Assembly (NCBI RefSeq): GCF_014897585.1
Contig: NZ_JABUXW010000008.1
Location: 62,001 to 126,000 of the forward strand
Direction of reading: 5' to 3'
Source: Brachybacterium tyrofermentans
Lineage (GTDB): Bacteria; Actinomycetota; Actinomycetes; Actinomycetales; Dermabacteraceae
Length of the DNA: 64,000 nucleotides
The position numbers and the translations under genes are program-made. A model generated the notes under the pieces. It saw only the letters and a list, made by a program, of their open reading frames with translations, had not been told where the DNA came from and searched no databases. Of the stretch, positions 1-64,000 are shown one piece after another. Each line of letters starts with the position of its first letter. The stretch's first letter is position 1.

Positions 1-396
1 GCCCCGCCGATCGATGATCCCTGGGCGCTGGCCGCAGAGCTCGCCGGAGCGCGCCACGCCTATGTCACGGGGCTGACCCCGCAACCGGTGGCGGCGCCGG
101 GGAGCGATGCCCTGGCGGCCGACATCGCGGTGCGGGCGGCGTACGACGGATACACCGTCGAGGGAGGCGGACCGGTCATCCACGAGGCGGAGGTCCTGCA
201 GGGGCCGACGGAGGACGGCATGGCGCTGCTGCGGATCCTGACGTCCTCCGAGGCGGCGGATCTGGTCGCCGCCGACGGCACCCGGCACCCTGTCCCGGCG
301 ACCGGGCAGGAGAGCATCGACCTCGAGATCCACTGGGACGGGACCGGATGGCGGGTGCTGAGCTCGGCGCCGGCCTCTGCACCGGCGGCGGGGTGA
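1..396 (+). CDS. C-terminal part of an unrecognised protein (5' end outside window)
   Basis: The frame is open from base 1 to the TGA at 394-396, giving about 131 residues with typical high-GC codon use. A GTG at 88 could open the frame, but the reading continues upstream with the same composition, so I take it as the tail of a longer gene. The visible part is acidic and ends in an Ala/Pro-rich tail after a segment that reads like a small beta domain (DLEIHWDGTGWRVL). I do not recognise the family. It converges on sucB, with a strong hairpin between the two. Confidence 0.6.
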   Translation, partial: APPIDDPWALAAELAGARHAYVTGLTPQPVAAPGSDALAADIAVRAAYDGYTVEGGGPVIHEAEVLQGPTEDGMALLRILTSSEAADLVAADGTRHPVPATGQESIDLEIHWDGTGWRVLSSAPASAPAAG

Positions 397-464
397 CTCC
401 GGTCGGGAGCCGGGGTCGGCGGTGGGAGGGGACCGCTGGAGCGATGAGCGCACCGGCGACCGCA

Positions 465-503
465 CGAGGGCCCGGCACCGAGCTGATCGGTGCCGGGCCC
501 TCG
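465..503. terminator. Bidirectional hairpin terminator between convergent genes
   Basis: A perfect 16-bp inverted repeat (465-480 and 488-503) encloses a 7-base loop. It lies between the plus-strand gene ending at 396 and the minus-strand sucB ending at 556. There is no T-tract, as is usual for actinobacterial terminators. Confidence 0.75.
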
Positions 504-555
504 AGACAGGGTTCCTGCGGGGAGCGGCTGTCCCGTGGGGCAGCCGCTCAGGGCA

Positions 556-2373
556 TCACAGGCCGAGCTCGGCCTCGAACGCCCCGTCCTCGAGACGCTT
601 CTTCATGAAGGTGAGGAAGCGTGCCGCGTCGCCGCCGTCGACCAGACGGTGGTCGTAGGACAGGAACAGGTACATCATCGAGCGGATGGCGATGGAGTCA
701 TCGCCCTCGGCGTTCGGCACGACCGCCGGACGCTTGGTGATGGTGCCGCAGCCCAGGATGGCGACCTGCGGGCTCGGCACGATCGGCGTATCCCAGAGGG
801 CGCCGCCGGAGCCGGTGTTGGTGATCGTGAAGGTCGCACCCTGCAGATCGTCCGGCGTGAGCTTGTTGCCCTTGGCCCGGGAGCCGAGGTCGCCGATCTG
901 ACGGGCCAGGCCCGCCAGGTTCAGGTCGCCGGCATTCTTGATGACCGGGACCACGAGGCCGCGCTCGGTGTCCGCCGCCATGCCGATGTTCTCGGAGGCC
1001 GCGTACTTGATGGTCTCCTCGTCGATCGAGGCGTTGACCTTCGGGTAGGTCTTCAGGCCCTCGACGGCCGCCTGCATGATGAAGGGCAGGAAGGTGAGCT
1101 TGGCACCCTCGCGCTGGGCGAAGGGCTCCTTCGCCGAGGCACGCAGCTTCGCGATCCGGGTCATATCGACCTCGACCGCCGTGGTGAGCTGAGCCTGCCC
1201 GTGCAGCGACTCCATCATCCGCTTGGCCGTGACCTTGCGGATACGGCTCATCTTCTCCTCGGTGCCGCGCAGCGGGGAGACCTCGACCTTGGCAGGTGCC
1301 GAGGTGGCGGCAGGGGCGCCGGCAGCGGCAGGAGCAGGGGCCGACGCAGCGGCCTTCTGCTCATCGATCGTCTTCTGCACGTCCTGCTTGCGGATGCGGC
1401 CGCCCAGGCCCGTGCCCGCGACGGAGGACAGATCGACACCGGCATCGGCGGCCATTTTCCGCACCAGCGGGGTCACATAGCCGGACGCCTCGGCGCCGGT
1501 GACGGAATCCGCGGCCTTCGGAGCCGGGGCAGCGGCGGGAGCCGACGGCTCCTGGGCCTTCTGCTCCGGTGCCTTCGGAGCCTCGGTCTTCTGCGGCTCA
1601 GCCGGCTTCTCCTCAGCCTTCGGCTCCTCAGCCTTCGGCTTCTCGGCCTCGGGGGCGGGAGCTGCGGGCTTCTCCGCCGGAGCGGATGCCCCGGAGGAAT
1701 CGCCGACGACAGCCAGCACGGAACCGACCTCAGCGTCCTCGTCCTCCTGGACGCGGATCTCGAGCACGGTGCCCGCGACGGGCGAGGGGATCTCGGTGTC
1801 GACCTTGTCGGTCGAGACCTCGAGCAGGGGCTCGTCGACCTCGACGGCGTCGCCGACGGCCTTGAGCCAGCGGGTGACGGTGCCCTCGGTGACGGACTCG
1901 CCCAGAGCCGGCATCGTGACGTCCTGCCCGGAGGCCGCGCCCCCGGCGGTCCCGGACTCGGCGCCGGCGTCGGCGGGCTTCTCGTCCTCGCCGGCGGGTG
2001 CTTCCTCGTCGGTGGACGGTGCGGTGGTCTCGTCGGAGGCGAGGTCCTCACCGCTGTCGGAGGGCTCGTCCTGCTGGGCCTCGGACTCTCCGGCGTCGGC
2101 CCCGGAGTCGTCGGAGGACGACCCCTCGGAACCGGACCCATCGCCGATGAGGACGAGATCGGCGCCGACCTCGGCGTCCTCGTCCTCCTCGACCAGGATC
2201 TTCTCGATCGTGCCCGCGACGGGCGAGGGGATCTCGGTGTCGACCTTGTCGGTCGAGACCTCGAGTAGGGGCTCGTCGACCTCGACGGTGTCGCCGACGG
2301 CCTTGAGCCAGCGGGTGACGGTGCCCTCGGTGACGGACTCGCCGAGAGCCGGCATCTTCACGGTTTCAGACAT
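556..2373 (-). CDS. sucB: Dihydrolipoamide acyltransferase, E2 of 2-oxoacid dehydrogenase (SucB/DlaT)
   Basis: This is the E2 core of a 2-oxoacid dehydrogenase. It moves acyl groups from the lipoyl arm to CoA. The 605 residues hold two lipoyl domains (about 1-78 and 151-226, lipoyl lysines K43 and K190 in STDKVDTE), long acidic and then Ala/Pro/Lys linkers, a peripheral-subunit-binding domain (about 298-334) and a catalytic domain with DHRLVDGGD (H575, D579). The start ATG has an AGGAG upstream. lpdA ends 21 bases before it, so E3 and E2 are co-transcribed. In actinobacteria one E2 can serve both pyruvate and 2-oxoglutarate dehydrogenases. The substrate cannot be told from sequence alone. The two lipoyl domains are almost identical in DNA (see the repeat entry). 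Confidence 0.95.
1769..2355. repeat. Near-identical 146-bp direct repeat encoding the two lipoyl domains
   Basis: Bases 1769-1914 and 2210-2355 align without gaps over 146 positions, and I count three mismatches. Both encode the lipoyl-domain start through the lipoyl-lysine loop of SucB. The remainder of each lipoyl domain has diverged, so the conserved block looks like a recent duplication or gene conversion. Confidence 0.85.
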
Positions 2374-2394
2374 GGGGATTCTCCTCTGGGGGAC

Positions 2395-3798
<1,404 letters not shown>

Positions 3799-3875
3799 CT
3801 GTGTGCTCCTCGGTGTGTACGTTTCTCCGCAGCACGCGCTGACCCTGATGGCCGACGGCGCCGCCTGCGTGTCCC

Positions 3876-3881
3876 ATGCTA
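3876..3881 (-). promoter_or_regulatory. Candidate -10 element for lpdA-sucB
   Basis: TAGCAT on the minus strand lies about 78 bases upstream of the lpdA start, in the 146-base gap after pepA. No convincing -35 element is visible. Confidence 0.35.
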
Positions 3882-3944
3882 GGCCACGAGGCGGCGCCGA
3901 CAGGCCCGCTCCACGGGATGTTCCATGCCGTGGCGCGGCGAGGA

Positions 3945-5417
3945 TCACTCGCCGGAGGCCGCCGCGCGGTCCTCGAGCACCTGCAGGACCGTGCGCACGC
4001 TCATACCGGTCGCACCCTTGCCCATGTACCCCAGGGGGGCGGAGGCGAAGCCGGGGCCCGCGATGTCCAGGTGGGCCCACTCGGTCTCGCCCACGAACTC
4101 CTGCAGGAAGACGCCCGCGGAGAGCGCTCCGCCGGGACGGTCCCCGATGTTCCGGAGGTCCGCGACGCGGCCGGTGAGATCAGCGCGCAGCTCCGCCGGG
4201 AAGGGCAGCGGCCAGAAGGGCTCTCCGGTGGTGCCGGAGGCCGTCATGACCACGTCGCGTCCGAGCTCGGTGCCCATCACCGCGGCGGTGCGCTTGCCCA
4301 GCGCCACCACGGCGGCGCCGGTCAGCGTCGCCACGTCCATCACCAGATCCGGCTTCTCAGCCACGGCGTCGACCAGGGCGTCGGCCATGACCATACGTCC
4401 CTCGGCGTCGGTGTTGAGCACCTCGACCGTCTTCCCGTTACGCATGGTGACCACGTCACCGGGGCGCTGGGCACCGCCACCGGGCATGTTCTCGGCGATC
4501 GCGAGATAGGTGGTGACCTTGACGTCGAGGCCGAGCCTGGCGGCGCCGATGGTCGCGCCGAGCACGGTGGCTGCGCCGGTCATGTCAGAGGTCATGTCGT
4601 CCATGCCGGCGGCAGGCTTCAGCGAGATGCCGCCGGTGTCGAAGGTGATGCCCTTGCCGACCAGGGCGACGGAGCTGCGGGCGCTCTGGGGGGCGTAGTC
4701 GACGCGCACCAGACGCGGCGGACGGGTCGACCCCTGGCCCACACCCACGATGCCGCCGTAGCCGCCGTCGGCGAGCTGCTTCTCGTCGAGCACGGTGACG
4801 GTGAGGGGCAGGCCCTCCACGAGCTCCTGGGTGCGGCGCGCGAACTCCTCGGGGTAGAGCAGGTTCGGCGGGGTGTTGACCAGGTCGCGGGTGAGATCGA
4901 CGATCTCGGAGAGCACGGTGGCGCGCTCGGCGGCGCCCGCTGCCGACTCCTCGGAGCTCAGGGCGGTGACCGCCGTGAGGGCGCCCTTGGGGGCCGGGCC
5001 ACCGGTGGCGGTCTTGTGTGCGACGAAGGCGTAGGCCCCCAGGGCTGCGCCCTCGAGGGCGGCGGCAAGCTGGTCGGCGGTGCCGCCGGGCAGGGCGATC
5101 GCGGCGGAGCCGACGCCGGCCAGAGCTCGGGTCGCCGCGCCGAAGGCGAGACGGAGGTCCTCGGCGGAGGTCGCGGCGAGATCCTCCTCACCGAGACCGA
5201 CCAGCAGCATGGAGCCGGCTCCGGTCAGTCCGAAGGCAGGGATGCGGTGCACGTCGCCGCGGGCGGCGGAGGGGTCGAGACCGGCGATGGCCTCGGTGAT
5301 CTCGGGTGCGCCGGGCACGCTCGAGGGGGCGTCGCCCGCTCCGCGGAGGAGGGGCAGGATGAGGACGTCGGCCTCGACGTCGCGCAGGGATGTATCGGTC
5401 ACTGAAATGGTGGGCAT
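3945..5417 (-). CDS. pepA: Leucyl aminopeptidase (M17 family)
   Basis: This is a cytosolic two-metal aminopeptidase that removes N-terminal residues, Leu among them, from peptides. The 490 residues have an N-terminal macro-like domain and the C-terminal M17 catalytic domain. The metal and catalytic set is visible: GKGITFDTGG (K255, D260), K267, D278 and NTDAEGR (D337, E339, R341). The ATG at 5417 is preferred over the longer open frame because conserved sequence begins there and a TACGAT -10 lies exactly 6 bases upstream, implying a leaderless message. There is no Shine-Dalgarno. Confidence 0.93.
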   Translation of the reverse strand: MPTISVTDTSLRDVEADVLILPLLRGAGDAPSSVPGAPEITEAIAGLDPSAARGDVHRIPAFGLTGAGSMLLVGLGEEDLAATSAEDLRLAFGAATRALAGVGSAAIALPGGTADQLAAALEGAALGAYAFVAHKTATGGPAPKGALTAVTALSSEESAAGAAERATVLSEIVDLTRDLVNTPPNLLYPEEFARRTQELVEGLPLTVTVLDEKQLADGGYGGIVGVGQGSTRPPRLVRVDYAPQSARSSVALVGKGITFDTGGISLKPAAGMDDMTSDMTGAATVLGATIGAARLGLDVKVTTYLAIAENMPGGGAQRPGDVVTMRNGKTVEVLNTDAEGRMVMADALVDAVAEKPDLVMDVATLTGAAVVALGKRTAAVMGTELGRDVVMTASGTTGEPFWPLPFPAELRADLTGRVADLRNIGDRPGGALSAGVFLQEFVGETEWAHLDIAGPGFASAPLGYMGKGATGMSVRTVLQVLEDRAAASGE

Positions 5418-5422
5418 GGTTC

Positions 5423-5429
5423 TATCGTA
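5423..5429. promoter_or_regulatory. Symmetric -10 shared by divergent pepA and the 5540 gene
   Basis: The heptamer TATCGTA reads as TACGAT on the minus strand (6 bases before the pepA ATG) and TATCGT on the plus strand. It could serve as the -10 for both divergent transcripts. A near-identical arrangement occurs at 58442-58448. Confidence 0.5.
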
Positions 5430-5539
5430 GAGGCGGCCCGGACCGGATGTCCGCGCCCCACGGAGCCACGTCGGATCGTCGACGACGGTGCCGTGCGCGC
5501 TCACGCGAGCGAGAACACAGGAACAGGACGGGCGGGTCG

Positions 5540-5902
5540 ATGCTGGCACTGAGCATCCTGGTGTCGGTGGTGTGCTCCCTGACGGCACTGCTGGGGATCT
5601 ACTACGCCGTGCGGGACCTCAGCGCGGATCTGGTCCTCCTCGGTGCCTGCGCACTGGTGGCCCTGGTCTGGGCGATCTTCGGGATCACGCTCGGCTTGCG
5701 GGACCTGGGCGGTGGACATCCCGAGGATCGGATCACCCTGTACGGCTATCTCCTCACCGGCTTCGCCATGGTGCTCGGCGGCGGCTGGGTCTCGCTGTGG
5801 GAGCGCAGCCGCTGGGGGAGCCTCGTCATCGCCGTCGTCTCGCTCGTGGCCATGGTGCTGCTGATGCGGCTCCATCAGATCTGGCCGGGAGGCTTCGCAT
5901 GA
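5540..5902 (+). CDS. Small integral membrane protein of unknown function
   Basis: The 120 residues form about four hydrophobic segments with short loops, for example MLALSILVSVVCSLTALLG at the N terminus and SLVIAVVSLVAMVLLM near the end. No catalytic motif is visible. An in-frame ATG at 5447 would add 31 basic residues, but that stretch uses rare codons (CGA, AGG, TCA) unlike the rest, so the ATG at 5540 is preferred. The Shine-Dalgarno is weak. The stop overlaps the next start (ATGA), so the two membrane proteins are translationally coupled and may act together. Confidence 0.75.
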   Translation: MLALSILVSVVCSLTALLGIYYAVRDLSADLVLLGACALVALVWAIFGITLGLRDLGGGHPEDRITLYGYLLTGFAMVLGGGWVSLWERSRWGSLVIAVVSLVAMVLLMRLHQIWPGGFA

Positions 5903-6390
5903 CCGACAGGGACACCCGCAGGGACACCGACCTCGGGACGACAGTCGCCGGCAGCAGCTCGCAGGGCTCCCGCAGCCCCCGCAGCGGGAGCCGTGGATTC
6001 GAAGCGGTGCTGATCATCCTCTATGCGCTCTTCGCCACCGCGGCGACGGCCCGCAGCGTGGTCCAGATGCTCCGGGACTTCTCCTTCGCCCCGGTCGCCT
6101 ATCTGCTGTCCCTGGCCGCCGCGCTCACCTACATCGCCGTGAGCATCGCCCTGGTCAGGGGCGGGAGGCGCTCGCGCATCGCCCTGGTCCTGTGCCTGGT
6201 CGAACTCGTGGGCGTGCTGGGCGTGGGCACGCTGAGCCTGCTGGACCCGGCCCTGTTCCCGGACGCCTCCGTCTGGTCGGTGTTCGGCGAGGGCTACGGG
6301 TACGTGCCTCTGCTGCTGCCCGTCATCGCCCTGGTCTACCTCCTCCGCGGACGGCACCGCGCGCCGCAGACGGCGGACGACGCCCGCTGA
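5899..6390 (+). CDS. Small integral membrane protein, partner of the preceding gene
   Basis: The 163 residues start with a polar Ser/Arg-rich cytoplasmic stretch (about 1-37), followed by four hydrophobic segments. The second and third are separated by an Arg-rich loop (GGRRSR). The start overlaps the previous stop in ATGA. The stop lies 17 bases before pyrD, which has its own promoter signal. I do not recognise a characterised family. Confidence 0.75.
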   Translation: MTDRDTRRDTDLGTTVAGSSSQGSRSPRSGSRGFEAVLIILYALFATAATARSVVQMLRDFSFAPVAYLLSLAAALTYIAVSIALVRGGRRSRIALVLCLVELVGVLGVGTLSLLDPALFPDASVWSVFGEGYGYVPLLLPVIALVYLLRGRHRAPQTADDAR

Positions 6391-6395
6391 CCGCG

Positions 6396-6401
6396 TACGG
6401 T
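6396..6401 (+). promoter_or_regulatory. Leaderless -10 element of pyrD
   Basis: TACGGT is followed by exactly six bases and then the pyrD GTG. It lies immediately after the stop of the upstream gene. Confidence 0.55.
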
Positions 6402-6407
6402 ATCCCC

Positions 6408-7538
6408 GTGACCACGAACGACACCTTGCACGAGAGCACGCACGCCACCACGCGGCGCGGGCCGTACGCGGCCCTTTTCCAGCATGTCCTCAGCCGGCTC
6501 GACGCCGAGCAGGCCCACCGTCTCACCGTGAGGTCCCTGCGGCTGGCCCATTCCCTGCCCGGCGGTCCCGCAGCCCTGCGCACGCTCTTCAGGACGCCCG
6601 ACCCGATGCGGGATCCGCGGCCCGCCCGGCGCGTGCTGGGCGTCGAGCACCGCAGTCCCCTGGGGCTGGCGGCCGGCTTCGACAAGGACGGCGAGATCCC
6701 GCTGGCACTGCTGGACATGGGCTTCGGCCACGTCGAGGTGGGCACCGTGACCGCGAAGGCGCAGCCGGGGAACCCGGCCCCGCGCTCCTTCCGGTTGATC
6801 CCGGATCGTGCCCTGATCAACCGCATGGGCTTCAACAACCATGGCGCCGGGGCGCTGGCGAAGTCACTCGCCGTCGCGCGCCGCACCGAGCGGGGACAGC
6901 GCGCCGTGATCGGCGTGAACATCGGCAAGTCCAAGGTGACCGCCCTCGAGGACGCCGCCGAGGACTACCGCTTCTCGGCCCGCATCCTGGCCCCCTATGC
7001 CAGCTATCTGGCAATCAACGTCTCCAGCCCGAACACGCCGGGACTGCGCGACCTGCAGACCGTCGACATGCTCCGACCCATCCTGGAGGCCGTGCTCGAC
7101 GAGGCCCGCCAGGCGGAGCGCCGTCTGGGTCGCGATCTGCCCGTCCTGGTGAAGATCGCGCCCGACCTGCACGACGACGACGTGCGTGCCGCCGCCGAGC
7201 TCGCGACCGAGGTGGGGCTCGCCGGAGTGATCGCCACCAACACGACCATCGCACGGCCGGAGTCGCTGCGGACCGAGCGTGCCCGCATCGAGGCGATCGG
7301 CGCGGGGGGACTCTCCGGGCCGATGCTCGGCGATCGCTCGCTCGAGGTGCTCCGGCTCCTGCGCGGGACCCTGCCCGCCGAGTCGGTGATCATCAGCTGC
7401 GGGGGAGTCACCACGTCAGCGGACGTCCGCACCCGCCTCGAGGCCGGCGCCGATCTCGTGCAGGGCTACACGGCGATGATCTACGACGGTCCGTCCTGGC
7501 CCGGCCGGATGGCACGTGAGCTCGGCCCCCTCTCATGA
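6408..7538 (+). CDS. pyrD: Dihydroorotate dehydrogenase, class 2 (quinone-dependent)
   Basis: PyrD oxidises dihydroorotate to orotate in pyrimidine synthesis and passes electrons to membrane quinone. The 376 residues carry the N-terminal amphipathic extension of class 2 enzymes (HRLTVRSLRLAHSLPG), then the FMN barrel with GLAAGFDKDG, NRMGFNNHG, NVSSPNTPGLRDLQ (class 2 catalytic Ser) and VKIAPDL. GTG at 6408 is chosen because the -10 lies 6 bases before it and no Shine-Dalgarno supports another start. The product is likely a peripheral membrane protein. Confidence 0.94.
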   Translation: MTTNDTLHESTHATTRRGPYAALFQHVLSRLDAEQAHRLTVRSLRLAHSLPGGPAALRTLFRTPDPMRDPRPARRVLGVEHRSPLGLAAGFDKDGEIPLALLDMGFGHVEVGTVTAKAQPGNPAPRSFRLIPDRALINRMGFNNHGAGALAKSLAVARRTERGQRAVIGVNIGKSKVTALEDAAEDYRFSARILAPYASYLAINVSSPNTPGLRDLQTVDMLRPILEAVLDEARQAERRLGRDLPVLVKIAPDLHDDDVRAAAELATEVGLAGVIATNTTIARPESLRTERARIEAIGAGGLSGPMLGDRSLEVLRLLRGTLPAESVIISCGGVTTSADVRTRLEAGADLVQGYTAMIYDGPSWPGRMARELGPLS

Positions 7539-7570
7539 CGCGGTGCGTCCGGACCGTCAGCTGCTCGGCC

Positions 7571-7576
7571 TAGGCT
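7571..7576 (+). promoter_or_regulatory. Leaderless -10 element of rarA
   Basis: TAGGCT is followed by six bases (GGGCCC) and the rarA ATG. No Shine-Dalgarno is present. Confidence 0.6.
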
Positions 7577-7582
7577 GGGCCC

Positions 7583-8956
7583 ATGGACGAGGATCTCTTC
7601 TCGCTCGGCGGAGACGCGCCGGCGCCGCGCACGCTCTCCGATCGCAACGTCGATCACCGGGCGCCCCTGGCCGTCCGCATGCGTCCGCGCACCCTCGAGG
7701 AGATCGTCGGGCAGAAGTCCGCGCTCGAGCCCGGAAGCCCGCTGCGCCGCCTGGTCGCGGCCGATGATTCCCGGACCTCACCGAGCTCGGTGATTCTGTG
7801 GGGTCCTCCCGGCACCGGCAAGACCACGCTCGCCTATGTGGTGGCGCAGTCGGGGGACCGCGAGTTCGTCGAGGTCTCCGCGGTGCTCGCCGGGGTCAAG
7901 GACATCCGTGAGGTCGTGGACCAGGCCCGCTCCCGGCTCCGCACCGTCGGCCGCGAGACCGTCCTGTTCGTCGACGAGGTGCACCGCTTCTCGAAGTCCC
8001 AGCAGGACGCCCTGCTGCCCAGCGTGGAGAACCGCTGGGTGACCCTGATCGCCGCGACCACCGAGAACCCGTACTTCTCCGTGATCTCGCCCCTGCTCTC
8101 ACGCTCCATCGTGCTCACCCTGGAGTCCCTCGAGCGAGCTGATCTCGACACCCTGGTGGATCGTGCACTGGCCGACGACCGCGGGCTCGGAGGGGCCGTC
8201 ACCCTGGCCGACGACGCCCGCGAGGCCCTGCTGCGGCTGGGCGGAGGCGACGCGCGCAAGATCCTCACCTCGCTCGAGGCCGCCGCGGCCGCCGCCCTCA
8301 TGAAGGAGTCGCGCGAGATCGACGCGGCCGTCCTGGCCCAGGCCGTGAACCGCGCCGCCCTGCGCTACGACCGTGCCGGTGACCAGCACTACGACGTCAC
8401 CAGCGCTTTCATCAAATCGATGCGCGGCAGCGACGTGGACGCCTCCCTGCACTATCTCGCCCAGATGATCGAGTCGGGGGAGGATCCCCGGTTCATCGCC
8501 CGCCGTGTGGTGATCGCCGCCGGCGAAGAGGTGGGGATGGCCGATCCGACCGCGCTGCAGGTCGCGGTCGCCGCGATGCAGGCGGTGCAGTTGCTCGGCA
8601 TGCCGGAGGGCCGGATCCCGCTCGCCCAGGCCGTCGTGCACATCGCGACGGCCCCGAAGTCCAACGCCTCCTACCGGGCCCTGGACGCCGCGATCGCCGA
8701 CGTGCGCGCCGGCAAGGGGAGCGGGGTGCCCGCCCATCTGCGCGACGCCCACTACGCCGGGGCGAAGAAGCTCGGCCACGGGACCGAGTACCGCTACGCG
8801 CACGACGCGCCGCACGGCGTGGTGGCTCAGCAGTACGCGCCGGACGACCTCGTCGGGGTGGACTACTACCACCCCAAGGGGCACGGCAACGAAGCCCAGA
8901 CCGGCCGACGGCTCGAGGCGCTGCGACGGATCCTGCGCTCCACCGACGGCTCCTGA
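7583..8956 (+). CDS. rarA: Replication-associated recombination protein RarA (MgsA) AAA+ ATPase
   Basis: RarA is a clamp-loader-like AAA+ ATPase that acts at stalled forks. The 457 residues show Walker A GPPGTGKT (74-81), Walker B VLFVDEVHRF (about 127-136), a sensor 1 region (TLIAATTENPYF) and the C-terminal MgsA tetramerisation domain (ARRVVIAAGEEVGMADP and following). The N terminus MDEDLFSLGG contains DLF, which loosely recalls the clamp-binding tails of replication proteins (inference). The start is fixed by the leaderless -10. Confidence 0.93.
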   Translation: MDEDLFSLGGDAPAPRTLSDRNVDHRAPLAVRMRPRTLEEIVGQKSALEPGSPLRRLVAADDSRTSPSSVILWGPPGTGKTTLAYVVAQSGDREFVEVSAVLAGVKDIREVVDQARSRLRTVGRETVLFVDEVHRFSKSQQDALLPSVENRWVTLIAATTENPYFSVISPLLSRSIVLTLESLERADLDTLVDRALADDRGLGGAVTLADDAREALLRLGGGDARKILTSLEAAAAAALMKESREIDAAVLAQAVNRAALRYDRAGDQHYDVTSAFIKSMRGSDVDASLHYLAQMIESGEDPRFIARRVVIAAGEEVGMADPTALQVAVAAMQAVQLLGMPEGRIPLAQAVVHIATAPKSNASYRALDAAIADVRAGKGSGVPAHLRDAHYAGAKKLGHGTEYRYAHDAPHGVVAQQYAPDDLVGVDYYHPKGHGNEAQTGRRLEALRRILRSTDGS

Positions 8957-9068
8957 TCCGCCGCGACGGGCGACCGGGAGCAGTGCCGCGGTCCCGTCCG
9001 GACCGTGCGGAACGGCCCGGTGTGGGCCACTCCACAGGAACTCGAGGTCACACCCGGGCGTCGTGTCG

Positions 9069-9097
9069 TTGAGCCGGCGCTCTTCCTGCGGTAATCT
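9069..9097 (+). promoter_or_regulatory. Strong housekeeping promoter of rpsD
   Basis: TTGAGC (9069-9074), a 17-base spacer and TAATCT (9092-9097) form the best matched sigma-70-type promoter in the window. Transcription should begin near 9104. Confidence 0.75.
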
Positions 9098-9104
9098 TGG
9101 GTGT

Positions 9105-9156
9105 TGAATCCGCGGCTGCATGACTGGATTCACCACACGAACAAGAGGTATACCTC
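9105..9156 (+). promoter_or_regulatory. Structured rpsD 5' leader, possible S4 autoregulatory site
   Basis: Two inverted repeats occupy the leader. TGAATCC (9105-9111) pairs with GGATTCA (9126-9132). The 12-base palindrome GAGGTATACCTC (9145-9156) contains the GAGG ribosome-binding site and abuts the GTG start. Pairing of the palindrome would hide the Shine-Dalgarno. S4 is known to repress its own mRNA in other bacteria. That this leader does the same is inference. Confidence 0.45.
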
Positions 9157-9783
9157 GTGACCAACGTCACCCGCGCGCGCCGCCAGGCGCGCCTCTCCCG
9201 AGCTCTCGGGCTCCCGCTGACCCCGAAGTCGGTCAAGTACTTCGAGAAGCGCCCGTACCCCCCGGGCGAGCACGGCCGTGCTCGCCGTCGGACCGAGTCC
9301 GACTACGCCGTGCGCCTGAAGGAGAAGCAGCGCCTGCGTGCTCAGTACGGCATCCGCGAGAAGCAGATGCACCGCGCCTACCTGGACGCCAAGAAGGAGC
9401 CGGGTCTGACCGGTGAGAGCATGGTCGAGCTGCTGGAGATGCGTCTCGACGCTCTCGTGCTGCGCTCCGGCTTCGCCCGCACCACGCTGCAGGCCCGTCA
9501 GGCCGTCGTGCACCGTCACGTCCTGGTCGACGGCAAGATCGTGGACCGTCCCTCCTTCCGCGTGAAGCCGGGCCAGACCATCCAGATCAAGCCCAAGAGC
9601 CAGGCCATGGAGTCGTTCCAGATCGCTGCCGAAGGCGGCAACTCGGACGTCCTGGCCTCGGTCCCCTCGTACCTCTCCGTCGAGCTCTCCGAGCTCAAGT
9701 CGCAGCTCGTCGCACGCCCCAAGCGTGCCGAGGTTCCTGTGACCTGCGAGGTCCAGATGGTCGTCGAGTACTACGCGCGCTGA
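9157..9783 (+). CDS. rpsD: 30S ribosomal protein S4
   Basis: S4 is a primary 16S rRNA-binding protein that nucleates 30S assembly. The 208 residues have the family length, a conserved N-terminal region without the zinc cysteines (a C-minus form), and an S4 RNA-binding domain around residues 93-155 (MRLDALVLRSGFARTTLQARQAVVHRHVLVDGK). The GTG start has an AGAGG site. The gene stands alone under its own strong promoter and is followed by a terminator, rather than sitting in the alpha operon with rpoA. Confidence 0.97.
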   Translation: MTNVTRARRQARLSRALGLPLTPKSVKYFEKRPYPPGEHGRARRRTESDYAVRLKEKQRLRAQYGIREKQMHRAYLDAKKEPGLTGESMVELLEMRLDALVLRSGFARTTLQARQAVVHRHVLVDGKIVDRPSFRVKPGQTIQIKPKSQAMESFQIAAEGGNSDVLASVPSYLSVELSELKSQLVARPKRAEVPVTCEVQMVVEYYAR

Positions 9784-9801
9784 CCTCTCCACACTGCGGC
9801 G

Positions 9802-9847
9802 CGAAGGCCCCGGCGGGTGTACTCCGGTACCCTGACCGGGGCCTTCG
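9802..9847 (+). terminator. rpsD terminator with an alaS -10 inside its loop
   Basis: CGAAGGCCCCGG (9802-9813) and its complement (9836-9847) form a 12-bp stem around a 22-base loop, 19 bases after the rpsD stop. The loop contains TACCCT (9828-9833), a plausible -10 for alaS. Termination of one gene and initiation of the next would then share the same DNA. Confidence 0.6.
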
Positions 9848-9916
9848 TGTCCGTTCAGCTCGTCGGGCGGCCCTGTACGCCCTCCCCAGGTTTCCCCGGA
9901 AGGACCTCACCAGACC

Positions 9917-12621
<2,705 letters not shown>

Positions 12622-12625
<4 letters not shown>

Positions 12626-13161
12626 CCGGGGCCGATGACCGGCACGAGGACCAGGGGCTTCCCCGGGGAGTCCGACTCGGGGTCGACGTCGGCGACGTGC
12701 GGGTCGGTCTGGCCCGCAGTGATCTCGACGGCATGATCGCGACCCCGGTCGAGACCCTCGACCGGGCGAGCGCGACGCGCCGGGTCGCCGACGAGGCAGC
12801 CGAGGCGGACGCCCGTGTGATCATGGTGGGGCTTCCGCGCTCCCTGAACGGCACCGAGGGTCGTGCGGCCGAGAAGGCGCGAGCCTTCGTCGGCGAGCTC
12901 TCGGTGTTCCTCGAGGGCAGCGGTCAGGACGTCGAGATCCGCCTGCTCGACGAGCGGCTGACCACGGTCACCGCGCATCAGGCGCTGCATTCCGCAGGCC
13001 GGAAGGGGCGCAAGCACCGGAAGGTCGTGGACCAGGTCGCTGCCGTGATGATCCTCCAACAGGCATTGGACATCGAACGGTCCACCGGGCGACGCGCCGG
13101 TGAACTCGTCGAGTCGATCTCCGGTCGCACCCCATCAACCGATCAGGAGGACGACGGATGA
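12622..13161 (+). CDS. ruvX: Putative Holliday junction resolvase / pre-16S rRNA nuclease (YqgF)
   Basis: YqgF/RuvX has an RNase H-like fold and is implicated in maturing the 5' end of 16S rRNA. The 179 residues include RLGVDVGDVRVGLARSD (first catalytic Asp), VGLPRSLNGTEG, RLLDERLTT and a late Asp in KVVDQVAAV. That is the usual set, although the first motif reads DVGDVR where many homologues have DxGxKR. It overlaps alaS upstream and mltG downstream by 4 bases each. Confidence 0.9.
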
Positions 13162-14339
13162 GCGAGGACGAGAACTACTCGTTCGACGAAGTCGCCGAGC
13201 ATCAGACCTCCGGTGGCACCCCGCACCGTGGTCGCCGGCGGGCGGAGACGCCCCCGCCGCCGAAGCGCGGGGGTCTGCTGCGTCGCGTCCTCCCCGTGCT
13301 GCTCGTGCTCGCCGTGCTCGGAGGTCTCGGGTTCGGCGGGTACGAGGGATATCGCTGGCTCACGTCGAACGTCACCGTCGAGCAGGAGGACCCGGAGTTC
13401 CCGGGCCCCGGCACCGGCGAGGTGGTCGTCGAGGTCGCCCCCGGGGACACCGGCACGGACATCGCCGCAACGCTCGTCGACAAGGGCGTCATCAAGTCGT
13501 CGGGCCCGTTCATCACCCAGTTCTCGAACACCCCGGATGCCGGGAAGATCGAGCCCGGGGTCTACCGCGTCAAGAAGGAGATGACCTCCGGTGATGCGCT
13601 CGACGCGCTGCTGGACCCGTCGAATCTCGCCGGGCACCGGGTGATCATCCCCGAAGGCCTGAACCTCTCCCAGATCTGGCCTCTGCTGTCCGAGGCCTCG
13701 GGGATCCCGGTGAAGGACTTCGAGGAGGCCGCGAAGGACTACACCGCCTACGGCATCCCGAAGAACTCGGCCGGGACGCTCGAGGGCTACCTCTGGCCGG
13801 GGCGCTATGACATCCCCGAGGAGGCCACCGCCGAAGAGGTCATCCAGATGATGTGGGACAGCATGGAGGAGCAGCTGACCTCCCGCGACATCCCCGAGGA
13901 GTCCTGGCACGAGACGCTCACGATCGCCTCGTTGGCCGAGCTCGAGGTGCGGGAGCCTGAGGACTACGGCAAGGTCGTCCGCACGATCCGCAACCGGCTC
14001 GAGGGCACGGGCGAGGCGAAGGGCACCCCGATGCCCCTGCAGTTCGACTCCACGGTGCACTACGTCACCGGCAAGGCGGCCAGCGTGGGCACGACCTCGA
14101 AGGAGCGCAGCAACGACAGCCCGTACAACACCTATGTCCACACCGGTCTTCCGCCAGGGCCGATCGGGGCCCCGGGCGCAGGGTCGCTGGACGCGGCAAC
14201 GGATCCGCCGGCCGGCGATTGGCTGTACTTCGTGACGGTGAACACGGACACCGGCGAGACCAAGTTCGCCGCCACCTGGGCGGAGCACGAGGCGAACGTC
14301 AAGGAATGGCAGGACTGGGCCGACGCGAAGAAGGGCTGA
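13158..14339 (+). CDS. mltG: Endolytic murein transglycosylase MltG
   Basis: MltG cuts nascent glycan strands and is thought to release peptidoglycan from synthesis complexes. The 393 residues have a cytoplasmic Arg/Pro-rich head, one transmembrane helix (about 42-66), a LysM-like region and the YceG catalytic domain. IASLAELEV (about 255-263) carries the catalytic Glu. It overlaps ruvX by 4 bases and precedes aroE by 2 bases, so alaS-ruvX-mltG-aroE reads as one operon, an order common in actinobacteria. Confidence 0.93.
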   Translation: MSEDENYSFDEVAEHQTSGGTPHRGRRRAETPPPPKRGGLLRRVLPVLLVLAVLGGLGFGGYEGYRWLTSNVTVEQEDPEFPGPGTGEVVVEVAPGDTGTDIAATLVDKGVIKSSGPFITQFSNTPDAGKIEPGVYRVKKEMTSGDALDALLDPSNLAGHRVIIPEGLNLSQIWPLLSEASGIPVKDFEEAAKDYTAYGIPKNSAGTLEGYLWPGRYDIPEEATAEEVIQMMWDSMEEQLTSRDIPEESWHETLTIASLAELEVREPEDYGKVVRTIRNRLEGTGEAKGTPMPLQFDSTVHYVTGKAASVGTTSKERSNDSPYNTYVHTGLPPGPIGAPGAGSLDAATDPPAGDWLYFVTVNTDTGETKFAATWAEHEANVKEWQDWADAKKG

Positions 14340-14341
14340 GC

Positions 14342-15229
14342 ATGAACGACAGGACCATCTGCGTCCCCACGGGGCCGCGCTTCGGGGTGATCGGCTCCCC
14401 GGTGCAGCATTCGCTCTCCCCGGTGCTCCATCGCACCGCCTACGAGGTGCTCGGCCTCGACGGGCCGACCTACGACCGCTTCGAGGTGTCCGCCGGTCAG
14501 CTCGCCGGCTTCCTGGCCGACGGTCCCGGCCGGGAGCTGTCCGGGGTCAGCGTCACGATGCCCGGCAAGCCCGAGGCCTTCGCCCTCGCCGCGGAGACCG
14601 ATGCGACGTCCCGTGCGCTCGGCATCTCCAACACCCTGATCCGGCGGGAGGACGGCACCTGGCGCGCCGAGAACCATGACGTGTACGGGATCGTCGCAGC
14701 CCTGCGGGATCACGGCGCCCGTGCGCCGCGCACCGGTGCGGTGCTCGGCTCCGGCGCCACGGCGATGAGCGCTGTCGCCTCGCTGCTCGAGCTGGGGGTG
14801 CGGGTGATCCTGCTCAGCGCCCGCAGCCCGCACAAGCTCGCTCCTCTCGAGGCTCTCGCCGCCACGGAGAAGGTGTCCGTGCGTCACGTGCCCTGGTCGT
14901 CCAGCCAGCTGCTGCTGGATGCCGAGGTGGTCATCAGTGCTCTCGCCGTCGAGGGTGCGCACGCCGTCGCGGAGGAGTGGGAAGGGCGATCGTCGCTGAC
15001 CGCGCCGACGCTGTTCCTGGACGTGCTCTACGATCCGTGGCCGGCGCCGTTGGCTGCCGTCATCACGGGCCTGGGCGGCGAGGTCGTCGATGGGCTCGAG
15101 ATGCTCGCCCATCAGGCGGACCAGCAGGTCCGTTCGATGCTGGGCGTGCCGGCCGCCCCCGTCTCCGCGATGCTCCTCGCCGCACGCTCGGAGCTGGCGG
15201 GCCGGGGCACGGCGACGAGCGGGGCCTGA
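14342..15229 (+). CDS. aroE: Shikimate dehydrogenase
   Basis: AroE reduces 3-dehydroshikimate in aromatic amino-acid synthesis. The 295 residues contain GSPVQHSLSPVLHR (shikimate-binding Ser residues), VSVTMPGKPEAF (catalytic Lys), ALGISNTL, and a Rossmann motif GAVLGSGATAMSA. The ATG lies 2 bases after the mltG stop. The usual neighbours aroC, aroK and aroB are not downstream here, so the aromatic cluster is split in this genome. Confidence 0.92.
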   Translation: MNDRTICVPTGPRFGVIGSPVQHSLSPVLHRTAYEVLGLDGPTYDRFEVSAGQLAGFLADGPGRELSGVSVTMPGKPEAFALAAETDATSRALGISNTLIRREDGTWRAENHDVYGIVAALRDHGARAPRTGAVLGSGATAMSAVASLLELGVRVILLSARSPHKLAPLEALAATEKVSVRHVPWSSSQLLLDAEVVISALAVEGAHAVAEEWEGRSSLTAPTLFLDVLYDPWPAPLAAVITGLGGEVVDGLEMLAHQADQQVRSMLGVPAAPVSAMLLAARSELAGRGTATSGA

Positions 15230-15280
15230 CGCACGGACCCGCCCGAACCCCCGCTCTCCTCGGAACCGTCGGCGAGGTGC

Positions 15281-15310
15281 TTGTCCCGAAGGGTAAAGAC
15301 GCAGTAAAGT
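15281..15310 (+). promoter_or_regulatory. Promoter of the 15368 gene
   Basis: TTGTCC (15281-15286), an 18-base spacer and TAAAGT (15305-15310) form a reasonable housekeeping promoter about 55 bases upstream of the ATG. Confidence 0.55.
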
Positions 15311-15367
15311 CATCGACGTCGACCGGACCCTGTCGACACCGCCGGACGCAGCACGAGGACGTGACCC

Positions 15368-15757
15368 ATGGACCTGGAGCGGGTATTCGCAGACAGCACC
15401 GACAGTGTGCTCGGTCGCCGTGCGGAGTCTCCGGAGATGATCGGTCCAGATCTCACCACACCTCTCCTGCGTCGGTGCACGGCCCTGGCCGCGCGAGCTC
15501 GCGTGGACCTCCTCTCCGGAGGTCGGCATGATGCCTGCGACGAGCTCGAGCACCTCCTGGTGGCGATCGACGCCTGGGACCGGTCGGGGATCGTGGATCC
15601 CGACCCGACGATGGTCGTCCTCGCCGCCGCCGCGCTGCAGGATCTCGGCGAGAGGCTCCCGTCCTCGGTCGCCAGCACGCTGGGCACTCGGATCGCGGCG
15701 GTCCTGGAGCTGCTGCACACCTTGATGGATTCGCGTCGCATCGACGCCCTGGCGTGA
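15368..15757 (+). CDS. Small helical protein of unknown function
   Basis: The 129 residues are mostly predicted alpha-helical, rich in Leu, Ala and Asp, without a signal peptide or membrane segment. No family is recognised. The gene has its own promoter and a weak GAGGA site about 10 bases before the ATG. It lies between aroE and a tRNA gene. Its codon use matches its neighbours, so it is probably a real gene. Confidence 0.65.
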   Translation: MDLERVFADSTDSVLGRRAESPEMIGPDLTTPLLRRCTALAARARVDLLSGGRHDACDELEHLLVAIDAWDRSGIVDPDPTMVVLAAAALQDLGERLPSSVASTLGTRIAAVLELLHTLMDSRRIDALA

Positions 15758-15818
15758 TTGTCTTCACGTTTCTGCTGGCAGGACGCTTTTCGGTAGACGA
15801 CCACCGTCTCCTGCGTGC

Positions 15819-15824
15819 TATATT
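15819..15824 (+). promoter_or_regulatory. -10 element of the tRNA-Leu gene
   Basis: TATATT lies 25 bases before the mature tRNA 5' end, in a locally AT-richer stretch. The expected -35 position holds only a poor match. Confidence 0.55.
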
Positions 15825-15849
15825 TCTCGAGTCGCTACGGCGGTCACCT

Positions 15850-15935
15850 GTCCGGGTGGCGGAATTGGTAGACGCGCTAGCTTGAGGTGCTAGTGCCCGT
15901 ATTAGGGCGTAGGGGTTCAAGTCCCCTCTCGGACA
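15850..15935 (+). tRNA. tRNA-Leu (anticodon GAG)
   Basis: An 86-base class II tRNA with a 7-bp acceptor stem (GTCCGGG with CTCGGAC, one G-T pair), an anticodon stem CTAGC/GCTAG around loop TTGAGGT (anticodon GAG, reading CUC and CUU), a long variable arm typical of leucine, and a TTCAAGT T-loop on a 5-bp stem. The 3' CCA is not encoded (ACG follows). A terminator follows at once, so it is a single-gene transcript. Confidence 0.95.
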
Positions 15936-15940
15936 CGGAC

Positions 15941-15982
15941 GAACCCCTTCTGATCGGTGAGAACCGGCAGGAGGGGTTCTTT
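15941..15982 (+). terminator. Terminator of tRNA-Leu
   Basis: GAACCCCT (15941-15948) pairs with AGGGGTTC (15972-15979), enclosing a second small hairpin (CGGT/ACCG) and followed by TTT. It lies 6 bases after the tRNA. Confidence 0.75.
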
Positions 15983-16026
15983 GTCGTGCGCACGGGACGA
16001 CGCGCGGTGCGTGGGAAGATCGGTGC

Positions 16027-16494
16027 ATGGTCCATGTCTTCCTCCACGAGCCCGCCATCGCCGGGAACACCGGCAATGCGATCCGGCTCTCCGCCGTCAC
16101 CGGGGCGCGTCTCCATCTCATCGAACCGCTCGGCTTCGATCTCGAGGATTCCAAGCTGCGACGGGCGGGGCTGGACTATCACGACCTCGCCGACGTCTCG
16201 ATCCACCCCGATCTCGACCAGGCGCTCGATGCGCTCCCCGGGGCCCGGGTGTTCGCCTTCACCGCGCGCACGGACGTCTCCTACGAGCAGATCGAGTACG
16301 CCCGTGACGACGTGCTGCTCTTCGGCACCGAGCCCACCGGCCTGCCGGAGGACGCGATGGCCCATCCCCGCATCACGTCCAGGGTCCGGATCCCGATGCT
16401 GCCGGCCCGTCGGTCCCTGAACCTGTCCAACGCGGTCTCGATCGCGGTGTACGAGGCCTGGCGTCAGCTCGGGTTCGACGGGGCCGGCGCATGA
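16027..16494 (+). CDS. trmL: tRNA (cytidine/uridine-34 2'-O) methyltransferase, TrmL-like SPOUT protein
   Basis: TrmL methylates the ribose of the wobble base in certain leucine tRNAs. The 155 residues are the minimal SPOUT fold with N-terminal EPAIAGNTGNAIR, central LLFGTEPTGLP and C-terminal knot segment RRSLNLSNAVSIAVYE. The start ATG has GAAGAT exactly 6 bases upstream, a weak version of the leaderless -10 seen elsewhere. It overlaps the next methyltransferase by 4 bases. It lies directly after a tRNA-Leu gene, though that GAG isoacceptor is not the known E. coli substrate. Confidence 0.88.
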   Translation: MVHVFLHEPAIAGNTGNAIRLSAVTGARLHLIEPLGFDLEDSKLRRAGLDYHDLADVSIHPDLDQALDALPGARVFAFTARTDVSYEQIEYARDDVLLFGTEPTGLPEDAMAHPRITSRVRIPMLPARRSLNLSNAVSIAVYEAWRQLGFDGAGA

Positions 16495-17333
16495 GCCGCC
16501 CCGACTCCCCGCATCGCAGCTCCCTGCCCGCCCGGCTCGAGCGTCGCAACGCGCTGTTCCAGCAGTGGCAGGCGCTGCTGGGCAACCGGACGAAGCGCAC
16601 CCGCAGCGGCGAGATGATCGTCCATGGGGTACGCCCGATCAGCCAGGCGATCGCGCACGGCGCGGAGATCCGTGCCCTGCTGTCCGACGGCCGGGAGCGG
16701 CCCTCCCGATGGGCTCAGGAGCTGCTGGAGGACCCGCCTGCCCCGGTGGTCGTCCTCGCCTCGGAGCTCATGGCGGAGCTGGGGGAGCGCCAGGAGGGCG
16801 CCCCCGAGCTGCTGGCCGTGGTCGCCGTCCCGTCCGATGACCTCAGCCGGCTCGCGCCCTCGCCGACCGCGGTCGTGGTCGTCTTCGACCGCCCGTCGGG
16901 CCCGGGCAACATCGGATCCCTCGCCCGGACGGTCGATGCGCTCGGCGCAGAGGGCCTCGTGATCACCGGTCACAGCGCCGATGCCTGGGATCCGGCGGCG
17001 ATCCGCGCGAGCACCGGGTCGATCTTCGCGGTGCCCGTGGTGCGCCAGGCCTCGCATCGGGAGGTGCTCGCCTGGGTGCAGGAGCAGCGCGAGCAGGGCG
17101 TTCCGTGGACCGTTGTCGGCCTGGACGAGGCCGGCGGCTTCGAGCTCGCGCAGACGGATCTGACCGGCCCGGTGCTGATCGTGGTGGGCAACGAGACGAT
17201 CGGGATGAGCGCCGGCTGGCGCGAGGCCTGCGATGTGATCGCCGAGATCCCGATGGGCGGCAGCGCGTCCTCCCTCAACGCCTCCGTCGCGGGGTCCATC
17301 GCTCTGTACGAGGCACGACGCCAACGACGCTGA
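16491..17333 (+). CDS. TrmH/SpoU-family RNA 2'-O-methyltransferase
   Basis: A SAM-dependent ribose methyltransferase acting on tRNA or rRNA. The exact target is not readable from sequence. The 280 residues have an N-terminal substrate-binding domain and a C-terminal SPOUT domain with FDRPSGPGNIGSLART (motif 1 region), GNETIGMS and IPMGGSASSLNASVAGSI (trefoil knot and SAM site). Start and previous stop overlap in ATGA. Its length and motifs fit the 23S rRNA or tRNA Gm group. Confidence 0.88.
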   Translation: MSRPDSPHRSSLPARLERRNALFQQWQALLGNRTKRTRSGEMIVHGVRPISQAIAHGAEIRALLSDGRERPSRWAQELLEDPPAPVVVLASELMAELGERQEGAPELLAVVAVPSDDLSRLAPSPTAVVVVFDRPSGPGNIGSLARTVDALGAEGLVITGHSADAWDPAAIRASTGSIFAVPVVRQASHREVLAWVQEQREQGVPWTVVGLDEAGGFELAQTDLTGPVLIVVGNETIGMSAGWREACDVIAEIPMGGSASSLNASVAGSIALYEARRQRR

Positions 17334-17376
17334 GGGGGGCGGGGCGGCGCGGACCCGGACGTCACGACCCCGCACC

Positions 17377-17868
17377 TCAGCCGCCGGTCCCGAGCGCCGC
17401 ACCGACCAGCGGTGCACCGAGCAGGCCCAGGAACGGGCCGGCCAGCAGGATCGGTCCCACGGCGAAACGCACTCCCGAGCGCCTGGTCGCGAGCATCACG
17501 ACGCCTCCGGCGAGCCCGCTGATCACCGCGATCCCCAGCAGCGACGCGAGGAGCACCTCGCCGCCGAGCGCCGCGCTCATGAGCACGACCACCGGCAGGG
17601 TCTTGGCATCGCCCATCCCCAGCAGCGGCGGGGCGACCAGCGCGAGGAGGATCGCTCCGGCGCCCAGCAGCAGGGCCAGGATCGCGGCCGTACGCAGCGT
17701 GCCCCGCGCGGAGGGCAGCAGGACGGCCTCGAGCAGCAGCGCGGCGCTCACCGCGAGGGTCATCCCGCCCACCCAGACGTTGGGCAGGCGATGCTCCCTG
17801 CTGTCGATCCAGGCGAGCACCAGCGCTGGCGGCAGATAGACGCCGAGCAGCACGGCGAGGGTGATCAC
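17377..17868 (-). CDS. Prepilin-type peptidase (A24 family), catalytic domain only
   Basis: A24 peptidases are membrane aspartyl proteases that cut class III signals of pilins. The 163 residues form about six membrane segments. The two catalytic aspartates sit in WIDSREHRLPN (about 20-30) and GMGDAK (about 84-89). The N-terminal methyltransferase domain and its zinc cysteines, found in bifunctional enzymes, are absent, as in the short actinobacterial and archaeal-like forms. No pilin or pilus gene is in this window, so its substrate lies elsewhere. Confidence 0.85.
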   Translation of the reverse strand: MITLAVLLGVYLPPALVLAWIDSREHRLPNVWVGGMTLAVSAALLLEAVLLPSARGTLRTAAILALLLGAGAILLALVAPPLLGMGDAKTLPVVVLMSAALGGEVLLASLLGIAVISGLAGGVVMLATRRSGVRFAVGPILLAGPFLGLLGAPLVGAALGTGG

Positions 17869-17964
17869 AGGGAGCTCAGGAGGGTTGCCACGGTGCCATT
17901 GGACCAGAATCGACGGCCTCGGCGTCGCGAGGGCGGCTCCCTTGTGGACGGAGCCGAGCCCCGA

Positions 17965-18261
17965 TCAGAGCACGGAGACGTGGTCGAGGGTCGATTCGAC
18001 GCGGAGGATCCGCCGGCGCAGCCACACCTTCTTGCCACCGCCCAGGTAGAGGCGCGTGCGGGCATGCTCCCAGCGGCCGTACTCGGCCTGCTCCGTGAGC
18101 ACCGCGCGCACCTGCGACACCGAGCTCTCCCGGGGGACCGTGATGATCTGGAACTCGTAGTCCTCCGCACGGCGCCCGCGTTCGAGCGGGAGGTCCCGCA
18201 GACCTCGCGGATCGCGCACGTGCTCGATACGTGCGGCCAAGGGCTTGTGGAGTCCGGACAA
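17965..18261 (-). CDS. DUF5703-family small protein
   Basis: The 98 residues match the actinobacterial DUF5703 pattern as I recall it: EDYEFQIITVPRESSVSQVR, then LLTEQAEYGRWEHARTRLYLGG and a basic KKVWLRRRILRVE. Its function is unknown. The start is TTG at 18261, chosen because AGGAGG lies 7 bases upstream and an ATG start would run far into non-coding-like sequence. It is divergent from the poly-acidic protein gene. A TATCGT at 18326-18331 on the minus strand could be its -10. Confidence 0.78.
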   Translation of the reverse strand: MSGLHKPLAARIEHVRDPRGLRDLPLERGRRAEDYEFQIITVPRESSVSQVRAVLTEQAEYGRWEHARTRLYLGGGKKVWLRRRILRVESTLDHVSVL

Positions 18262-18381
18262 CGAGATCCTCCTGTGATCGATGATCTGGCGGGACGAACG
18301 GGTCCACGATCCTGCCGCCACGGGGACGATATCGGACCGGGGACCTTGTGCTTCCTCTGTCCATTCTGCCGTCGGACGGGG

Positions 18382-18387
18382 TACCGT
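18382..18387 (+). promoter_or_regulatory. Leaderless -10 element of the 18394 gene
   Basis: TACCGT is followed by six bases (CCAAGC) and the ATG. Confidence 0.6.
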
Positions 18388-18393
18388 CCAAGC

Positions 18394-18744
18394 ATGAACA
18401 CGGATCCTCGCTCCGCTCTTGCTGCGCTGATCGCTGCCCTCGAACGACACTACGAGGCGGCCTCCGCCTCCCGCGGTGACGACGATCCTGCCCTGGACGC
18501 CGCCACCGAACAGCTGACCACTGCCTTCGATGCGTACGACGATGCCCTCTTCGACGCCTACGACATCGCCACGCCCCTGATCGTCTTCGACGCCGACGAT
18601 GAGGACGACGACGATGACGACGACTTCGACGACCTCGATGACCTCGACGAGTACGAGGACGACGATGACGATGACGATGACGATGACGACAGCGATGAGG
18701 ACGACGACGGGGACGATTACGAGGACAACGGCACCGGACGCTGA
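18394..18744 (+). CDS. Small protein with a helical head and an extreme poly-acidic tail
   Basis: The 116 residues split in two. Residues 1-67 form a likely helical head (ALAALIAALERHYEAAS and following) that resembles a family often labelled 'primosomal protein' in actinobacterial genomes, without proof. Residues 68-112 are almost all Asp and Glu, encoded by runs of GAC, GAT and GAG codons. Such tails mimic DNA or bind basic proteins in other systems (general knowledge). No partner is visible. The start is fixed by the leaderless -10 at 18382. Confidence 0.8.
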   Translation: MNTDPRSALAALIAALERHYEAASASRGDDDPALDAATEQLTTAFDAYDDALFDAYDIATPLIVFDADDEDDDDDDDFDDLDDLDEYEDDDDDDDDDDDSDEDDDGDDYEDNGTGR

Positions 18745-18787
18745 CCTCGTGCTCTGAACCTGCACGTCATCTTCACCACTGGCTCCC

Positions 18788-18820
18788 ACGCGGCGCCGGG
18801 CTCGACGCCCGGCGCCGCGT
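18788..18820 (+). terminator. Strong hairpin terminator after the poly-acidic gene
   Basis: A perfect 14-bp stem (18788-18801 with 18807-18820) and a 5-base loop lie 44 bases after the stop. The last base of the right arm is also the first base of TAGTCT (18820-18825), a possible -10 for uppP. Confidence 0.75.
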
Positions 18821-18895
18821 AGTCTGTCCGGGGCCGATGAGCGCGGATGAGCGCGTCGGGCCACCCCGATCGATAGCCGTCCCCGAGGAGTGTCC

Positions 18896-19768
18896 ATGTC
18901 GTTCATCGAGGCGATCGTCCTGGGCCTGGTCCAGGGTCTGACCGAATTCCTGCCGGTCTCCTCGAGCGCCCACGTGCGCGTGGTCGGCGAGCTGATGGCC
19001 CCGGGCGAGGACGCGGGCGCCGCCTTCACCGCGATCATCCAGCTCGGCACCGAGACCGCTGTCCTGATCTACTTCTGGAAGGACATCACGCGGATCATCG
19101 GCAAGTGGTTCAAGGCCCTTGCCGGCAAGGTCCCGCAGTCCGATCCGGACGTGCGGATGGGCTGGCTGGTGATCCTCGGGTCGATCCCGATCGGCGTCCT
19201 GGGTCTGCTGTTCGAGAGCCAGATCGACCATTCCCTGCGCAACCTGTACATCACCGCCACGATGCTGATCGTCTTCGGCATCCTGCTGGGGCTCGCGGAC
19301 AGGATCGCTCCCCAGCGCAAGGAGCTGACGGACCTCACGCTCCGCGACGGCATCCTCTTCGGCCTGGCCCAGGCTCTCGCGCTGATCCCCGGGGTCTCCC
19401 GCTCCGGCGGGACCATCACCGCGGGCCTGCTGATGGGCTTCACCCGCCAGGCGGCCGCCCGGTACGCCTTCCTGCTCGCCGTCCCGGCCGTGTTCGCCTC
19501 CGGCCTGTACAAGGCGGCGAAGGAGGTGCCGGCGCTGCTGAGCGCCGATGGTCGCGCGGCCGCCGCGGCCGCCGGGGAACCCTCCCTGATGGCGATCATC
19601 GTGGCCACCGTGGTGGCCTTCGCCGTCGGCCTGGCGATGATCGCCTGGTTCATGCGCATCATCGAGAACCACTCGTACCTGATGTTCGTCGTCTACCGGG
19701 TGATCGCCGGCCTGCTGCTGCTGGGTCTGCTCTGGCTGGGTGGGGTGGACCCGCTCGGCGGCGCCTGA
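18896..19768 (+). CDS. uppP: Undecaprenyl-diphosphatase
   Basis: UppP (BacA) recycles the lipid carrier for peptidoglycan and other envelope polymers by removing a phosphate from undecaprenyl diphosphate. The 290 residues have about eight membrane segments and the two family motifs: [13 protein letters not shown] near the N terminus and [14 protein letters not shown] in the middle (catalytic Glu and Arg region). ATG at 18896 is preferred over GTG at 18890 because GAGGAG ends 5 bases before it and would overlap the GTG. Confidence 0.95.
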
Positions 19769-19808
19769 GACCCCTCCCACCCTCGTCATCCGTCCTGTTC
19801 CGGGACCG

Positions 19809-19814
19809 TATGAT
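19809..19814 (+). promoter_or_regulatory. Leaderless -10 element of mshC
   Basis: TATGAT is followed by six bases (CGAACA) and GTG at 19821. Confidence 0.65.
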
Positions 19815-19820
19815 CGAACA

Positions 19821-21080
19821 GTGGAATCTTGGATCTCTCCGACGCTCTCGCCCCTTCCCGCTTCCGGTGTGCCGCTGAAGCTGCACGACACCCGGACCGG
19901 TCGAGTGGCCCCCCTGATGCCGATCACCCCGGGCCGCGCCCGTCTGTACGTGTGTGGCATCACCCCGTACGACGCGACCCACCTGGGACATGCGTCCACG
20001 TACCACGCAGCGGACCTGATGCGCCGGGCCCTGCGGGACACGGGGCTCGAGGTCGAGGTCGCGCAGAACATCACGGACGTCGACGACCCGCTGCTGGAGC
20101 GGGCCGAGCGCGACGGTGTGGAGTGGCGGGAGCTCGCCGCCTCGCAGACCGCCCTGTTCGCCGAGGACATGGAGGCGCTGCGGGTCGTCGCCCCGGAGAC
20201 CTACCTCTCGGTGAGCGAGTCGATGGAGGGCATCATCGCGACCGTGACCACCCTCCTGGAGCGCGGGCGCGCCTATCAGGTCCCCACTCCGGATGCCTCC
20301 GGAGACGACTGGTACCTCGACCTCGACATCGACGGTGCCCTCGGCGACGTCTCCGGCTGGAGCGAGCAGCAGATGCTCGCCGTCTTCGCCGAGCGCGGGG
20401 GAGACCCCGATCGTGCGGGCAAGCGCGGCCGCTTCGATCCGCTCGTGTGGCGCGCCGAGCGCGACGGCGAACCCGCCTGGGACGCCGGGGTGCTGGGGCG
20501 CGGTCGTCCCGGATGGCACGTCGAGTGCGTGTGCATCGCCGAGGGCGGGCTCGGCCTGCCCTTCGACATCCAGGCCGGCGGCAGCGATCTGATCTTCCCG
20601 CACCACGATCTCAGCGCAGCCCATGCGGTCGCCCTGGGTCGCGGCTTCGCGAACGTGTACACCCACAGCGGCATGGTCGCCCATGAGGGCGAGAAGATGA
20701 GCAAGTCACTGGGCAACCTGGTGTTCGTGCACCGCCTCGTCCGCGGGGGAGTCGACCCGATGGTGATCCGTCTGGTGCTCATGGCGCACCACTACCGGGC
20801 CGACTGGGCCTGGTCGGATGACGGGCTCACCCTCGCGGAGAGCCGCCTGGCGAGCTACCGCCTCGCCGCCTCCCGCGGTGGTCATCACCCGCGGACCGTC
20901 GAGGCCCTGCGCGCCGCTCTCCGCGATGATCTGGACACCCCGACGGCTCTCGCCGTGCTCGACGGATGGGCCGCCTCGCAGGAGTCGGACGCAGCATCCG
21001 GATCACCGGAGGCCGCATCGGGCCCCGGCGACGTCCTGGCCGCGGCCGACGCGCTGTTCGGTCTCGATCTGCGCGGCTGA
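19821..21080 (+). CDS. mshC: Cysteine:glucosaminyl-inositol ligase, mycothiol synthesis
   Basis: MshC joins cysteine to GlcN-Ins with ATP, the third step of mycothiol synthesis. The 419 residues resemble cysteinyl-tRNA synthetase but lack its tRNA-binding tail. Motifs are the zinc Cys in LYVCGITPYDATHLGHAS (C45, HLGH 54-57), WHVECVC (C236), HHD and KMSKS (292-296). The frame is open further upstream, but GTG at 19821 is chosen from the leaderless -10 and because conserved sequence starts shortly after. A cysteinyl-tRNA synthetase assignment is less likely because of length and the ESWISPTLSPLP head typical of MshC. Confidence 0.93.
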   Translation: MESWISPTLSPLPASGVPLKLHDTRTGRVAPLMPITPGRARLYVCGITPYDATHLGHASTYHAADLMRRALRDTGLEVEVAQNITDVDDPLLERAERDGVEWRELAASQTALFAEDMEALRVVAPETYLSVSESMEGIIATVTTLLERGRAYQVPTPDASGDDWYLDLDIDGALGDVSGWSEQQMLAVFAERGGDPDRAGKRGRFDPLVWRAERDGEPAWDAGVLGRGRPGWHVECVCIAEGGLGLPFDIQAGGSDLIFPHHDLSAAHAVALGRGFANVYTHSGMVAHEGEKMSKSLGNLVFVHRLVRGGVDPMVIRLVLMAHHYRADWAWSDDGLTLAESRLASYRLAASRGGHHPRTVEALRAALRDDLDTPTALAVLDGWAASQESDAASGSPEAASGPGDVLAAADALFGLDLRG

Positions 21081-21136
21081 ACCGGCCGGCGCGGCAGAAC
21101 CGGCCCGTGCCGCGCGGCGCACTGCCCCGGGCCGGT
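21081..21136. terminator. Nested hairpin between convergent mshC and PAC2 genes
   Basis: An outer 7-bp stem (ACCGGCC 21081-21087 with 21130-21136) encloses an 8-bp stem (GCGCGGCA 21089-21096 with 21108-21115). It fills most of the 68-base gap between the two stops, so it could end both transcripts. Confidence 0.55.
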
Positions 21137-21148
21137 CCGTCCGCGGAC

Positions 21149-21958
21149 TCAGTCCGTCTCGCGCCGGCGGCGCAGGAACTGCTCGAACTCCTTGGCGATC
21201 GCGTCGCCGCTCGCCTCGGGGAGATCCGCGGCATCCTGGGCGCGCTCGAGGCGCCGCACGTAGTCGGCGACGTCCTCGTCCGTGCGGGCGAGCTCGTCGA
21301 CGCCGCGCTCCCAGGCTTCGGACTCCTCGAGCAGGTCGTCGATCGGGATCGGCGCGCTGACCAGCGACTGCACTTCCCGGAGCAGACCGAGCACGGCCTT
21401 CGGGGAGGGGTTCTGGGAGACGTAGTGCGGGACCTGCACCCACACGTTCGACGTGCGCAGGCCCGCGCTCGCAGTACGCCGTGCGAGGATCGTCGGGACG
21501 CCGACGGGCCCCGAGTACAGCTCGGAGCCCGCGACCGGCTGGGCCGATCCCGGTTCGATCGAGGAGGAGACCGGCAGAGGGCGGCTGTGCGGGGAATCCG
21601 CCAGGAGCGCACCGAGCGAGATGACCGAGCTCACGTCCAGCAGCTGCATCTGCTCGAGCACCTCGTCGCAGAAGCGCTTCCAGTGCAGGGACGGCTCGGG
21701 ACCCAGCACCGTCACGATCTCGGGGCCACGCGGCGGCTGCACAATCCGCAGCTCGGTGTCCGGCCAGTCGAGAACCCGCAGACCGTCCTCGTCCGTGCTG
21801 ATCTCGGGTCGGTTGACCTGGAAGTCGATGTACTCCTCGGCATCGACCGCGCCGGCCGGCCGTGACGGCCACACCTCGAGCAGATGCTCGATCACCCCGC
21901 TGGCGGCTTCTCCCGCGTCGTTCCATCCGCTGAAAGCCGTGATGGCGATTCGACTCAT
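21149..21958 (-). CDS. PAC2-family protein (proteasome-assembly-chaperone-like fold)
   Basis: The 269 residues match the bacterial PAC2 family: N-terminal ITAFSGWNDAGEAAS, then YIDFQVNRPE, a central SLGALLADSPHSRP and a C-terminal VQSLVSAPIPIDDL segment. The fold is shared with eukaryotic proteasome-assembly chaperones, but the bacterial role is unknown. This genome appears to lack proteasome core genes at the Pup locus (see findings), so the name should not be read as function. The ATG has TATGAT exactly 6 bases upstream. Confidence 0.88.
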   Translation of the reverse strand: MSRIAITAFSGWNDAGEAASGVIEHLLEVWPSRPAGAVDAEEYIDFQVNRPEISTDEDGLRVLDWPDTELRIVQPPRGPEIVTVLGPEPSLHWKRFCDEVLEQMQLLDVSSVISLGALLADSPHSRPLPVSSSIEPGSAQPVAGSELYSGPVGVPTILARRTASAGLRTSNVWVQVPHYVSQNPSPKAVLGLLREVQSLVSAPIPIDDLLEESEAWERGVDELARTDEDVADYVRRLERAQDAADLPEASGDAIAKEFEQFLRRRRETD

Positions 21959-21964
21959 CCCTCC

Positions 21965-21970
21965 ATCATA
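21965..21970 (-). promoter_or_regulatory. Leaderless -10 element of the PAC2 gene
   Basis: TATGAT on the minus strand, then six bases (GGAGGG), then ATG at 21958. GGAGGG also resembles a Shine-Dalgarno but would be too close to the ATG to work as one. Confidence 0.6.
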
Positions 21971-22012
21971 GGCTCCATCGCGCTCTCCGAGCCGAGGCGC
22001 AGGACCACCGGA

Positions 22013-22018
22013 TATCCT
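22013..22018 (+). promoter_or_regulatory. -10 element upstream of the M50 protease gene
   Basis: TATCCT lies 48 bases before the ATG. A GTG at 22023, only 4 bases after it, opens a 15-codon frame whose TGA overlaps the protease start (ATGA). The spacing is shorter than in the other leaderless cases. Confidence 0.45.
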
Positions 22019-22066
22019 CGCTGTGCCCCGGGGATCCACCACCCCGGCCGGAGGAGTGTCCACCCC

Positions 22067-23185
22067 ATGAAGAGCCCCACGCTGAGACTCGGCGCACTGC
22101 CGCCGATCCAGGTCAGCCCGGGCACGCTCGTCACCGTCGCGGTGTTCGCGCTGATGCTGTACCCGTCGTTCTCCGACGGCAGCGGCAGCTTCTCCGCGGC
22201 CGCTCTGCTGCCTGCCCTGGGCATCGCCCTGTTCCTCGTCCTGTCCGTGCTCGTCCACGAGGTGGGGCACGCCGTGAGCGCTCGAGCCTTCGGTGCGACG
22301 GTCGACCACATCGCCCTGACGCTGTGGGGCGGGCACACGCAGTACACGGGGCGGCCGATGTCCGCCGCGGCGTCGATCGTCATCTCGCTCTCGGGCCCGG
22401 TCAGCAACCTGGCCCTCGCCGCGCTCGCCACGGCCGCCGGGACGCTGACCGATGCGGGGACCACCGCGGACGTCTTCTGGTATCTCTGCTCCCGCCTCAA
22501 TCTCGCCCTGGCACTGTTCAACCTGCTTCCCGGCCTGCCCATGGACGGCGGACGCGCCCTGGAGTCCCTGCTCGGCGGTGTGCTGCGCAATCCGCTGCTG
22601 GGTACGCGCGTGACCGCCTGGATCGGACGCGGCATCGCCGTGCTCGTCGTGCTCGTCCCGCTGCGGTGGATCCTGCAGAGCGAGGGAGCAGGCACTTTCC
22701 TGCTGCTCGCGCTGCTCTGGGCGATGCTGATCGCCGGCATGCTCTGGCAGGGCGCCTCCCGGGCGCTCGGTGCGGCGACGCTGCAAGCGCGCATCGACAC
22801 GCTCGCCGCGCGCTCCCTCGCCCGCCCGCTGCGTCTCGTCGCGCCGCAGCAGATGCTCTCCGACCTCGGCCCCTCCTCGGAGCTCGACGCCCTCCTCGTC
22901 CTGGACCAGCGCACCGCCCGGCCGGGGGTCGTCGGTCACGTCCTGCGCGTCCAGCCCGCCGCCGCCGCTGCGGTGCCGGACGGCGAACGCTCCCGCACCC
23001 CGATCAGCGCCGTGGCCGGCCCGGTGGGGGAGATGGGGGCGCTGCGGGCGTCGCTCCGCGGCGACGAACTGGTCTCCGCGATCCTCGCGCGACCGTTCCC
23101 CCTCTATCTCGTGCTGGAGGATTCGGGCCAGGCGCTGGGCGTGATCCTCAGCGACGAGGTCAACGCTCTCCTGCGCGGACGGTGA
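22067..23185 (+). CDS. Site-2-protease-type M50 metallopeptidase
   Basis: An intramembrane zinc protease related to SpoIVFB and Rip enzymes. The 372 residues have about six membrane segments, the zinc motif HEVGH (64-68) in the second hydrophobic segment and the third ligand in NLLPGLPMDGGRALE. The C-terminal 130 residues form a soluble region that may be a divergent CBS pair (inference). The ATG has GGAGGAG 11 bases upstream. Substrates are unknown. No anti-sigma factor gene is nearby. Confidence 0.85.
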   Translation: MKSPTLRLGALPPIQVSPGTLVTVAVFALMLYPSFSDGSGSFSAAALLPALGIALFLVLSVLVHEVGHAVSARAFGATVDHIALTLWGGHTQYTGRPMSAAASIVISLSGPVSNLALAALATAAGTLTDAGTTADVFWYLCSRLNLALALFNLLPGLPMDGGRALESLLGGVLRNPLLGTRVTAWIGRGIAVLVVLVPLRWILQSEGAGTFLLLALLWAMLIAGMLWQGASRALGAATLQARIDTLAARSLARPLRLVAPQQMLSDLGPSSELDALLVLDQRTARPGVVGHVLRVQPAAAAAVPDGERSRTPISAVAGPVGEMGALRASLRGDELVSAILARPFPLYLVLEDSGQALGVILSDEVNALLRGR

Positions 23186-23225
23186 CCCATACGACTCCTG
23201 GGCGCGGACGTCTCACACAGCGTCA

Positions 23226-23231
23226 TATGCT
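23226..23231 (+). promoter_or_regulatory. Leaderless -10 element of trmI
   Basis: TATGCT is followed by six bases (GGACGC) and the ATG at 23238. It probably drives the trmI-mpa-dop-pup-pafA series. Confidence 0.65.
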
Positions 23232-23237
23232 GGACGC

Positions 23238-24317
23238 ATGACTGATCAGCCGCAGCCGCCGCAGCAGAGCGCCGCCACCGACGAGGCTCCGGCCACCGCC
23301 CACCGAGACCTCGGACTCGGCCTGGATCGCACGGGGCCCTTCGCGGTCGGCGACAAGGTCCAGCTCGCGGACGTGAAGAACCGCCTGCACACGATCACCC
23401 TCAAGGAGGGCGGCGAGTTCCACACCCATCGCGGCGTGCTCCAGCACGACCTGCTGATCGGTGCTGAGGACGGCGTCGTCATCGAGGACGGCCGCGGCAC
23501 GCGCTACCAGGCGCTGCGCCCGCTGTACGCCGACTACATGCTCTCCATGCCGCGCGGCGCCGCGATCATCTACCCCAAGGACTCCGCCCAGATCCTCATG
23601 TGGGGAGACATCTTCCCCGGCGCCCGGGTGCTGGAGGCCGGCGTCGGCTCCGGCGGCCTGACCACCGCGCTGCTGCGCGCCGTCGGCCCCGAGGGCACCG
23701 TGCATTCGATCGAGCGCCGCGAGGACTTCGCCGAGGTGGCCCGCGAGAACGTCGAGACCTACTTCGGTGGGCCCCATCCCTCCTGGGACCTCTCGATCGG
23801 GGACTTCCAGGACCTCGCCCCGACGCTCTCACCTGGTGAGCCCCAGGTGGACCGCGTGGTGCTCGACATGCTCGCCCCGTGGGAATGCGTCGAGTCGGCG
23901 GCCGAGGTGCTCGTCTCCGGAGGCGTGTACCTCGCCTACGTCGCCACCGTCACCCAGCTCTCCCGCACCGCCGAGGCGCTGCGCGATCATGGCGAGTTCA
24001 CCGAGCCCTATGCCTGGGAGTCGTTCGTGCGGCCCTGGCACCTCGAGGGCCTCGCCGTGCGCCCCGAGCACCGGATGAACGCCCATACCGGGTTCCTGCT
24101 CACCGCCCGCCGCACCGCCCATGGCACGAAGGCGCTGACCCGCGTGACGCGACCCGCGCCCGGCTCGCATCTCGAGGAGGAGCTCCAGGATCCCGCCAAC
24201 GACGGCTTCGGCGGCTCGGACTCGGAGTGGGGCCCGAAGGACGTGGGGGAGCTGGGCGTCGCGCCCCGCAAGCTCAAGCGCGCGCTGCGGGACATCCGCC
24301 AGGGCCGGGACCGCTGA
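23238..24317 (+). CDS. trmI: tRNA (adenine-58 N1) methyltransferase
   Basis: TrmI makes m1A58 in the T-loop of tRNAs. The 359 residues have an N-terminal beta domain (about 30-95) and a Rossmann methyltransferase domain with [16 protein letters not shown] (SAM motif I), [14 protein letters not shown] and [12 protein letters not shown]. It is longer than Mycobacterium TrmI through an N-terminal extension and an acidic C-terminal tail. It lies 44 bases upstream of mpa, an order widely seen in actinobacteria, but no direct link between the two functions is established. Confidence 0.93.
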
Positions 24318-24361
24318 GCGGCCCGGCCGCTGACCTGCCGACCGGAAGGAGAACCAGGACG

Positions 24362-25930
24362 ATGAAGACGTACGCGGAGATGACCGCAGAGCTGGACAAG
24401 CTCGCCGCCCACAACGAACGGCTGGTGGGCGGGCTGCGCAGCGCCCGCGCCCAGATCGTCGAGCTCAAGAGCGACCTGGAGCGGGTGGGCGATCCGCCCA
24501 ACACCTATGCGACCTTCCTGCGCCGCGCCGAGGGCACGACCCTGGACGTGCTCCACAACGGTCGCAAGCTGCGCGTGGCCACCGCCGCGAGCCTCGACCT
24601 CGAGGCTCTGGATCCCGGCACCGAGCTGCGGCTGAACGAGGCGCTCGCAGCCGTCGAGGCCGTCCCGGCCGGCGACTCCGGCAACGTCGTCCCGGTCGTG
24701 GAGGCCCTGGCGGACTCCCGGCTCCTGGTCGCCGTCGCCCCGGATGACACCCGGGTGCTGCGCCGCGCGGGCGGACTCACGCAGGAGACCCTCCATCCCG
24801 GCGACCACGTCCTCGTGGATCTCAAGGCCCAGCTGGTCATGGAGCGCATCGACCGCGCCGAGATCACCGACCTCGTCCTCGAGCAGGTCCCGGACGTCTC
24901 CTTCGACGAGATCGGCGGGCTCGGGGACCAGATCGAGGCGATCCGTGACGCGGTCGAGCTGCCGTTCCTCCAGCAGGACCTCTACCGCACCTACGGGCTG
25001 CGGCCGCCCCAGGGCGTGCTGCTCTACGGCCCTCCCGGCTGCGGCAAGACGATGATCGCCAAGGCGGTTGCCCACGAGCTGGTGCTGCGCAGCGCCGAGG
25101 TGCGCGGGGTGAGCGTCGCCGAGGCCCTCGAGAACTCCGCGTTCCTCAACGTCAAGGGGCCCGAGCTGCTGAACAAGTACGTCGGCGAGACGGAGCGCTC
25201 CATCCGTCTGGTGTTCGAGCGCGCCCGCGAGAAGGCCGCCGCCGACCATCCCGTGGTGATCTTCTTCGACGAGATGGAAGCGCTGTTCCGCACCCGCGGC
25301 ACCGGCATGTCCAGCGATGTCGAGACCACCATCGTGCCGCAGCTGCTCGCCGAGATCGACGGCGTGGAGGGCCTGGACAACGTGATCGTCATCGGCGCCT
25401 CCAACCGTGAGGACATGATCGATCCCGCGATCCTGCGCCCGGGACGACTCGACGTGAAGATCCGCGTGCGCCGCCCGCATGCCCGCGCCGCCCGCGAGAT
25501 CCTCGGCCTGTACCTCGATCCGTCCGTGCCGGTGCGCGAGGACCGCGAGCGGCTCCTGGACCTCGCGGTGCGCGAGATCTACGCCGAGGGTCCGGAATCG
25601 GCCTTCGTGCGCCTGGACTATTCCGACGGCGTGCAGGAGACGCTCCACTTCCGCGACTTCGTCTCCGGCGCGACCCTGCGCAACATCACCGACCGCGCCA
25701 AGAAGCTCGCCGTTAAGGAGCAGCTGTCCAGCGGGGCCGTCGGCCTGACGTCCCAGCACCTGGTCAGCGCGATCACCGCGGAGTTCATCGAGAACGAGGA
25801 CATGCCCTCGGCCGCGCATCCCGAGGACTGGGCGCGCATCTCCGGGACCCGGGGCGCCGCGGGCCGACGGGTGGAGGCCGTGATCCCCCTCCAGGGCCGT
25901 TCCCGCGCCGAGGAGGAGGCCGCCCGATGA
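24362..25930 (+). CDS. mpa: Pup-binding AAA ATPase (Mpa/ARC)
   Basis: Mpa/ARC recognises pupylated proteins and unfolds them with ATP. The 522 residues have an N-terminal coiled coil (about 1-42) that binds Pup, tandem OB domains (about 45-170), and one AAA module with Walker A GPPGCGKT (223-230) and Walker [10 protein letters not shown] (D303, E304). It ends in Glu-Glu-Ala-Ala-Arg. The C-terminal Gln-Tyr-Leu that docks mycobacterial Mpa onto the 20S proteasome is missing. The length is close to Corynebacterium ARC, which also works without a 20S core. It overlaps dop by 4 bases. Confidence 0.95.
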
Positions 25931-27597
25931 GCATCGACCGCCTGCTGACCACCGAGCGCGTGATGGGCATCGAGACCGAGTTCGGGGTGCTCCACGCCGA
26001 CCTGGAGGACCGGGCCCGTGCGGGCGCCGGCAGCTCGATCCTGCTCTCCCATCTCGTGGTCGGGGCCTACGCCCTCCTGGACCCCCAGGAAGGGGAGAGG
26101 GGCCGCCGCGTGCGGTGGGACTACGGCGACGAGACACCGCTGCGCGATGCCCGCGGCTTCGAGCTGCAGCGCGCCGCCGCCCACCCCAGCCAACTCACCG
26201 ACGAGGTGCGCGACGCCCACGTGCCCAGCGTCGAGATGGATGCCCCGCTGGCCGGCCCGGAGGTCGCCCCGGACGGGGACGACGCCGAGGTGCTCGCCTG
26301 GGCCGCGCAGCGCTCGCTGGGCAACGCCGTGCTGACCAACGGCGCGCGCTGGTACGTGGACCATGCGCATCCGGAGTACTCGGCCCCCGAGGTCATGCGG
26401 GCCCGCGAGGCCGTGGTCCAGGACCGCGCGGGAGAGGAGATCGCCCGCCGCTCGATGGGCATCCTCGCCGCTGCCGACGGCATCCCCGAGGTGGCGCTGT
26501 ACAAGAACAACACCGACGGGAAGGGTGCCTCCTACGGCACCCACGAGAACTTCCTGGTCGATCGGGCGGTGCCCTTCGAGCGCGTCACCGCAGCGATGCT
26601 GCCCTTCCTGGCCACCCGGCAGGTGCTGGTCGGCGCCGGACGCGTGGGCCTGGGCACCCGGGGCGAGCGGCCCGGGTTCCAGCTCTCCTCCCGCGCGGAC
26701 TTCATGGAGGCCGAGGTCGGTCTCGAGACCACTCTGAACCGGCCCATCGTGAACACCCGCGACGAACCCCACGCCGATCCCGCGCGGTTCCGTCGGCTGC
26801 ACGTGATCATCGGGGACGCGAACCTGCTGGAGGAATCCACCTTCCTCAAGCTCGGCACCGCCTCCCTCGTGCTCGCCGCCCTCGAGGCCGAGCACCGCAC
26901 CGGTCGCGCCATCCTCCCGGACCTGCGCCTGGTCGATCCGGTCGCCGCGGTGCGCACCATCAGCCACGACCCGACGCTGCGGGCCACCGTGGAGCTGGTC
27001 GACGGCCGCGAGCTGACCGCGCTCCAGATTCAACGGGCCCATCTCGACGCGATCGCCGCGGTCGCCGACCGTGACGACGCCGAGACGGCGCAGGTGCTCG
27101 ACTCCTGGGCCGAGCTGCTGGACCTGCTCGAGCAGGATCCTGCGCTGGCCGCGGACCGCGTCGAATGGGTCGCGAAGCTGCAGCTGCTGGAGCGCTACCG
27201 CGCGCGCCACGGCCTGGAGTGGGGCGATCCGCGCCTGTCGATGATCGACCTGCAGTACTCCGACCTCCGCCCTGCCCAGGGACTGTTCGCCAAGCTCCGG
27301 GCCGCAGGAGCGGTGCGCACGCTCGTGGGCCAGGACGAGGTCGACGCGGCCATGACCACCGCTCCGACCTCGACCCGCGCCCATCTGCGCGGCGGCCTCA
27401 TCTCCGCGCACCGTGAGCACGTACCCTCGGCCGGGTGGGATGCGATCACCCTCGCCGGCCCCGACAGCGGGTACCGCCTGCGCCTCGCGGATCCGCGCCT
27501 GGGCTCCGCCGCCTGGTGCGAGCTGCACGGCATCGACCTGACCACCGATCCCGAGACGATCCTCGACGCGCTGCGCCGGGCCGTCTCCGCGTCCTGA
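25927..27597 (+). CDS. dop: Deamidase/depupylase of Pup
   Basis: Dop converts the C-terminal Gln of Pup to Glu and also removes Pup from substrates. The 556 residues show the carboxylate-amine ligase fold with GIETEFGV (about 14-21, the ATP-site Glu), the Dop-specific insertion (about 38-80), a SQLTDE segment holding the expected nucleophilic Asp, and [12 protein letters not shown] overlap with mpa and a 9-base gap to pup indicate co-translation. It is a paralogue of PafA, about 1.8 kb downstream. Confidence 0.95.
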
Positions 27598-27606
27598 GGA
27601 GGACCC

Positions 27607-27795
27607 ATGTCCCAGCAGTCCCTGAACGGCCCCGGCACCGGAGGCGAGGACGAGCAGAACGAGGTCGCCGCGACCGGCGGCCAGACCTTCGCCTCGGCGC
27701 AGGGCGCCGACGACCTGCTCGACGAGATCGACGCCGTGCTGGAATCCAACGCCGAGACCTTCGTGCGCTCCTTCGTCCAGAAGGGCGGTCAGTGA
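27607..27795 (+). CDS. pup: Prokaryotic ubiquitin-like protein Pup
   Basis: Pup is an unstructured tag joined to lysines of target proteins. The 62 residues end in GGQ, so Dop must deamidate it before PafA can use it. The central segment DDLLDEIDAVLESNAETFV forms the helix that binds the Mpa coiled coil. GAGGA precedes the ATG by 5 bases. The gap to pafA is only 4 bases. In proteasome-bearing actinobacteria prcB and prcA lie here. Confidence 0.97.
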   Translation: MSQQSLNGPGTGGEDEQNEVAATGGQTFASAQGADDLLDEIDAVLESNAETFVRSFVQKGGQ

Positions 27796-27799
27796 CCCG

Positions 27800-29239
27800 A
27801 TGAAGCGTCGCGTCGGAGGGTTGGAGACCGAGTTCGGTCTGGTGTGCGTGCGGGCCGACGGTTCGCGGGCCCTGGAGCCGGAGGCGGCCGCCCGCGAGCT
27901 GTTCCGCCCGGTGGTCGCGATGGGTCGTTCCTCGAACGTGTTCCTGCGCAACGCCGCTCGTCTCTATCTCGACGTGGGCTCCCATCCGGAGTACGCGACC
28001 GCCGAGTGCGACGACTGGTGGGAGCTGGTGGCGCAGGACCGTGCCGGGGAGCGGATCTTCGCCGACCTCACCACCCAGGCCAACGAGCGCCTCGCGGCCG
28101 ACGGGCAGGATGCCCGCATCCACCTGCTGAAGAACAACGTGGACTCCGCGGGCAATGCCTTCGGGTCCCATGAGAACTACCTGGTGGACCGTCGAGGCGA
28201 GTTCACGCGGCTGCCGCGCTTCCTGCTGCCCTTCCTGGTCACACGCCAGATCGTCACGGGCGCCGGAGGGGTGGCCGCCCCTGCGGACGACGAGGACGGC
28301 GCGCAGTTCGTCTTCTCGCGGCGCAGCGATCACATGTGGGAGGCCGTCTCCTCGGCCACCACCCGCACCCGCCCGATCATCAACACCCGCGACGAGCCCC
28401 ATGGCGATCCCACCCGCTTCCGGCGGCTCCACGTCATCGTGGGGGACTCGACCATGAGCGAGGTCTCCACCTACCTGCGCTTCGCGACCACCGACCTGGT
28501 GCTGCGGGCGATCGAGTCCGGGCGCACCCTGCCCGAGCTCGCCCTCCATGACGACATCTCCACGATCCGCGCTGTGGCCCGCGACCTCACCGGGCGGGAA
28601 CCGATCGCGCTCGCGAACGGCGGCACGACGTCCGCCGTCGAGGTGCAGCAGCGGTGGCTCGACGCGACCGCGACCCTCGTCGAGGACGGCGACCGCAGGG
28701 ACCGCGAGGTGCTGGAGACCTGGCAGAAGGCGATCGATGCGGTCGCCACCGGAGATCGCAGCTGGGCCGCGACCCATCTGGACTGGGCCATCAAGGAGCG
28801 GCTGTTCGGCCAGGTCACCGAACGTCGCGGAGTGGGCCTGGGCGATTCCTCGATCGAGCGGCTCGACCTCGCCTATCACGACATCGATCCCGGTCAGAGC
28901 GTGTTCCAGGCCCTCCAGCGCCGCGAGCTAGCACCGTCCCAGCTGTCCGAGCAGCGCATCGAAGCGGCCCGCGAGACCGCCCCGCGCACGACCCGCGCGC
29001 ATCTGCGCGGCCAGGTCGTCACCGCCGCGCAGGAGCACGGCGTCGATCACGTCGTGGACTGGACCACCTTCCGCCTGACCCGGCCCGGCGCGATGCCCGT
29101 GCAGGTGCTCGACCCCTTCGCCACCTCGCTGCCCACGGTCGACGCCCTGCTCGAGGAGATCCGGAGCCTCGGCGGAGCCCGCAGCGCCGGCGGCACCGGC
29201 GTGCCCGGTGCGGGCGCCCAGCAACCCCCTGCAGTCTGA
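27800..29239 (+). CDS. pafA: Pup--protein ligase
   Basis: PafA activates the C-terminal Glu of Pup with ATP and joins it to substrate lysines. The 479 residues start with VGGLETEFGLV, contain YLDVGSHPEYATAECD (catalytic Asp region), HLLKNNVDSAGNAFGSHENY, and RTRPIINTRDEPH. It lacks the Dop insertion, which separates it from dop. The last 25 residues are low-complexity Gly/Ala/Pro. Downstream, two FKBP isomerase genes follow the same order seen in related Micrococcales. Confidence 0.96.
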   Translation: MKRRVGGLETEFGLVCVRADGSRALEPEAAARELFRPVVAMGRSSNVFLRNAARLYLDVGSHPEYATAECDDWWELVAQDRAGERIFADLTTQANERLAADGQDARIHLLKNNVDSAGNAFGSHENYLVDRRGEFTRLPRFLLPFLVTRQIVTGAGGVAAPADDEDGAQFVFSRRSDHMWEAVSSATTRTRPIINTRDEPHGDPTRFRRLHVIVGDSTMSEVSTYLRFATTDLVLRAIESGRTLPELALHDDISTIRAVARDLTGREPIALANGGTTSAVEVQQRWLDATATLVEDGDRRDREVLETWQKAIDAVATGDRSWAATHLDWAIKERLFGQVTERRGVGLGDSSIERLDLAYHDIDPGQSVFQALQRRELAPSQLSEQRIEAARETAPRTTRAHLRGQVVTAAQEHGVDHVVDWTTFRLTRPGAMPVQVLDPFATSLPTVDALLEEIRSLGGARSAGGTGVPGAGAQQPPAV

Positions 29240-29262
29240 GAACCGGCGTTCCGGCGCCCCCG

Positions 29263-29268
29263 TACCCT
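29263..29268 (+). promoter_or_regulatory. Leaderless -10 element in the pafA-FKBP gap
   Basis: TACCCT is followed by six bases (GGACCC) and a GTG at 29275 that opens a 9-codon frame upstream of the FKBP lipoprotein gene. Confidence 0.55.
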
Positions 29269-29274
29269 GGACCC

Positions 29275-29301
29275 GTGCCCCGATCGGGGCCCGTCCTCTG
29301 A
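29275..29301 (+). CDS. Candidate leaderless leader peptide (8 residues) before the FKBP lipoprotein
   Basis: GTG at 29275, positioned as the 5' end of a leaderless message, opens MPRSGPVL and stops at TGA 29299-29301. The stop overlaps the AAAGG ribosome site of the next gene, whose GTG is at 29312. Ribosomes finishing the peptide would sit on that site. Expression is inferred from the promoter spacing only. Confidence 0.4.
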   Translation: MPRSGPVL

Positions 29302-29311
29302 AAGGCCCTCT

Positions 29312-30265
29312 GTGATCCGCCGTCGTACCCTGCTGACCACCGCACTCGCCGCGACCGCCGCCATCGGCCTGGCCGCCTGCTCCGACGACGACGAAGGAAC
29401 CGGTGGCGCGTCCGACGGCGGCGGTGCCTCCGACGGCGGCGGTGGCGCCCCCGCTCTGAGCGGGGTGACCGTCAGCGAGGACCTCGGTGCCGAGCCCACG
29501 GTCGAGTTCACGGCGCCGCTGCAGATCTCCGAGGCCGATGCCGAGGTCATCGTCCCCGGGGACGGCGCGGCCATCGCCGAAGGCGACACCATCATCTGGC
29601 GCCACCTCTACATCGACGCCAGCAGCGGCGAGACCCTCCAGTCCTGGTGGCAGGGCGCACCCGCCGGCGGTGTCCAGGTCAACGCGGAGGCCGTGGGCCC
29701 GGCCGCCTTCGAGGTCTTCACCTCGATGACCGTCGGCTCCCGGTTCGCGATGGCCGGCTGGCAGCAGGACCAGTCCGGTCAGGCGCGCTCCCTGATCCAG
29801 GTGGCGGACGTCGACCGGGTCGTGGAGCCGCTGCGGGCCGAGGGCACGGCGGGCAAGCCCTCGGGGACCTTCCCGAAGGTCACCCTCGGCGACGACGGCG
29901 CTCCGGCGCTGGACGGTGCACCGTCGGGCGATGCCCCCACGAAGACCACCCGCGAGGAGCTGATCGTGGGCGCCGGCGACACGACCGTCGCCGGCGACTA
30001 CCTGACGATGCACTACACCGGCTGGAAGTGGTCCGACGGCTCGCAGTTCGACTCCTCCTGGGACCGCAGCGCCCCGTTCTCCTTCGTCCAGGGGCAGGGC
30101 CAGGTCATCACCGGCTGGGACGAGAATCTGCTGGACCTCGCCGTGGGCAGCCAGGTCATGCTCGTGGTCCCGGCCGAAGAGGCGTACAAGGACCAGGGCG
30201 AGCTCGCCGGGGAGACCCTCGTCTTCGTCATCGACGTGCTGGACGCCGCCCACCTGACAGACTGA
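29312..30265 (+). CDS. Secreted FKBP-type peptidyl-prolyl isomerase lipoprotein
   Basis: An extracytoplasmic, membrane-anchored folding factor. The 317 residues begin with a lipoprotein signal (two-arginine head RRR, then LTTALAATAAIGLAAC, lipobox Cys23) and an acidic, Gly-rich linker. A degenerate FKBP-like domain lies at about 50-180, and a clearer C-terminal FKBP domain at about 210-317 (MHYTGWKWSDGSQFDSSWDR, GWDENLLDLAVGSQVMLVVP). The head may direct Tat export (inference, tatA and tatC are in the window). Lnt, also in the window, would acylate Cys23. Confidence 0.88.
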   Translation: MIRRRTLLTTALAATAAIGLAACSDDDEGTGGASDGGGASDGGGGAPALSGVTVSEDLGAEPTVEFTAPLQISEADAEVIVPGDGAAIAEGDTIIWRHLYIDASSGETLQSWWQGAPAGGVQVNAEAVGPAAFEVFTSMTVGSRFAMAGWQQDQSGQARSLIQVADVDRVVEPLRAEGTAGKPSGTFPKVTLGDDGAPALDGAPSGDAPTKTTREELIVGAGDTTVAGDYLTMHYTGWKWSDGSQFDSSWDRSAPFSFVQGQGQVITGWDENLLDLAVGSQVMLVVPAEEAYKDQGELAGETLVFVIDVLDAAHLTD

Positions 30266-30312
30266 TTTGGCACACTGGCCCCTGACCCACATCACCTCGA
30301 GAAGGAGCACCC

Positions 30313-30693
30313 ATGGATCGCAGCAAGCCCGAGATCGAGCACCCCGAGGGCCCCGCGCCCACCGAGCTGGTCAGCACCGACGAGATCGTCGGTGACGGCG
30401 ACGAGGCAGGACGCGGCGATGTCGTGGACGTGCACTACCTCGGCGTCTCCCACTCCACGGGTGAGCAATTTGACGCCTCCTGGGACCGCGGCGAGCCGCT
30501 GCGCTTCCAGCTCGGCATCGGTCAGGTCATCTCCGGCTGGGACCAGGGCGTGCAGGGGATGAAGGTCGGCGGCCGCCGCCGGCTCGAGATCCCCGCGTCC
30601 CTCGCCTACGGCGACATGGGCGCCCCGCCGGTCATCGCGCCCGGCGAGTCGCTGATCTTCGTGTGCGACCTGGTGGCGGTGCACAAGCGCTGA
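30313..30693 (+). CDS. Cytosolic FKBP-type peptidyl-prolyl isomerase
   Basis: A single-domain FKBP of 126 residues that catalyses proline isomerisation. Recognisable segments are VDVHYLGVSHSTGEQFDASW, GQVISGWDQGVQGMKVGGRRRLEIP and LAYGDMGAPPVI. There is no signal peptide. GAGAAGGAG precedes the ATG. It lies 47 bases after the lipoprotein FKBP, giving the cell one isomerase on each side of the membrane from one locus. The end overlaps the priA frame. Confidence 0.94.
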   Translation: MDRSKPEIEHPEGPAPTELVSTDEIVGDGDEAGRGDVVDVHYLGVSHSTGEQFDASWDRGEPLRFQLGIGQVISGWDQGVQGMKVGGRRRLEIPASLAYGDMGAPPVIAPGESLIFVCDLVAVHKR

Positions 30694-32951
30694 CCACGTC
30701 CCGCACAGCAGCGGCGGGGGAGCCGGAGGAGGAGCAGGCGAGCCTCTTCGCGGCCCCCGCCGTTCCTGTTCCCGAACCCGCCCCGAGCGACCCGGGCCGC
30801 GACACTGCGGCCCGGGCCTCCGGCCTGCGCACGACCGCCGGGTTCGCGGTCGTCGACGAGCTGCCCGTGGCGAGCGTGCGCCTGGTGGGCGTGCTCCCGC
30901 ACCTGGATCGCCCCTTCGAGTACGCGGTCACTCCGGACACGGCCGCCGCGGCGGCCGGCATGCGGGTGCGCGTGCGCTTCTCCGGCCGGGACACCGAGGG
31001 CATCGTGCTGGGTCGCCACGAGCACGCCTCGACGGACCGGGCGTTGGCGCCGCTGCACCGGCTCGTCTCCGAGGATGTCGTGGTGCCGCCGCCCATGATG
31101 CGCGTCGTCGAGGAGGTCGCCGCGCGGTGCGCCGGCACCGTCGGCGATGTGCTGCGCCTCGCCCTCCCTCCGCGCCACGCCCGCGCCGAGAAGTCCGACC
31201 GCGCCGCGGCCGAGAAGGACGCCGCGCAGGAGGTCGATCCACCGGAGACCGCCCCCCGGGACAGCACAGCGGACGAGCCGGCACCCGACACACCCGACAC
31301 AGCCGAGGCAGCCGAGGCAGCCGAGGCAGACGAGGCAGACGACACGGAGGGCGCAGCCGGGACCGCTGCCGTCCCCACCGAGGCTCCGCCCGAGCCGCGC
31401 CCTGGTGACCGCTACCCGGGCCTGGGCGCGCTGCTCTCCCGGGCCGGGAGCGCCACCGGACCGGTGCCCCGGGCCACGATCACCCTGGACTCGGCGGACC
31501 CCTGGACCACAGTCACCGCCGACGCCCTCGCCGATCTGGGCCCCGAGCAGGGCGCGCTGGTCATCGCGCCGGACCGTCGGGATGTCGACCGGCTCAGCAG
31601 GATCCTCACCGAGCGCGGCATCGGGCACGAGATCCTCGCCGGCACCGAGGGCCCCGAGAAGCGCTATCGCACCTTCCGCCGCATCCTGCGCGGGGCGACC
31701 AGGATCGTGCTGGGCAACCGCTCCGCCGCCTTCGCCCCTGTGCAGGGGCTGGCCCTCGTGATCTGCTGGGACGAGGGCGACGACCTCCTCGAGGAGCCCC
31801 GCGCGCCGTACCCGCACGTGCGCACCGTGCTCCAGTGCCGCTCCCACGAGGAGCGCTGCGCCCTGCTGTTCCTGTCGGCGAGCGACTCGGTGCCGCTGCG
31901 GGCGCTCACGGACGCCGGCTATCTCGCGCGCCTCGATCCGGTCCCGGCCCCGGTGCGCACGGTGCGCCCCCACATCGTCGCCATGGACCAGTACCTGCGC
32001 GACCGCGAGGGAGCCTCGGGGCGCTCGCGCCTGCCGCAGGAGGCGATGCGCGTGATCCGCCGTGGCCTGGAGCGCGGTCCGGTGCTCGTCCAGGTGCCGC
32101 GCTCGGGCTATGTCCCCGCGATCGCCTGCACGTTCTGCGGCACCCGGGCGCAGTGCCCGCACTGCGCCGCCCAGCTCTCGATCGCCGGTCGCAGCGGGCA
32201 CCTGCACTGCCGGGTCTGCGGTCGGCGCGAGGACGGCTACCGCTGCCCGGAATGCGACCGCACGCAGGTGAGGGCCATGGTCATCGGCTCCACCCGCACC
32301 GCGGAGGAGCTCCACCGCGCCTTCCCGGACTCGCCCCTGCGGGTCGCGGGCGGTGCCCATGACACCCTCGCCGACACGGAGGTCCCTTCCGACGCGATCG
32401 TGGTCGCCACGCCCGGCGCCGAGCCCGTGCCGCCGGAGCGCTTCGCCGCGGCGCTGCTGCTGGACGCGGACGCCATGCTGGGCCGGGCGGCCTTCGATGC
32501 AGATGTCGAGGCGATCCGGCGCTGGCGCAATGCGATCGCCCTGGTCCGCACCGCCGAGGACGGAGGAGAGGTGCTGATCGTCGGCACCGCGACCCTGCCC
32601 GCGATCCGGGACCTCGTCGCCCACCGCTCGGGCGCCTTCTTCGACCGGGTCCTCGCGGACCGTCAGGATCTCGATCTGCCGCCCTTCAGCCGGGTCGCGG
32701 AGATCGTGGGCGACAAGGACGCCTGCCGCCTCTTCCTGGAGAGCACCGAGCTGCCCGACGGGACCGACGTCTTCGGCCCCGTCGACCTCGAGGGGCCCGA
32801 CGCCGCGGGCCGGGCCCGCGCCGTGGTGCGCCTGGACCCCCGACGCTCCCGCGAGCTCGCCGACGCCCTCCGCGGCGGAGTCTCCGCGCGGTCCGCGCGC
32901 AAGGCCCGAGGATCGCTGCGCGTGCGTCTCGATCCGCCCGACGTCTTCTGA
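30663..32951 (+). CDS. priA: PriA-like primosomal protein without a working helicase motif
   Basis: PriA restarts replication at collapsed forks. The product (up to 762 residues) has the N-terminal 3'-DNA-binding domain (ASVRLVGVLPHLDRPFEYAV), a long acidic insertion (about 175-235) and a cluster of eight cysteines in four CxxC-type pairs (from ACTFCGTRAQCPHC to YRCPECD) for two zinc ions. The Walker A GxxGSGKT is absent and the DEEH box reads CWDEGDD, as known for actinobacterial PriA. The start is uncertain. GTG at 30663 overlaps the FKBP gene by 31 bases and lacks a Shine-Dalgarno. The PriA core itself begins only near residue 70. The head contains EEEQASLFAA, which resembles a clamp-binding motif. 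Confidence 0.88.
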   Translation: MRPGGGAQALTTSRTAAAGEPEEEQASLFAAPAVPVPEPAPSDPGRDTAARASGLRTTAGFAVVDELPVASVRLVGVLPHLDRPFEYAVTPDTAAAAAGMRVRVRFSGRDTEGIVLGRHEHASTDRALAPLHRLVSEDVVVPPPMMRVVEEVAARCAGTVGDVLRLALPPRHARAEKSDRAAAEKDAAQEVDPPETAPRDSTADEPAPDTPDTAEAAEAAEADEADDTEGAAGTAAVPTEAPPEPRPGDRYPGLGALLSRAGSATGPVPRATITLDSADPWTTVTADALADLGPEQGALVIAPDRRDVDRLSRILTERGIGHEILAGTEGPEKRYRTFRRILRGATRIVLGNRSAAFAPVQGLALVICWDEGDDLLEEPRAPYPHVRTVLQCRSHEERCALLFLSASDSVPLRALTDAGYLARLDPVPAPVRTVRPHIVAMDQYLRDREGASGRSRLPQEAMRVIRRGLERGPVLVQVPRSGYVPAIACTFCGTRAQCPHCAAQLSIAGRSGHLHCRVCGRREDGYRCPECDRTQVRAMVIGSTRTAEELHRAFPDSPLRVAGGAHDTLADTEVPSDAIVVATPGAEPVPPERFAAALLLDADAMLGRAAFDADVEAIRRWRNAIALVRTAEDGGEVLIVGTATLPAIRDLVAHRSGAFFDRVLADRQDLDLPPFSRVAEIVGDKDACRLFLESTELPDGTDVFGPVDLEGPDAAGRARAVVRLDPRRSRELADALRGGVSARSARKARGSLRVRLDPPDVF

Positions 32952-33021
32952 CCCGAGAGGCCGTCCGGGAATCCGAGAGGCCGTCGGGGAAGAAGTCCAC
33001 GGATCGTGCCAGGTCCTCCCG

Positions 33022-33027
33022 TAGTGT
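33022..33027 (+). promoter_or_regulatory. Candidate -10 element of the DASS transporter gene
   Basis: TAGTGT lies 51 bases before the ATG, in a 127-base gap that also contains a short direct repeat (CGAGAGGCCGTC at about 32955 and 32974). Confidence 0.35.
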
Positions 33028-33078
33028 GATCGTCCGCACCTGCACTCCACCGCGATGACGCGATGAAGGGACCACGCG

Positions 33079-34701
33079 ATGCCTACCGACTCCTCGACCC
33101 CACAGAATCCTTCGGGCACCACGATCGATGACCGCGCTGCGCTCTCCGAGGGGGAGCGCGCTCCCGCCGAGGGGGGCCGCACGATCCTCATCCGCCGGCT
33201 CGGCCTGGGCTGCGGACTGGCCCTGGCGCTGATCGTCTACGCGATCATGCCGGCCGACGTCCCGCAGGGGGCGAAGCTCACCGCGGCGACAGCGGTGCTG
33301 ATGGCCGTGTGGTGGATGACCGAGGCGCTGCCGATCCCGGCGACCGCTCTGGTCCCGCTGGTGGTGTTCCCGGTGCTGAACGGGGACGTGGGCTTCGACG
33401 ACGTCGGCGCCTCCTACGGCAACAACATCATCTTCCTGTTCATGGGCGGCTTCATCCTGGCCCTCGCGATGCAGCGCTGGAACCTCCACAAGCGCATCGC
33501 CCTGGCGATCGTCGGCATGATCGGCACCAGCCCGTCCCTGCTGGTCCTCGGCTTCATGGTCGCCACCGGCTTCGTCTCCATGTGGGTCTCGAACACGGCG
33601 ACCGCCGTGATGATGCTGCCGATCGGGGTGTCGGTGCTGCTGCTCGTGAACAAGCTGCGGCTCGAGGACGCCGCGGCGAAGGGCGAGGAGCCGGGGGAGG
33701 GCGTCGACCCGGATCCGACCTCGGACGGGCCCTCGAAGGCGGTGCGCTCGAACTTCGGGGTCTCGCTCATGCTCGGCATCGCCTATGCGGCCTCGATCGG
33801 TTCGCTGGCCACCATCATCGGCACCCCGCCCAATGCCCTGCTCGCCGCCCATATGAGCCAGGACTTCGGGATCACCCTCGGTTTCGGGCGCTGGATGATC
33901 GTCGGCGCACCGATCGCCATCGTGTTCATGGTCATCGCCTGGCTCCTGCTGACCAAGGTGCTGTTCAAGCCCGAGATCACGGAGATCCCCGGCGGCAAGG
34001 AGCTCATCCGTTCCGAGCGTCGGGACCTGGGGAGGATCGGCTCCGGAGAGGTCCGTGTGCTCGCGATCTTCGTGCTCGCGGCGCTCAGCTGGGTGTTCGT
34101 CCCGCTGCTGTGGGATCTGGTGCTCGGCGCGGAGCCGCCGATCAGCGATGCCGGCATCGCCATGGTCGTCGCCCTGCTGCTGTTCGTGCTGCCGGCAGGC
34201 GCCGCCCGCGGGGTGCGCCTGCTGGACTGGGAGGCCGCGGTCAAACTCCCCTGGGGCGTGCTGCTGCTCTTCGGCGGCGGTCTCGCGCTGAGCGCGCAGT
34301 TCAGCTCCTCGGGCCTGACGGAATGGATCGGCCAGGTGACCGAGCTGATCGGTGGCCTGCCGGTGGTGCTCGTGGTGATGGTCGCCGCGGCCGGGGTGCT
34401 GTTCCTCACCGAGCTGACCTCCAACACCGCCACGGCGGCGACCTTCCTCCCGGTGGCGACCGCCGTGGCCGTCGGGATCGGGATCGACCCGATGCTGCTG
34501 GCGATCCCGGTGGCGATCGCGGCGACGTGCGCGTTCATGCTCCCTGTGGCGACCCCGCCGAACGCGATCGCCTACGGCTCGGGGTATGTGCAGATCCCGC
34601 AGATGGCGAAGGCCGGCCTGTGGTTGAACCTGATCGGCATCGTGCTGATCACGGTGACCACGATGACCCTCGCGGTGTGGGTGTTCGGCCTCGTCTACTG
34701 A
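33079..34701 (+). CDS. DASS/SLC13-family sodium-coupled dicarboxylate or anion transporter
   Basis: These transporters carry C4-dicarboxylates, citrate or sulfate, usually with sodium. The 540 residues have about eleven membrane segments and both internal-repeat signatures: SNTATAVMMLPIG with GTPPNALL in the first half, and SNTATAATFLPVA with ATPPNAIAYGSG in the second. The paired SNT and TPPN motifs form the ion and substrate sites. A charged loop (about 195-225) separates the halves. GAAGGGA precedes the ATG. The exact substrate cannot be read. The stop overlaps that of the convergent MFS gene by 7 bases. Confidence 0.92.
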   Translation: MPTDSSTPQNPSGTTIDDRAALSEGERAPAEGGRTILIRRLGLGCGLALALIVYAIMPADVPQGAKLTAATAVLMAVWWMTEALPIPATALVPLVVFPVLNGDVGFDDVGASYGNNIIFLFMGGFILALAMQRWNLHKRIALAIVGMIGTSPSLLVLGFMVATGFVSMWVSNTATAVMMLPIGVSVLLLVNKLRLEDAAAKGEEPGEGVDPDPTSDGPSKAVRSNFGVSLMLGIAYAASIGSLATIIGTPPNALLAAHMSQDFGITLGFGRWMIVGAPIAIVFMVIAWLLLTKVLFKPEITEIPGGKELIRSERRDLGRIGSGEVRVLAIFVLAALSWVFVPLLWDLVLGAEPPISDAGIAMVVALLLFVLPAGAARGVRLLDWEAAVKLPWGVLLLFGGGLALSAQFSSSGLTEWIGQVTELIGGLPVVLVVMVAAAGVLFLTELTSNTATAATFLPVATAVAVGIGIDPMLLAIPVAIAATCAFMLPVATPPNAIAYGSGYVQIPQMAKAGLWLNLIGIVLITVTTMTLAVWVFGLVY

Positions 34702-35912
34702 CGCTGCCGCGGAGAGGGGCGGAGCGTGGCAATCGCCGCCCCCGCCGCGAGCACCACGGCGATCGCGACCGCGGCCACCGTCCCCGGCCAGCCGGCGCCC
34801 TCGTAGACGTGCCCGATGGCCCAGCCCAGCACGCTGGAGCCTGCGTAGTAGGCGAGGTTGTACAGCCCGGTGGCCTGGGAGCGTGCCCCGTCGGAGCGTG
34901 CCCCGGCCCAGCCGCTGGCGATCGAATGCGCGGCGAAGAATCCCGCGGTCATCACCACCAGGCCGAGCAGCACCAGAGGCAGAGGACCGGCCAGCGTGAT
35001 CCCCAGTCCCAGCAGCATCGTCGCCATCCCTCCGAGCAGCACCGGCAGCCGCCCCCGACGGGAGGCCAGCCGGCCGGCGAGCGGAGAGGACACGGTCCCG
35101 CCGAGGTAGGCCAGGAACACCAGTCCGATCAGCCCGGCGGGAAGCAGGTAGGGCGGGGCGCTGAGGTGGAAGGCGAGGTAGTTGTAGACCGCGACGAAGC
35201 CGCCCATCAGCAGGAAGGCGCACGCGAACAGCCCGAGCTGGCCGGGATCGCGGAGAGTCCTCAGCAGGCGCGAGGTGCGGGTCCCTCCGGCCCCCGGCCC
35301 GTCGAGCGAGCGCCCGACACGGCGCTCACGGGGCGCGATGAGCACGAACGCCGTGGCGGCGAGGGCGGCCAGCAGGGCGACGGCGGTCATCCCCGCCCGC
35401 CAGGAGAGCGCATCCGCGACCGGCGTGGCGACGAGCCGGCCCAGCAGACCGCCCACGGTGGTCCCGGCGACGAACCAGCCGGCGGCGATGGCGCGGGCGT
35501 GCTCCTGGACCTCCTCGGAGAGGTACGCCATCGCGAGGGCGGGCACCCCGCCCAGGGCGACGCCCTCGAGGACGCGCAGCGCGAGCACGAGTTCGACGGT
35601 CGGCGCCCAGGCCGCGACGAGCGCGAGCACCGTCGCCGCGGACACCGCGATGACCATGGCTCGCAGCCTGCCGATCCGGTCGCCGACGAAGGACCAGGGG
35701 ACCACCGAGAGCGCGAGGCCCCCGGTCGCGGCCGAGACCGTCAGCGCGGCCTGCTCCGCTCCGATCCCGAGATCGGCGGAGATCAGCTGCAGGATGCCCT
35801 GGGGCGAGTACAGCTGGGCGAAGGTCGCCACGCCGGCGCACAGCAGGGCGACGAGCATGCGTCGGTAGCCGGAGGAGCCGAGGGCGTGGCCCGGTGTGAC
35901 CTGTGCCCCCAT
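34695..35912 (-). CDS. MFS transporter (drug/metabolite efflux type)
   Basis: The 405 residues form twelve predicted membrane segments with the MFS loop motif GDRIGRLRAM between segments 2 and 3 and a second, partial copy (GRLASRRGRLP) between segments 8 and 9. It resembles YnfM-like exporters by general layout. The substrate is unknown. No Shine-Dalgarno precedes the ATG. Instead the ATG is embedded in TGATG with the stop of a 9-residue leader frame, suggesting translation by re-initiation. It is divergent from fmt across a 74-base gap. Confidence 0.88.
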   Translation of the reverse strand: MGAQVTPGHALGSSGYRRMLVALLCAGVATFAQLYSPQGILQLISADLGIGAEQAALTVSAATGGLALSVVPWSFVGDRIGRLRAMVIAVSAATVLALVAAWAPTVELVLALRVLEGVALGGVPALAMAYLSEEVQEHARAIAAGWFVAGTTVGGLLGRLVATPVADALSWRAGMTAVALLAALAATAFVLIAPRERRVGRSLDGPGAGGTRTSRLLRTLRDPGQLGLFACAFLLMGGFVAVYNYLAFHLSAPPYLLPAGLIGLVFLAYLGGTVSSPLAGRLASRRGRLPVLLGGMATMLLGLGITLAGPLPLVLLGLVVMTAGFFAAHSIASGWAGARSDGARSQATGLYNLAYYAGSSVLGWAIGHVYEGAGWPGTVAAVAIAVVLAAGAAIATLRPSPRQRQ

Positions 35913-35941
35913 CAGGTGGGGGTGGTGAGTCGGCAGGGCAT
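35912..35941 (-). CDS. Candidate leaderless leader peptide MPCRLTTPT coupled to the MFS gene
   Basis: The minus strand shows TACAGT, six bases (GGTGGC), then ATG at 35941. The frame encodes nine residues, M-P-C-R-L-T-T-P-T, and stops at TGA, which overlaps the transporter ATG as TGATG. The transporter lacks its own Shine-Dalgarno, so its translation may depend on this frame. The peptide contains one Cys and one Arg and three consecutive Thr/Pro codons (ACC ACC CCC) near the end. Expression is inferred. Confidence 0.5.
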   Translation of the reverse strand: MPCRLTTPT

Positions 35942-35947
35942 GCCACC

Positions 35948-35953
35948 ACTGTA
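35948..35953 (-). promoter_or_regulatory. Leaderless -10 element of the leader peptide and MFS gene
   Basis: TACAGT on the minus strand, exactly 6 bases before the leader-peptide ATG at 35941. Confidence 0.55.
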
Positions 35954-35971
35954 GGCACCCAGGTCGCCCCG

Positions 35972-35977
35972 TAGACT
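35972..35977 (+). promoter_or_regulatory. -10 element of fmt
   Basis: TAGACT lies 9 bases before the fmt ATG, giving a message with a leader of about three bases. It is back-to-back with the MFS -10 at 35948-35953, so the -35 regions of the two promoters overlap. Confidence 0.5.
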
Positions 35978-35986
35978 CGGGCCATC

Positions 35987-36970
35987 ATGCGTCTGCTCTT
36001 CGCCGGTACCCCTGAGGCCGCCCTTCCGTCCCTGCGCACCCTGCTCGACTCGCACCACGAGGTCGTCGGGGTGCTCACCCGCGCCGATGCCCCCTCGGGC
36101 CGCGGGCGAAAGCTCACCCCCAGCCCGGTGACGTCGCTCGCGCGAGAGGCCGGGATCCCGGTCCTGACCCCGCCGACCCTGCGGGTCGCGGCCGTCCAGC
36201 AGCAGATCCGGGAGCTGGCCCCCGATGCCGCTCCGGTGGTGGCCTACGGCAACCTGGTGCCGCAGGCCGCCCTGGACATCCCCACCCACGGCTGGGTGAA
36301 CCTCCACTTCTCGCTGCTCCCGCAGTGGCGCGGGGCGGCACCGGCCCAGCGGGCCGTGCTCGCCGGGCAGCGCGAGACAGGGATGAGCGTGTTCCGCCTC
36401 GAAAAGGGTCTGGACACCGGGGACCTGATCACGACGGCCCCGACCACGATCGGCGAGTTCGAGACGTCCGGCGAGCTGCTGGAGCGGATGGCCGAGGACG
36501 GTGCCGCGGTGCTGCTGCAGGCGCTGGATACGCTCGAGGCCGGCACCGCGACCTTCTCCCCGCAGGATGACGCCCGGGCCACTCACGCCGCGAAGCTCTC
36601 CACCGCCGAGGCCCGCATCGACTGGACCCGCCCGGCCGAGGAGGTCAGCGCCCATATCCGAGGCATGAGCCCCCATCCCGGCGCCTGGACGACGCTGGCC
36701 GGCTCCCGCACCAAGATCCTCGGCGTCGAGGCGGCACCGGAGCACGAGGCGCTCGCCCCCGGGACGATCGCCACCACCAAGCGCCAGGTGCTCGTCGGCA
36801 CCGGCACGCAGGCCATCGCCCTGTCCCGGCTCGCCCCCGCCGGCAAGAGACCGATGCGGGCCGCCGATTGGGCACGTGGCGCGGCGCTCCTCGCCGACGC
36901 CGCGTTCGCGCGAGGGGACCAGGACGAGGATCAGCAGCAGGGCCAGCAGCAGGATGGAGCACAGGCATGA
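35987..36970 (+). CDS. fmt: Methionyl-tRNA formyltransferase
   Basis: Fmt formylates initiator Met-tRNA using 10-formyl-THF. The 327 residues start with MRLLFAGTPEAALPSL, contain the THF-site and catalytic segment NLHFSLLPQWRGAAP and a C-terminal OB-type domain. The last 20 residues are Gln- and Asp-rich, an unusual tail. It overlaps rsmB by 4 bases (ATGA), giving the fmt-rsmB pair common in bacteria. Confidence 0.96.
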   Translation: MRLLFAGTPEAALPSLRTLLDSHHEVVGVLTRADAPSGRGRKLTPSPVTSLAREAGIPVLTPPTLRVAAVQQQIRELAPDAAPVVAYGNLVPQAALDIPTHGWVNLHFSLLPQWRGAAPAQRAVLAGQRETGMSVFRLEKGLDTGDLITTAPTTIGEFETSGELLERMAEDGAAVLLQALDTLEAGTATFSPQDDARATHAAKLSTAEARIDWTRPAEEVSAHIRGMSPHPGAWTTLAGSRTKILGVEAAPEHEALAPGTIATTKRQVLVGTGTQAIALSRLAPAGKRPMRAADWARGAALLADAAFARGDQDEDQQQGQQQDGAQA

Positions 36971-38625
36971 GCGACGCACGACGGGGACCGGGACACGGGC
37001 AGGGTCGCGACGACCGCCGCGACGACCGCCGCGACGACCGGCGCGGGGGGCGACGTGATGACCGCCCGAGCGGGGGCCGCGACGACAAGGGCCGCGAGCG
37101 CTCCGGATCACGCGGGCAGGGCGGCCCGCGCCGCGGCTGGTCCGACTCCCGGCCCTCCGAGCGCGGTCGCCGGTCGACGCCCTCGCGGCAGGTGGCCTTC
37201 GAAGGGCTGCGCCTGGTGCGCGAGGACGACTCGTACGCGAACCTCGTGCTGCCGCGCCTGCTGCGCTCCGCCCGGGTCTCCGGCCGCGACGCCGCCTTCA
37301 CCACAGAGCTCTTCTACGGCTCGCTGCGCGCCCAGGGCCGGCTCGATGCGATCCTCGCTGCCTGCGTGGACCGGCCCCTGGCCGACGTCGACCCGGCGCT
37401 CGTGGACGTGCTGCGACTGGGGGCCTACCAGCTCCTGGACATGACCGTCGCGCCCCATGCCGCGACCTCCGAGACCGTCGCGCTGGCCCGTTCGCAGGTG
37501 GGCGCCGGTGCCGCCAGCTTCGCCAATGCGGTGCTGCGCCGGGTCGGGGCGAAGACCCGTGAGGAGTGGATCGACGAGGTCGCCCCGGACCGGGAGAAGG
37601 ATCCCACCGGGCATCTCGCCGTCGTCCATTCCCACCCTCGCTGGGTGGTGCGCGCTCTGACCGATGCCCTCGCCGGGCACGGACGCTCGCGGGACGAGAT
37701 CGACGAGCTGCTGGCCGCGCAGAACGCCGCGCCCGCGGTCTCGCTCGTGATGCGGCCCGGCCTCACCGACCTCGACGAGCTCATCGACAACGGGGCGAGC
37801 GCCGGCCGGCTCAGCGTCTTCGCCGCCTCCTGGCCCGCGGGGGATCCCGGCGGCATGGACGTGGTCAAGGACGGACGGGTCGCCGTGCAGGACGAGGGCA
37901 GCCAGCTCGCCGCCCTCGCCCTCGCCCTCGGCGCCGACGACCTGGTCCGCGGCGACGACGCCCACTGGCTCGACCTGTGCGCCGGCCCCGGCGGCAAGGC
38001 GGCTCTGCTGGGCGGGCTCACCGTGGGGCACGACGCCGATCTGCTGGCCGTCGAGCTCCAGCCCCACCGCACCGAGCTCGTCGACCGGTCCGTGGCGACG
38101 CTGCGGGAGGCCGGCTGCGAGATCACGACCCTCACCGCGGACGGCACCACGATCGGCGCCGAGATGCCGGGCCGGTTCTCCCGGGTCCTCGCCGACGTCC
38201 CCTGCTCCGGGCTCGGCGCCCTGCGACGTCGCCCCGAGTCGCGCTGGCGCCGCACCCCCGCGGACATCGGCCAGCTCAGCACCCTGCAGCGGACGCTGCT
38301 GGGCTCCGCCCTGGACGCCGCGGCCGACGGGGGAGTGGTCGCCTATGTGACGTGCTCCCCGCACCTCGCCGAGACGCGCCTGGTGGTGGCCGACGTCCTC
38401 AAGGGCCGGGACGACGTCGAGGAGCTCGACGCCCGCGATGCCGTGCGCGCCGGGGTGCTCCCCGCCGCGCAGTCCACCCTCGACCTGGGTGACGGGCCCG
38501 CCGTGCAGCTGTGGCCGCATGTGCACGGCACCGACGCCATGTACATCTGCCTGCTGCGCAAGAACCCCGCCGACAGCTCCTCCGACAGCTACGCCCCCGA
38601 TGTGGAAGGGACCCCGTCCTCATGA
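36967..38625 (+). CDS. rsmB: 16S rRNA (cytosine-967 C5) methyltransferase RsmB with an Arg/Asp-rich head
   Basis: RsmB makes m5C967 in 16S rRNA. The 552 residues comprise a disordered head (about 1-75) full of Asp-Asp-Arg-Arg repeats, a NusB-like RNA-binding domain (about 76-205) and the SAM domain with [31 protein letters not shown] (Cys in PCSG) and [12 protein letters not shown] (second catalytic Cys). The head is longer than in most RsmB proteins and may add non-specific RNA binding (inference). ATGA overlaps link it to fmt and rpe. Confidence 0.95.
37009..37044 (+). repeat. Tandem 12-bp repeat inside rsmB
   Basis: GACGACCGCCGC occurs three times in a row (the third with one change), encoding Asp-Asp-Arg-Arg each time. 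A related GACGACCG repeat encodes the C-terminal [12 protein letters not shown] of TatA at about 45600-45635. Confidence 0.8.
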
Positions 38626-39308
38626 ATGCCGCGTACTCGACCGATGGCCAGTACATCCACCCCAGCATCCTCAACGCCGACTTCATGGACATCGGCACCG
38701 AGCTCGACAAGATCTCCACCGCCGACAGCGTCCACGTCGACATCATGGACAACCACTTCGTCCCGAACCTCACGTTCGGCACGAGCATGGTCGAGCAGAT
38801 CGTGCGTCGCAGCGCGATCCCCGTGGACGCGCACCTGATGATCGAGGACGCGGACCGCGAGGCCCCCGCCTACGCGGAGGCCGGGGCCTCCTCGGTGACC
38901 TTCCACCTCGAGGCCGCGAGCGCCCCGATCAAGCTCGCCCGCGATCTGCGCCGCAAGAACGTCGAGGTCGGGGTCGCCCTGCGGCCGGCGACGCCGGTCG
39001 AGCCGCTGCTGGACGTCATCGGCGAGTTCGACATGCTGCTGCTCATGACGGTCGAGCCGGGTTTCGGGGGCCAGAGCTTCCTGGAGACCATGCTCCCCAA
39101 GATCCGTCGGGCGCGGCGTGCGATCAGCGAGGCCAACCTCGAGGTGTCGATCCAGGTCGACGGCGGAGTCAGCCGGGAGACCATCGAGCGCTGCGCGGAC
39201 GCTGGCGCCAACGTGTTCGTGGCGGGCTCGGCGATCTACCGTGCCCAGGACGCGGCCGAGGAGATCTCCGCCCTGCGCGAACTCGCGCGAGCTCACACGG
39301 CGCACTGA
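38622..39308 (+). CDS. rpe: Ribulose-phosphate 3-epimerase
   Basis: Rpe interconverts ribulose-5-phosphate and xylulose-5-phosphate in the pentose phosphate pathway. The 228 residues form one TIM barrel with PSILNADF (about 14-21), [15 protein letters not shown] (metal His and Asp), [18 protein letters not shown] and VDGGVSRET. It shares ATGA with rsmB. The next promoter belongs to the riboflavin transporter. Confidence 0.96.
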
Positions 39309-39330
39309 GTCTCGACGCTCCGAGCGGGGC

Positions 39331-39336
39331 TATCCT
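39331..39336 (+). promoter_or_regulatory. -10 element upstream of the FMN riboswitch
   Basis: TATCCT in the context GCTATCCT lies 19 bases before the aptamer, so transcription should start near 39343. No good -35 is visible. Confidence 0.55.
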
Positions 39337-39354
39337 TAACCCGTCACGACCAGT

Positions 39355-39472
39355 GACGTGCTCCGGGGTCGGTGAAATTCCGAGCCGGCGGTGACAGTCC
39401 GCGACCCGCTTCGGCGGTGGAGCCGGTGGAACTCCGGCACCGACAGTACAGCCTGGATGAGAGGCGCACGTC
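39355..39472 (+). ncRNA. FMN riboswitch (RFN element)
   Basis: The conserved RFN blocks appear in order: GGTGAAATTCC (39371-39381), GGCGGTGACAGTCC (39387-39400), GGTGGAACTCC (39425-39435) and CCGACAGTACAGCCTGG (39440-39456). The closing helix P1 is GACGTGC (39355-39361) with GCACGTC (39466-39472). It senses flavin mononucleotide and should shut off the downstream transporter when flavins are plentiful. Confidence 0.95.
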
Positions 39473-39519
39473 CTGCATGTCCCAGGGCGCTCTTCGCGCG
39501 CTCCGGATCCATGCCGGAA

Positions 39520-39558
39520 CCCTTTTCCCCCGGAGCCACTGCATCCGACGGCGAAAGG
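39520..39558 (+). promoter_or_regulatory. Possible ribosome-site sequestering hairpin of the riboswitch
   Basis: CCTTTT at 39521-39526 can pair with GAAAGG at 39553-39558, which is the ribosome-binding site of the transporter, through a loop of about 26 bases. No terminator with a T-run is seen, so control is more likely at translation initiation (inference). Confidence 0.35.
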
Positions 39559-39564
39559 ACCGAC

Positions 39565-40269
39565 ATGGATCTTCTGCAGTGGCTCTTCGACGCGCGAATC
39601 GATTTCGCGGGCGGCCAGTTCATTCTTCTGCGCGAGGTGCTCGGCAACGTCTTCGGACTGCTCAGCGCTCTCGGCGGCATGCGACGCAAGGTGTGGGCCT
39701 GGCCCATCGGCATCGCCGGCAACCTCCTCCTGTTCACCGTGTTCATGGGCACGCTCTTCGGCAACCCCCAGGCGGTGGACCTGCTCGGCCAGGCCGGGCG
39801 CCAGATCATGTTCATCCTCACCAGCATCTACGGCTGGGTGCGCTGGCGGCAGGCGCAGCACGAGGGCGGCACCGCCGTCGAGCCCCAGTGGGCGTCGTGG
39901 CGCACCCGCATCCTTCTCGTGGTCGCCCTCGTCGGCGGCACGGCCGCGCTCACCCCCATCTTCCGGGCGCTGGGCTCCTACGAGCCCGTGTGGGCCGACG
40001 CCTGGATCTTCATGGGCAGCCTGCTCGCCACCTTCGGCATGGCCAAGGGCTGGGTCGAGTTCTGGCTGATCTGGGTGGCCGTCGACCTCGTGGGCGTCCC
40101 GCTGCTCCTGAGCGCGGGCTACTACGCGAGCGCCTTCATGTACGTCTTCTACGGGGCCTTCACCCTGATCGGCTTCTTCGTCTGGTGGCGCGTGCGCAAC
40201 CGGCAGGACCATCGGAAGCGGGTGTCCGTGGAGACGGCGCACCTGGACCCGACGGTGCGCCGGGACTGA
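39565..40269 (+). CDS. pnuX: PnuC-family vitamin transporter, probably riboflavin (PnuX)
   Basis: The 234 residues form about seven membrane segments of the PnuC fold ([54 protein letters not shown]). PnuC members carry nicotinamide riboside, riboflavin or thiamine. The FMN riboswitch directly upstream makes riboflavin the probable substrate, as established for actinobacterial PnuX/RibM. GAAAGGA lies 6 bases before the ATG. There are no riboflavin synthesis genes in the window. Confidence 0.88.
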
Positions 40270-40334
40270 CCGTGCACCCGCACCGACCGACGACCGGTGG
40301 GTGGTCGCCTTCGTCGATCACCCGCCGGGGCGAG

Positions 40335-40340
40335 TACCCT
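40335..40340 (+). promoter_or_regulatory. Leaderless -10 element of hisE
   Basis: TACCCT is followed by six bases (GGTGGT) and GTG at 40347. Confidence 0.6.
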
Positions 40341-40346
40341 GGTGGT

Positions 40347-40610
40347 GTGAAGGATTTCGAAGCATTGTTCGCCGAGCTGACCGAGAAGGCACGCACCCGC
40401 CCCGGGGGCTCCGGCACCGTCCGCGAGCTCGATGCCGGTGTGCATCAGATCGGCAAGAAGATCGTGGAGGAAGCCGCCGAGGTGTGGATGGCCTGCGAGC
40501 ACGAGACGCAGGAGGATGCCGCGATGGAGATCAGCCAGCTCCTCTACCATCTGCAGGTCATGATGGTCGCCAAGGGCATCAGCCTCGAGGACGTCTACCG
40601 GCAGCTCTGA
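40347..40610 (+). CDS. hisE: Phosphoribosyl-ATP pyrophosphatase
   Basis: HisE performs the second step of histidine synthesis, removing pyrophosphate from PR-ATP. The 87 residues are a single MazG-like four-helix domain with [13 protein letters not shown] (metal-binding Glu residues) and a downstream E..D pair ([21 protein letters not shown]). It is not fused to HisI. GTG at 40347 is fixed by the leaderless -10. hisG follows after 111 bases. Confidence 0.94.
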
Positions 40611-40721
40611 GCCGCCGCACCCGCTTCCAGCTCCCCGACTCCCACCATCCCGTCCGCCCTGCGCGGCGTCCGTCGACGCCCCACCATCATCACGGGCCGC
40701 TGACGCGGCCGAGGAGGAACC

Positions 40722-41579
40722 GTGCTGCGCATCGCAGTCCCCAACAAGGGCGCCCTGTCCGAACCCGCCGCCGACCTGCTCGCGGAGGCCGGCTACCGCC
40801 GTCGCGGAACCGCCAAGGAGCTCGTGGTCGTCGACCAGGAGAACGACGTCGAGTTCTTCTACCTGCGTCCGCGCGACATCGCGGTCTACGTCGGCTCCGG
40901 CACCGTGGACGTCGGCATCACCGGCCAGGACATGCTGCTGGACTCGCGCACGCCCGCCCAGGAGATCCTGCCGCTCGGCTTCGCCCGCTCCACCTTCCGC
41001 TTCGCCGCGGCCGCCGGTCTCCACGAGGACGTCACCAGCCTCGCGGGGGCCCGGATCGCCACCAGCTACGAGAACCTCGTCGAGGACTACCTCGCCGAGC
41101 GCGGCCTCAGCGCCTCCGTGGTCCACCTCGACGGAGCGGTCGAGTCCTCGATCCGCCTCGGGGTGGCCGATGTGATCGCCGATGTGGTCGAGACCGGCAC
41201 CACGCTGCGCCAGGCGGGCCTGGAGCCCTTCGGCGAGGCGATCATGACCAGCCAGGCCGTGCTGTTCTCCCGCCCCGGGATGGAGCTGGACGAGACCGGC
41301 GCCCACTCCCTGGAGGTCCTCGAGCGCCGCGTGCGCGGCGTGCTGGTGGCCCGCGAGTACGTCATGCTCGACTACGACATCCCCAGCGAGCTGCTCGAGA
41401 AGGCCGTCGAGATCACCCCGGGCCTGCAGTCGCCGACGGTCTCCCCGCTGCACGGCGGGGAATGGTCCGCCGTGCGCGCCATGGTGGATCGCCGCGCGGC
41501 CCACCGCATGATGGACGACCTCTATGACGCCGGCGCCCGCGCCATCCTGGTCACCGCCATCCAGGCCTGCCGCATCTGA
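40722..41579 (+). CDS. hisG: ATP phosphoribosyltransferase (long form)
   Basis: HisG commits ATP and PRPP to histidine synthesis and is inhibited by histidine. The 285 residues are the long, hexameric type. Two periplasmic-binding-like catalytic domains (about 1-205, with [11 protein letters not shown] and [15 protein letters not shown] as the PRPP loop) are followed by the regulatory ACT-like domain (about 210-285). AGGAGG lies 4 bases before the GTG. A 6-bp hairpin (40695-40710) abuts the Shine-Dalgarno. Confidence 0.96.
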
Positions 41580-41587
41580 GTCCTGGG

Positions 41588-42049
41588 ATGTCCACCACCG
41601 AGCCGGCGCCGAGCGCGGGGGAGGTGCGGCCCACCCTCGTGATGCGGCCGCGGATGGTGCGCGTCGTCGCGTACCTCACCGGCGTGATCGTGCTGGGCGG
41701 TCTGACCGTCGGCGCCGTCATCATGCCCGGCTTCCTGATCGGCGGCCGGCTCGGTCTGGTGGCCGTGGGCGTGATGATCTTCTTCTTCTGCCATCTCGAG
41801 GCGTCCGTGCGCCTGGTCGCGCGGCCCTACGTGCTCGAGGTGCGCAACGTGTTCAGGGCCCGCACTCTCGAGTGGGCGGAGATCGTGGACATCAGCTTCC
41901 CGATGGGAGATCCCTGGGCGCATCTGGACCTGGCCGACGGCACGACCCTCGCGCTCAACGCCATCCAGCGCTATGACGGGAAGCGCGCCATCCGCACGGC
42001 GCACCGACTGCGTGCCCTGGTGCAGGAGCGCGGGGAGGCCCGTCCCTAG
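41588..42049 (+). CDS. PH-domain (YdbS-like) membrane protein
   Basis: The 153 residues have a cytoplasmic N terminus, two membrane segments (about 27-73), and a C-terminal bacterial PH-like domain (RPYVLEVRNVFRARTLEWAEIVDISFPMGD, then LDLADGTTLALNAIQRYDG). The function is unknown. This type commonly follows hisG in actinobacteria. The start lies 8 bases after hisG with a poor Shine-Dalgarno, suggesting coupling. It converges on the DUF3866 gene with a 19-base gap. Confidence 0.85.
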   Translation: MSTTEPAPSAGEVRPTLVMRPRMVRVVAYLTGVIVLGGLTVGAVIMPGFLIGGRLGLVAVGVMIFFFCHLEASVRLVARPYVLEVRNVFRARTLEWAEIVDISFPMGDPWAHLDLADGTTLALNAIQRYDGKRAIRTAHRLRALVQERGEARP

Positions 42050-42068
42050 CTCGAGGCTGGTCCCTGGA

Positions 42069-43211
42069 TCAGCGAGTGGGGATCAGGCCTGCCGCGCAGC
42101 GCCCGGCGAGGGCCGCGTAGCGGAAGGCCTCCGGATCCTCTCCGAGGCTGCGGCCCATGGTCGACAGCCGCACCGGCATCTCCTCGAGGGCATCGCGCAG
42201 CCCCTTGGCATCGATCTCGGCGAGCACGTGCTCGGTGCCCCGTGCCCGCGCAGGCTTGACGATCGAGGATTTCACCTGTTCACGTACTGACGCATGAAAA
42301 GCGTTGTAACGATGGTCTCGACGGGAGAGGATCGGCAGGTGCACCGGGGCGAGCGTCGCCCGGCCGTAGGTTGTCGCGGAGTGATGGGACAGGCCCCGAT
42401 GGCGATCACGGGGATCCGCGTTGGAGACTCTCAGCGTCGCCACCGGCGCGCCGCCGAGCGCGGCCGCGGCATGGAGATGCTCGGCGGCCTGCATGCCCGA
42501 GAATCCCCAGCCGGTTCCTGTGCCCAGGTTCCCCGGCCCCTGGATCACGACGGCGATATCGCCGCCCACCACGTGCTTGGCCCCCAGCAGCGCCGAATGC
42601 ACGGTGACCGCCTCGAGGTCGCCGCCGAAGGACTGCCCGGCGCTGATCACCGAGGCGAGCAGCCCCGCTTCCCGCAGGCGGGCGGCGCTGCGCGAGTAGG
42701 CGGCGGGCAGCGAGGCGCCGTCGGTGTGCACATAGACGATCTTCGCGCTGTGACGCTCGGCGCGGATGCCGGCGACGAGCGCGGGCAGGGACGAGTGGAG
42801 GTCCGCGACGAGCACCGGCATGCCGCCGAGATCCTCCGCACCCTGCATCGTCGCGTAGTGCTCACCCTCGGGGTCGTCGATCGCATCGACCATGGTCTGC
42901 ATCGGCGTGTAGCGCGCCTTGACCATGTGGCCGGTGATCTCCTCCGGCGCGGGGAGCACATCCAGGCGTGCCACCACCAGGGCGTCCCCGCCGGTGCCGA
43001 GGCCACGTCGCAGTGCGTTGGTGTTCAGCAGCACCCTCTCTCCCACGGCCGGGGTGCCGGTCAGCTCCGGATAGGCGATCGCCGACACCGTCTCCGTCTC
43101 CGCAGAGGCATCCGCGCCGCGTCCGTCCCTCTCGATCTCGACCTGCAGGCGGTCCACCCCACGCCATGATGACCTCGAGCCGGTGACCGTTGCCCGTTCC
43201 CAGTGCAGCAT
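42069..43211 (-). CDS. DUF3866-family protein
   Basis: The 380 residues match the actinobacterial DUF3866 family as I recall it. Visible features are an N-terminal beta-rich region (VSAIAYPELTGTPAVGERVLLNTNAL), a Rossmann-like middle (MPVLVADLHSSLPALVAGIRA, KIVYVHTDGASLP), and GDIAVVIQGPGNLGTGTGWGFSGMQ. No catalytic role is established. It is divergent from pafBC, with both promoters inside 48 bases, so the two may be co-regulated. Confidence 0.82.
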   Translation of the reverse strand: MLHWERATVTGSRSSWRGVDRLQVEIERDGRGADASAETETVSAIAYPELTGTPAVGERVLLNTNALRRGLGTGGDALVVARLDVLPAPEEITGHMVKARYTPMQTMVDAIDDPEGEHYATMQGAEDLGGMPVLVADLHSSLPALVAGIRAERHSAKIVYVHTDGASLPAAYSRSAARLREAGLLASVISAGQSFGGDLEAVTVHSALLGAKHVVGGDIAVVIQGPGNLGTGTGWGFSGMQAAEHLHAAAALGGAPVATLRVSNADPRDRHRGLSHHSATTYGRATLAPVHLPILSRRDHRYNAFHASVREQVKSSIVKPARARGTEHVLAEIDAKGLRDALEEMPVRLSTMGRSLGEDPEAFRYAALAGRCAAGLIPTR

Positions 43212-43259
43212 GGGTCCAGCCTAGAGCCCTCGGAGCGCTTCGGCGGCTACGCTGGGCCG
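43212..43259. promoter_or_regulatory. Compact divergent leaderless promoters of DUF3866 and pafBC
   Basis: The 48-base gap holds TAGGCT on the minus strand (43218-43223), 6 bases before the DUF3866 ATG, and TACGCT on the plus strand (43248-43253), 6 bases before the pafBC GTG. The two -10 hexamers are 24 bases apart, so each -35 region overlaps the other promoter and polymerases would compete. Confidence 0.6.
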
Positions 43260-45269
43260 GTGGCCTCCAAGAGTGTGGAAAGACTTCTCAACGTCATCAT
43301 GACGATCGGCTCGCGCCGCCGGATCGACCGCGCGAAGCTCTTCGCCGTGATCCCCGACTATGCGCGAGCGACCTCCGAGCAGGCCGCCGAGCGGATGTTC
43401 GAGCGCGACAAGGCGGCGATCCTCGAGCTCGGGCTCCCGCTGGTCACCGACCGCGACGTGCTCGACGAGAACACCGTCTACTACCGCATCGACGCCGCGG
43501 AGTCCGGCGCCGTCCTCGACCTCAGCACGCAGGAGTACACCGTGCTGCTGGCCGCGAGCCGCGCCTGGGACGATGCCGCCGCCGGGGGAGCGGCGCGCCG
43601 GGTGCGCTCGAAGCTGCTCAGCCTCGGTCACGACGCCGACCCGGATCTGCTGCGGCGCACCCCCCGAGGCGCGGTCGAGTCCCTGCCGGTGCTCTCGCCC
43701 CTGCTGGAGGCCGTCACCTCCGCCCGCTCCGTGAGATTCACCTATCGCGGCACCCAGGGTGCCCCGGCCGAGCGGTTCGTCGAGCCCTGGGTGGTCGGTG
43801 TCCACGACGGGCACTGGTACGTGCACGGCTGGGATCGCGACCGCTACGCGCCGCGCCTGTTCCGCGCCTCCCGCATCGAGTCGTTCCCGGTCGAGGGTCC
43901 TCCGGCCCTCGAGCCGCGTCCCGAGCGGACCGAGCTCGCGACCGTGCTGGACGCCCTGCAGGACAGCGACGACCGGGCCCGCGCCGTGCTCGAGGCGGCT
44001 CCGTTCAAGGCCCTCGCCCTGCGGGACCGGGCCGGAGCCCCGCTCGAGGCGACGCGCATCACGCTTCCCGACCTGCCTCGGCCCGCCGCCCGTCGGCTGC
44101 TGCTCGCGAACATCCGCTGGCTCGAGCTCGTGGAGCCCGCGGCCTGGCGCGCCGAGGTCGCCGAGGTGCTCGCGAACATCGCCGCGGCCCATGAAGGAGA
44201 GGGGGACACCTCCGGGATCGCGGCCGGCGCCGTGCGCACCGCGCCGCGGATCCGCACCACCCCGACCGGGAACGACACCCTCTCGAGGCTGATCTCCGAG
44301 GCGTCCTATGTGATGAGCCGCGGCGAGGTCGACCTCGACGAGCTGTCCTCCGCGCTCGGCATCTCCGAGAAGCAGCTGATCACCGACCTGCAGGTGCTCT
44401 TCGTCTGCGGGGACATGGGCACCGGCTGGGAGGACTTCATCGAGGCGGAGTGGGAGCAAGGGGTGGTGCGTGTGCGCAACGCCGAGCCCCTGCGTCGCGC
44501 GCTGCGGCTGAGCGCCGTCGAGATCACCGCGCTGCTGGCAGGCCTGGCCGCGCTCGAGCCCTCGGCCGGGGACACCGAGGGCATCGTGGCCAGCGCGCGG
44601 GAGAAGCTGCTCGCCGGTGTGACCGAGCAGGCGGGATCCGACGAGCCCGTCGAACCGCCCACCCGCGCCGAGCTCGCAGAAGCCGCGTCCGTGGACGAGA
44701 TGGCCTCCCGCACCGCGGATCGCGCCGAGTCGATCCTGGCCGCGGTCCAGCAGGCGATCCAGGCCGACGACAGCGCCGAGGAGGCTGTGGGCTCTCGACT
44801 CACGATCCGCTACTCCTCGGTCGACCGCCCGGGCACCAGCGTGCGCCGGATCCGCCCGCTGCGTATCGAGACCGACGGATCGCGCTCCTACCTTCTCGCC
44901 GACTGCGAGCTCGCCGGGGCGAAGCGGAGGTTCCGCCTGGACCGGATCGTCGAGATCCTGCCCGACGCCACCGCGCAGGCCCGGCCGGACGTCGGGGAGG
45001 GGCCCAGCCTCGGAGGCCGCCTGGACGGCGATGTCTGGCTGCGCCTGGATCCGCCGGGGCAATGGGTCGCCGAGTCCTTCGGCGCTGCCGAGATGCGCGA
45101 CGGGGACGGCGGCGTCCTCTATGCACGGCTGGACCGTCCGGTCCGGGCAGCGCTCGTGGACGCGGTGCTGGAGTCCTCCGGAGCGGTCGAGGTCCTGTCC
45201 CCGGCCAACCTGAGAAACACGATCGTGACCGTGGCGCAGGTCGCGGGCGCACGTCACACCCAGCAATAG
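43260..45269 (+). CDS. pafBC: PafB-PafC fusion, WYL-domain DNA-damage transcription regulator
   Basis: PafBC activates the LexA-independent DNA-damage response in mycobacteria. Here both halves are one 669-residue protein. Each has a winged-helix segment and a WYL domain. In the first half these are [21 protein letters not shown] and [22 protein letters not shown]. In the second half they are [21 protein letters not shown] and [23 protein letters not shown] fused form is known from Arthrobacter. In mycobacteria pafB and pafC follow pafA, but here the gene is about 14 kb away. The GTG start is fixed by the leaderless -10. Confidence 0.93.
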
Positions 45270-45273
45270 CCGT

Positions 45274-45279
45274 TACTCT
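45274..45279 (+). promoter_or_regulatory. Candidate -10 element of tatA
   Basis: TACTCT just after the pafBC stop, in the 128-base gap before tatA. A small GC-rich hairpin (CCCGCC/GGCGGG at about 45287-45302) follows it. Confidence 0.35.
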
Positions 45280-45397
45280 GGAACGGCCCGCCGAGCGGCG
45301 GGTCGGATCGCTCACCGAGCTGTCCGTCACGCGCCCCATCCACTGTGGGATGATGTGTGCGCCCGTGCAGATCGCGGCGCAGTTGAAAGGGAATTTC

Positions 45398-45715
45398 ATG
45401 GGTATGTTCAAGAGCCCCTGGGCGATCGTCGTCGTGATCCTGGTCGTCGTGCTGCTGTTCGGCGCCAACAAGCTTCCCGGTCTCGCACGCAACATGGGCA
45501 AGTCCATGCGCATCTTCAAGACCGAGGTCGAGGAGATGCGCGGGGACGACAAGAAGGACGAGGACGACGACATCGACGAGCCTCGTCGCTCCGCCCGCGA
45601 CGACCGTCCCCGTGACGACCGTCCGCGTGATGACCGTCAGTACAATCCCCGCGACGAGGCCGAGCACGAGCCCGTGCGCCCGCGCGAGGACGGCGACTCC
45701 TACCGCCGCGACTGA
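45398..45715 (+). CDS. tatA: Sec-independent translocase subunit TatA
   Basis: TatA forms the pore-like assembly that exports folded proteins. The 105 residues have a short N-out segment, one membrane helix (about 8-22), a Gly hinge, the amphipathic helix ([22 protein letters not shown]) and a long charged tail with [13 protein letters not shown] repeats. GAAAGGG lies 6 bases before the ATG. TatC follows after a strong hairpin. Tat substrates in the window may include the two-arginine FKBP lipoprotein. Confidence 0.93.
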
Positions 45716-45741
45716 GCATCTCGTCGCACAATGACGTCATC

Positions 45742-45769
45742 GGGTCCGGGCGAGGAATCGCCCGGACCC
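45742..45769 (+). terminator. Perfect 12-bp hairpin between tatA and tatC
   Basis: GGGTCCGGGCGA (45742-45753) and its complement (45758-45769) form a stem with a GGAA loop. It is 27 bases after the tatA stop and 10 bases before the tatC Shine-Dalgarno. It may be a partial terminator or a 3'-end stabiliser that keeps TatA more abundant than TatC (inference). Confidence 0.6.
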
Positions 45770-45793
45770 TGAATGCTGGGAGGAAGCAGACCC

Positions 45794-46666
45794 GTGGCGA
45801 GTGATACGCAGGGACGTGAGCAGGACGCCAAGCGCCGCTCGCGCCGGGACCCCGAAGGCCGGATGGCTCTCGGGGAGCATCTCGTCGAGCTCCGCAACCG
45901 CCTGGTGATCAGCGCGATCACCGTGCTGCTCCTCGCGATCGTCGGCTGGTTCGTCTTCCCCTGGGTGTTCGAGGCGTTGAAGCGACCCTTTGCTCTTGCC
46001 TCGGAACAGGGGCTCAAGGCCAACTTGAATTTCCAGAGCATCGGAAGCGGTCTGAGCGTCAAGCTCCAGATGTCGGCGTATGTCGGCTTGCTGCTCTCCT
46101 CGCCGATGATCATGCTGCAGATCTGGCTCTTCGTGATGCCGGGCCTGCATAAGAACGAGCGCAAGTACGCGGTCGGCTTCTTCGGCTCCGCGATCCCGCT
46201 GTTCTTCATCGGCTGCGCCGCCGGCTACTGGGCCGTCAACCAGCTCGTCCCCGTGCTCCTGAGCTTCACGCCGGATGCCGACCAGGTCGAGCAACTGATC
46301 ACGTACGACGAGTACTTGAACATGCTCGTGAAGACGATGCTCGCGTTCGGCATCGCCTTCGTGATCCCGGTGGTCATGGTGCTGCTGAACTTCCTCGGCA
46401 TCGTCCGCGGCAAGACGATGCTCAAGGCCTGGCGCTGGATCATCTTCCTCAGCGTCCTGTTCACCGCCATCATGGTTCCCACTCCCGAGCCGATCACCCT
46501 CCTGGCGATGTCCGCGGCCATGGCGAGCCTCTTCTTCGCCGCCATCGTCATCGCCCTCCTCCACGACCGCCGCAAGGGCGTGGATGAGGAGGACGAGCTC
46601 GACGACGACCAGGCGAGCAGCCTCGACGATGGCCCCTCCTCGCTCGATGAGGACGACGGCCGGTGA
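45794..46666 (+). CDS. tatC: Sec-independent translocase subunit TatC
   Basis: TatC is the receptor for twin-arginine signal peptides. The 290 residues form six membrane helices with the conserved cytoplasmic head MALGEHLVELRNRL, the FxxxP-type region at the first periplasmic loop, and SPMIMLQIWLFVMPGLHKNERKY. GTG at 45794 is preferred because GGAGGA lies 9 bases before it. An ATG 21 bases upstream overlaps that site. The C terminus is a poly-acidic tail of about 25 residues. It overlaps the next gene by GTGA. Confidence 0.94.
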   Translation: MASDTQGREQDAKRRSRRDPEGRMALGEHLVELRNRLVISAITVLLLAIVGWFVFPWVFEALKRPFALASEQGLKANLNFQSIGSGLSVKLQMSAYVGLLLSSPMIMLQIWLFVMPGLHKNERKYAVGFFGSAIPLFFIGCAAGYWAVNQLVPVLLSFTPDADQVEQLITYDEYLNMLVKTMLAFGIAFVIPVVMVLLNFLGIVRGKTMLKAWRWIIFLSVLFTAIMVPTPEPITLLAMSAAMASLFFAAIVIALLHDRRKGVDEEDELDDDQASSLDDGPSSLDEDDGR

Positions 46667-47604
46667 GCAGACTCCGGGTCGGGCTGCTCTCGAACCCGAC
46701 AGCGGCCCTGGGCACAGCTCGACGGGTCGGCCGGCAGGTCGGCGACCTGCTGCGGCTCGCAGGGATCTCGGTCGTGGACCTCTCCGGTCCCTCCGCGCAC
46801 GTGGCACGGGCCCGGGCGGAGGAGGTGCGCGATACTCTCACCGCCCTCGTGGTCGTCGGCGGCGACGGCACCGTCGCCCTCGGCGCCGAGATCGTCGCCG
46901 GCAGCCCCGTCCGCCTGGGGATCGTCCCGGCCGGCAGCGGCAATGATCTGGCTCGGGCCCTCGGCCTGCCCCTGAACGACCCGGAGGAATCCACCCGGAT
47001 CCTCCTGCATGCCCTCTCGCGCCCCGTGGTCACGGTCGACGCCATCGAGGTGGTCTCCACCGGGGAGCACGCCCTGCCTCACCGCTCCATCGCGCTGGGC
47101 AATGTGAACCTCGGCTTCGACGCGCTGGTCAACGCCCGTGCCAACAGCTCCCAGCACTCCCACACCGTGCGCTACAAGACCGCCGTCCTGCGGGAGCTGC
47201 CCGCCTTCAAACCCTTCCCCTACTGGATCGAGGTCGACGGCGGCCCGCGCCAGGAACTCGACGCGTCGATCGTCACCATCAGCAACTCCGGGATCTTCGG
47301 CGGCGGGATGCGCATCGCCCCCCAGGCCCGCCTGGACGACAGCTCGCTCGAGCTGATCACGCTCGAGGGGATCGGCCGTGCCGAGCTGCTCAGATTCTTC
47401 CCGCGGGTCTTCCGCGGCACCCATACGTCCGTCCCCGGCTTCGCGATCCGACCAGTCCGCGAGGTCACGATCGGGCTGCGCCATGGACGAGCTCTGCGCG
47501 CCTACTCCGACGGGGAGGCCCGCACCCTGCTTCCCCTCACGGCCCGGATCCTGCCCGGGGCTGTGAGGCTCCTGGCCGATCTCACCCCGGAGGATGCCTC
47601 ATGA
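46663..47604 (+). CDS. Diacylglycerol kinase-type lipid kinase (YegS/DagK family)
   Basis: Family members phosphorylate diacylglycerol or related lipids. The 313 residues have GLLSNPTAA near the N terminus, the ATP loop VVVGGDGTVALGAEIV, GIVPAGSGNDLARALGLP and a C-terminal beta-sandwich domain with SIVTISNSGIFGGGMRIAP. The GTG start overlaps the tatC stop and the stop overlaps helY (ATGA), so it is translated with both. Sphingosine- or mannolipid-related substrates cannot be excluded. Confidence 0.9.
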   Translation: MSRLRVGLLSNPTAALGTARRVGRQVGDLLRLAGISVVDLSGPSAHVARARAEEVRDTLTALVVVGGDGTVALGAEIVAGSPVRLGIVPAGSGNDLARALGLPLNDPEESTRILLHALSRPVVTVDAIEVVSTGEHALPHRSIALGNVNLGFDALVNARANSSQHSHTVRYKTAVLRELPAFKPFPYWIEVDGGPRQELDASIVTISNSGIFGGGMRIAPQARLDDSSLELITLEGIGRAELLRFFPRVFRGTHTSVPGFAIRPVREVTIGLRHGRALRAYSDGEARTLLPLTARILPGAVRLLADLTPEDAS

Positions 47605-50465
47605 CCTCTCCCTCTGAGCAGTACGCCCGCTGGGCGGCGGAAAAGGAGCTCGCGGCTTCCGAGCTCGGCGCCTTCACCGACCGGTACGAGTTCGCGCTCG
47701 ACGACTTCCAGCTCTCCGGATGCCGGGTCCTCGAGGGCGGCAGCTCCGTGCTCGTCGCCGCGCCGACGGGGGCCGGCAAGACGGTGGTCGGGGAGTTCGC
47801 CGTGCACCTGGCGATCGCGCACGGTCGCAAGGTCTTCTACACCGCTCCCATCAAGGCGCTGTCGAACCAGAAGTTCGGCGAGCTGGTCGACTGGCTCGGC
47901 CACGACCGGGTCGGCCTGCTGACCGGTGACACCTCGATCCGGCCCGATGCCGACGTCGTGGTCATGACCACCGAGGTGCTGCGCAACATGCTGTACGCCG
48001 ACTCGTCCCTGCTGGAGGGACTCGGCTTCGTGGTGATGGACGAGGTGCACTACCTGGCCGATCGCCTGCGCGGCCCGGTGTGGGAAGAGGTCATCATCCA
48101 CCTCGACCGCTCGGTGCAGCTGGTGGCCCTCTCGGCGACGGTCTCCAACGCCGAGGAGTTCGGCGCCTGGCTGCAGGAGGTGCGCGGTGCCACCGAGATC
48201 GTCGTCTCCGAGACGAGGCCGGTGCCGCTGTGGCAGCACGTCGTCATCGGTGACGAGCTGATGGACCTCTTCGTCGACGCCGACGGGGAGGCCGTGGTCT
48301 CCCACGGCCCCGGCGTGCGCGGCGACCGGCAGGTCAATCCGGAGATCGAGCGGATCACCTCCTTCTCGCTCCCCGTCGACGAACGCTCCGGCGGCCCCCG
48401 GGGCCGGGCGCCCGGCGGCCGCAAGGGCACCCGTGGACGGCACCGCCCGCGCGGCTCCGGCCAGCACAGGCCTCCGCATCTGCGCAAGGGCGGCGGGCCC
48501 GGCAGCGCCCAGGGGAGCACGGTCCCGCGGCCGGCCCGTCGGCCCGAGGTGATCGAGATGCTCGACGACGCCGATCTGCTGCCGGCGATCATGTTCATCT
48601 TCTCCCGGGCCGGCTGCGAAGGGGCGGTGCAGCAGTGCACGCGCGCCCGACTGCGACTGACCGACGAGACCGAGCGCCGCGAGATCCGCCGCGTGCTCGA
48701 TGACCGCCTGGACGGCATCGGCGTCGAGGACGAGGACGTCCTGGGGATCCCCGCCTTCCGTCGGGCCGTGCTCGACGGCTACGCCGCCCACCACGCCGGG
48801 ATCCTGCCGCTGCTCAAGACGGTGGTCGAGGAGCTGTTCGCCCGCGGCCTGCTCAAGGCCGTCTTCGCGACGGAGACCCTCGCGCTGGGCATCAACATGC
48901 CGGCCCGCTCCGTGGTGCTCGAGAAGCTCGTGAAGTTCAACGGGGTCGAGCACGCGGACCTCACCCCGGGGGAGTACACCCAGCTCACAGGGCGCGCGGG
49001 CCGCCGTGGCATCGACACCGAGGGGCACGCGATCGTGGTCGCGGGCGGCCGGTTCGACGCCCACGCCGTCGGTTCCCTCGCCTCCCGTCGCACCTACCCG
49101 CTGCGCTCCGCCTTCCGGCCCACGCCGAACATGGCGGTCAACCTCCTGGACCGCTTCGACCTCTCCAGAGCCCGCGAGACGCTCGAGACCAGCTTCGCCC
49201 AGTTCCAGACGGACCGCTCCGTGGTGGGCCTGGCGCGTCGCGCCCGCGAGCTCGAGGACACCGCAGAGTCCTATCGCGAGGCCGTCACCTGCGACCGGGG
49301 CGACCTCTCGGAGTATGCGGAGATCCAGGAGCGGATCACCGCGAGGGAGAAGACCCTCTCGCGGGCCCGCGCCGCCGCCGACGGCGACCGCACCCGGTCC
49401 GTGCTCGGCTCGCTGCACCGCGGTGACGTGATCGCGCTTCCCGGAGGCAAGCGCCGCGGCTACGCGGCCGTGCTGGGCGTGGACCGCCACGTGCTCGGCG
49501 GCCCCCAGGTCGATCTGCTCGACACCGAGGGCCGTCGGCGCAGCCTGCGACCCGGCGACGTCCCGTCCCCGCCCGCGGTCATCGACTCCCTGCGCCTGCC
49601 GAGCCAGGATTCGCTCGGCAGCGGCAAGGTGCGCAAGGACACCGCCGCCGCGCTGCGCCGGTCCCTGTCCGGGCGCGACGACCCTCGCCGCGAGGTCCGC
49701 GCCCGCGTCGACCGCACCCCGTCCACCGCCGCGAACGACGAGGAGCTGCAGCGGCTCAAGGCAGCTCTCGCAGAGCACCCCTGCGCCGACTGCCCGGAGC
49801 TCTCCTCCCATCTGCGCTGGGTGGGGCGCTGGCGCAAGGCCCGCCTCGATCTCAGCGGCGTGCAGCGCCGCATCGAGGGACGAACGAGCTCACTGGCCCG
49901 TCAGTTCGACCGGCTCACCGACCTGCTGCAGGAGCTCGGCTATCTGGAGCGCGAGGGCGAGGAGCTCGTCCCCACAGCCAGCGGCCTGCGGCTGCGGCAC
50001 CTGTTCAGTGATCGGGATCTGCTGATCGCGGAGTGCATCGAGCACGGCGCCTGGCAGGGGCTGGACCCGGCCGGTCTGGCCGCGGTGGTCTCAGCGGCCG
50101 TCCACGAGGCCCGTCGGGACGACCGCGCCCCGGAGGCCATCGCGGACCCGGCGGTCGACGCCGCCCTGGCCGCGTCCGCCCGGATCGCCGCCGACCTGCA
50201 GGTCGCCCAGTCCCGCCACGGGCTCGACGCGACTCCGCCCCCGGATCCCGCGATCTCGGCGATCGTGCACCGCTGGGCCCGCGGGGACCACTTCGCCGCC
50301 GCCCTGAACGGGAGCGATCTGCCTCCCGGTGACTTCGTGCGCCATTGCCGGCAGGTCATCGATCTGCTGTCCCAGCTCACCGGTGACCCGCAGCTCGGTG
50401 CCGCGGCACGGGCGGCGATCGGGTCCGTGCGCCGGGGGCTGGTCGCCCAGGAGATCGATCGATGA
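47601..50465 (+). CDS. helY: Ski2/Mtr4-like DEVH-box RNA helicase HelY
   Basis: HelY is an actinobacterial relative of exosome helicases, likely acting in RNA processing or decay. The 954 residues have Walker A APTGAGKT (54-61), DEVH (147-150), SAT (VALSATVSNAEEF), and motif VI region YTQLTGRAGRRGID. A basic Gly/Arg/Pro-rich insertion (about 255-315) splits RecA domains 1 and 2. The C-terminal DSHCT domain ends near residue 950. It shares ATGA with both neighbours. Confidence 0.94.
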   Translation: MTSPSEQYARWAAEKELAASELGAFTDRYEFALDDFQLSGCRVLEGGSSVLVAAPTGAGKTVVGEFAVHLAIAHGRKVFYTAPIKALSNQKFGELVDWLGHDRVGLLTGDTSIRPDADVVVMTTEVLRNMLYADSSLLEGLGFVVMDEVHYLADRLRGPVWEEVIIHLDRSVQLVALSATVSNAEEFGAWLQEVRGATEIVVSETRPVPLWQHVVIGDELMDLFVDADGEAVVSHGPGVRGDRQVNPEIERITSFSLPVDERSGGPRGRAPGGRKGTRGRHRPRGSGQHRPPHLRKGGGPGSAQGSTVPRPARRPEVIEMLDDADLLPAIMFIFSRAGCEGAVQQCTRARLRLTDETERREIRRVLDDRLDGIGVEDEDVLGIPAFRRAVLDGYAAHHAGILPLLKTVVEELFARGLLKAVFATETLALGINMPARSVVLEKLVKFNGVEHADLTPGEYTQLTGRAGRRGIDTEGHAIVVAGGRFDAHAVGSLASRRTYPLRSAFRPTPNMAVNLLDRFDLSRARETLETSFAQFQTDRSVVGLARRARELEDTAESYREAVTCDRGDLSEYAEIQERITAREKTLSRARAAADGDRTRSVLGSLHRGDVIALPGGKRRGYAAVLGVDRHVLGGPQVDLLDTEGRRRSLRPGDVPSPPAVIDSLRLPSQDSLGSGKVRKDTAAALRRSLSGRDDPRREVRARVDRTPSTAANDEELQRLKAALAEHPCADCPELSSHLRWVGRWRKARLDLSGVQRRIEGRTSSLARQFDRLTDLLQELGYLEREGEELVPTASGLRLRHLFSDRDLLIAECIEHGAWQGLDPAGLAAVVSAAVHEARRDDRAPEAIADPAVDAALAASARIAADLQVAQSRHGLDATPPPDPAISAIVHRWARGDHFAAALNGSDLPPGDFVRHCRQVIDLLSQLTGDPQLGAAARAAIGSVRRGLVAQEIDR

Positions 50466-51271
50466 GCTTTCTCCCAGGCGGGCACGACATCCTGGGGGAC
50501 GTGACCGAGACCGACCGCGCCGCTCAGCCCATCCAGCCAGCCCAGCCCGTGCTCTACACCGGCATCGTGCTCTACAGCAGCCAGGATCCCGAGGCCTCGG
50601 CGATGCTCGTCTCCGGCGGTCTGATCGCCTGGACGGGCCCCGAGGACACCGCCCGGGTGATCCATGACGGTGCACAGATCGTCGATGCCACCGGCTGCCT
50701 GATCACTCCCGGGTTCGTCGATGCCGCCGCCACTGCCGACGGCTCGGCGCCGGATCCCGGCACGGAGGCGTCAGCGGCCGCCCGGGGGGTCGTGCTGCGC
50801 CTGCCCGGTCCGACGGGGGAGCGGGAGGGCGTGCGGGTCATCGCCCCGGCCACCGAGGACGCCGACTATCTCGACCTGGCCTCTGCCGGGGTCCCGGTCG
50901 CGTTCGGCTCCGCCGGTGATCCCGACGCCGCCGACCCCTGGGACTGGGTGCGCGGCGCCACTCGTCGGCCGCCCGCTGACCAGCGGATCAGCGACCGCGC
51001 CGCCTTCCTCGCGGCCTCCCGCGGAGGCCAGCGGGTCGCCGGTGCCCGGCATCCGGGCACCCTGCAGACGGGCATCGAGGCGACCTTCGTGATCTGGGAG
51101 CCGTGGGATCTCACCGTCCAGTCCCGTGCCGAACGGGTCGACTCCTGGTCCACGGATCCCCGTTCCCGCACGCCGCTGCTGCCGGACCTGGATCTGGGCA
51201 CCCCTCGGGCACTGCGCACCGTGGTCGGGGGGCGGATCGTCCACGACCGGCTCGGGCAGGGGAGGGCATGA
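50462..51271 (+). CDS. Degenerate amidohydrolase-like protein
   Basis: The 269 residues keep the outer parts of an imidazolonepropionase/YtcJ-type amidohydrolase. The N-terminal beta sandwich (MLVSGGLIAWTGPEDTAR) leads to ITPGFVDA, and the C-terminal end has AFLAASRGGQRVAG, GIEATFVIWE and TVVGGRIVHD. The metal-binding HxH expected after GFVDA is replaced by AATADG, and most of the central barrel, with its further His and Asp ligands, is missing. It is therefore probably not a metal hydrolase. It is intact as a frame and overlaps both helY and lnt by 4 bases, so it seems maintained. Confidence 0.75.
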   Translation: MSFLPGGHDILGDVTETDRAAQPIQPAQPVLYTGIVLYSSQDPEASAMLVSGGLIAWTGPEDTARVIHDGAQIVDATGCLITPGFVDAAATADGSAPDPGTEASAAARGVVLRLPGPTGEREGVRVIAPATEDADYLDLASAGVPVAFGSAGDPDAADPWDWVRGATRRPPADQRISDRAAFLAASRGGQRVAGARHPGTLQTGIEATFVIWEPWDLTVQSRAERVDSWSTDPRSRTPLLPDLDLGTPRALRTVVGGRIVHDRLGQGRA

Positions 51272-52875
51272 CGCCGCAGCCCCGGGACGACGTCGATCCG
51301 ACGCCCTGGCCCGCGGCGCTGATCTGCGGGGCGGCGGGCGGCCTGGCTGCACTGGCCGCCTTCCCGCCGTACGGGATGTGGATGCTGCTGCCCGTCTCGT
51401 TGGCCCTGCTCTCGGCGGCCCTGCTCACCCGGTCCGGGTGGGTCGCGGCGCTGGCCTCGCTCGCCTGGGGCGTCGCCTTCTTCGTCCCGCTGACGGCCTG
51501 GGCGAACACCTATGCCGGCACAGCGCCCTGGATCGCACTGGGTGTCTTCGAGGCCCTGTTCATCGTCCTGTTCGGCCTGCTGGCCCGCCTCGTGCTGGTG
51601 CGTCGCGGTCTGTGCCCCACCTCGGCGCTGGTGGTCTCCGCCCTCTGGGTCGGGGTCGAGACGCTGCGCAGCCACGCCCCCTGGGGCGGCCTGCCCTGGG
51701 GCGCCTCCGCCTTCGCCCTCGGCGACTCGCCGCTGCTGAACCTCGGCCCGTGGATCGGTATGGCCGGCCTCTCCTTCGTGGTCGCCTTCCTGGGACAGAT
51801 GATCCTGCACGGTGCGCTGTCGCTGCTGGGGCGCCGTCACCGCGGCCTGACCGGCTTCGCCGGGGTCTGGCCCTTCGCGCTGGCCGTCGCAGCGATCCTG
51901 GCGACCGTCGTGGTCCCGCACCCTGTCAACCGCGCCCCGGTGGACCGGCCCACGATGACCGTCGCCGGGATCCAGGGCTCCATGGACCGGATCGATCCCG
52001 CCACGATGATCATGCCGGACGACGTGTTCGAGAACCATCTCGCCGTCACCCGCTCCCTGATCGAGTCGACCTCTCTCGAGGGCCGGCAGCTGGACCTGAT
52101 CGTCTGGCCCGAGGACTCCACCGGCTATGACCCCCGGCAGGACCCCTGGATGGCGGACCAGCTGACCGCAGCCGCGGCCGACGCCGGAGCCCCCGTCCTC
52201 ATCGGCACCCAGGCCGCGGTCGGGGAGTCCGAGCGCCTGAACCAGTCGGTGCTCTACACCTCCGACGGATCCACGCCGTACGCCTACTCCAAGCGGCATC
52301 CCGTCCCCTTCGGCGAGTACGTCCCGTTCCGCGACTTCTTCCGGACGCTGTCCGACAAGGTCGATCTCGTCTCCCGGGACATGATCCCCGGCGAGGAGGT
52401 CGGGGTCATGGACATGGGCGAGCTCGGAGCGGGCGAGGACTCCGTCGGCGTGCTGATCTGCTTCGAGATCGCCTACGACAACCTGGTCACCGACGCCGTC
52501 GACTCCGGCGCCGAGGTGATCGTGATCCAATCCAACAACGCCCTCTTCGGCGATTCCCACGAGGCGATCCAGCAGCTCGCCGAGGCGAAGGTGATGGCGG
52601 TGGTCTCCGGCCGCAGCGTCGTCCACGTCTCGACCGTCGGCCAGTCCGCGATCTTCACCCCCGAGGGCCGACGGCTGGACTTCGTGGGTCATTGGGAGCA
52701 GGGTGCGGTCCTCGCCGACGTGCCTCTGCGCACCGGGATCACCCCGGCCGTCGCCGGCGGCCCCTGGATCGCCGTGGGGATCTCCGCCCTCGGTCTCCTC
52801 GGCCTGCTGGGCGCCCTCTCCGGCCGACGACGCGCGCTTGCCCCGGCCCCCGCCCGCCGACGCCCGAGGAGCTGA
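51268..52875 (+). CDS. lnt: Apolipoprotein N-acyltransferase
   Basis: Lnt transfers a fatty acid to the N-terminal Cys of lipoproteins. The 535 residues have about six N-terminal membrane segments (to about 220), a nitrilase-type catalytic domain and one last membrane helix near 500. The triad is visible: Glu in LIVWPEDS, Lys in AYSKRHPVPFGEYVPF and Cys in VGVLICFEIAYD. In mycobacteria this domain is joined to Ppm1. Here the two are separate neighbouring genes, 2 bases apart. Confidence 0.94.
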   Translation: MTPQPRDDVDPTPWPAALICGAAGGLAALAAFPPYGMWMLLPVSLALLSAALLTRSGWVAALASLAWGVAFFVPLTAWANTYAGTAPWIALGVFEALFIVLFGLLARLVLVRRGLCPTSALVVSALWVGVETLRSHAPWGGLPWGASAFALGDSPLLNLGPWIGMAGLSFVVAFLGQMILHGALSLLGRRHRGLTGFAGVWPFALAVAAILATVVVPHPVNRAPVDRPTMTVAGIQGSMDRIDPATMIMPDDVFENHLAVTRSLIESTSLEGRQLDLIVWPEDSTGYDPRQDPWMADQLTAAAADAGAPVLIGTQAAVGESERLNQSVLYTSDGSTPYAYSKRHPVPFGEYVPFRDFFRTLSDKVDLVSRDMIPGEEVGVMDMGELGAGEDSVGVLICFEIAYDNLVTDAVDSGAEVIVIQSNNALFGDSHEAIQQLAEAKVMAVVSGRSVVHVSTVGQSAIFTPEGRRLDFVGHWEQGAVLADVPLRTGITPAVAGGPWIAVGISALGLLGLLGALSGRRRALAPAPARRRPRS

Positions 52876-52877
52876 CC

Positions 52878-53633
52878 GTGCGACCCTCCACCGCCCCGCT
52901 GCCGCCCACCCTCGTCGTGATCCCCACCTATGACGAGCGCGAGGCGCTGCCCGGCACGCTCGCCCGACTGCGCGCGGCGGTGCCCGCCGCCCATGTGCTC
53001 GTCGTCGACGACTCCTCGCCCGACGGCACCGGGGACTGGGCCGATGACGTCGCCGCCCGGGACGAGAACGTCCACGTCCTGCACCGCGCGGGCAAGGAAG
53101 GTCTCGGACCCGCTTATCTGGCCGGCTTCGCCTGGGGTCTCGAGCGGGGCTACGAGCAGCTCGTCGAGATGGATGCGGATGCCTCCCACCGCCCCGAGCA
53201 GCTGCCGTCCCTGCTCGAGGCCGTGCGGCGCGGGGCGGATCTGGCGATCGGTTCGCGCTGGATGCCCGGCGGCCACGTGCACGACTGGCCGCTGCGCAGA
53301 CTGCTGCTCTCGCGCGGGGCGAACGTCTACGTGCGGGCGGCGCTGGGGCTCGGGGTCCGCGATGCGACCGCAGGCTTCCGGGTGTTCCGGGCCGAGCTGC
53401 TGCAGGGGCTCGTGCACGGCGACGTCGCGTCCCAGGGGTACTGCTTCCAGGTCGACATGACACGTCGGGCCCGGGCCGCGGGAGCCGTGATCAGCGAGGT
53501 GCCCATCGATTTCGACGAGCGCACCGAAGGGGCCAGCAAGATGTCCCCGCGCATCGTGCGCGAAGCGCTGGTGCTGGTCACGCTCTGGGGACTCTCACAC
53601 CGCACCCAGCAGGCTCTGAACCTCCTGCGTTAA
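52878..53633 (+). CDS. ppm1: Polyprenol monophosphomannose synthase
   Basis: Ppm1 makes polyprenyl-phosphomannose, the donor for lipoglycan and protein mannosylation outside the membrane. The 251 residues are a GT2 glycosyltransferase: VVIPTYDEREALPGTL, VVDDSSPDGTGDWA, LGPAYLAGFAWGLE, LVEMDADASHRPEQLP (DxD motif) and IGSRWMPGG. No membrane segments are seen, as in Corynebacterium Ppm1. GAGGAG lies 6 bases before the GTG. Confidence 0.94.
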   Translation: MRPSTAPLPPTLVVIPTYDEREALPGTLARLRAAVPAAHVLVVDDSSPDGTGDWADDVAARDENVHVLHRAGKEGLGPAYLAGFAWGLERGYEQLVEMDADASHRPEQLPSLLEAVRRGADLAIGSRWMPGGHVHDWPLRRLLLSRGANVYVRAALGLGVRDATAGFRVFRAELLQGLVHGDVASQGYCFQVDMTRRARAAGAVISEVPIDFDERTEGASKMSPRIVREALVLVTLWGLSHRTQQALNLLR

Positions 53634-53636
53634 TCT
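53631..53636 (+). promoter_or_regulatory. -10 element of fxsA inside the ppm1 stop
   Basis: TAATCT overlaps the ppm1 TAA stop codon, 34 bases before the fxsA ATG. Confidence 0.45.
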
Positions 53637-53670
53637 GGGTGACCCCGAGAGCCACAGGAAGGGATCTCGT

Positions 53671-54234
53671 ATGAGCACCGCACCGGGCGCCGCCCCTCGC
53701 CCCACCGCAGAGACCTCCGGGTCCACCCGCAGCAGCTCGCGCTGGGGAAGGCTGCTCCCCGCCGCGATCGTCGTGCTGGGCCTGCTCGAGCTCACGATCC
53801 TCGTGCTCATCGGCGTCAACACCAGCCTGTGGTGGTCGGTGCTGATCATCGCTATCGGGTGGGTGATCGGCGTGGCCCTGCTGGTCGCCGCCGGACAGCA
53901 GTCCTTCGTCCGGCTGCGCTCCCTGGTGCGGGCCGTGCGTGGTCACGGGGACATCCAGGACCACCTCTCGCGCCCCGCCTTCACGCTGCTCTCGGCCGTG
54001 TTCTTCTTCTTCCCCGGGATCCTCACCGATCTCATCGGACTGGTGCTGCTGGTGACCCCGGTGCAGCGCAGGTCGGTCGCGGCGATGGGCCTGGGCGGCG
54101 GATCCGCCGGTGCGCGCAGGGTGCTCTACCGCCGCTCCGGGGAGGGAGTCATCGACGGGGAGATCATCCTGAACGCACAGAAACCGCCGCGCGGCGGCGA
54201 CGACAGCACCCCGCCGACCATCTCGCAGGGCTGA
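53671..54234 (+). CDS. fxsA: FxsA-family membrane protein
   Basis: FxsA is a small inner-membrane protein known in E. coli for relieving phage T7 exclusion. Its normal role is unclear. The 187 residues have a Ser/Thr/Pro-rich head, three to four membrane segments, the signature FFFFPGILTDLIGLVLLVTPVQRR, and a basic, disordered tail. GGAAGGG lies 8 bases before the ATG. The stop codon lies inside a 17-bp tandem duplication. Confidence 0.9.
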   Translation: MSTAPGAAPRPTAETSGSTRSSSRWGRLLPAAIVVLGLLELTILVLIGVNTSLWWSVLIIAIGWVIGVALLVAAGQQSFVRLRSLVRAVRGHGDIQDHLSRPAFTLLSAVFFFFPGILTDLIGLVLLVTPVQRRSVAAMGLGGGSAGARRVLYRRSGEGVIDGEIILNAQKPPRGGDDSTPPTISQG

Positions 54235-54249
54235 CCATCTCGCAGGGCT
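54216..54249 (+). repeat. Perfect 17-bp tandem duplication across the fxsA stop
   Basis: GACCATCTCGCAGGGCT occurs twice in a row (54216-54232 and 54233-54249). The TGA that ends fxsA is formed at the junction. A TGA also follows the second copy, so loss of one copy would leave the same protein end. Confidence 0.85.
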
Positions 54250-54281
54250 GAGCCTCGTCGCCCGGCACGGCTGCAGACAGC

Positions 54282-54325
54282 ACAGCGCCCCCGCTCCGCC
54301 ATCACGGCAGGAACGGGGGCGCTGT
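54282..54325. terminator. Bidirectional terminator between fxsA and rbpA
   Basis: ACAGCGCCCCCG (54282-54293) pairs with its complement (54314-54325), a perfect 12-bp stem. It lies between the convergent fxsA and rbpA stops. Confidence 0.75.
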
Positions 54326-54337
54326 CCGTGCAGCGTC

Positions 54338-54688
54338 TCAGAGGTTGCGGCGCTGGTGCAGCTTGCCGGCTCGCAGGAGCGCGAGACGCTGATCGAGGAG
54401 CACCTGCAGGTCCTCCTCGCTGCGACGCTCGAGCAGCATGTCCCAGTGGGTGCGGATGGGCTTGCCGGGCTTCAGCTCCGGGCGCTCGTGGTCACGCAGC
54501 AGCGCGGAGGCGCCGCAGCGGCACTCCCAGACGGCCGGGACATCCGCCTCGACCGAGAAGGGGAGGACGATCGTGTGTCCGTTGGGGCAGTCGTAGACCG
54601 ACTCCTGACGGGGTGCGGCGAGGACGCCTTCGTCGGTCTCCATGGAGAGGGAGCCCAGTCGGGTGCCTCGGAGGCTGCGGCTGTTCAT
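54338..54688 (-). CDS. rbpA: RNA polymerase-binding protein RbpA
   Basis: RbpA binds the housekeeping sigma factor and core polymerase and stabilises open promoter complexes in actinobacteria. The 116 residues carry the N-terminal tail (MNSRSLRGTRLGS), the zinc or beta-barrel core with YDCPNGHT and WECRCG, the basic linker (ELKPGKPIRTHWD) and the sigma-interacting helix (LERRSEEDLQVLLDQRL). It is a single gene with its own promoter region, which contains a stress-sigma-like element at 54761-54786. GGAAGCGAG lies close before the ATG. Confidence 0.96.
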   Translation of the reverse strand: MNSRSLRGTRLGSLSMETDEGVLAAPRQESVYDCPNGHTIVLPFSVEADVPAVWECRCGASALLRDHERPELKPGKPIRTHWDMLLERRSEEDLQVLLDQRLALLRAGKLHQRRNL

Positions 54689-54760
54689 GCGGTTCTCGCT
54701 TCCTGCCGGGGGATGGTGGTGGGCGGGCGGGGTCCCGCCCGATGAGGTCTATGGGGTGAC

Positions 54761-54786
54761 AACGCCCGAGGGCCCGGAAATGTTCC
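54761..54786 (-). promoter_or_regulatory. Candidate SigR/SigH-type promoter of rbpA
   Basis: On the minus strand GGAAC (54786-54782), an 18-base spacer and GTT (54763-54761) match the GGAAY-N18-GTT pattern of thiol-oxidative-stress sigma factors SigR and SigH. It lies about 73 bases before the rbpA ATG. rbpA is a SigR target in Streptomyces (established knowledge). Use here is inference. Confidence 0.55.
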
Positions 54787-54803
54787 GCGGTGTCGAGGAG
54801 CGC

Positions 54804-55616
54804 TCACTCGCCGTCGATCAGCTCGGAGAGCAGATCGACACGATTGCTGATAATACCATCCACCCCGTTGACCAGGAGATTCCGCATGGTCACAGGGTCA
54901 TCGACGGTCCACACATGCACCTCGCAGCCCGCGCGATGGGCGGCGGCGACGTTGGCCGCGGTGACGATCGGCAGCCCCTGGTAGCTCTCGGGCACCTGGA
55001 GCGCCGCATAGGGGGCCAGGAGCCGCCGGATGAGAGCATCCGGGGCCTCGGCGGCCCGGGCGGCCAGGAAGGACGCGATGACGGGGCGCGCCGGGCTCCG
55101 CACCGGAAGGATCCCGGTGGCGGCCTGCACGGTCCGCACCGTGCGGCGCACGACGGCGTGGTCGAAGCCGGCGATGCACACGCGGTCGGCGCTGCGCGTG
55201 CGGGCGATCGCCGCGACGGCCGGTCCGATCGCAGAGGCCGCCTTGACATCGATGTTGATCGGCACGTCCCGGAAGGTCCCAAGCACGTCCTCGAGCATCG
55301 CGAGGGGCTCGTCCCCGCTCAGGCGCACCGCCCCAGCCTCGGCGGCGGTGAGCTCGTCGATCCGTCGCTGATCCCCGGCAAGGCGGGCCAGGTCCTCGTC
55401 GTGCACGGCCAGGGCCAGTCCGTCGGAGGTGGCGCGAGTGTCTGTCTCGAGCATGTCCGCGCCGGCGGCCAGGGCCGCCTCGAAGGCGCGCAGGGTGTTC
55501 TCGGGGACGTCCAGCGCGAGTCCGCGATGGGCGATGCGGCGCGGTCGGGGTCCGGGCAGGAACCGGGAACCGGGGGCCGGGGGACGATCACCCGTCCCGG
55601 TGGTCGATGAGTGCAT
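54804..55616 (-). CDS. Glycerophosphodiester phosphodiesterase
   Basis: GDPD enzymes split glycerophosphodiesters to glycerol-3-phosphate and an alcohol. The 270 residues are a TIM barrel with IAHRGLALDVPENTLRAF (His and Glu), MLETDTRATSDG and AVHDEDLARL (catalytic His), and VHVWTVDDPVTMRNLL near the C terminus. ATG at 55616 is chosen because GAGGAGGA lies about 8 bases upstream. It overlaps the end of the SURF1 gene by 29 bases. No signal peptide is clear, so the enzyme is probably cytosolic. Confidence 0.9.
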   Translation of the reverse strand: MHSSTTGTGDRPPAPGSRFLPGPRPRRIAHRGLALDVPENTLRAFEAALAAGADMLETDTRATSDGLALAVHDEDLARLAGDQRRIDELTAAEAGAVRLSGDEPLAMLEDVLGTFRDVPINIDVKAASAIGPAVAAIARTRSADRVCIAGFDHAVVRRTVRTVQAATGILPVRSPARPVIASFLAARAAEAPDALIRRLLAPYAALQVPESYQGLPIVTAANVAAAHRAGCEVHVWTVDDPVTMRNLLVNGVDGIISNRVDLLSELIDGE

Positions 55617-56502
55617 CTTCTTCCTCCTCGTCCTGACCGCGCGGCCGAGAATGGGCGGCCCGGCGCGGTCGATGATCGGTGGTGGTGCGGGCAGGAGCAC
55701 CCTCGTCTGCGGTGCCGTCGGCGCTCGCGCCCTCGCCCTCGGCCTCGTCCAGGTCCTGGATCGTGCGCCGCGTGCGATAGATCAGCGCCGCCGGGAAGAA
55801 CAGGGCGAAGATCCACCATTGGAACGCATAGGAGAGGTGGGGGCCGAGCCCGGTCTCGGGGTCCGGCAGCGCCGCGGGCCGCGGGTCGGACGGATCCTCC
55901 GCCTCGAGGTCGCCGTACGCGCCGCGGACGAGGGTCCCGTCGTGCTCCGGCAGCAGGCCGTCGATCTGCGGAGGGTTGACGGAGTGGACCTGGCCCGGGG
56001 GGATCTCCCGGTCCAGCGTCGGCTCCGCGGGCCGCAGCCGCACGGTGATCTCCTGCTCGCCCTCGGGGACCGGTGGTGCGGAGACGGGCTCGGAGACATC
56101 TCCCTGGGAGGTCACCCAGCCGCGCACGACGAGCAGGGTGGTCCCGTCCTCGGTGCGGTAGGGCACCAGCTGCCAGAAGCCGACCTGGCCGTCGAGCTGG
56201 CGGTTGCGCACGTACAGCAGGCACTGCGCATCGGTGCAGTAGCTGCCGCGGAGGGTGACCGGGGTCCAGTCGTCCTCCGGGGCGAGCGCCGACTCCGGGG
56301 AGGGGAGGACGTCCTGGAGAGGCACCGGCTCCGCGTCGAAGTTCGCGTGGATGACGTCGGCGACATCGCGCTTGTGCTCGAAGCGCCCGAACTGCCAGAA
56401 CCCGAGGCCGATGCAGAGCGCGGAGGCGAGCAGCACGGCGAGCACGGCGAACAGGGTCTCACGGCTGACGAGGACGCGCCGGAGGGTGGAGCGTCGGGTC
56501 AT
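55588..56502 (-). CDS. SURF1-family cytochrome oxidase assembly protein
   Basis: SURF1 helps assemble the heme a/Cu centre of aa3-type cytochrome oxidase. The 304 residues have two membrane helices (about 20-38 and 226-245) around a large outer-face loop with DWTPVTLRGSY, GFWQLVPYRTEDGTTLLVVRGWV and DREIPPGQVHSVNPPQID. The C-terminal 55 residues are an acidic and then basic cytoplasmic tail. The start overlaps the upstream gene (ATGA). No oxidase subunit gene is in the window. Confidence 0.9.
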   Translation of the reverse strand: MTRRSTLRRVLVSRETLFAVLAVLLASALCIGLGFWQFGRFEHKRDVADVIHANFDAEPVPLQDVLPSPESALAPEDDWTPVTLRGSYCTDAQCLLYVRNRQLDGQVGFWQLVPYRTEDGTTLLVVRGWVTSQGDVSEPVSAPPVPEGEQEITVRLRPAEPTLDREIPPGQVHSVNPPQIDGLLPEHDGTLVRGAYGDLEAEDPSDPRPAALPDPETGLGPHLSYAFQWWIFALFFPAALIYRTRRTIQDLDEAEGEGASADGTADEGAPARTTTDHRPRRAAHSRPRGQDEEEEDALIDHRDG

Positions 56503-57026
56503 CCGAGGACCGGCGCATCCGTCGCGCTCCCGGCGGCGAGCATCGAGACCTCGTGGATCCCGTGGTCCATGAACCCGGCGGATTCGGCGATCCTGCCCGG
56601 GAGGTCCTCGATCGCGAAGTCGACCAGCAGCACGAACATCACGGCGGTCAGCGCGGCGAGCACGAAGCCGAGGGCGGTCACCGTGATCGTCACGCCCAGG
56701 CGGAGCTTCGGGCGGTTCCTGACCGGCTTCGCCGGCGGGAAGCCGTAGTCCTCGTCCTCGAGATGGTTGTCGGACCACATGCCGGGGTTGATCACGGAGA
56801 CGGGATAGGTCTCCACCCGCTCCCGGGGCCGGGCGCCGCTGGCCGGGACGTCCTCGGAGTCCAGCAGCGGAGAGCCGCCGGTTCCCTCAGCGGCCTCCGG
56901 CACCCACAGCCGCCACCCGGCCGGGATCGGGCCCCAGGTGTACTGGGGTCGGAAGTCCGCCGGCGGGTTCCATCCGTCATGCGGTGGTTCCGGCCAGTTC
57001 GGCGGGGGGTTGAAACGCTGGGTCAC
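56499..57026 (-). CDS. Membrane protein with Trp/Pro-rich N-terminal module (paralogous module, short form)
   Basis: The 175 residues start with QRFNPPPNWPEPPHDGWNPP and a WGPIPAGWRLWVPE segment, the same pattern as the start of the upstream gene. Then comes a polar stretch and a single hydrophobic segment (about 125-150) with a short outer tail. GTG at 57026 overlaps the upstream stop (GTGA), which fixes the start. The longer open frame upstream is a shadow of that gene. Function unknown. The module resembles short Trp-rich cytoplasmic repeats such as DUF2510 in style only. Confidence 0.78.
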   Translation of the reverse strand: MTQRFNPPPNWPEPPHDGWNPPADFRPQYTWGPIPAGWRLWVPEAAEGTGGSPLLDSEDVPASGARPRERVETYPVSVINPGMWSDNHLEDEDYGFPPAKPVRNRPKLRLGVTITVTALGFVLAALTAVMFVLLVDFAIEDLPGRIAESAGFMDHGIHEVSMLAAGSATDAPVLG

Positions 57027-58369
57027 GCAGGGATGTCCCAGGTGTACACGTCGACGTAGTTGTCGTACTGGAGCGTGTTGCCCCCGGCTCGCACGAAGTC
57101 GTAGAGGAGGACGATGGTGTAGGTCTCGCCCTTCGTGAACTCGTAGCTCGAGTCGTAGTCGCGACCCGAGTTCGCGAGCCCGTAGCTCTCCGAGGATTCG
57201 TCCACCGCGCCGCCGTACGGGGTCATCACCTGGAAGTAGTAGGCCGGGAACGCCATCTGGCCCTCGGTGACGGTCAGCTCGGCGGTGACGACGAGGTACT
57301 CGCCGTTCTTCGCCTTCTCGACGGTGCCGCCGTAGCTGCTGGGGAGATCCTCGGCCTTCTTCCATTCCGTCTGGACGGCGAGGCTCCCGGAGCCGTTCTC
57401 TCCGGTGATCTCCTTCGCCTCGGCGGCATCACCGATCGCGGGCAGGTCAGTGGTCGGCTCCGGCGAGACCGGCTCCTCGGAGTCGGAGGTGCTCTCCTCC
57501 TCGGGAGTGGTCTCCTCCTGGGAGGTGGTGGTCTCCCCGTCACCGCCGGCGGTCTTGGAATCGTCGCGGAACAGGAAGATGCCGCCGACGACCGCGACGA
57601 TCAGCGCGACGACGAGGAACAGCACGATGCAGCCGACCCACCAGAAGCGGGCGATCGCCCCCTTCTTGGGAGCCTCCCCGGTGGCGGTGGTGGCGGTCCA
57701 CCCCGAGTCCGTCGCCGGGCTGCCCGCCATCGAGTTCGCGGAATCCTGGCCGAACGCGGGTGACGCCGGGTAGTCGGACCCGGAGGGAGTGCCATAGCCC
57801 TGGTGCTGCTCGTCGTATCCGGCCGTCTGCGCGGACGCCGGGGACCCATAGGGAGCAGGGGACCCGTACGGAGCGGGCGCAGCGGTCCCGTACGGCTCAG
57901 CGTCCGCCACCGGCTCCGCCGACTCGTACGGGGCCTGCTGGGCCAGATCGGCCTCGAGGTCCGGTCCCGGGTACTCATCGGTCGCAGGAGCCTCAGCGTC
58001 CTGTGCAGAAGGATCCTGCTCGGGAGCGCCCGAGACCACGGTCCCGGCCTCCGATGCGTCCTGGGCGGCCTCCGCCTCCTGAGACGGCGACGGGACGGGC
58101 TGCTCGTCCTCCGGAGCGGAGGAGATCACGGTGCCGTCGTCGGAGTCGTCGGAGTCGTCGGAGTCCGGCATGTCCTGGGGCTCAGCATCCCCCGGCACGG
58201 ACGGCTGCTGCGCCGGCCCGGCGGCAGGCGCCTGATCCTCCTCCTGGATCCAGAAGTTCCAGCCCTCCGGCGCGGGTCCCCACGACGGATCCGGCTGCCA
58301 TCCCGGAGGCGGGCTCCAGGAGGCATCGTCGATCTGCCAGTTCGGCGGAGGATTGAAGCGATAAGCCAT
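57023..58369 (-). CDS. Large membrane-anchored protein with Trp/Pro-rich head and DUF4352-like outer domain
   Basis: The 448 residues contain, in order: a Trp/Pro module (RFNPPPNWQIDDASWSPPPG, then WGPAPEGWNFWIQEE, about 4-47), a long acidic Glu/Asp/Ala region, a Pro-Tyr-Gly repeat (PYGTAAPAPYGSPAPYGSPA, about 165-185), one membrane helix (FWWVGCIVLFLVVALIVAVVGG, about 253-275), an acidic Ser/Thr/Glu linker and an outer beta domain (about 320-448) with YLVVTAELTVTEGQMAF, resembling DUF4352. Topology is N-in. It heads the four-gene set leading to SURF1 and the phosphodiesterase. Function unknown. Confidence 0.8.
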   Translation of the reverse strand: MAYRFNPPPNWQIDDASWSPPPGWQPDPSWGPAPEGWNFWIQEEDQAPAAGPAQQPSVPGDAEPQDMPDSDDSDDSDDGTVISSAPEDEQPVPSPSQEAEAAQDASEAGTVVSGAPEQDPSAQDAEAPATDEYPGPDLEADLAQQAPYESAEPVADAEPYGTAAPAPYGSPAPYGSPASAQTAGYDEQHQGYGTPSGSDYPASPAFGQDSANSMAGSPATDSGWTATTATGEAPKKGAIARFWWVGCIVLFLVVALIVAVVGGIFLFRDDSKTAGGDGETTTSQEETTPEEESTSDSEEPVSPEPTTDLPAIGDAAEAKEITGENGSGSLAVQTEWKKAEDLPSSYGGTVEKAKNGEYLVVTAELTVTEGQMAFPAYYFQVMTPYGGAVDESSESYGLANSGRDYDSSYEFTKGETYTIVLLYDFVRAGGNTLQYDNYVDVYTWDIPA

Positions 58370-58441
58370 CTGGATAGCACCTTCCGAGGCTGAAGTTCGT
58401 GGCCGGGCTTCCCCCCAAGGATCCCGGTGTGGTCTTGCCCG

Positions 58442-58448
58442 TATCGTA
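58442..58448. promoter_or_regulatory. Symmetric -10 shared by the 57023-58369 gene and fabG
   Basis: TATCGTA reads TACGAT on the minus strand and TATCGT on the plus strand. The core is the same as the pepA element at 5423. It lies 74 bases before the minus-strand ATG and 85 bases before fabG. Confidence 0.45.
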
Positions 58449-58532
58449 GAGCACTGCGGCCTGCCGAGACTGCATGGTGCATCTCGGGGCCCACCCCACG
58501 AAAAGTTCTCCGCAATCCCGCAAGGAGCCCAG

Positions 58533-59258
58533 ATGTCCGACGCCATCACCGAGCCGCGCAGTGTCCTGATCACGGGAGGCAGCCGGGGAATCGGCTACGC
58601 CATCGCCGAGGAGTTCCTGCGCCGTGGCGACAAGGTCGCGGTCACCAGCCGCTCCGGGCAGGGCGGCCCTGAGGGCGCGCTCACCGTCGCCGCGGAGGTC
58701 ACCTCCGGCGAGAGCCTCGACGCCGCGGTCAAGGCCGTCGAGGAGGCTCACGGGCCGATCGAGGTGCTCGTCGCCAACGCCGGGGTCACCGATGACCAGC
58801 TGCTGCTGCGGATGAGCGACGAGTCCTTCGAGACCGTCCTGGACACGAACCTCACCGGGTCCTTCCGCACCGTCAAGCGGGTCATCAAGTCCATGATGCG
58901 CAAGAAGAAGGGGCGCATCGTGCTGATCGGCTCGGTGGTGGGCCTCTACGGCTCGCCGGGACAGGTCAACTATGCGGCGTCCAAGGCCGGTCTGCTCGGC
59001 ATCGCCCGGGCCACCACCCGGGAGCTGGGTTCGCGCGGCATCACCGCGAACGTCGTCGCCCCCGGCTATATCGACACCGAGATGACCGCGGCGCTGGCTG
59101 AGGACGTGCAGGCCTCCTACAAGAAGGCGATCCCGGCCGGTCGCTTCGCCGACCCCGAGGAGGTGGCCCGCGTGGTGGCCTTCATCGCGAGCGACGAGGC
59201 GTCCTACATCTCCGGTGCCGTGATCCCCGTCGACGGCGGCCTCGGCATGGGACACTGA
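58533..59258 (+). CDS. fabG: 3-oxoacyl-ACP reductase (SDR family)
   Basis: FabG reduces 3-ketoacyl-ACP in fatty acid elongation with NADPH. The 241 residues have TGGSRGIG (about 14-21), NAGVTDD, the catalytic Ser in GSVVG, YxxxK in NYAASKAG and the C-terminal SGAVIPVDGGLGMGH. CAAGGAG precedes the ATG by 6 bases. In mycobacteria the equivalent (MabA) is followed by inhA, but here sixA follows. A general SDR with another substrate is possible. Confidence 0.9.
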   Translation: MSDAITEPRSVLITGGSRGIGYAIAEEFLRRGDKVAVTSRSGQGGPEGALTVAAEVTSGESLDAAVKAVEEAHGPIEVLVANAGVTDDQLLLRMSDESFETVLDTNLTGSFRTVKRVIKSMMRKKKGRIVLIGSVVGLYGSPGQVNYAASKAGLLGIARATTRELGSRGITANVVAPGYIDTEMTAALAEDVQASYKKAIPAGRFADPEEVARVVAFIASDEASYISGAVIPVDGGLGMGH

Positions 59259-59313
59259 TCCGGTTCCCCGGTCCGAGGACCGCACCCCACAACGAAGGCG
59301 TGAACGTACCCCC

Positions 59314-59841
59314 ATGTCATCTTCCGACCCCGCCAGTCGCCTCCTGCTGCTGATGCGTCACGGCAAGGCGGACGCCGGCTCCGGACAGCCGGACCACGAG
59401 CGTCCCCTCGCCGAGCGCGGGCTCACCCAAGCACGACTGGTGGGGGAGTACCTCGCCTCTCAGAACGTGCACCTGGCACAGGTCCTCGTCTCCGACTCGC
59501 TGCGCACCACGCAGACCTGGCAGGCCGTCCTCTCGCAGATGCCGGGCTTCGACGGCGCCGTGTCCTTCGAGGACGAGATCTACCTCGGCGGGGTCGGCGA
59601 GGTCGTCAACCTCCTGCACGGGGTCGACGACCAGCACGGCGCCGTGATGGTCATCGGCCACGAGCCGACGATGGCCTCGCTCATGGCACTGATCGGCGAC
59701 GACGACTCCGATCCCGGTTCCGTCGCACAGGCACGGCTGGGCATGCCCACCGGCGGCATGGGAGTGCTCTCGGGACGCCTCGAGCACTGGTCGGACCTCG
59801 GGGAGGACTCCCTCACGCTGCACACCATCGTGCGCCCCTGA
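59314..59841 (+). CDS. sixA: SixA-like histidine phosphatase
   Basis: A histidine-phosphatase-superfamily enzyme. SixA of E. coli dephosphorylates phospho-His proteins. The 175 residues have the catalytic LLMRHGKAD (phospho-acceptor His), a second Arg in SDSLRTTQTW, and VMVIGHEPTMASLM (second His). The real target here is unknown. It lies 55 bases after fabG. Its stop is part of a palindrome shared with the convergent serB stop. Confidence 0.88.
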   Translation: MSSSDPASRLLLLMRHGKADAGSGQPDHERPLAERGLTQARLVGEYLASQNVHLAQVLVSDSLRTTQTWQAVLSQMPGFDGAVSFEDEIYLGGVGEVVNLLHGVDDQHGAVMVIGHEPTMASLMALIGDDDSDPGSVAQARLGMPTGGMGVLSGRLEHWSDLGEDSLTLHTIVRP

Positions 59842-59853
59842 GAGGTCCTCTCA
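59839..59853. repeat. Palindrome formed by two convergent stop codons
   Basis: TGAGAGGTCCTCTCA is a perfect inverted repeat about one central base. Its ends are the sixA TGA and the serB stop (TCA on the plus strand). The whole gap between the two genes is 9 bases. Confidence 0.7.
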
Positions 59854-60519
59854 GCGGGCCGCGGCGAGCAGGTGCGGCCAGGCGTCCAGCAGGGACTCCC
59901 CGTCGAGGGCCACGTCGGCCACCTCGCGCAGGGTCGGCTTCGCCCGGAAGGCGATCCCGGTCCCCGCGGCCTGCAGCATCTCGCGGTCGTTGGCGCCGTC
60001 GCCCATGGCGACGATCCGTGCGGCGGGGACGTCGTAGGTGGTGGCCAGCTCCTCGAGCATGCGCCGCTTCGCGGCGCCGTCGATGATCGGGCCCGACACC
60101 TTCCCGGTGAAGTGGCCGTCCACGATCTCGAAGCGGTTCGCGAGCACATGATCGATGCCGCTGTTCGCGGCCAGCTCGTCGATCACCTCGTGGAATCCTC
60201 CGGAGACGAGAGCCGTGATCCAGCCGTCGGCCTTCGCACGGCGCACCAGCTCGAGCACTCCCGGCGTGGGCACCAGCACCTGGCGCACCTGCTCCAGGAC
60301 CGACTCGTCGAGCCCCTCGAGCAGCGCGACCCGGGCGCGCAGCGACTGCGCGAAATCGAGCTCCCCGCGCATCGCGGCGGTGGTGATCTCCTCGACCTGA
60401 TCACGCACCCCGGCATGCTCGGCGACGAGCTCGATGACCTCCTGGGTCAGGAAGGTCGAATCGACGTCGGAGACCAGCAGCCCGGTGACCGCCGGGCTGC
60501 CGGATGCTGCGGCGGTCAC
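59851..60519 (-). CDS. serB: Phosphoserine phosphatase
   Basis: SerB performs the last step of serine synthesis. The 222 residues are a single HAD domain without the ACT domains of larger actinobacterial SerB2. Motifs are SDVDSTF (nucleophile and acid Asp), [10 protein letters not shown] (motif II Ser), Lys in [11 protein letters not shown] and [11 protein letters not shown] (motif IV). The GTG at 60519 overlaps the glgC stop as GTGA, so it is translated after glgC. A broader HAD phosphatase role is possible. Confidence 0.9.
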
Positions 60520-61757
60520 GGTTCGAGGACCGTGCCCTTGCCGATCACGGTGATCCCGGAGTCGGTGACCACGAAGCCGCGGGCCCGGTCCTTCGCGACG
60601 TCCAGACCGATCTGGGTGCGCGGCGGCACCACGACGCCCTTGTCGATGATCGCGCGGTGGATCTGGCAGTGGCGGCCGATGGACACGTCGTCCATGATCA
60701 CCGAGTCCGAGATGCTGGACCAGGAGTTCATCCGCACCCCGGGGGAGACCACCGAGTTCGACACCTGGGCCCCGGAGATGACCACTCCGGGCGAGATCAG
60801 GGAGTCCACCGCCGTGCCCACACGGCCCGGGCCGGCGTGCACGAACCTCGCGGGCGGCTCGTTGCGGTGGCCGGTGTAGGTGGGCCAGTCATAGTTGTAG
60901 AGGTTGAACACGGGGTGGATCGAGATCAGATCCATGTGCGCCTCGTAGAACGCGTCCAGCGTGCCGACGTCGCGCCAGTAGTCGCGGTCGCGGTCGGTGG
61001 AGCCGGGCACGACGTTGTGGATGAAGTCGTAGACGCCGGCGGAGTCCTGGTCCACGAAGTAGGGGACGATGTCGCCGCCCATGTCGTGCTTGCTGTCGTC
61101 GTCCTCGGCGTCGCGCGTGACGGCCTCCATGAGGGCGTCGGCGGTGAAGACGTAGTTGCCCATCGACGCGAGGACGGAGCCGGGATCGTCGGCGAGCCCC
61201 TCGGTCACCGTCGGCTTCTCGACGAAGGCCTTGATCGTGGTGGGGTCTGACGGATCCGTCTCGATCACGCCGAACTGGTCGGACTGCTCGACCGGCTGGC
61301 GGATCGCGGCGACCGTGCAGGCCTTGCCGGATTCGATGTGCGCATCGACCATCTGGGAGAAGTCCATGCGGTAGACGTTGTCGGCGCCGACGACGACCAC
61401 GTACTCCGGCTTCTCGTCATGGATGAGGTTCATCGACTGGTAGATCGCGTCCGCAGAGCCGCGGAACCAGTGCTTGCCCATGCGCTGCTGGGCGGGCACC
61501 GGGGCGACGTAGTTGCCCAGCAGCGAGCTCATGCGCCAGGTCTGCGCGATGTGCTTGTCCAGCGAGTGCGACTTGTACTGGGTCAGGACGACCATCCGGA
61601 GATAGCCGGAGTTCGCGATGTTCGACAGCGCGAAGTCGATCAGGCGGTAGATGCCCCCGAACGGCACAGCGGGCTTGGCCCGGTCGAGGGTCAGCGGCAT
61701 CAGCCGCTTCCCCTCACCGCCGGCGAGGACGATGGCGAGGACCTTTTTGGACGACAT
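60516..61757 (-). CDS. glgC: Glucose-1-phosphate adenylyltransferase
   Basis: GlgC makes ADP-glucose, the donor for glycogen and alpha-glucan. The 413 residues have [21 protein letters not shown] (catalytic loop), [23 protein letters not shown] (metal Asp), the FVEKP motif, and a C-terminal left-handed beta-helix (about 300-413). ATG at 61757 is chosen over the longer frame because TATCCT lies exactly 6 bases upstream. It is divergent from glgM, which uses its product. Confidence 0.96.
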
Positions 61758-61763
61758 AATGCG

Positions 61764-61769
61764 AGGATA
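61764..61769 (-). promoter_or_regulatory. Leaderless -10 element of glgC
   Basis: TATCCT on the minus strand, six bases (CGCATT), then ATG at 61757. The remaining 79 bases to glgM hold the divergent promoter of that gene, which I cannot locate with confidence. Confidence 0.6.
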
Positions 61770-61848
61770 GACCAGACGTGGCACTGGTCACGCCCCCTCG
61801 GGGATTTTCGGACGCTCGCTGGAAGCCTGAAGCACGAAGGAGTCGGAC

Positions 61849-63042
61849 ATGCGCGTGGATCTGTTGACGAAGGAGTACCCGCCCGAGGTCTACGGAGGTG
61901 CCGGGGTGCACGTCGCCGAGCTGACCCGGGTGCTGCGTCCGTCCATCGACGTGCGGGTCCGGGCGTTCGGTGCGGAGCGTGAGGAGGAGGGCACCTCCTC
62001 CTACAGCGCGCCGGCCGAGCTCGAGGGCACCAACGCCGCCCTCTCGACGCTGGGCACCGACCTGCTCATGGCGGCCGACTGCGCCGGGGCGGACCTCGTC
62101 CACTCCCACACCTGGTACGCGAACTTCGCCGGGCACATGGCCTCGCTGCTGCACGGGGTGCCGCACGTGCTCTCCGCGCATTCGCTCGAGCCGCTGCGTC
62201 CCTGGAAGGCCGAGCAGCTCGGCGGCGGCTACCGCGTGAGCTCCTTCGCCGAGCGCACCGCCTATGAAGGGGCGGCCGGCGTCATCGCCGTCTCCGGCGG
62301 CATGCGCGAGGACATCCTGCGCGCCTATCCCTCGGTCGACCCCGACAAGGTCCATGTTGTCCACAACGGGATCGACATCGAGGAGTGGTCCCCGAACCCC
62401 GAGACCTCCGCCCTGACCTCGCGAGGCATCGACCCGGACGCTCCCACGATCGTCTTCGTCGGCCGGATCACCCGTCAGAAGGGCCTGCCCTACTTCCTGC
62501 GCGCCGTGCGCGAGCTGCCCGCCGACTGCCAGGTGGTGCTGTGCGCCGGCGCCCCGGACACCCCGGAGATCGCCGCGGAGGTCGACGGCCTCGTCGGCGA
62601 GCTCCACGCCGAGCGCGGCAACGTGCATCTGATCACCGAGATGCTGCCCCGCCACGAGCTCACCCAGATCCTCACCCACGCCACCACCTTCGTGTGCCCC
62701 AGCGTGTACGAGCCGCTGGGCATCGTGAACCTCGAGGCGATGGCCTGCGGCACCCCGGTGGTCGCCTCCGCCACCGGCGGCATCCCCGAGGTCGTGGCCG
62801 ACGGGGAGACCGGCTACCTGGTGCCGCTCGAGCAGGTCACCGACGGCACCGGCACGCCGGTCGACCCCGACCGCTACGTCGCGGACCTCACCGCGGCGCT
62901 CGTGAGGATGGTCTCGGACCCGGAGCGGGCCCGCGAGATGGGCGAGGCCTCCCGGCATCGCGCCGCCGAGCACTTCTCGTGGACCTCGATCGCCGAGCGC
63001 ACGCTCGAGGTCTACAGGACGGTCATCGCGCAGGGCGTCTGA
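61849..63042 (+). CDS. glgM: ADP-glucose-dependent glycosyltransferase GlgM/GlgA (actinobacterial GT4 type)
   Basis: In mycobacteria this enzyme (GlgM, formerly GlgA) joins ADP-glucose to glucose-1-phosphate to make maltose-1-phosphate, feeding the GlgE alpha-glucan pathway. The 397 residues are a two-domain GT4 enzyme with EYPPEVYGGAGVH (N-terminal Gly loop), DLVHSHTWYANF, VGRITRQKGLPYFL and CPSVYEPLGIVNLEAMACG (E-x7-E motif). GAAGGAG lies 8 bases before the ATG. A glycogen-synthase role is possible, but the family and the glgC pairing favour GlgM. Confidence 0.9.
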   Translation: MRVDLLTKEYPPEVYGGAGVHVAELTRVLRPSIDVRVRAFGAEREEEGTSSYSAPAELEGTNAALSTLGTDLLMAADCAGADLVHSHTWYANFAGHMASLLHGVPHVLSAHSLEPLRPWKAEQLGGGYRVSSFAERTAYEGAAGVIAVSGGMREDILRAYPSVDPDKVHVVHNGIDIEEWSPNPETSALTSRGIDPDAPTIVFVGRITRQKGLPYFLRAVRELPADCQVVLCAGAPDTPEIAAEVDGLVGELHAERGNVHLITEMLPRHELTQILTHATTFVCPSVYEPLGIVNLEAMACGTPVVASATGGIPEVVADGETGYLVPLEQVTDGTGTPVDPDRYVADLTAALVRMVSDPERAREMGEASRHRAAEHFSWTSIAERTLEVYRTVIAQGV

Positions 63043-63816
63043 TCAGGAGGCGATCCGCTCGACGGCCTCGATGAGCGCCCCGCGGGCGACATCGTGCAGC
63101 TCGTCGAGCAGCCCGCGCCGGGCGAGCGCCTCGGCCAGGTGCACGGTGTGCCCGTGCCCGTCGTCGATCTCGGACCGGGTCAGCAGGAGCGTGCGCGCGG
63201 CGAGCACCAGCAGATGTGCGTCCCCTGCGTCGACATGGCGGGGGAGAGCCGTCGAGATCCAGGTGGCCGGGATCCTGGCCGGCTCCACCGGCTCGTCCGG
63301 CACCAGATCCAGCTCGATGCTGCCGTCGGCCGCCCGGCGCAGCGCGCGCAGCAGCTCCTCGCGGGCGTGACCGGAGCTGGCCGCCGGCGGGACCTGAGTG
63401 CCCACGGGCGCGGCGTGACGTACCCAGCTCACCGCGTTCATGCTCCCGCTGGGATGCCCCACGGGCGTGACGACCGGGATCAGCGTGTGGTCCGCGATCC
63501 CGGCGGCGGTCACCACGATCGCCGATTCCGCCTCGATCGCGGCAGGTATCGCCGCCGGCGGGCCGACGAGGCCGGCGATGCGACCGGGCGCGGGGAGCAC
63601 CAGGCGCAGCTGGGCGAGGGGGAGCCGGCGCAGCCCGGTCATCCAGTCGAAGAGGTCCACCCCCTCGTCGCCGGGTCCGCTGCGGCCCACACCGTAGCTC
63701 ATGTCGGCGGCGTCGTCGGGCCCGAGATCACCGTGCAGATAGGTCGAGGCCCACAGGGCCAGCACCGCGGCCCGGGGCAGCGCGACGAGGTCCCTGCCGG
63801 CGGCCGCCTCGCTCAC
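63043..63816 (-). CDS. Conserved-looking protein of unknown function
   Basis: The 257 residues are soluble, Ala/Leu-rich and mixed alpha/beta. Segments such as PRAAVLALWASTYLHGDLGPDDA, SWVRHAAPVGTQVPP and LVLAARTLLLTRSEI do not fit a family I can name. The GTG at 63816 overlaps the upstream stop (GTGA), so it is coupled to the probable ribonuclease gene. Its stop abuts the glgM stop exactly, forming TGATCA with no spacer. Confidence 0.7.
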   Translation of the reverse strand: MSEAAAGRDLVALPRAAVLALWASTYLHGDLGPDDAADMSYGVGRSGPGDEGVDLFDWMTGLRRLPLAQLRLVLPAPGRIAGLVGPPAAIPAAIEAESAIVVTAAGIADHTLIPVVTPVGHPSGSMNAVSWVRHAAPVGTQVPPAASSGHAREELLRALRRAADGSIELDLVPDEPVEPARIPATWISTALPRHVDAGDAHLLVLAARTLLLTRSEIDDGHGHTVHLAEALARRGLLDELHDVARGALIEAVERIAS

Positions 63817-64000
63817 GCGGCCCCGTCCGCCGCCGCGACGAACACGGCCTCGCGCTCTGCGGCGTCGACGGAGTCGAGGCGCACCCGCACCACCTCGCCC
63901 AGCGCCGCATCCATCGGCACCCAGGCGGTGACCGGGGGCTCGGAGAGCTGGACCTCGACGCGGGTGGGCGTGCCGTCGTTCCCGTCCTTCGCCGGGCTCG
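63813..64000 (-). CDS. C-terminal end of a probable RNB-domain ribonuclease (gene runs off the window)
   Basis: The minus frame from the window edge to TGA at 63813-63815 gives about 61 residues: VEVQLSEPPVTAWVPMDAAL, then GEVVRVRLDSVDAAEREAVF. This pattern resembles the C-terminal OB/S1-like end of actinobacterial RNase II/R-type proteins. The catalytic RNB domain would lie outside the window, so the call is tentative. Confidence 0.45.
   Translation of the reverse strand, partial: SPAKDGNDGTPTRVEVQLSEPPVTAWVPMDAALGEVVRVRLDSVDAAEREAVFVAAADGAA

Follow-up and report, generated by a model that had tools for sequence, protein, structure and literature searches.

Organization of the pupylation genes

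The window, that is, the whole stretch of 64,000 nucleotides analysed here from Brachybacterium tyrofermentans, harbors on its forward strand the genes of a pupylation system in the order mpa, dop, pup, and pafA. The first one (24362–25930) codes for an AAA unfoldase (Mpa/ARC) of 522 residues, matching TIGR03689 with 676 bits (cut-off 505). It is followed by dop (25927–27597), coding for the depupylase/deamidase (TIGR03688, 578 bits, cut-off 492), by pup (27607–27795), whose product of 62 residues has the C-terminal GGQ (TIGR03687, 70 bits, cut-off 41), and by pafA (27800–29239), coding for the Pup ligase (TIGR03686, 583 bits, cut-off 551). The gene calls combine open reading frames, sequence, and curated models, and each match lies above the curated cut-off. 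The mpa stop and the dop start share an ATGA; pup, with its stop codon, runs to 27795 and the ATG of pafA begins at 27800, leaving four bases (27796–27799) in the slot occupied by prcB-prcA in the relatives retaining both genes. The order mpa-dop-pup-(prcBA)-pafA, the enzyme families, and the Pup with GGQ are those of the mycobacterial Pup-proteasome system, whereas Brachybacterium lacks prcB-prcA, the GQYL end of Mpa, and a Bpa match, and has Val-Gln in place of the Mpa hairpin residues D504-K505.

Residues 2–453 of PafA align with the solved ligase 4b0t, including the YLDVGSHPEYAT stretch, whose Asp we take to be catalytic; the characteristic 10-residue stretch of Dop is likewise conserved, and its Asp is presumably functional. 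The dN/dS values of Mpa, Dop, and PafA, computed by a simple method from the window, G046, and G309, range from 0.11 to 0.18. According to these data, the four pupylation genes are intact and conserved across Brachybacterium, and they look to be under selection. A Pup ending in GGQ requires deamidation ahead of ligation, as stated in a passage of PMC8223512. The adjacency of the four genes, the 4-bp spacing between pup and pafA, and an Mpa ending in EEAAR instead of QYL had been reported by the first-pass annotation; coordinates, open reading frames, sequence, and curated models bear them out. The Mpa end has neither GQYL nor a penultimate Tyr.

The C-terminal end of Mpa

The domain models identified two OB domains and an AAA domain in Mpa, and the alignment placed its C-terminal region as the counterpart of the beta-grasp domain of M. 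tuberculosis Mpa. Residues 6–500 align with 7ljf, and within them residues 6–50 fall, by alignment alone, at the position of the Pup-binding N-terminal coiled coil of that Mpa chain. The Walker A GPPGCGKT and the pore loop YVG are retained, and the words of these two motifs and of Walker B are conserved in all 40 prcBA-less loci of Dermabacteraceae.

From 120 bases before to 150 bases after the mpa stop of the window, no GQY, QYL, or Y-[LIVM]-stop end was found in any frame. A frameshift hiding GQYL was rejected: among the 45 Dermabacteraceae loci, the window included, a tail in any frame was found only in G318, whose Mpa is tailed. The codons for Val-Gln (25631–25636) align with D504-K505 of M. 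tuberculosis Mpa. The Mpa beta-hairpin contacts the 20S, according to the part of PMC8755798 consulted, and, judging from the alignment, this 20S-contacting hairpin is also eroded in the present bacterium. Both D504 and a tail of the Tyr-x type are found in 46/46 of the prcBA-bearing loci read from G318 and from families outside f1, f7, and f20; neither is found in any of the 40 prcBA-less loci of Dermabacteraceae, nor in the four loci of the same family that carry prcBA (genera g2 and g3, see below).

The Glu-Glu of EEAAR probably reflects the ribosome-binding site of dop. The 3' end of mpa contains GAGGAGGAGG (25910–25919, forward strand), a probable Shine-Dalgarno site that ends seven bases 5' of the dop ATG and doubles as coding sequence of the Glu-rich tail. 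Among the 36 Brachybacterium loci, 28 have an overlapping ATGA or GTGA that offers dop an in-frame start, and 26 of these 28, in which the dop start is itself inferred, have a Shine-Dalgarno-like word just 5' of the overlap. In L207 (G029), the ATGA is no true mpa end, since the mpa frame continues into dop. A new C-terminal docking motif replacing GQYL was rejected, because the last residues of Mpa vary between genomes within Brachybacterium.

Distribution of the 20S proteasome and of Bpa

The search for proteasome alpha/beta subunits (PF00227) gave no match in the genome of the window (G000; 4.61 Mb in 108 contigs, with 100% completeness and 0.61% contamination), so that no prcA or prcB was found genome-wide; nor did it give any in the 38 Brachybacterium genomes, five of which are less than 90% complete and several of which are single-contig. 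It matched five of the 47 Dermabacteraceae genomes, diverged copies included, as well as the E. coli and B. subtilis controls. That 20S genes are present and were missed through an assembly gap or divergence is extremely improbable: the genome is indeed split into 108 contigs, but it is 100% complete, none of the 38 genomes of the genus gave a match, several of them being in one contig, and the identical search detected copies only 38–53% identical to typical ones. Bpa (PF10759) is also absent from G000; its only match among the 47 Dermabacteraceae genomes was in G318, which is also the sole keeper of GQYL.

In four Dermabacteraceae genomes, belonging to two genera other than Brachybacterium, g2 (G062) and g3 (G174, G316, and G317), prcB-prcA lie between pup and pafA, and in all four Mpa is tail-less and no PF10759 match was found. 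PrcB retains T1, D17, K33, the D of DSAT, and the first S of GSGS in each of them (residue roles and numbering being assumed by us), and PrcA retains R26 and K52 of the docking pocket. The dN/dS of PrcAB among the three g3 genomes is 0.06–0.14, by the simple method and with pairs near saturation at synonymous sites. A dead 20S in these genera is therefore unsupported. A Lys and an Arg are conserved in the 20S docking pocket, as an excerpt of PMC6466877 reports. The g2/g3 20S is fast-evolving, with an identity to G292 of 0.42–0.53 (G062, G174, and G317) versus 0.56–0.61 for G318. As for Cpa as the missing activator, TIGR01243, a weak test run on 16 genomes, gave no two-domain match in these four beyond FtsH-like or Mpa-type ones.

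Two further families of the order also pair a 20S with a tail-less Mpa, and in one of them Bpa carries a GNYL tail in 7/7 sequences read. Of the 85 prcBA-bearing loci of the order with the Mpa end read, 39 have no Tyr tail; this is not a rate, as f7 and f20 were sampled deliberately and another 30 loci were the top hits of a model containing the tail. PrcB and PrcA were called locally in at least 55 of 80 loci, given contig ends and a narrow profile. A literature search covering few subscription papers did not find any 20S-bearing actinobacterium with a tail-less Mpa.

Proposed order of the losses

In the tree of Mpa (without its tail), Dop, and PafA, the 28 tail-less Dermabacteraceae rows form one clade (SH-aLRT 100), and G062, G174, G316, and G317 fall inside it. 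This tree comes from a quick search without bootstrap, with 11 of its 36 inner branches unstarred and five open, and the position of G062 is among the unstarred ones (89). The PrcAB tree groups G062 with g3 (100/99) on a very long branch, and does not give their placement among the others; only its branches are used here, as its f1 group label also took in f12, f13, f17, and f18. If lost genes were not regained, we infer that a single tail loss preceded four prcBA losses in Dermabacteraceae; this order presupposes that prcBA and the tail, once gone, did not return. Unordered counts over the whole tree give four changes for prcBA and two for the tail, the latter implying an older loss and a regain in G318; a loss-only scenario requires three tail losses (Dermabacteraceae, f7, and G218).

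The first-pass annotation had proposed that the partner genes and the docking tail were lost together. Outside Dermabacteraceae, none of 75 prcBA-less loci (from 73 of 80 genomes, with G098 of f20 and six f10 genomes outside the sample) has a GQYL end and 71 lack a Tyr-x end, which would fit a tail lost only with or after its partner genes; prcBA also went first elsewhere, where G242 (..GTYL), G137, G225, and G278 (..RDYL) retain Tyr-Leu and D504-K505. Such a timing is nevertheless very unlikely here, because prcBA accompanies a tail-less Mpa in G062, G174, G316, and G317, inside the tail-less clade, and likewise in 23/23 f7 and 12/12 f20 loci read. On these sequences, simultaneous loss is contradicted for Dermabacteraceae unless g2/g3 regained prcBA, and the data suggest that the unfoldase was uncoupled first and the 20S lost later.

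The family would then have passed through the following steps. Once the G318 lineage had diverged, the tail and the hairpin pair of Mpa would have been lost, as would Bpa; prcB-prcA would have persisted for a time, and then disappeared four times among the genomes seen, one loss predating Brachybacterium. The result is a graded series, from a tailed Mpa with Bpa and 20S, through a tail-less Mpa with 20S, to a tail-less Mpa alone.

Possible role of pupylation in the absence of the proteasome

We consider it likely that this bacterium has all the parts of a pupylation system and no 20S, a state reached through the loss history proposed above, and that tagged proteins are remodelled and recycled rather than degraded by a proteasome. 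Dop would deamidate Pup-GGQ and PafA would attach Pup to lysines; the Mpa ring would grip Pup and unfold the tagged protein, or extract it from a complex, and Dop would finally remove Pup. Of the earlier interpretation, proteasome-free pupylation and an Mpa without its docking tail stand, with a non-degradative use as the likeliest one, while simultaneous loss does not, given the g2/g3 counterexamples.

Bacteria generally have other chambered proteases, and Mpa might pass unfolded Pup-tagged proteins to one of them, so that tagging would still lead to breakdown. The Walker motifs and the pore loop, kept in every prcBA-less locus of the family, do imply probable threading, but the Mpa ends differ across Brachybacterium and show no new docking end that is conserved, the frequent Glu-Glu being accounted for by the dop ribosome-binding site; we regard this route as unlikely. 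Still less probable is that the locus is a fading relic with little function, being lost after the uncoupling. The disappearance of prcBA, Bpa, the tail, and the hairpin pair from most Dermabacteraceae would agree with decay, as would the lack of an Mpa above the cut-off in 34 of the 297 genomes of the order, including all 22 of f19. Against decay, 45 of the 47 Dermabacteraceae genomes have Mpa above the curated cut-off (the remaining two being 88% and 74% complete), the dN/dS values given above are low, and the motifs of Mpa, PafA, and Dop are conserved.

Beyond remodelling in Brachybacterium, we tentatively suggest, as a possibility somewhat less probable than the remodelling reading, that Pup-Mpa and the 20S may, in several lineages, be two separate machines in one cell: the g2/g3 20S, with neither a tailed Mpa nor a recognisable Bpa beside it, would be fed by a novel activator, Mpa would remodel alone, and Brachybacterium would represent the end state, in which an idle or redundant 20S is gone.

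Proteasome-free pupylation is already known: Corynebacterium glutamicum and Micrococcus luteus likewise have pupylation genes without prcBA, a likeness of gene content. The comparative order of loss is the new part, since, in contrast to those two species, the sister genera of Brachybacterium retain the 20S and point to it. Sections of PMC6466877 state that core genes were lost in about half of the sequenced actinobacteria, and a passage of PMC4254994 reports for Propionibacterium acnes a 20S without ARC and Bpa, hence without either known GQYL-bearing activator. G062 and g3 are comparable, but they keep the whole pupylation machinery, including the tail-less Mpa, whereas Brachybacterium has no 20S. 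A published rule gives every 20S-bearing actinobacterium a Bpa, and to this rule these genera add exceptions; moreover, the presence of prcBA and mpa cannot be equated with Mpa-20S degradation of pupylated proteins. With its natural genes, the Dermabacteraceae series allows one to address why pupylation outlasts the proteasome.

A non-degradative role of pupylation was proposed for C. glutamicum (in the portion of PMC8223512 consulted), where ARC disassembles pupylated ferritin according to parts of PMC8223512, PMC5515868, and PMC12288473. Judging from gene content, ferritin cannot be the sole Pup client, because four Dermabacteraceae genomes bearing all four pupylation genes (G076, G174, G316, and G317, 99% complete) gave no match to the ferritin family PF00210. 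The genome of the window encodes both a putative ferritin and a Dps; its non-heme-ferritin-like gene (contig C25, locus L391) scores below the NCBIfam cut-off and above the Pfam one.

Pupylation locus and absence of the 20S proteasome

The analysis of the window placed mpa (24362-25930), dop (25927-27597), pup (27607-27795), and pafA (27800-29239) next to one another on the + strand, each above the cut-off of its curated NCBIfam model; the open reading frames and the sequence gave exactly the coordinates of the first-pass annotation, as well as its gap of four bases between pup and pafA. The locus is preceded by a trmI-like gene, an M50 protease gene, a PAC2 gene on the opposite strand, and mshC, and is followed by two FKBP genes and a PriA gene. 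The PAC2-family protein (PF09754, 168 bits) is encoded at 21152-22939 on the - strand, three genes upstream of mpa, and is present although the genome has no 20S gene match; in eukaryotes, PAC2 proteins are described as chaperones of 20S assembly (PMC4255298). In a comparison with the solved Dop 9cku, two aligned stretches are separated by 39 residues (91-129) in the Dop of the window, versus five in the 9cku chain; this region may represent the "Dop-loop".

A profile search of the whole genome (G000; 4.61 Mb, 108 contigs, completeness 100%) did not retrieve any PF00227 (proteasome alpha/beta) match, nor did any of the 38 Brachybacterium genomes, five of which are less than 90% complete. Matches were found in five out of 47 genomes of the family Dermabacteraceae (f1) and in 166 out of 297 of the order, 263 of which harbor an Mpa above the cut-off; hence, the loss of prcBA with retention of the pupylation genes is common, in agreement with reviews stating that it has often occurred (PMC6466877, PMC8223512). 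The arrangement initially reported, i.e., adjacent mpa, dop, pup, and pafA, no 20S genes, and a tail-less Mpa, was thus confirmed, and the locus is an ordinary representative of a known kind, pupylation without a 20S proteasome.

Probable order of loss in the Dermabacteraceae

The first-pass annotation had proposed that the docking tail and its partner genes were lost together. The Mpa ends were read at 45 Dermabacteraceae loci, the window and 44 fetched ones, leaving out G307 and G310, which have no Mpa above the cut-off. Genome G318 (genus g95) shows the order mpa-dop-pup-prcB-prcA-pafA, with GQYL on Mpa and on Bpa. Four other genomes, G062 (g2), G174, G316, and G317 (the latter three g3), likewise carry prcB-prcA between pup and pafA; their Mpa nevertheless ends in EQV, AAP, ETL, and GAQ, respectively, which speaks against a joint loss. 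A PF10759 search did not find Bpa in these four genomes. Neither prcB-prcA nor the tail occurs in G211 (g3), G265 (g4), G319 and G320 (g96), or any of the 36 Brachybacterium loci. In one of the latter (L207, genome G029), mpa lacks a stop codon at its usual position and reads on into dop in another frame.

In a 39-row tree of Dop, PafA, and tail-trimmed Mpa (from a quick search and not bootstrapped), the 28 Dermabacteraceae rows lacking the tail form a single clade adjoining G318 (SH-aLRT 100), within which the presence of prcBA is scattered. If prcBA was never regained, a manual count would give four separate losses, in g96, Brachybacterium, G265, and G211. The unordered whole-tree counts of the program are lower, with four changes for prcBA (including G218 of family f6) and two for the tail; the latter would imply an older tail loss followed by a regain in G318. 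A regain, of the genes or of the tail, appears less likely than loss only, since prcBA occupies the slot between pup and pafA and since D504, Bpa, and ordinary PrcAB are all found in G318. Under either count, the Mpa tail would already have been gone while prcBA was still present. It is this sequence of losses that is worth following, along with the relatives that have a 20S but an uncoupled Mpa.

In these relatives, the residues at the catalytic positions of PrcB are retained, as are R26 and K52 of PrcA (4/4). Among G174, G316, and G317, dN/dS ranges from 0.09 to 0.14 in PrcB and from 0.06 to 0.08 in PrcA, synonymous sites being close to saturation, and their dN exceeds that of Mpa, Dop, and PafA; moreover, the g2/g3 proteins lie on a very long branch of the PrcAB tree. 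These prcB-prcA genes look like working but loosened genes.

The Mpa hairpin and the EEAAR end

In the mycobacterial Mpa-20S structure, a beta-hairpin loop with the charged residues D504 and K505 contacts the H0 helices of the alpha-ring (PMC8755798). Among the tailed, prcBA-bearing loci of the order, all 46 have D504, as do 79 of the 80 named loci, the single exception being L073, a Brachybacterium. Within the Dermabacteraceae, D504 is absent from the 40 prcBA-less loci and from the four prcBA-bearing, tail-less ones; the Mpa of the window has Val-Gln at the two positions. The Walker A, pore-loop, and Walker B words are retained in 40/40 prcBA-less loci of the family. Judging from these residues, the motor is retained and the dock is not. 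Across the order, 18 out of 75 prcBA-less loci show a gap at the hairpin column, and in family f10 (prcBA-less; e.g., L278, L287, and L302) Mpa terminates shortly past the AAA region.

As regards the EEAAR end, GAGGAGGAGG (25910-25919) terminates seven bases 5' of the ATG of dop; this start codon and the mpa stop overlap as ATGA. In 28 of the 36 loci of Brachybacterium, an overlapping start (ATGA or GTGA) lies in the dop frame, and a Shine-Dalgarno-like word precedes it in 26 of the 28. The Mpa C-terminus would thus owe its form to the start of dop, in keeping with constraint on the tail having been lost.

Possible function

The best-supported reading is that Pup tagging leads to Mpa-driven unfolding or remodelling, with recycling by Dop; the same kind of role has been proposed for ferritin in C. 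glutamicum. The genome of the window encodes one ferritin-family gene and one Dps gene, so that ferritin is a possible client. PF00210 was unmatched in five out of 47 genomes of the family, four of which (G076, G174, G316, and G317) are 99% complete and harbor mpa, dop, pup, and pafA; therefore, ferritin cannot be the only reason for retaining the system.

Mpa tails and Bpa in the rest of the order

A Tyr-x Mpa tail was found in all 46 prcBA-bearing loci from G318 and families other than f1, f7, and f20, 30 of which are the best-scoring matches of the Mpa model and hence a biased draw. It is also present in 78 out of 80 named loci (exceptions: L073 and L133, a Serinicoccus with no PrcBA seen in its locus) and in four out of 75 prcBA-less loci outside the Dermabacteraceae. 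The prcBA-bearing loci of families f7 (0/23, 16 ending in DLV or DLL) and f20 (0/12, from fragmented draft genomes) lack it; D504 is found in 0/23 and 11/12 of them, respectively. In f7, Bpa is present in 20 of the 23 cases, with a GNYL end in the seven read, which suggests that Bpa can still engage the 20S pocket in this family even with an Mpa that lacks a tyrosine tail. The pore-loop word NK[FYW]VGE occurs in none of the 23 f7 Mpa sequences (L303-L305 and 20 of L361-L390), versus 39 of the 46 tailed loci.

Among the 297 genomes, 166 harbor prcBA and 126 Bpa; Bpa without prcBA was never found, and prcBA without Bpa occurs in 40 genomes (15 of f20), some of which are incomplete. A published rule pairs 20S and Bpa both ways (PMC8223512), and P. 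acnes has been named as an exception (PMC4254994); these counts fit one half of the rule (no 20S, no Bpa) but not the other.

Uncoupling does not appear to be always the first step: genomes G242, G137, G225, and G278 lack prcBA, and their Mpa still ends in Tyr-Leu and retains D504-K505, which argues that prcBA was lost first there and counts against such a rule. Where an RDYL or GTYL end and D504-K505 persist in such prcBA-less genomes (loci L233, L234, L237, and L230), the loss of prcBA is possibly recent. Lastly, two prcBA-less genomes of family f3 harbor two pupylation loci each: in G151 (L238 and L249), one lacks a dop gene between mpa and pup, and in G179 the separate L227 and L228 both include mpa, dop, pup, and pafA, with open frames about 33-48% identical.
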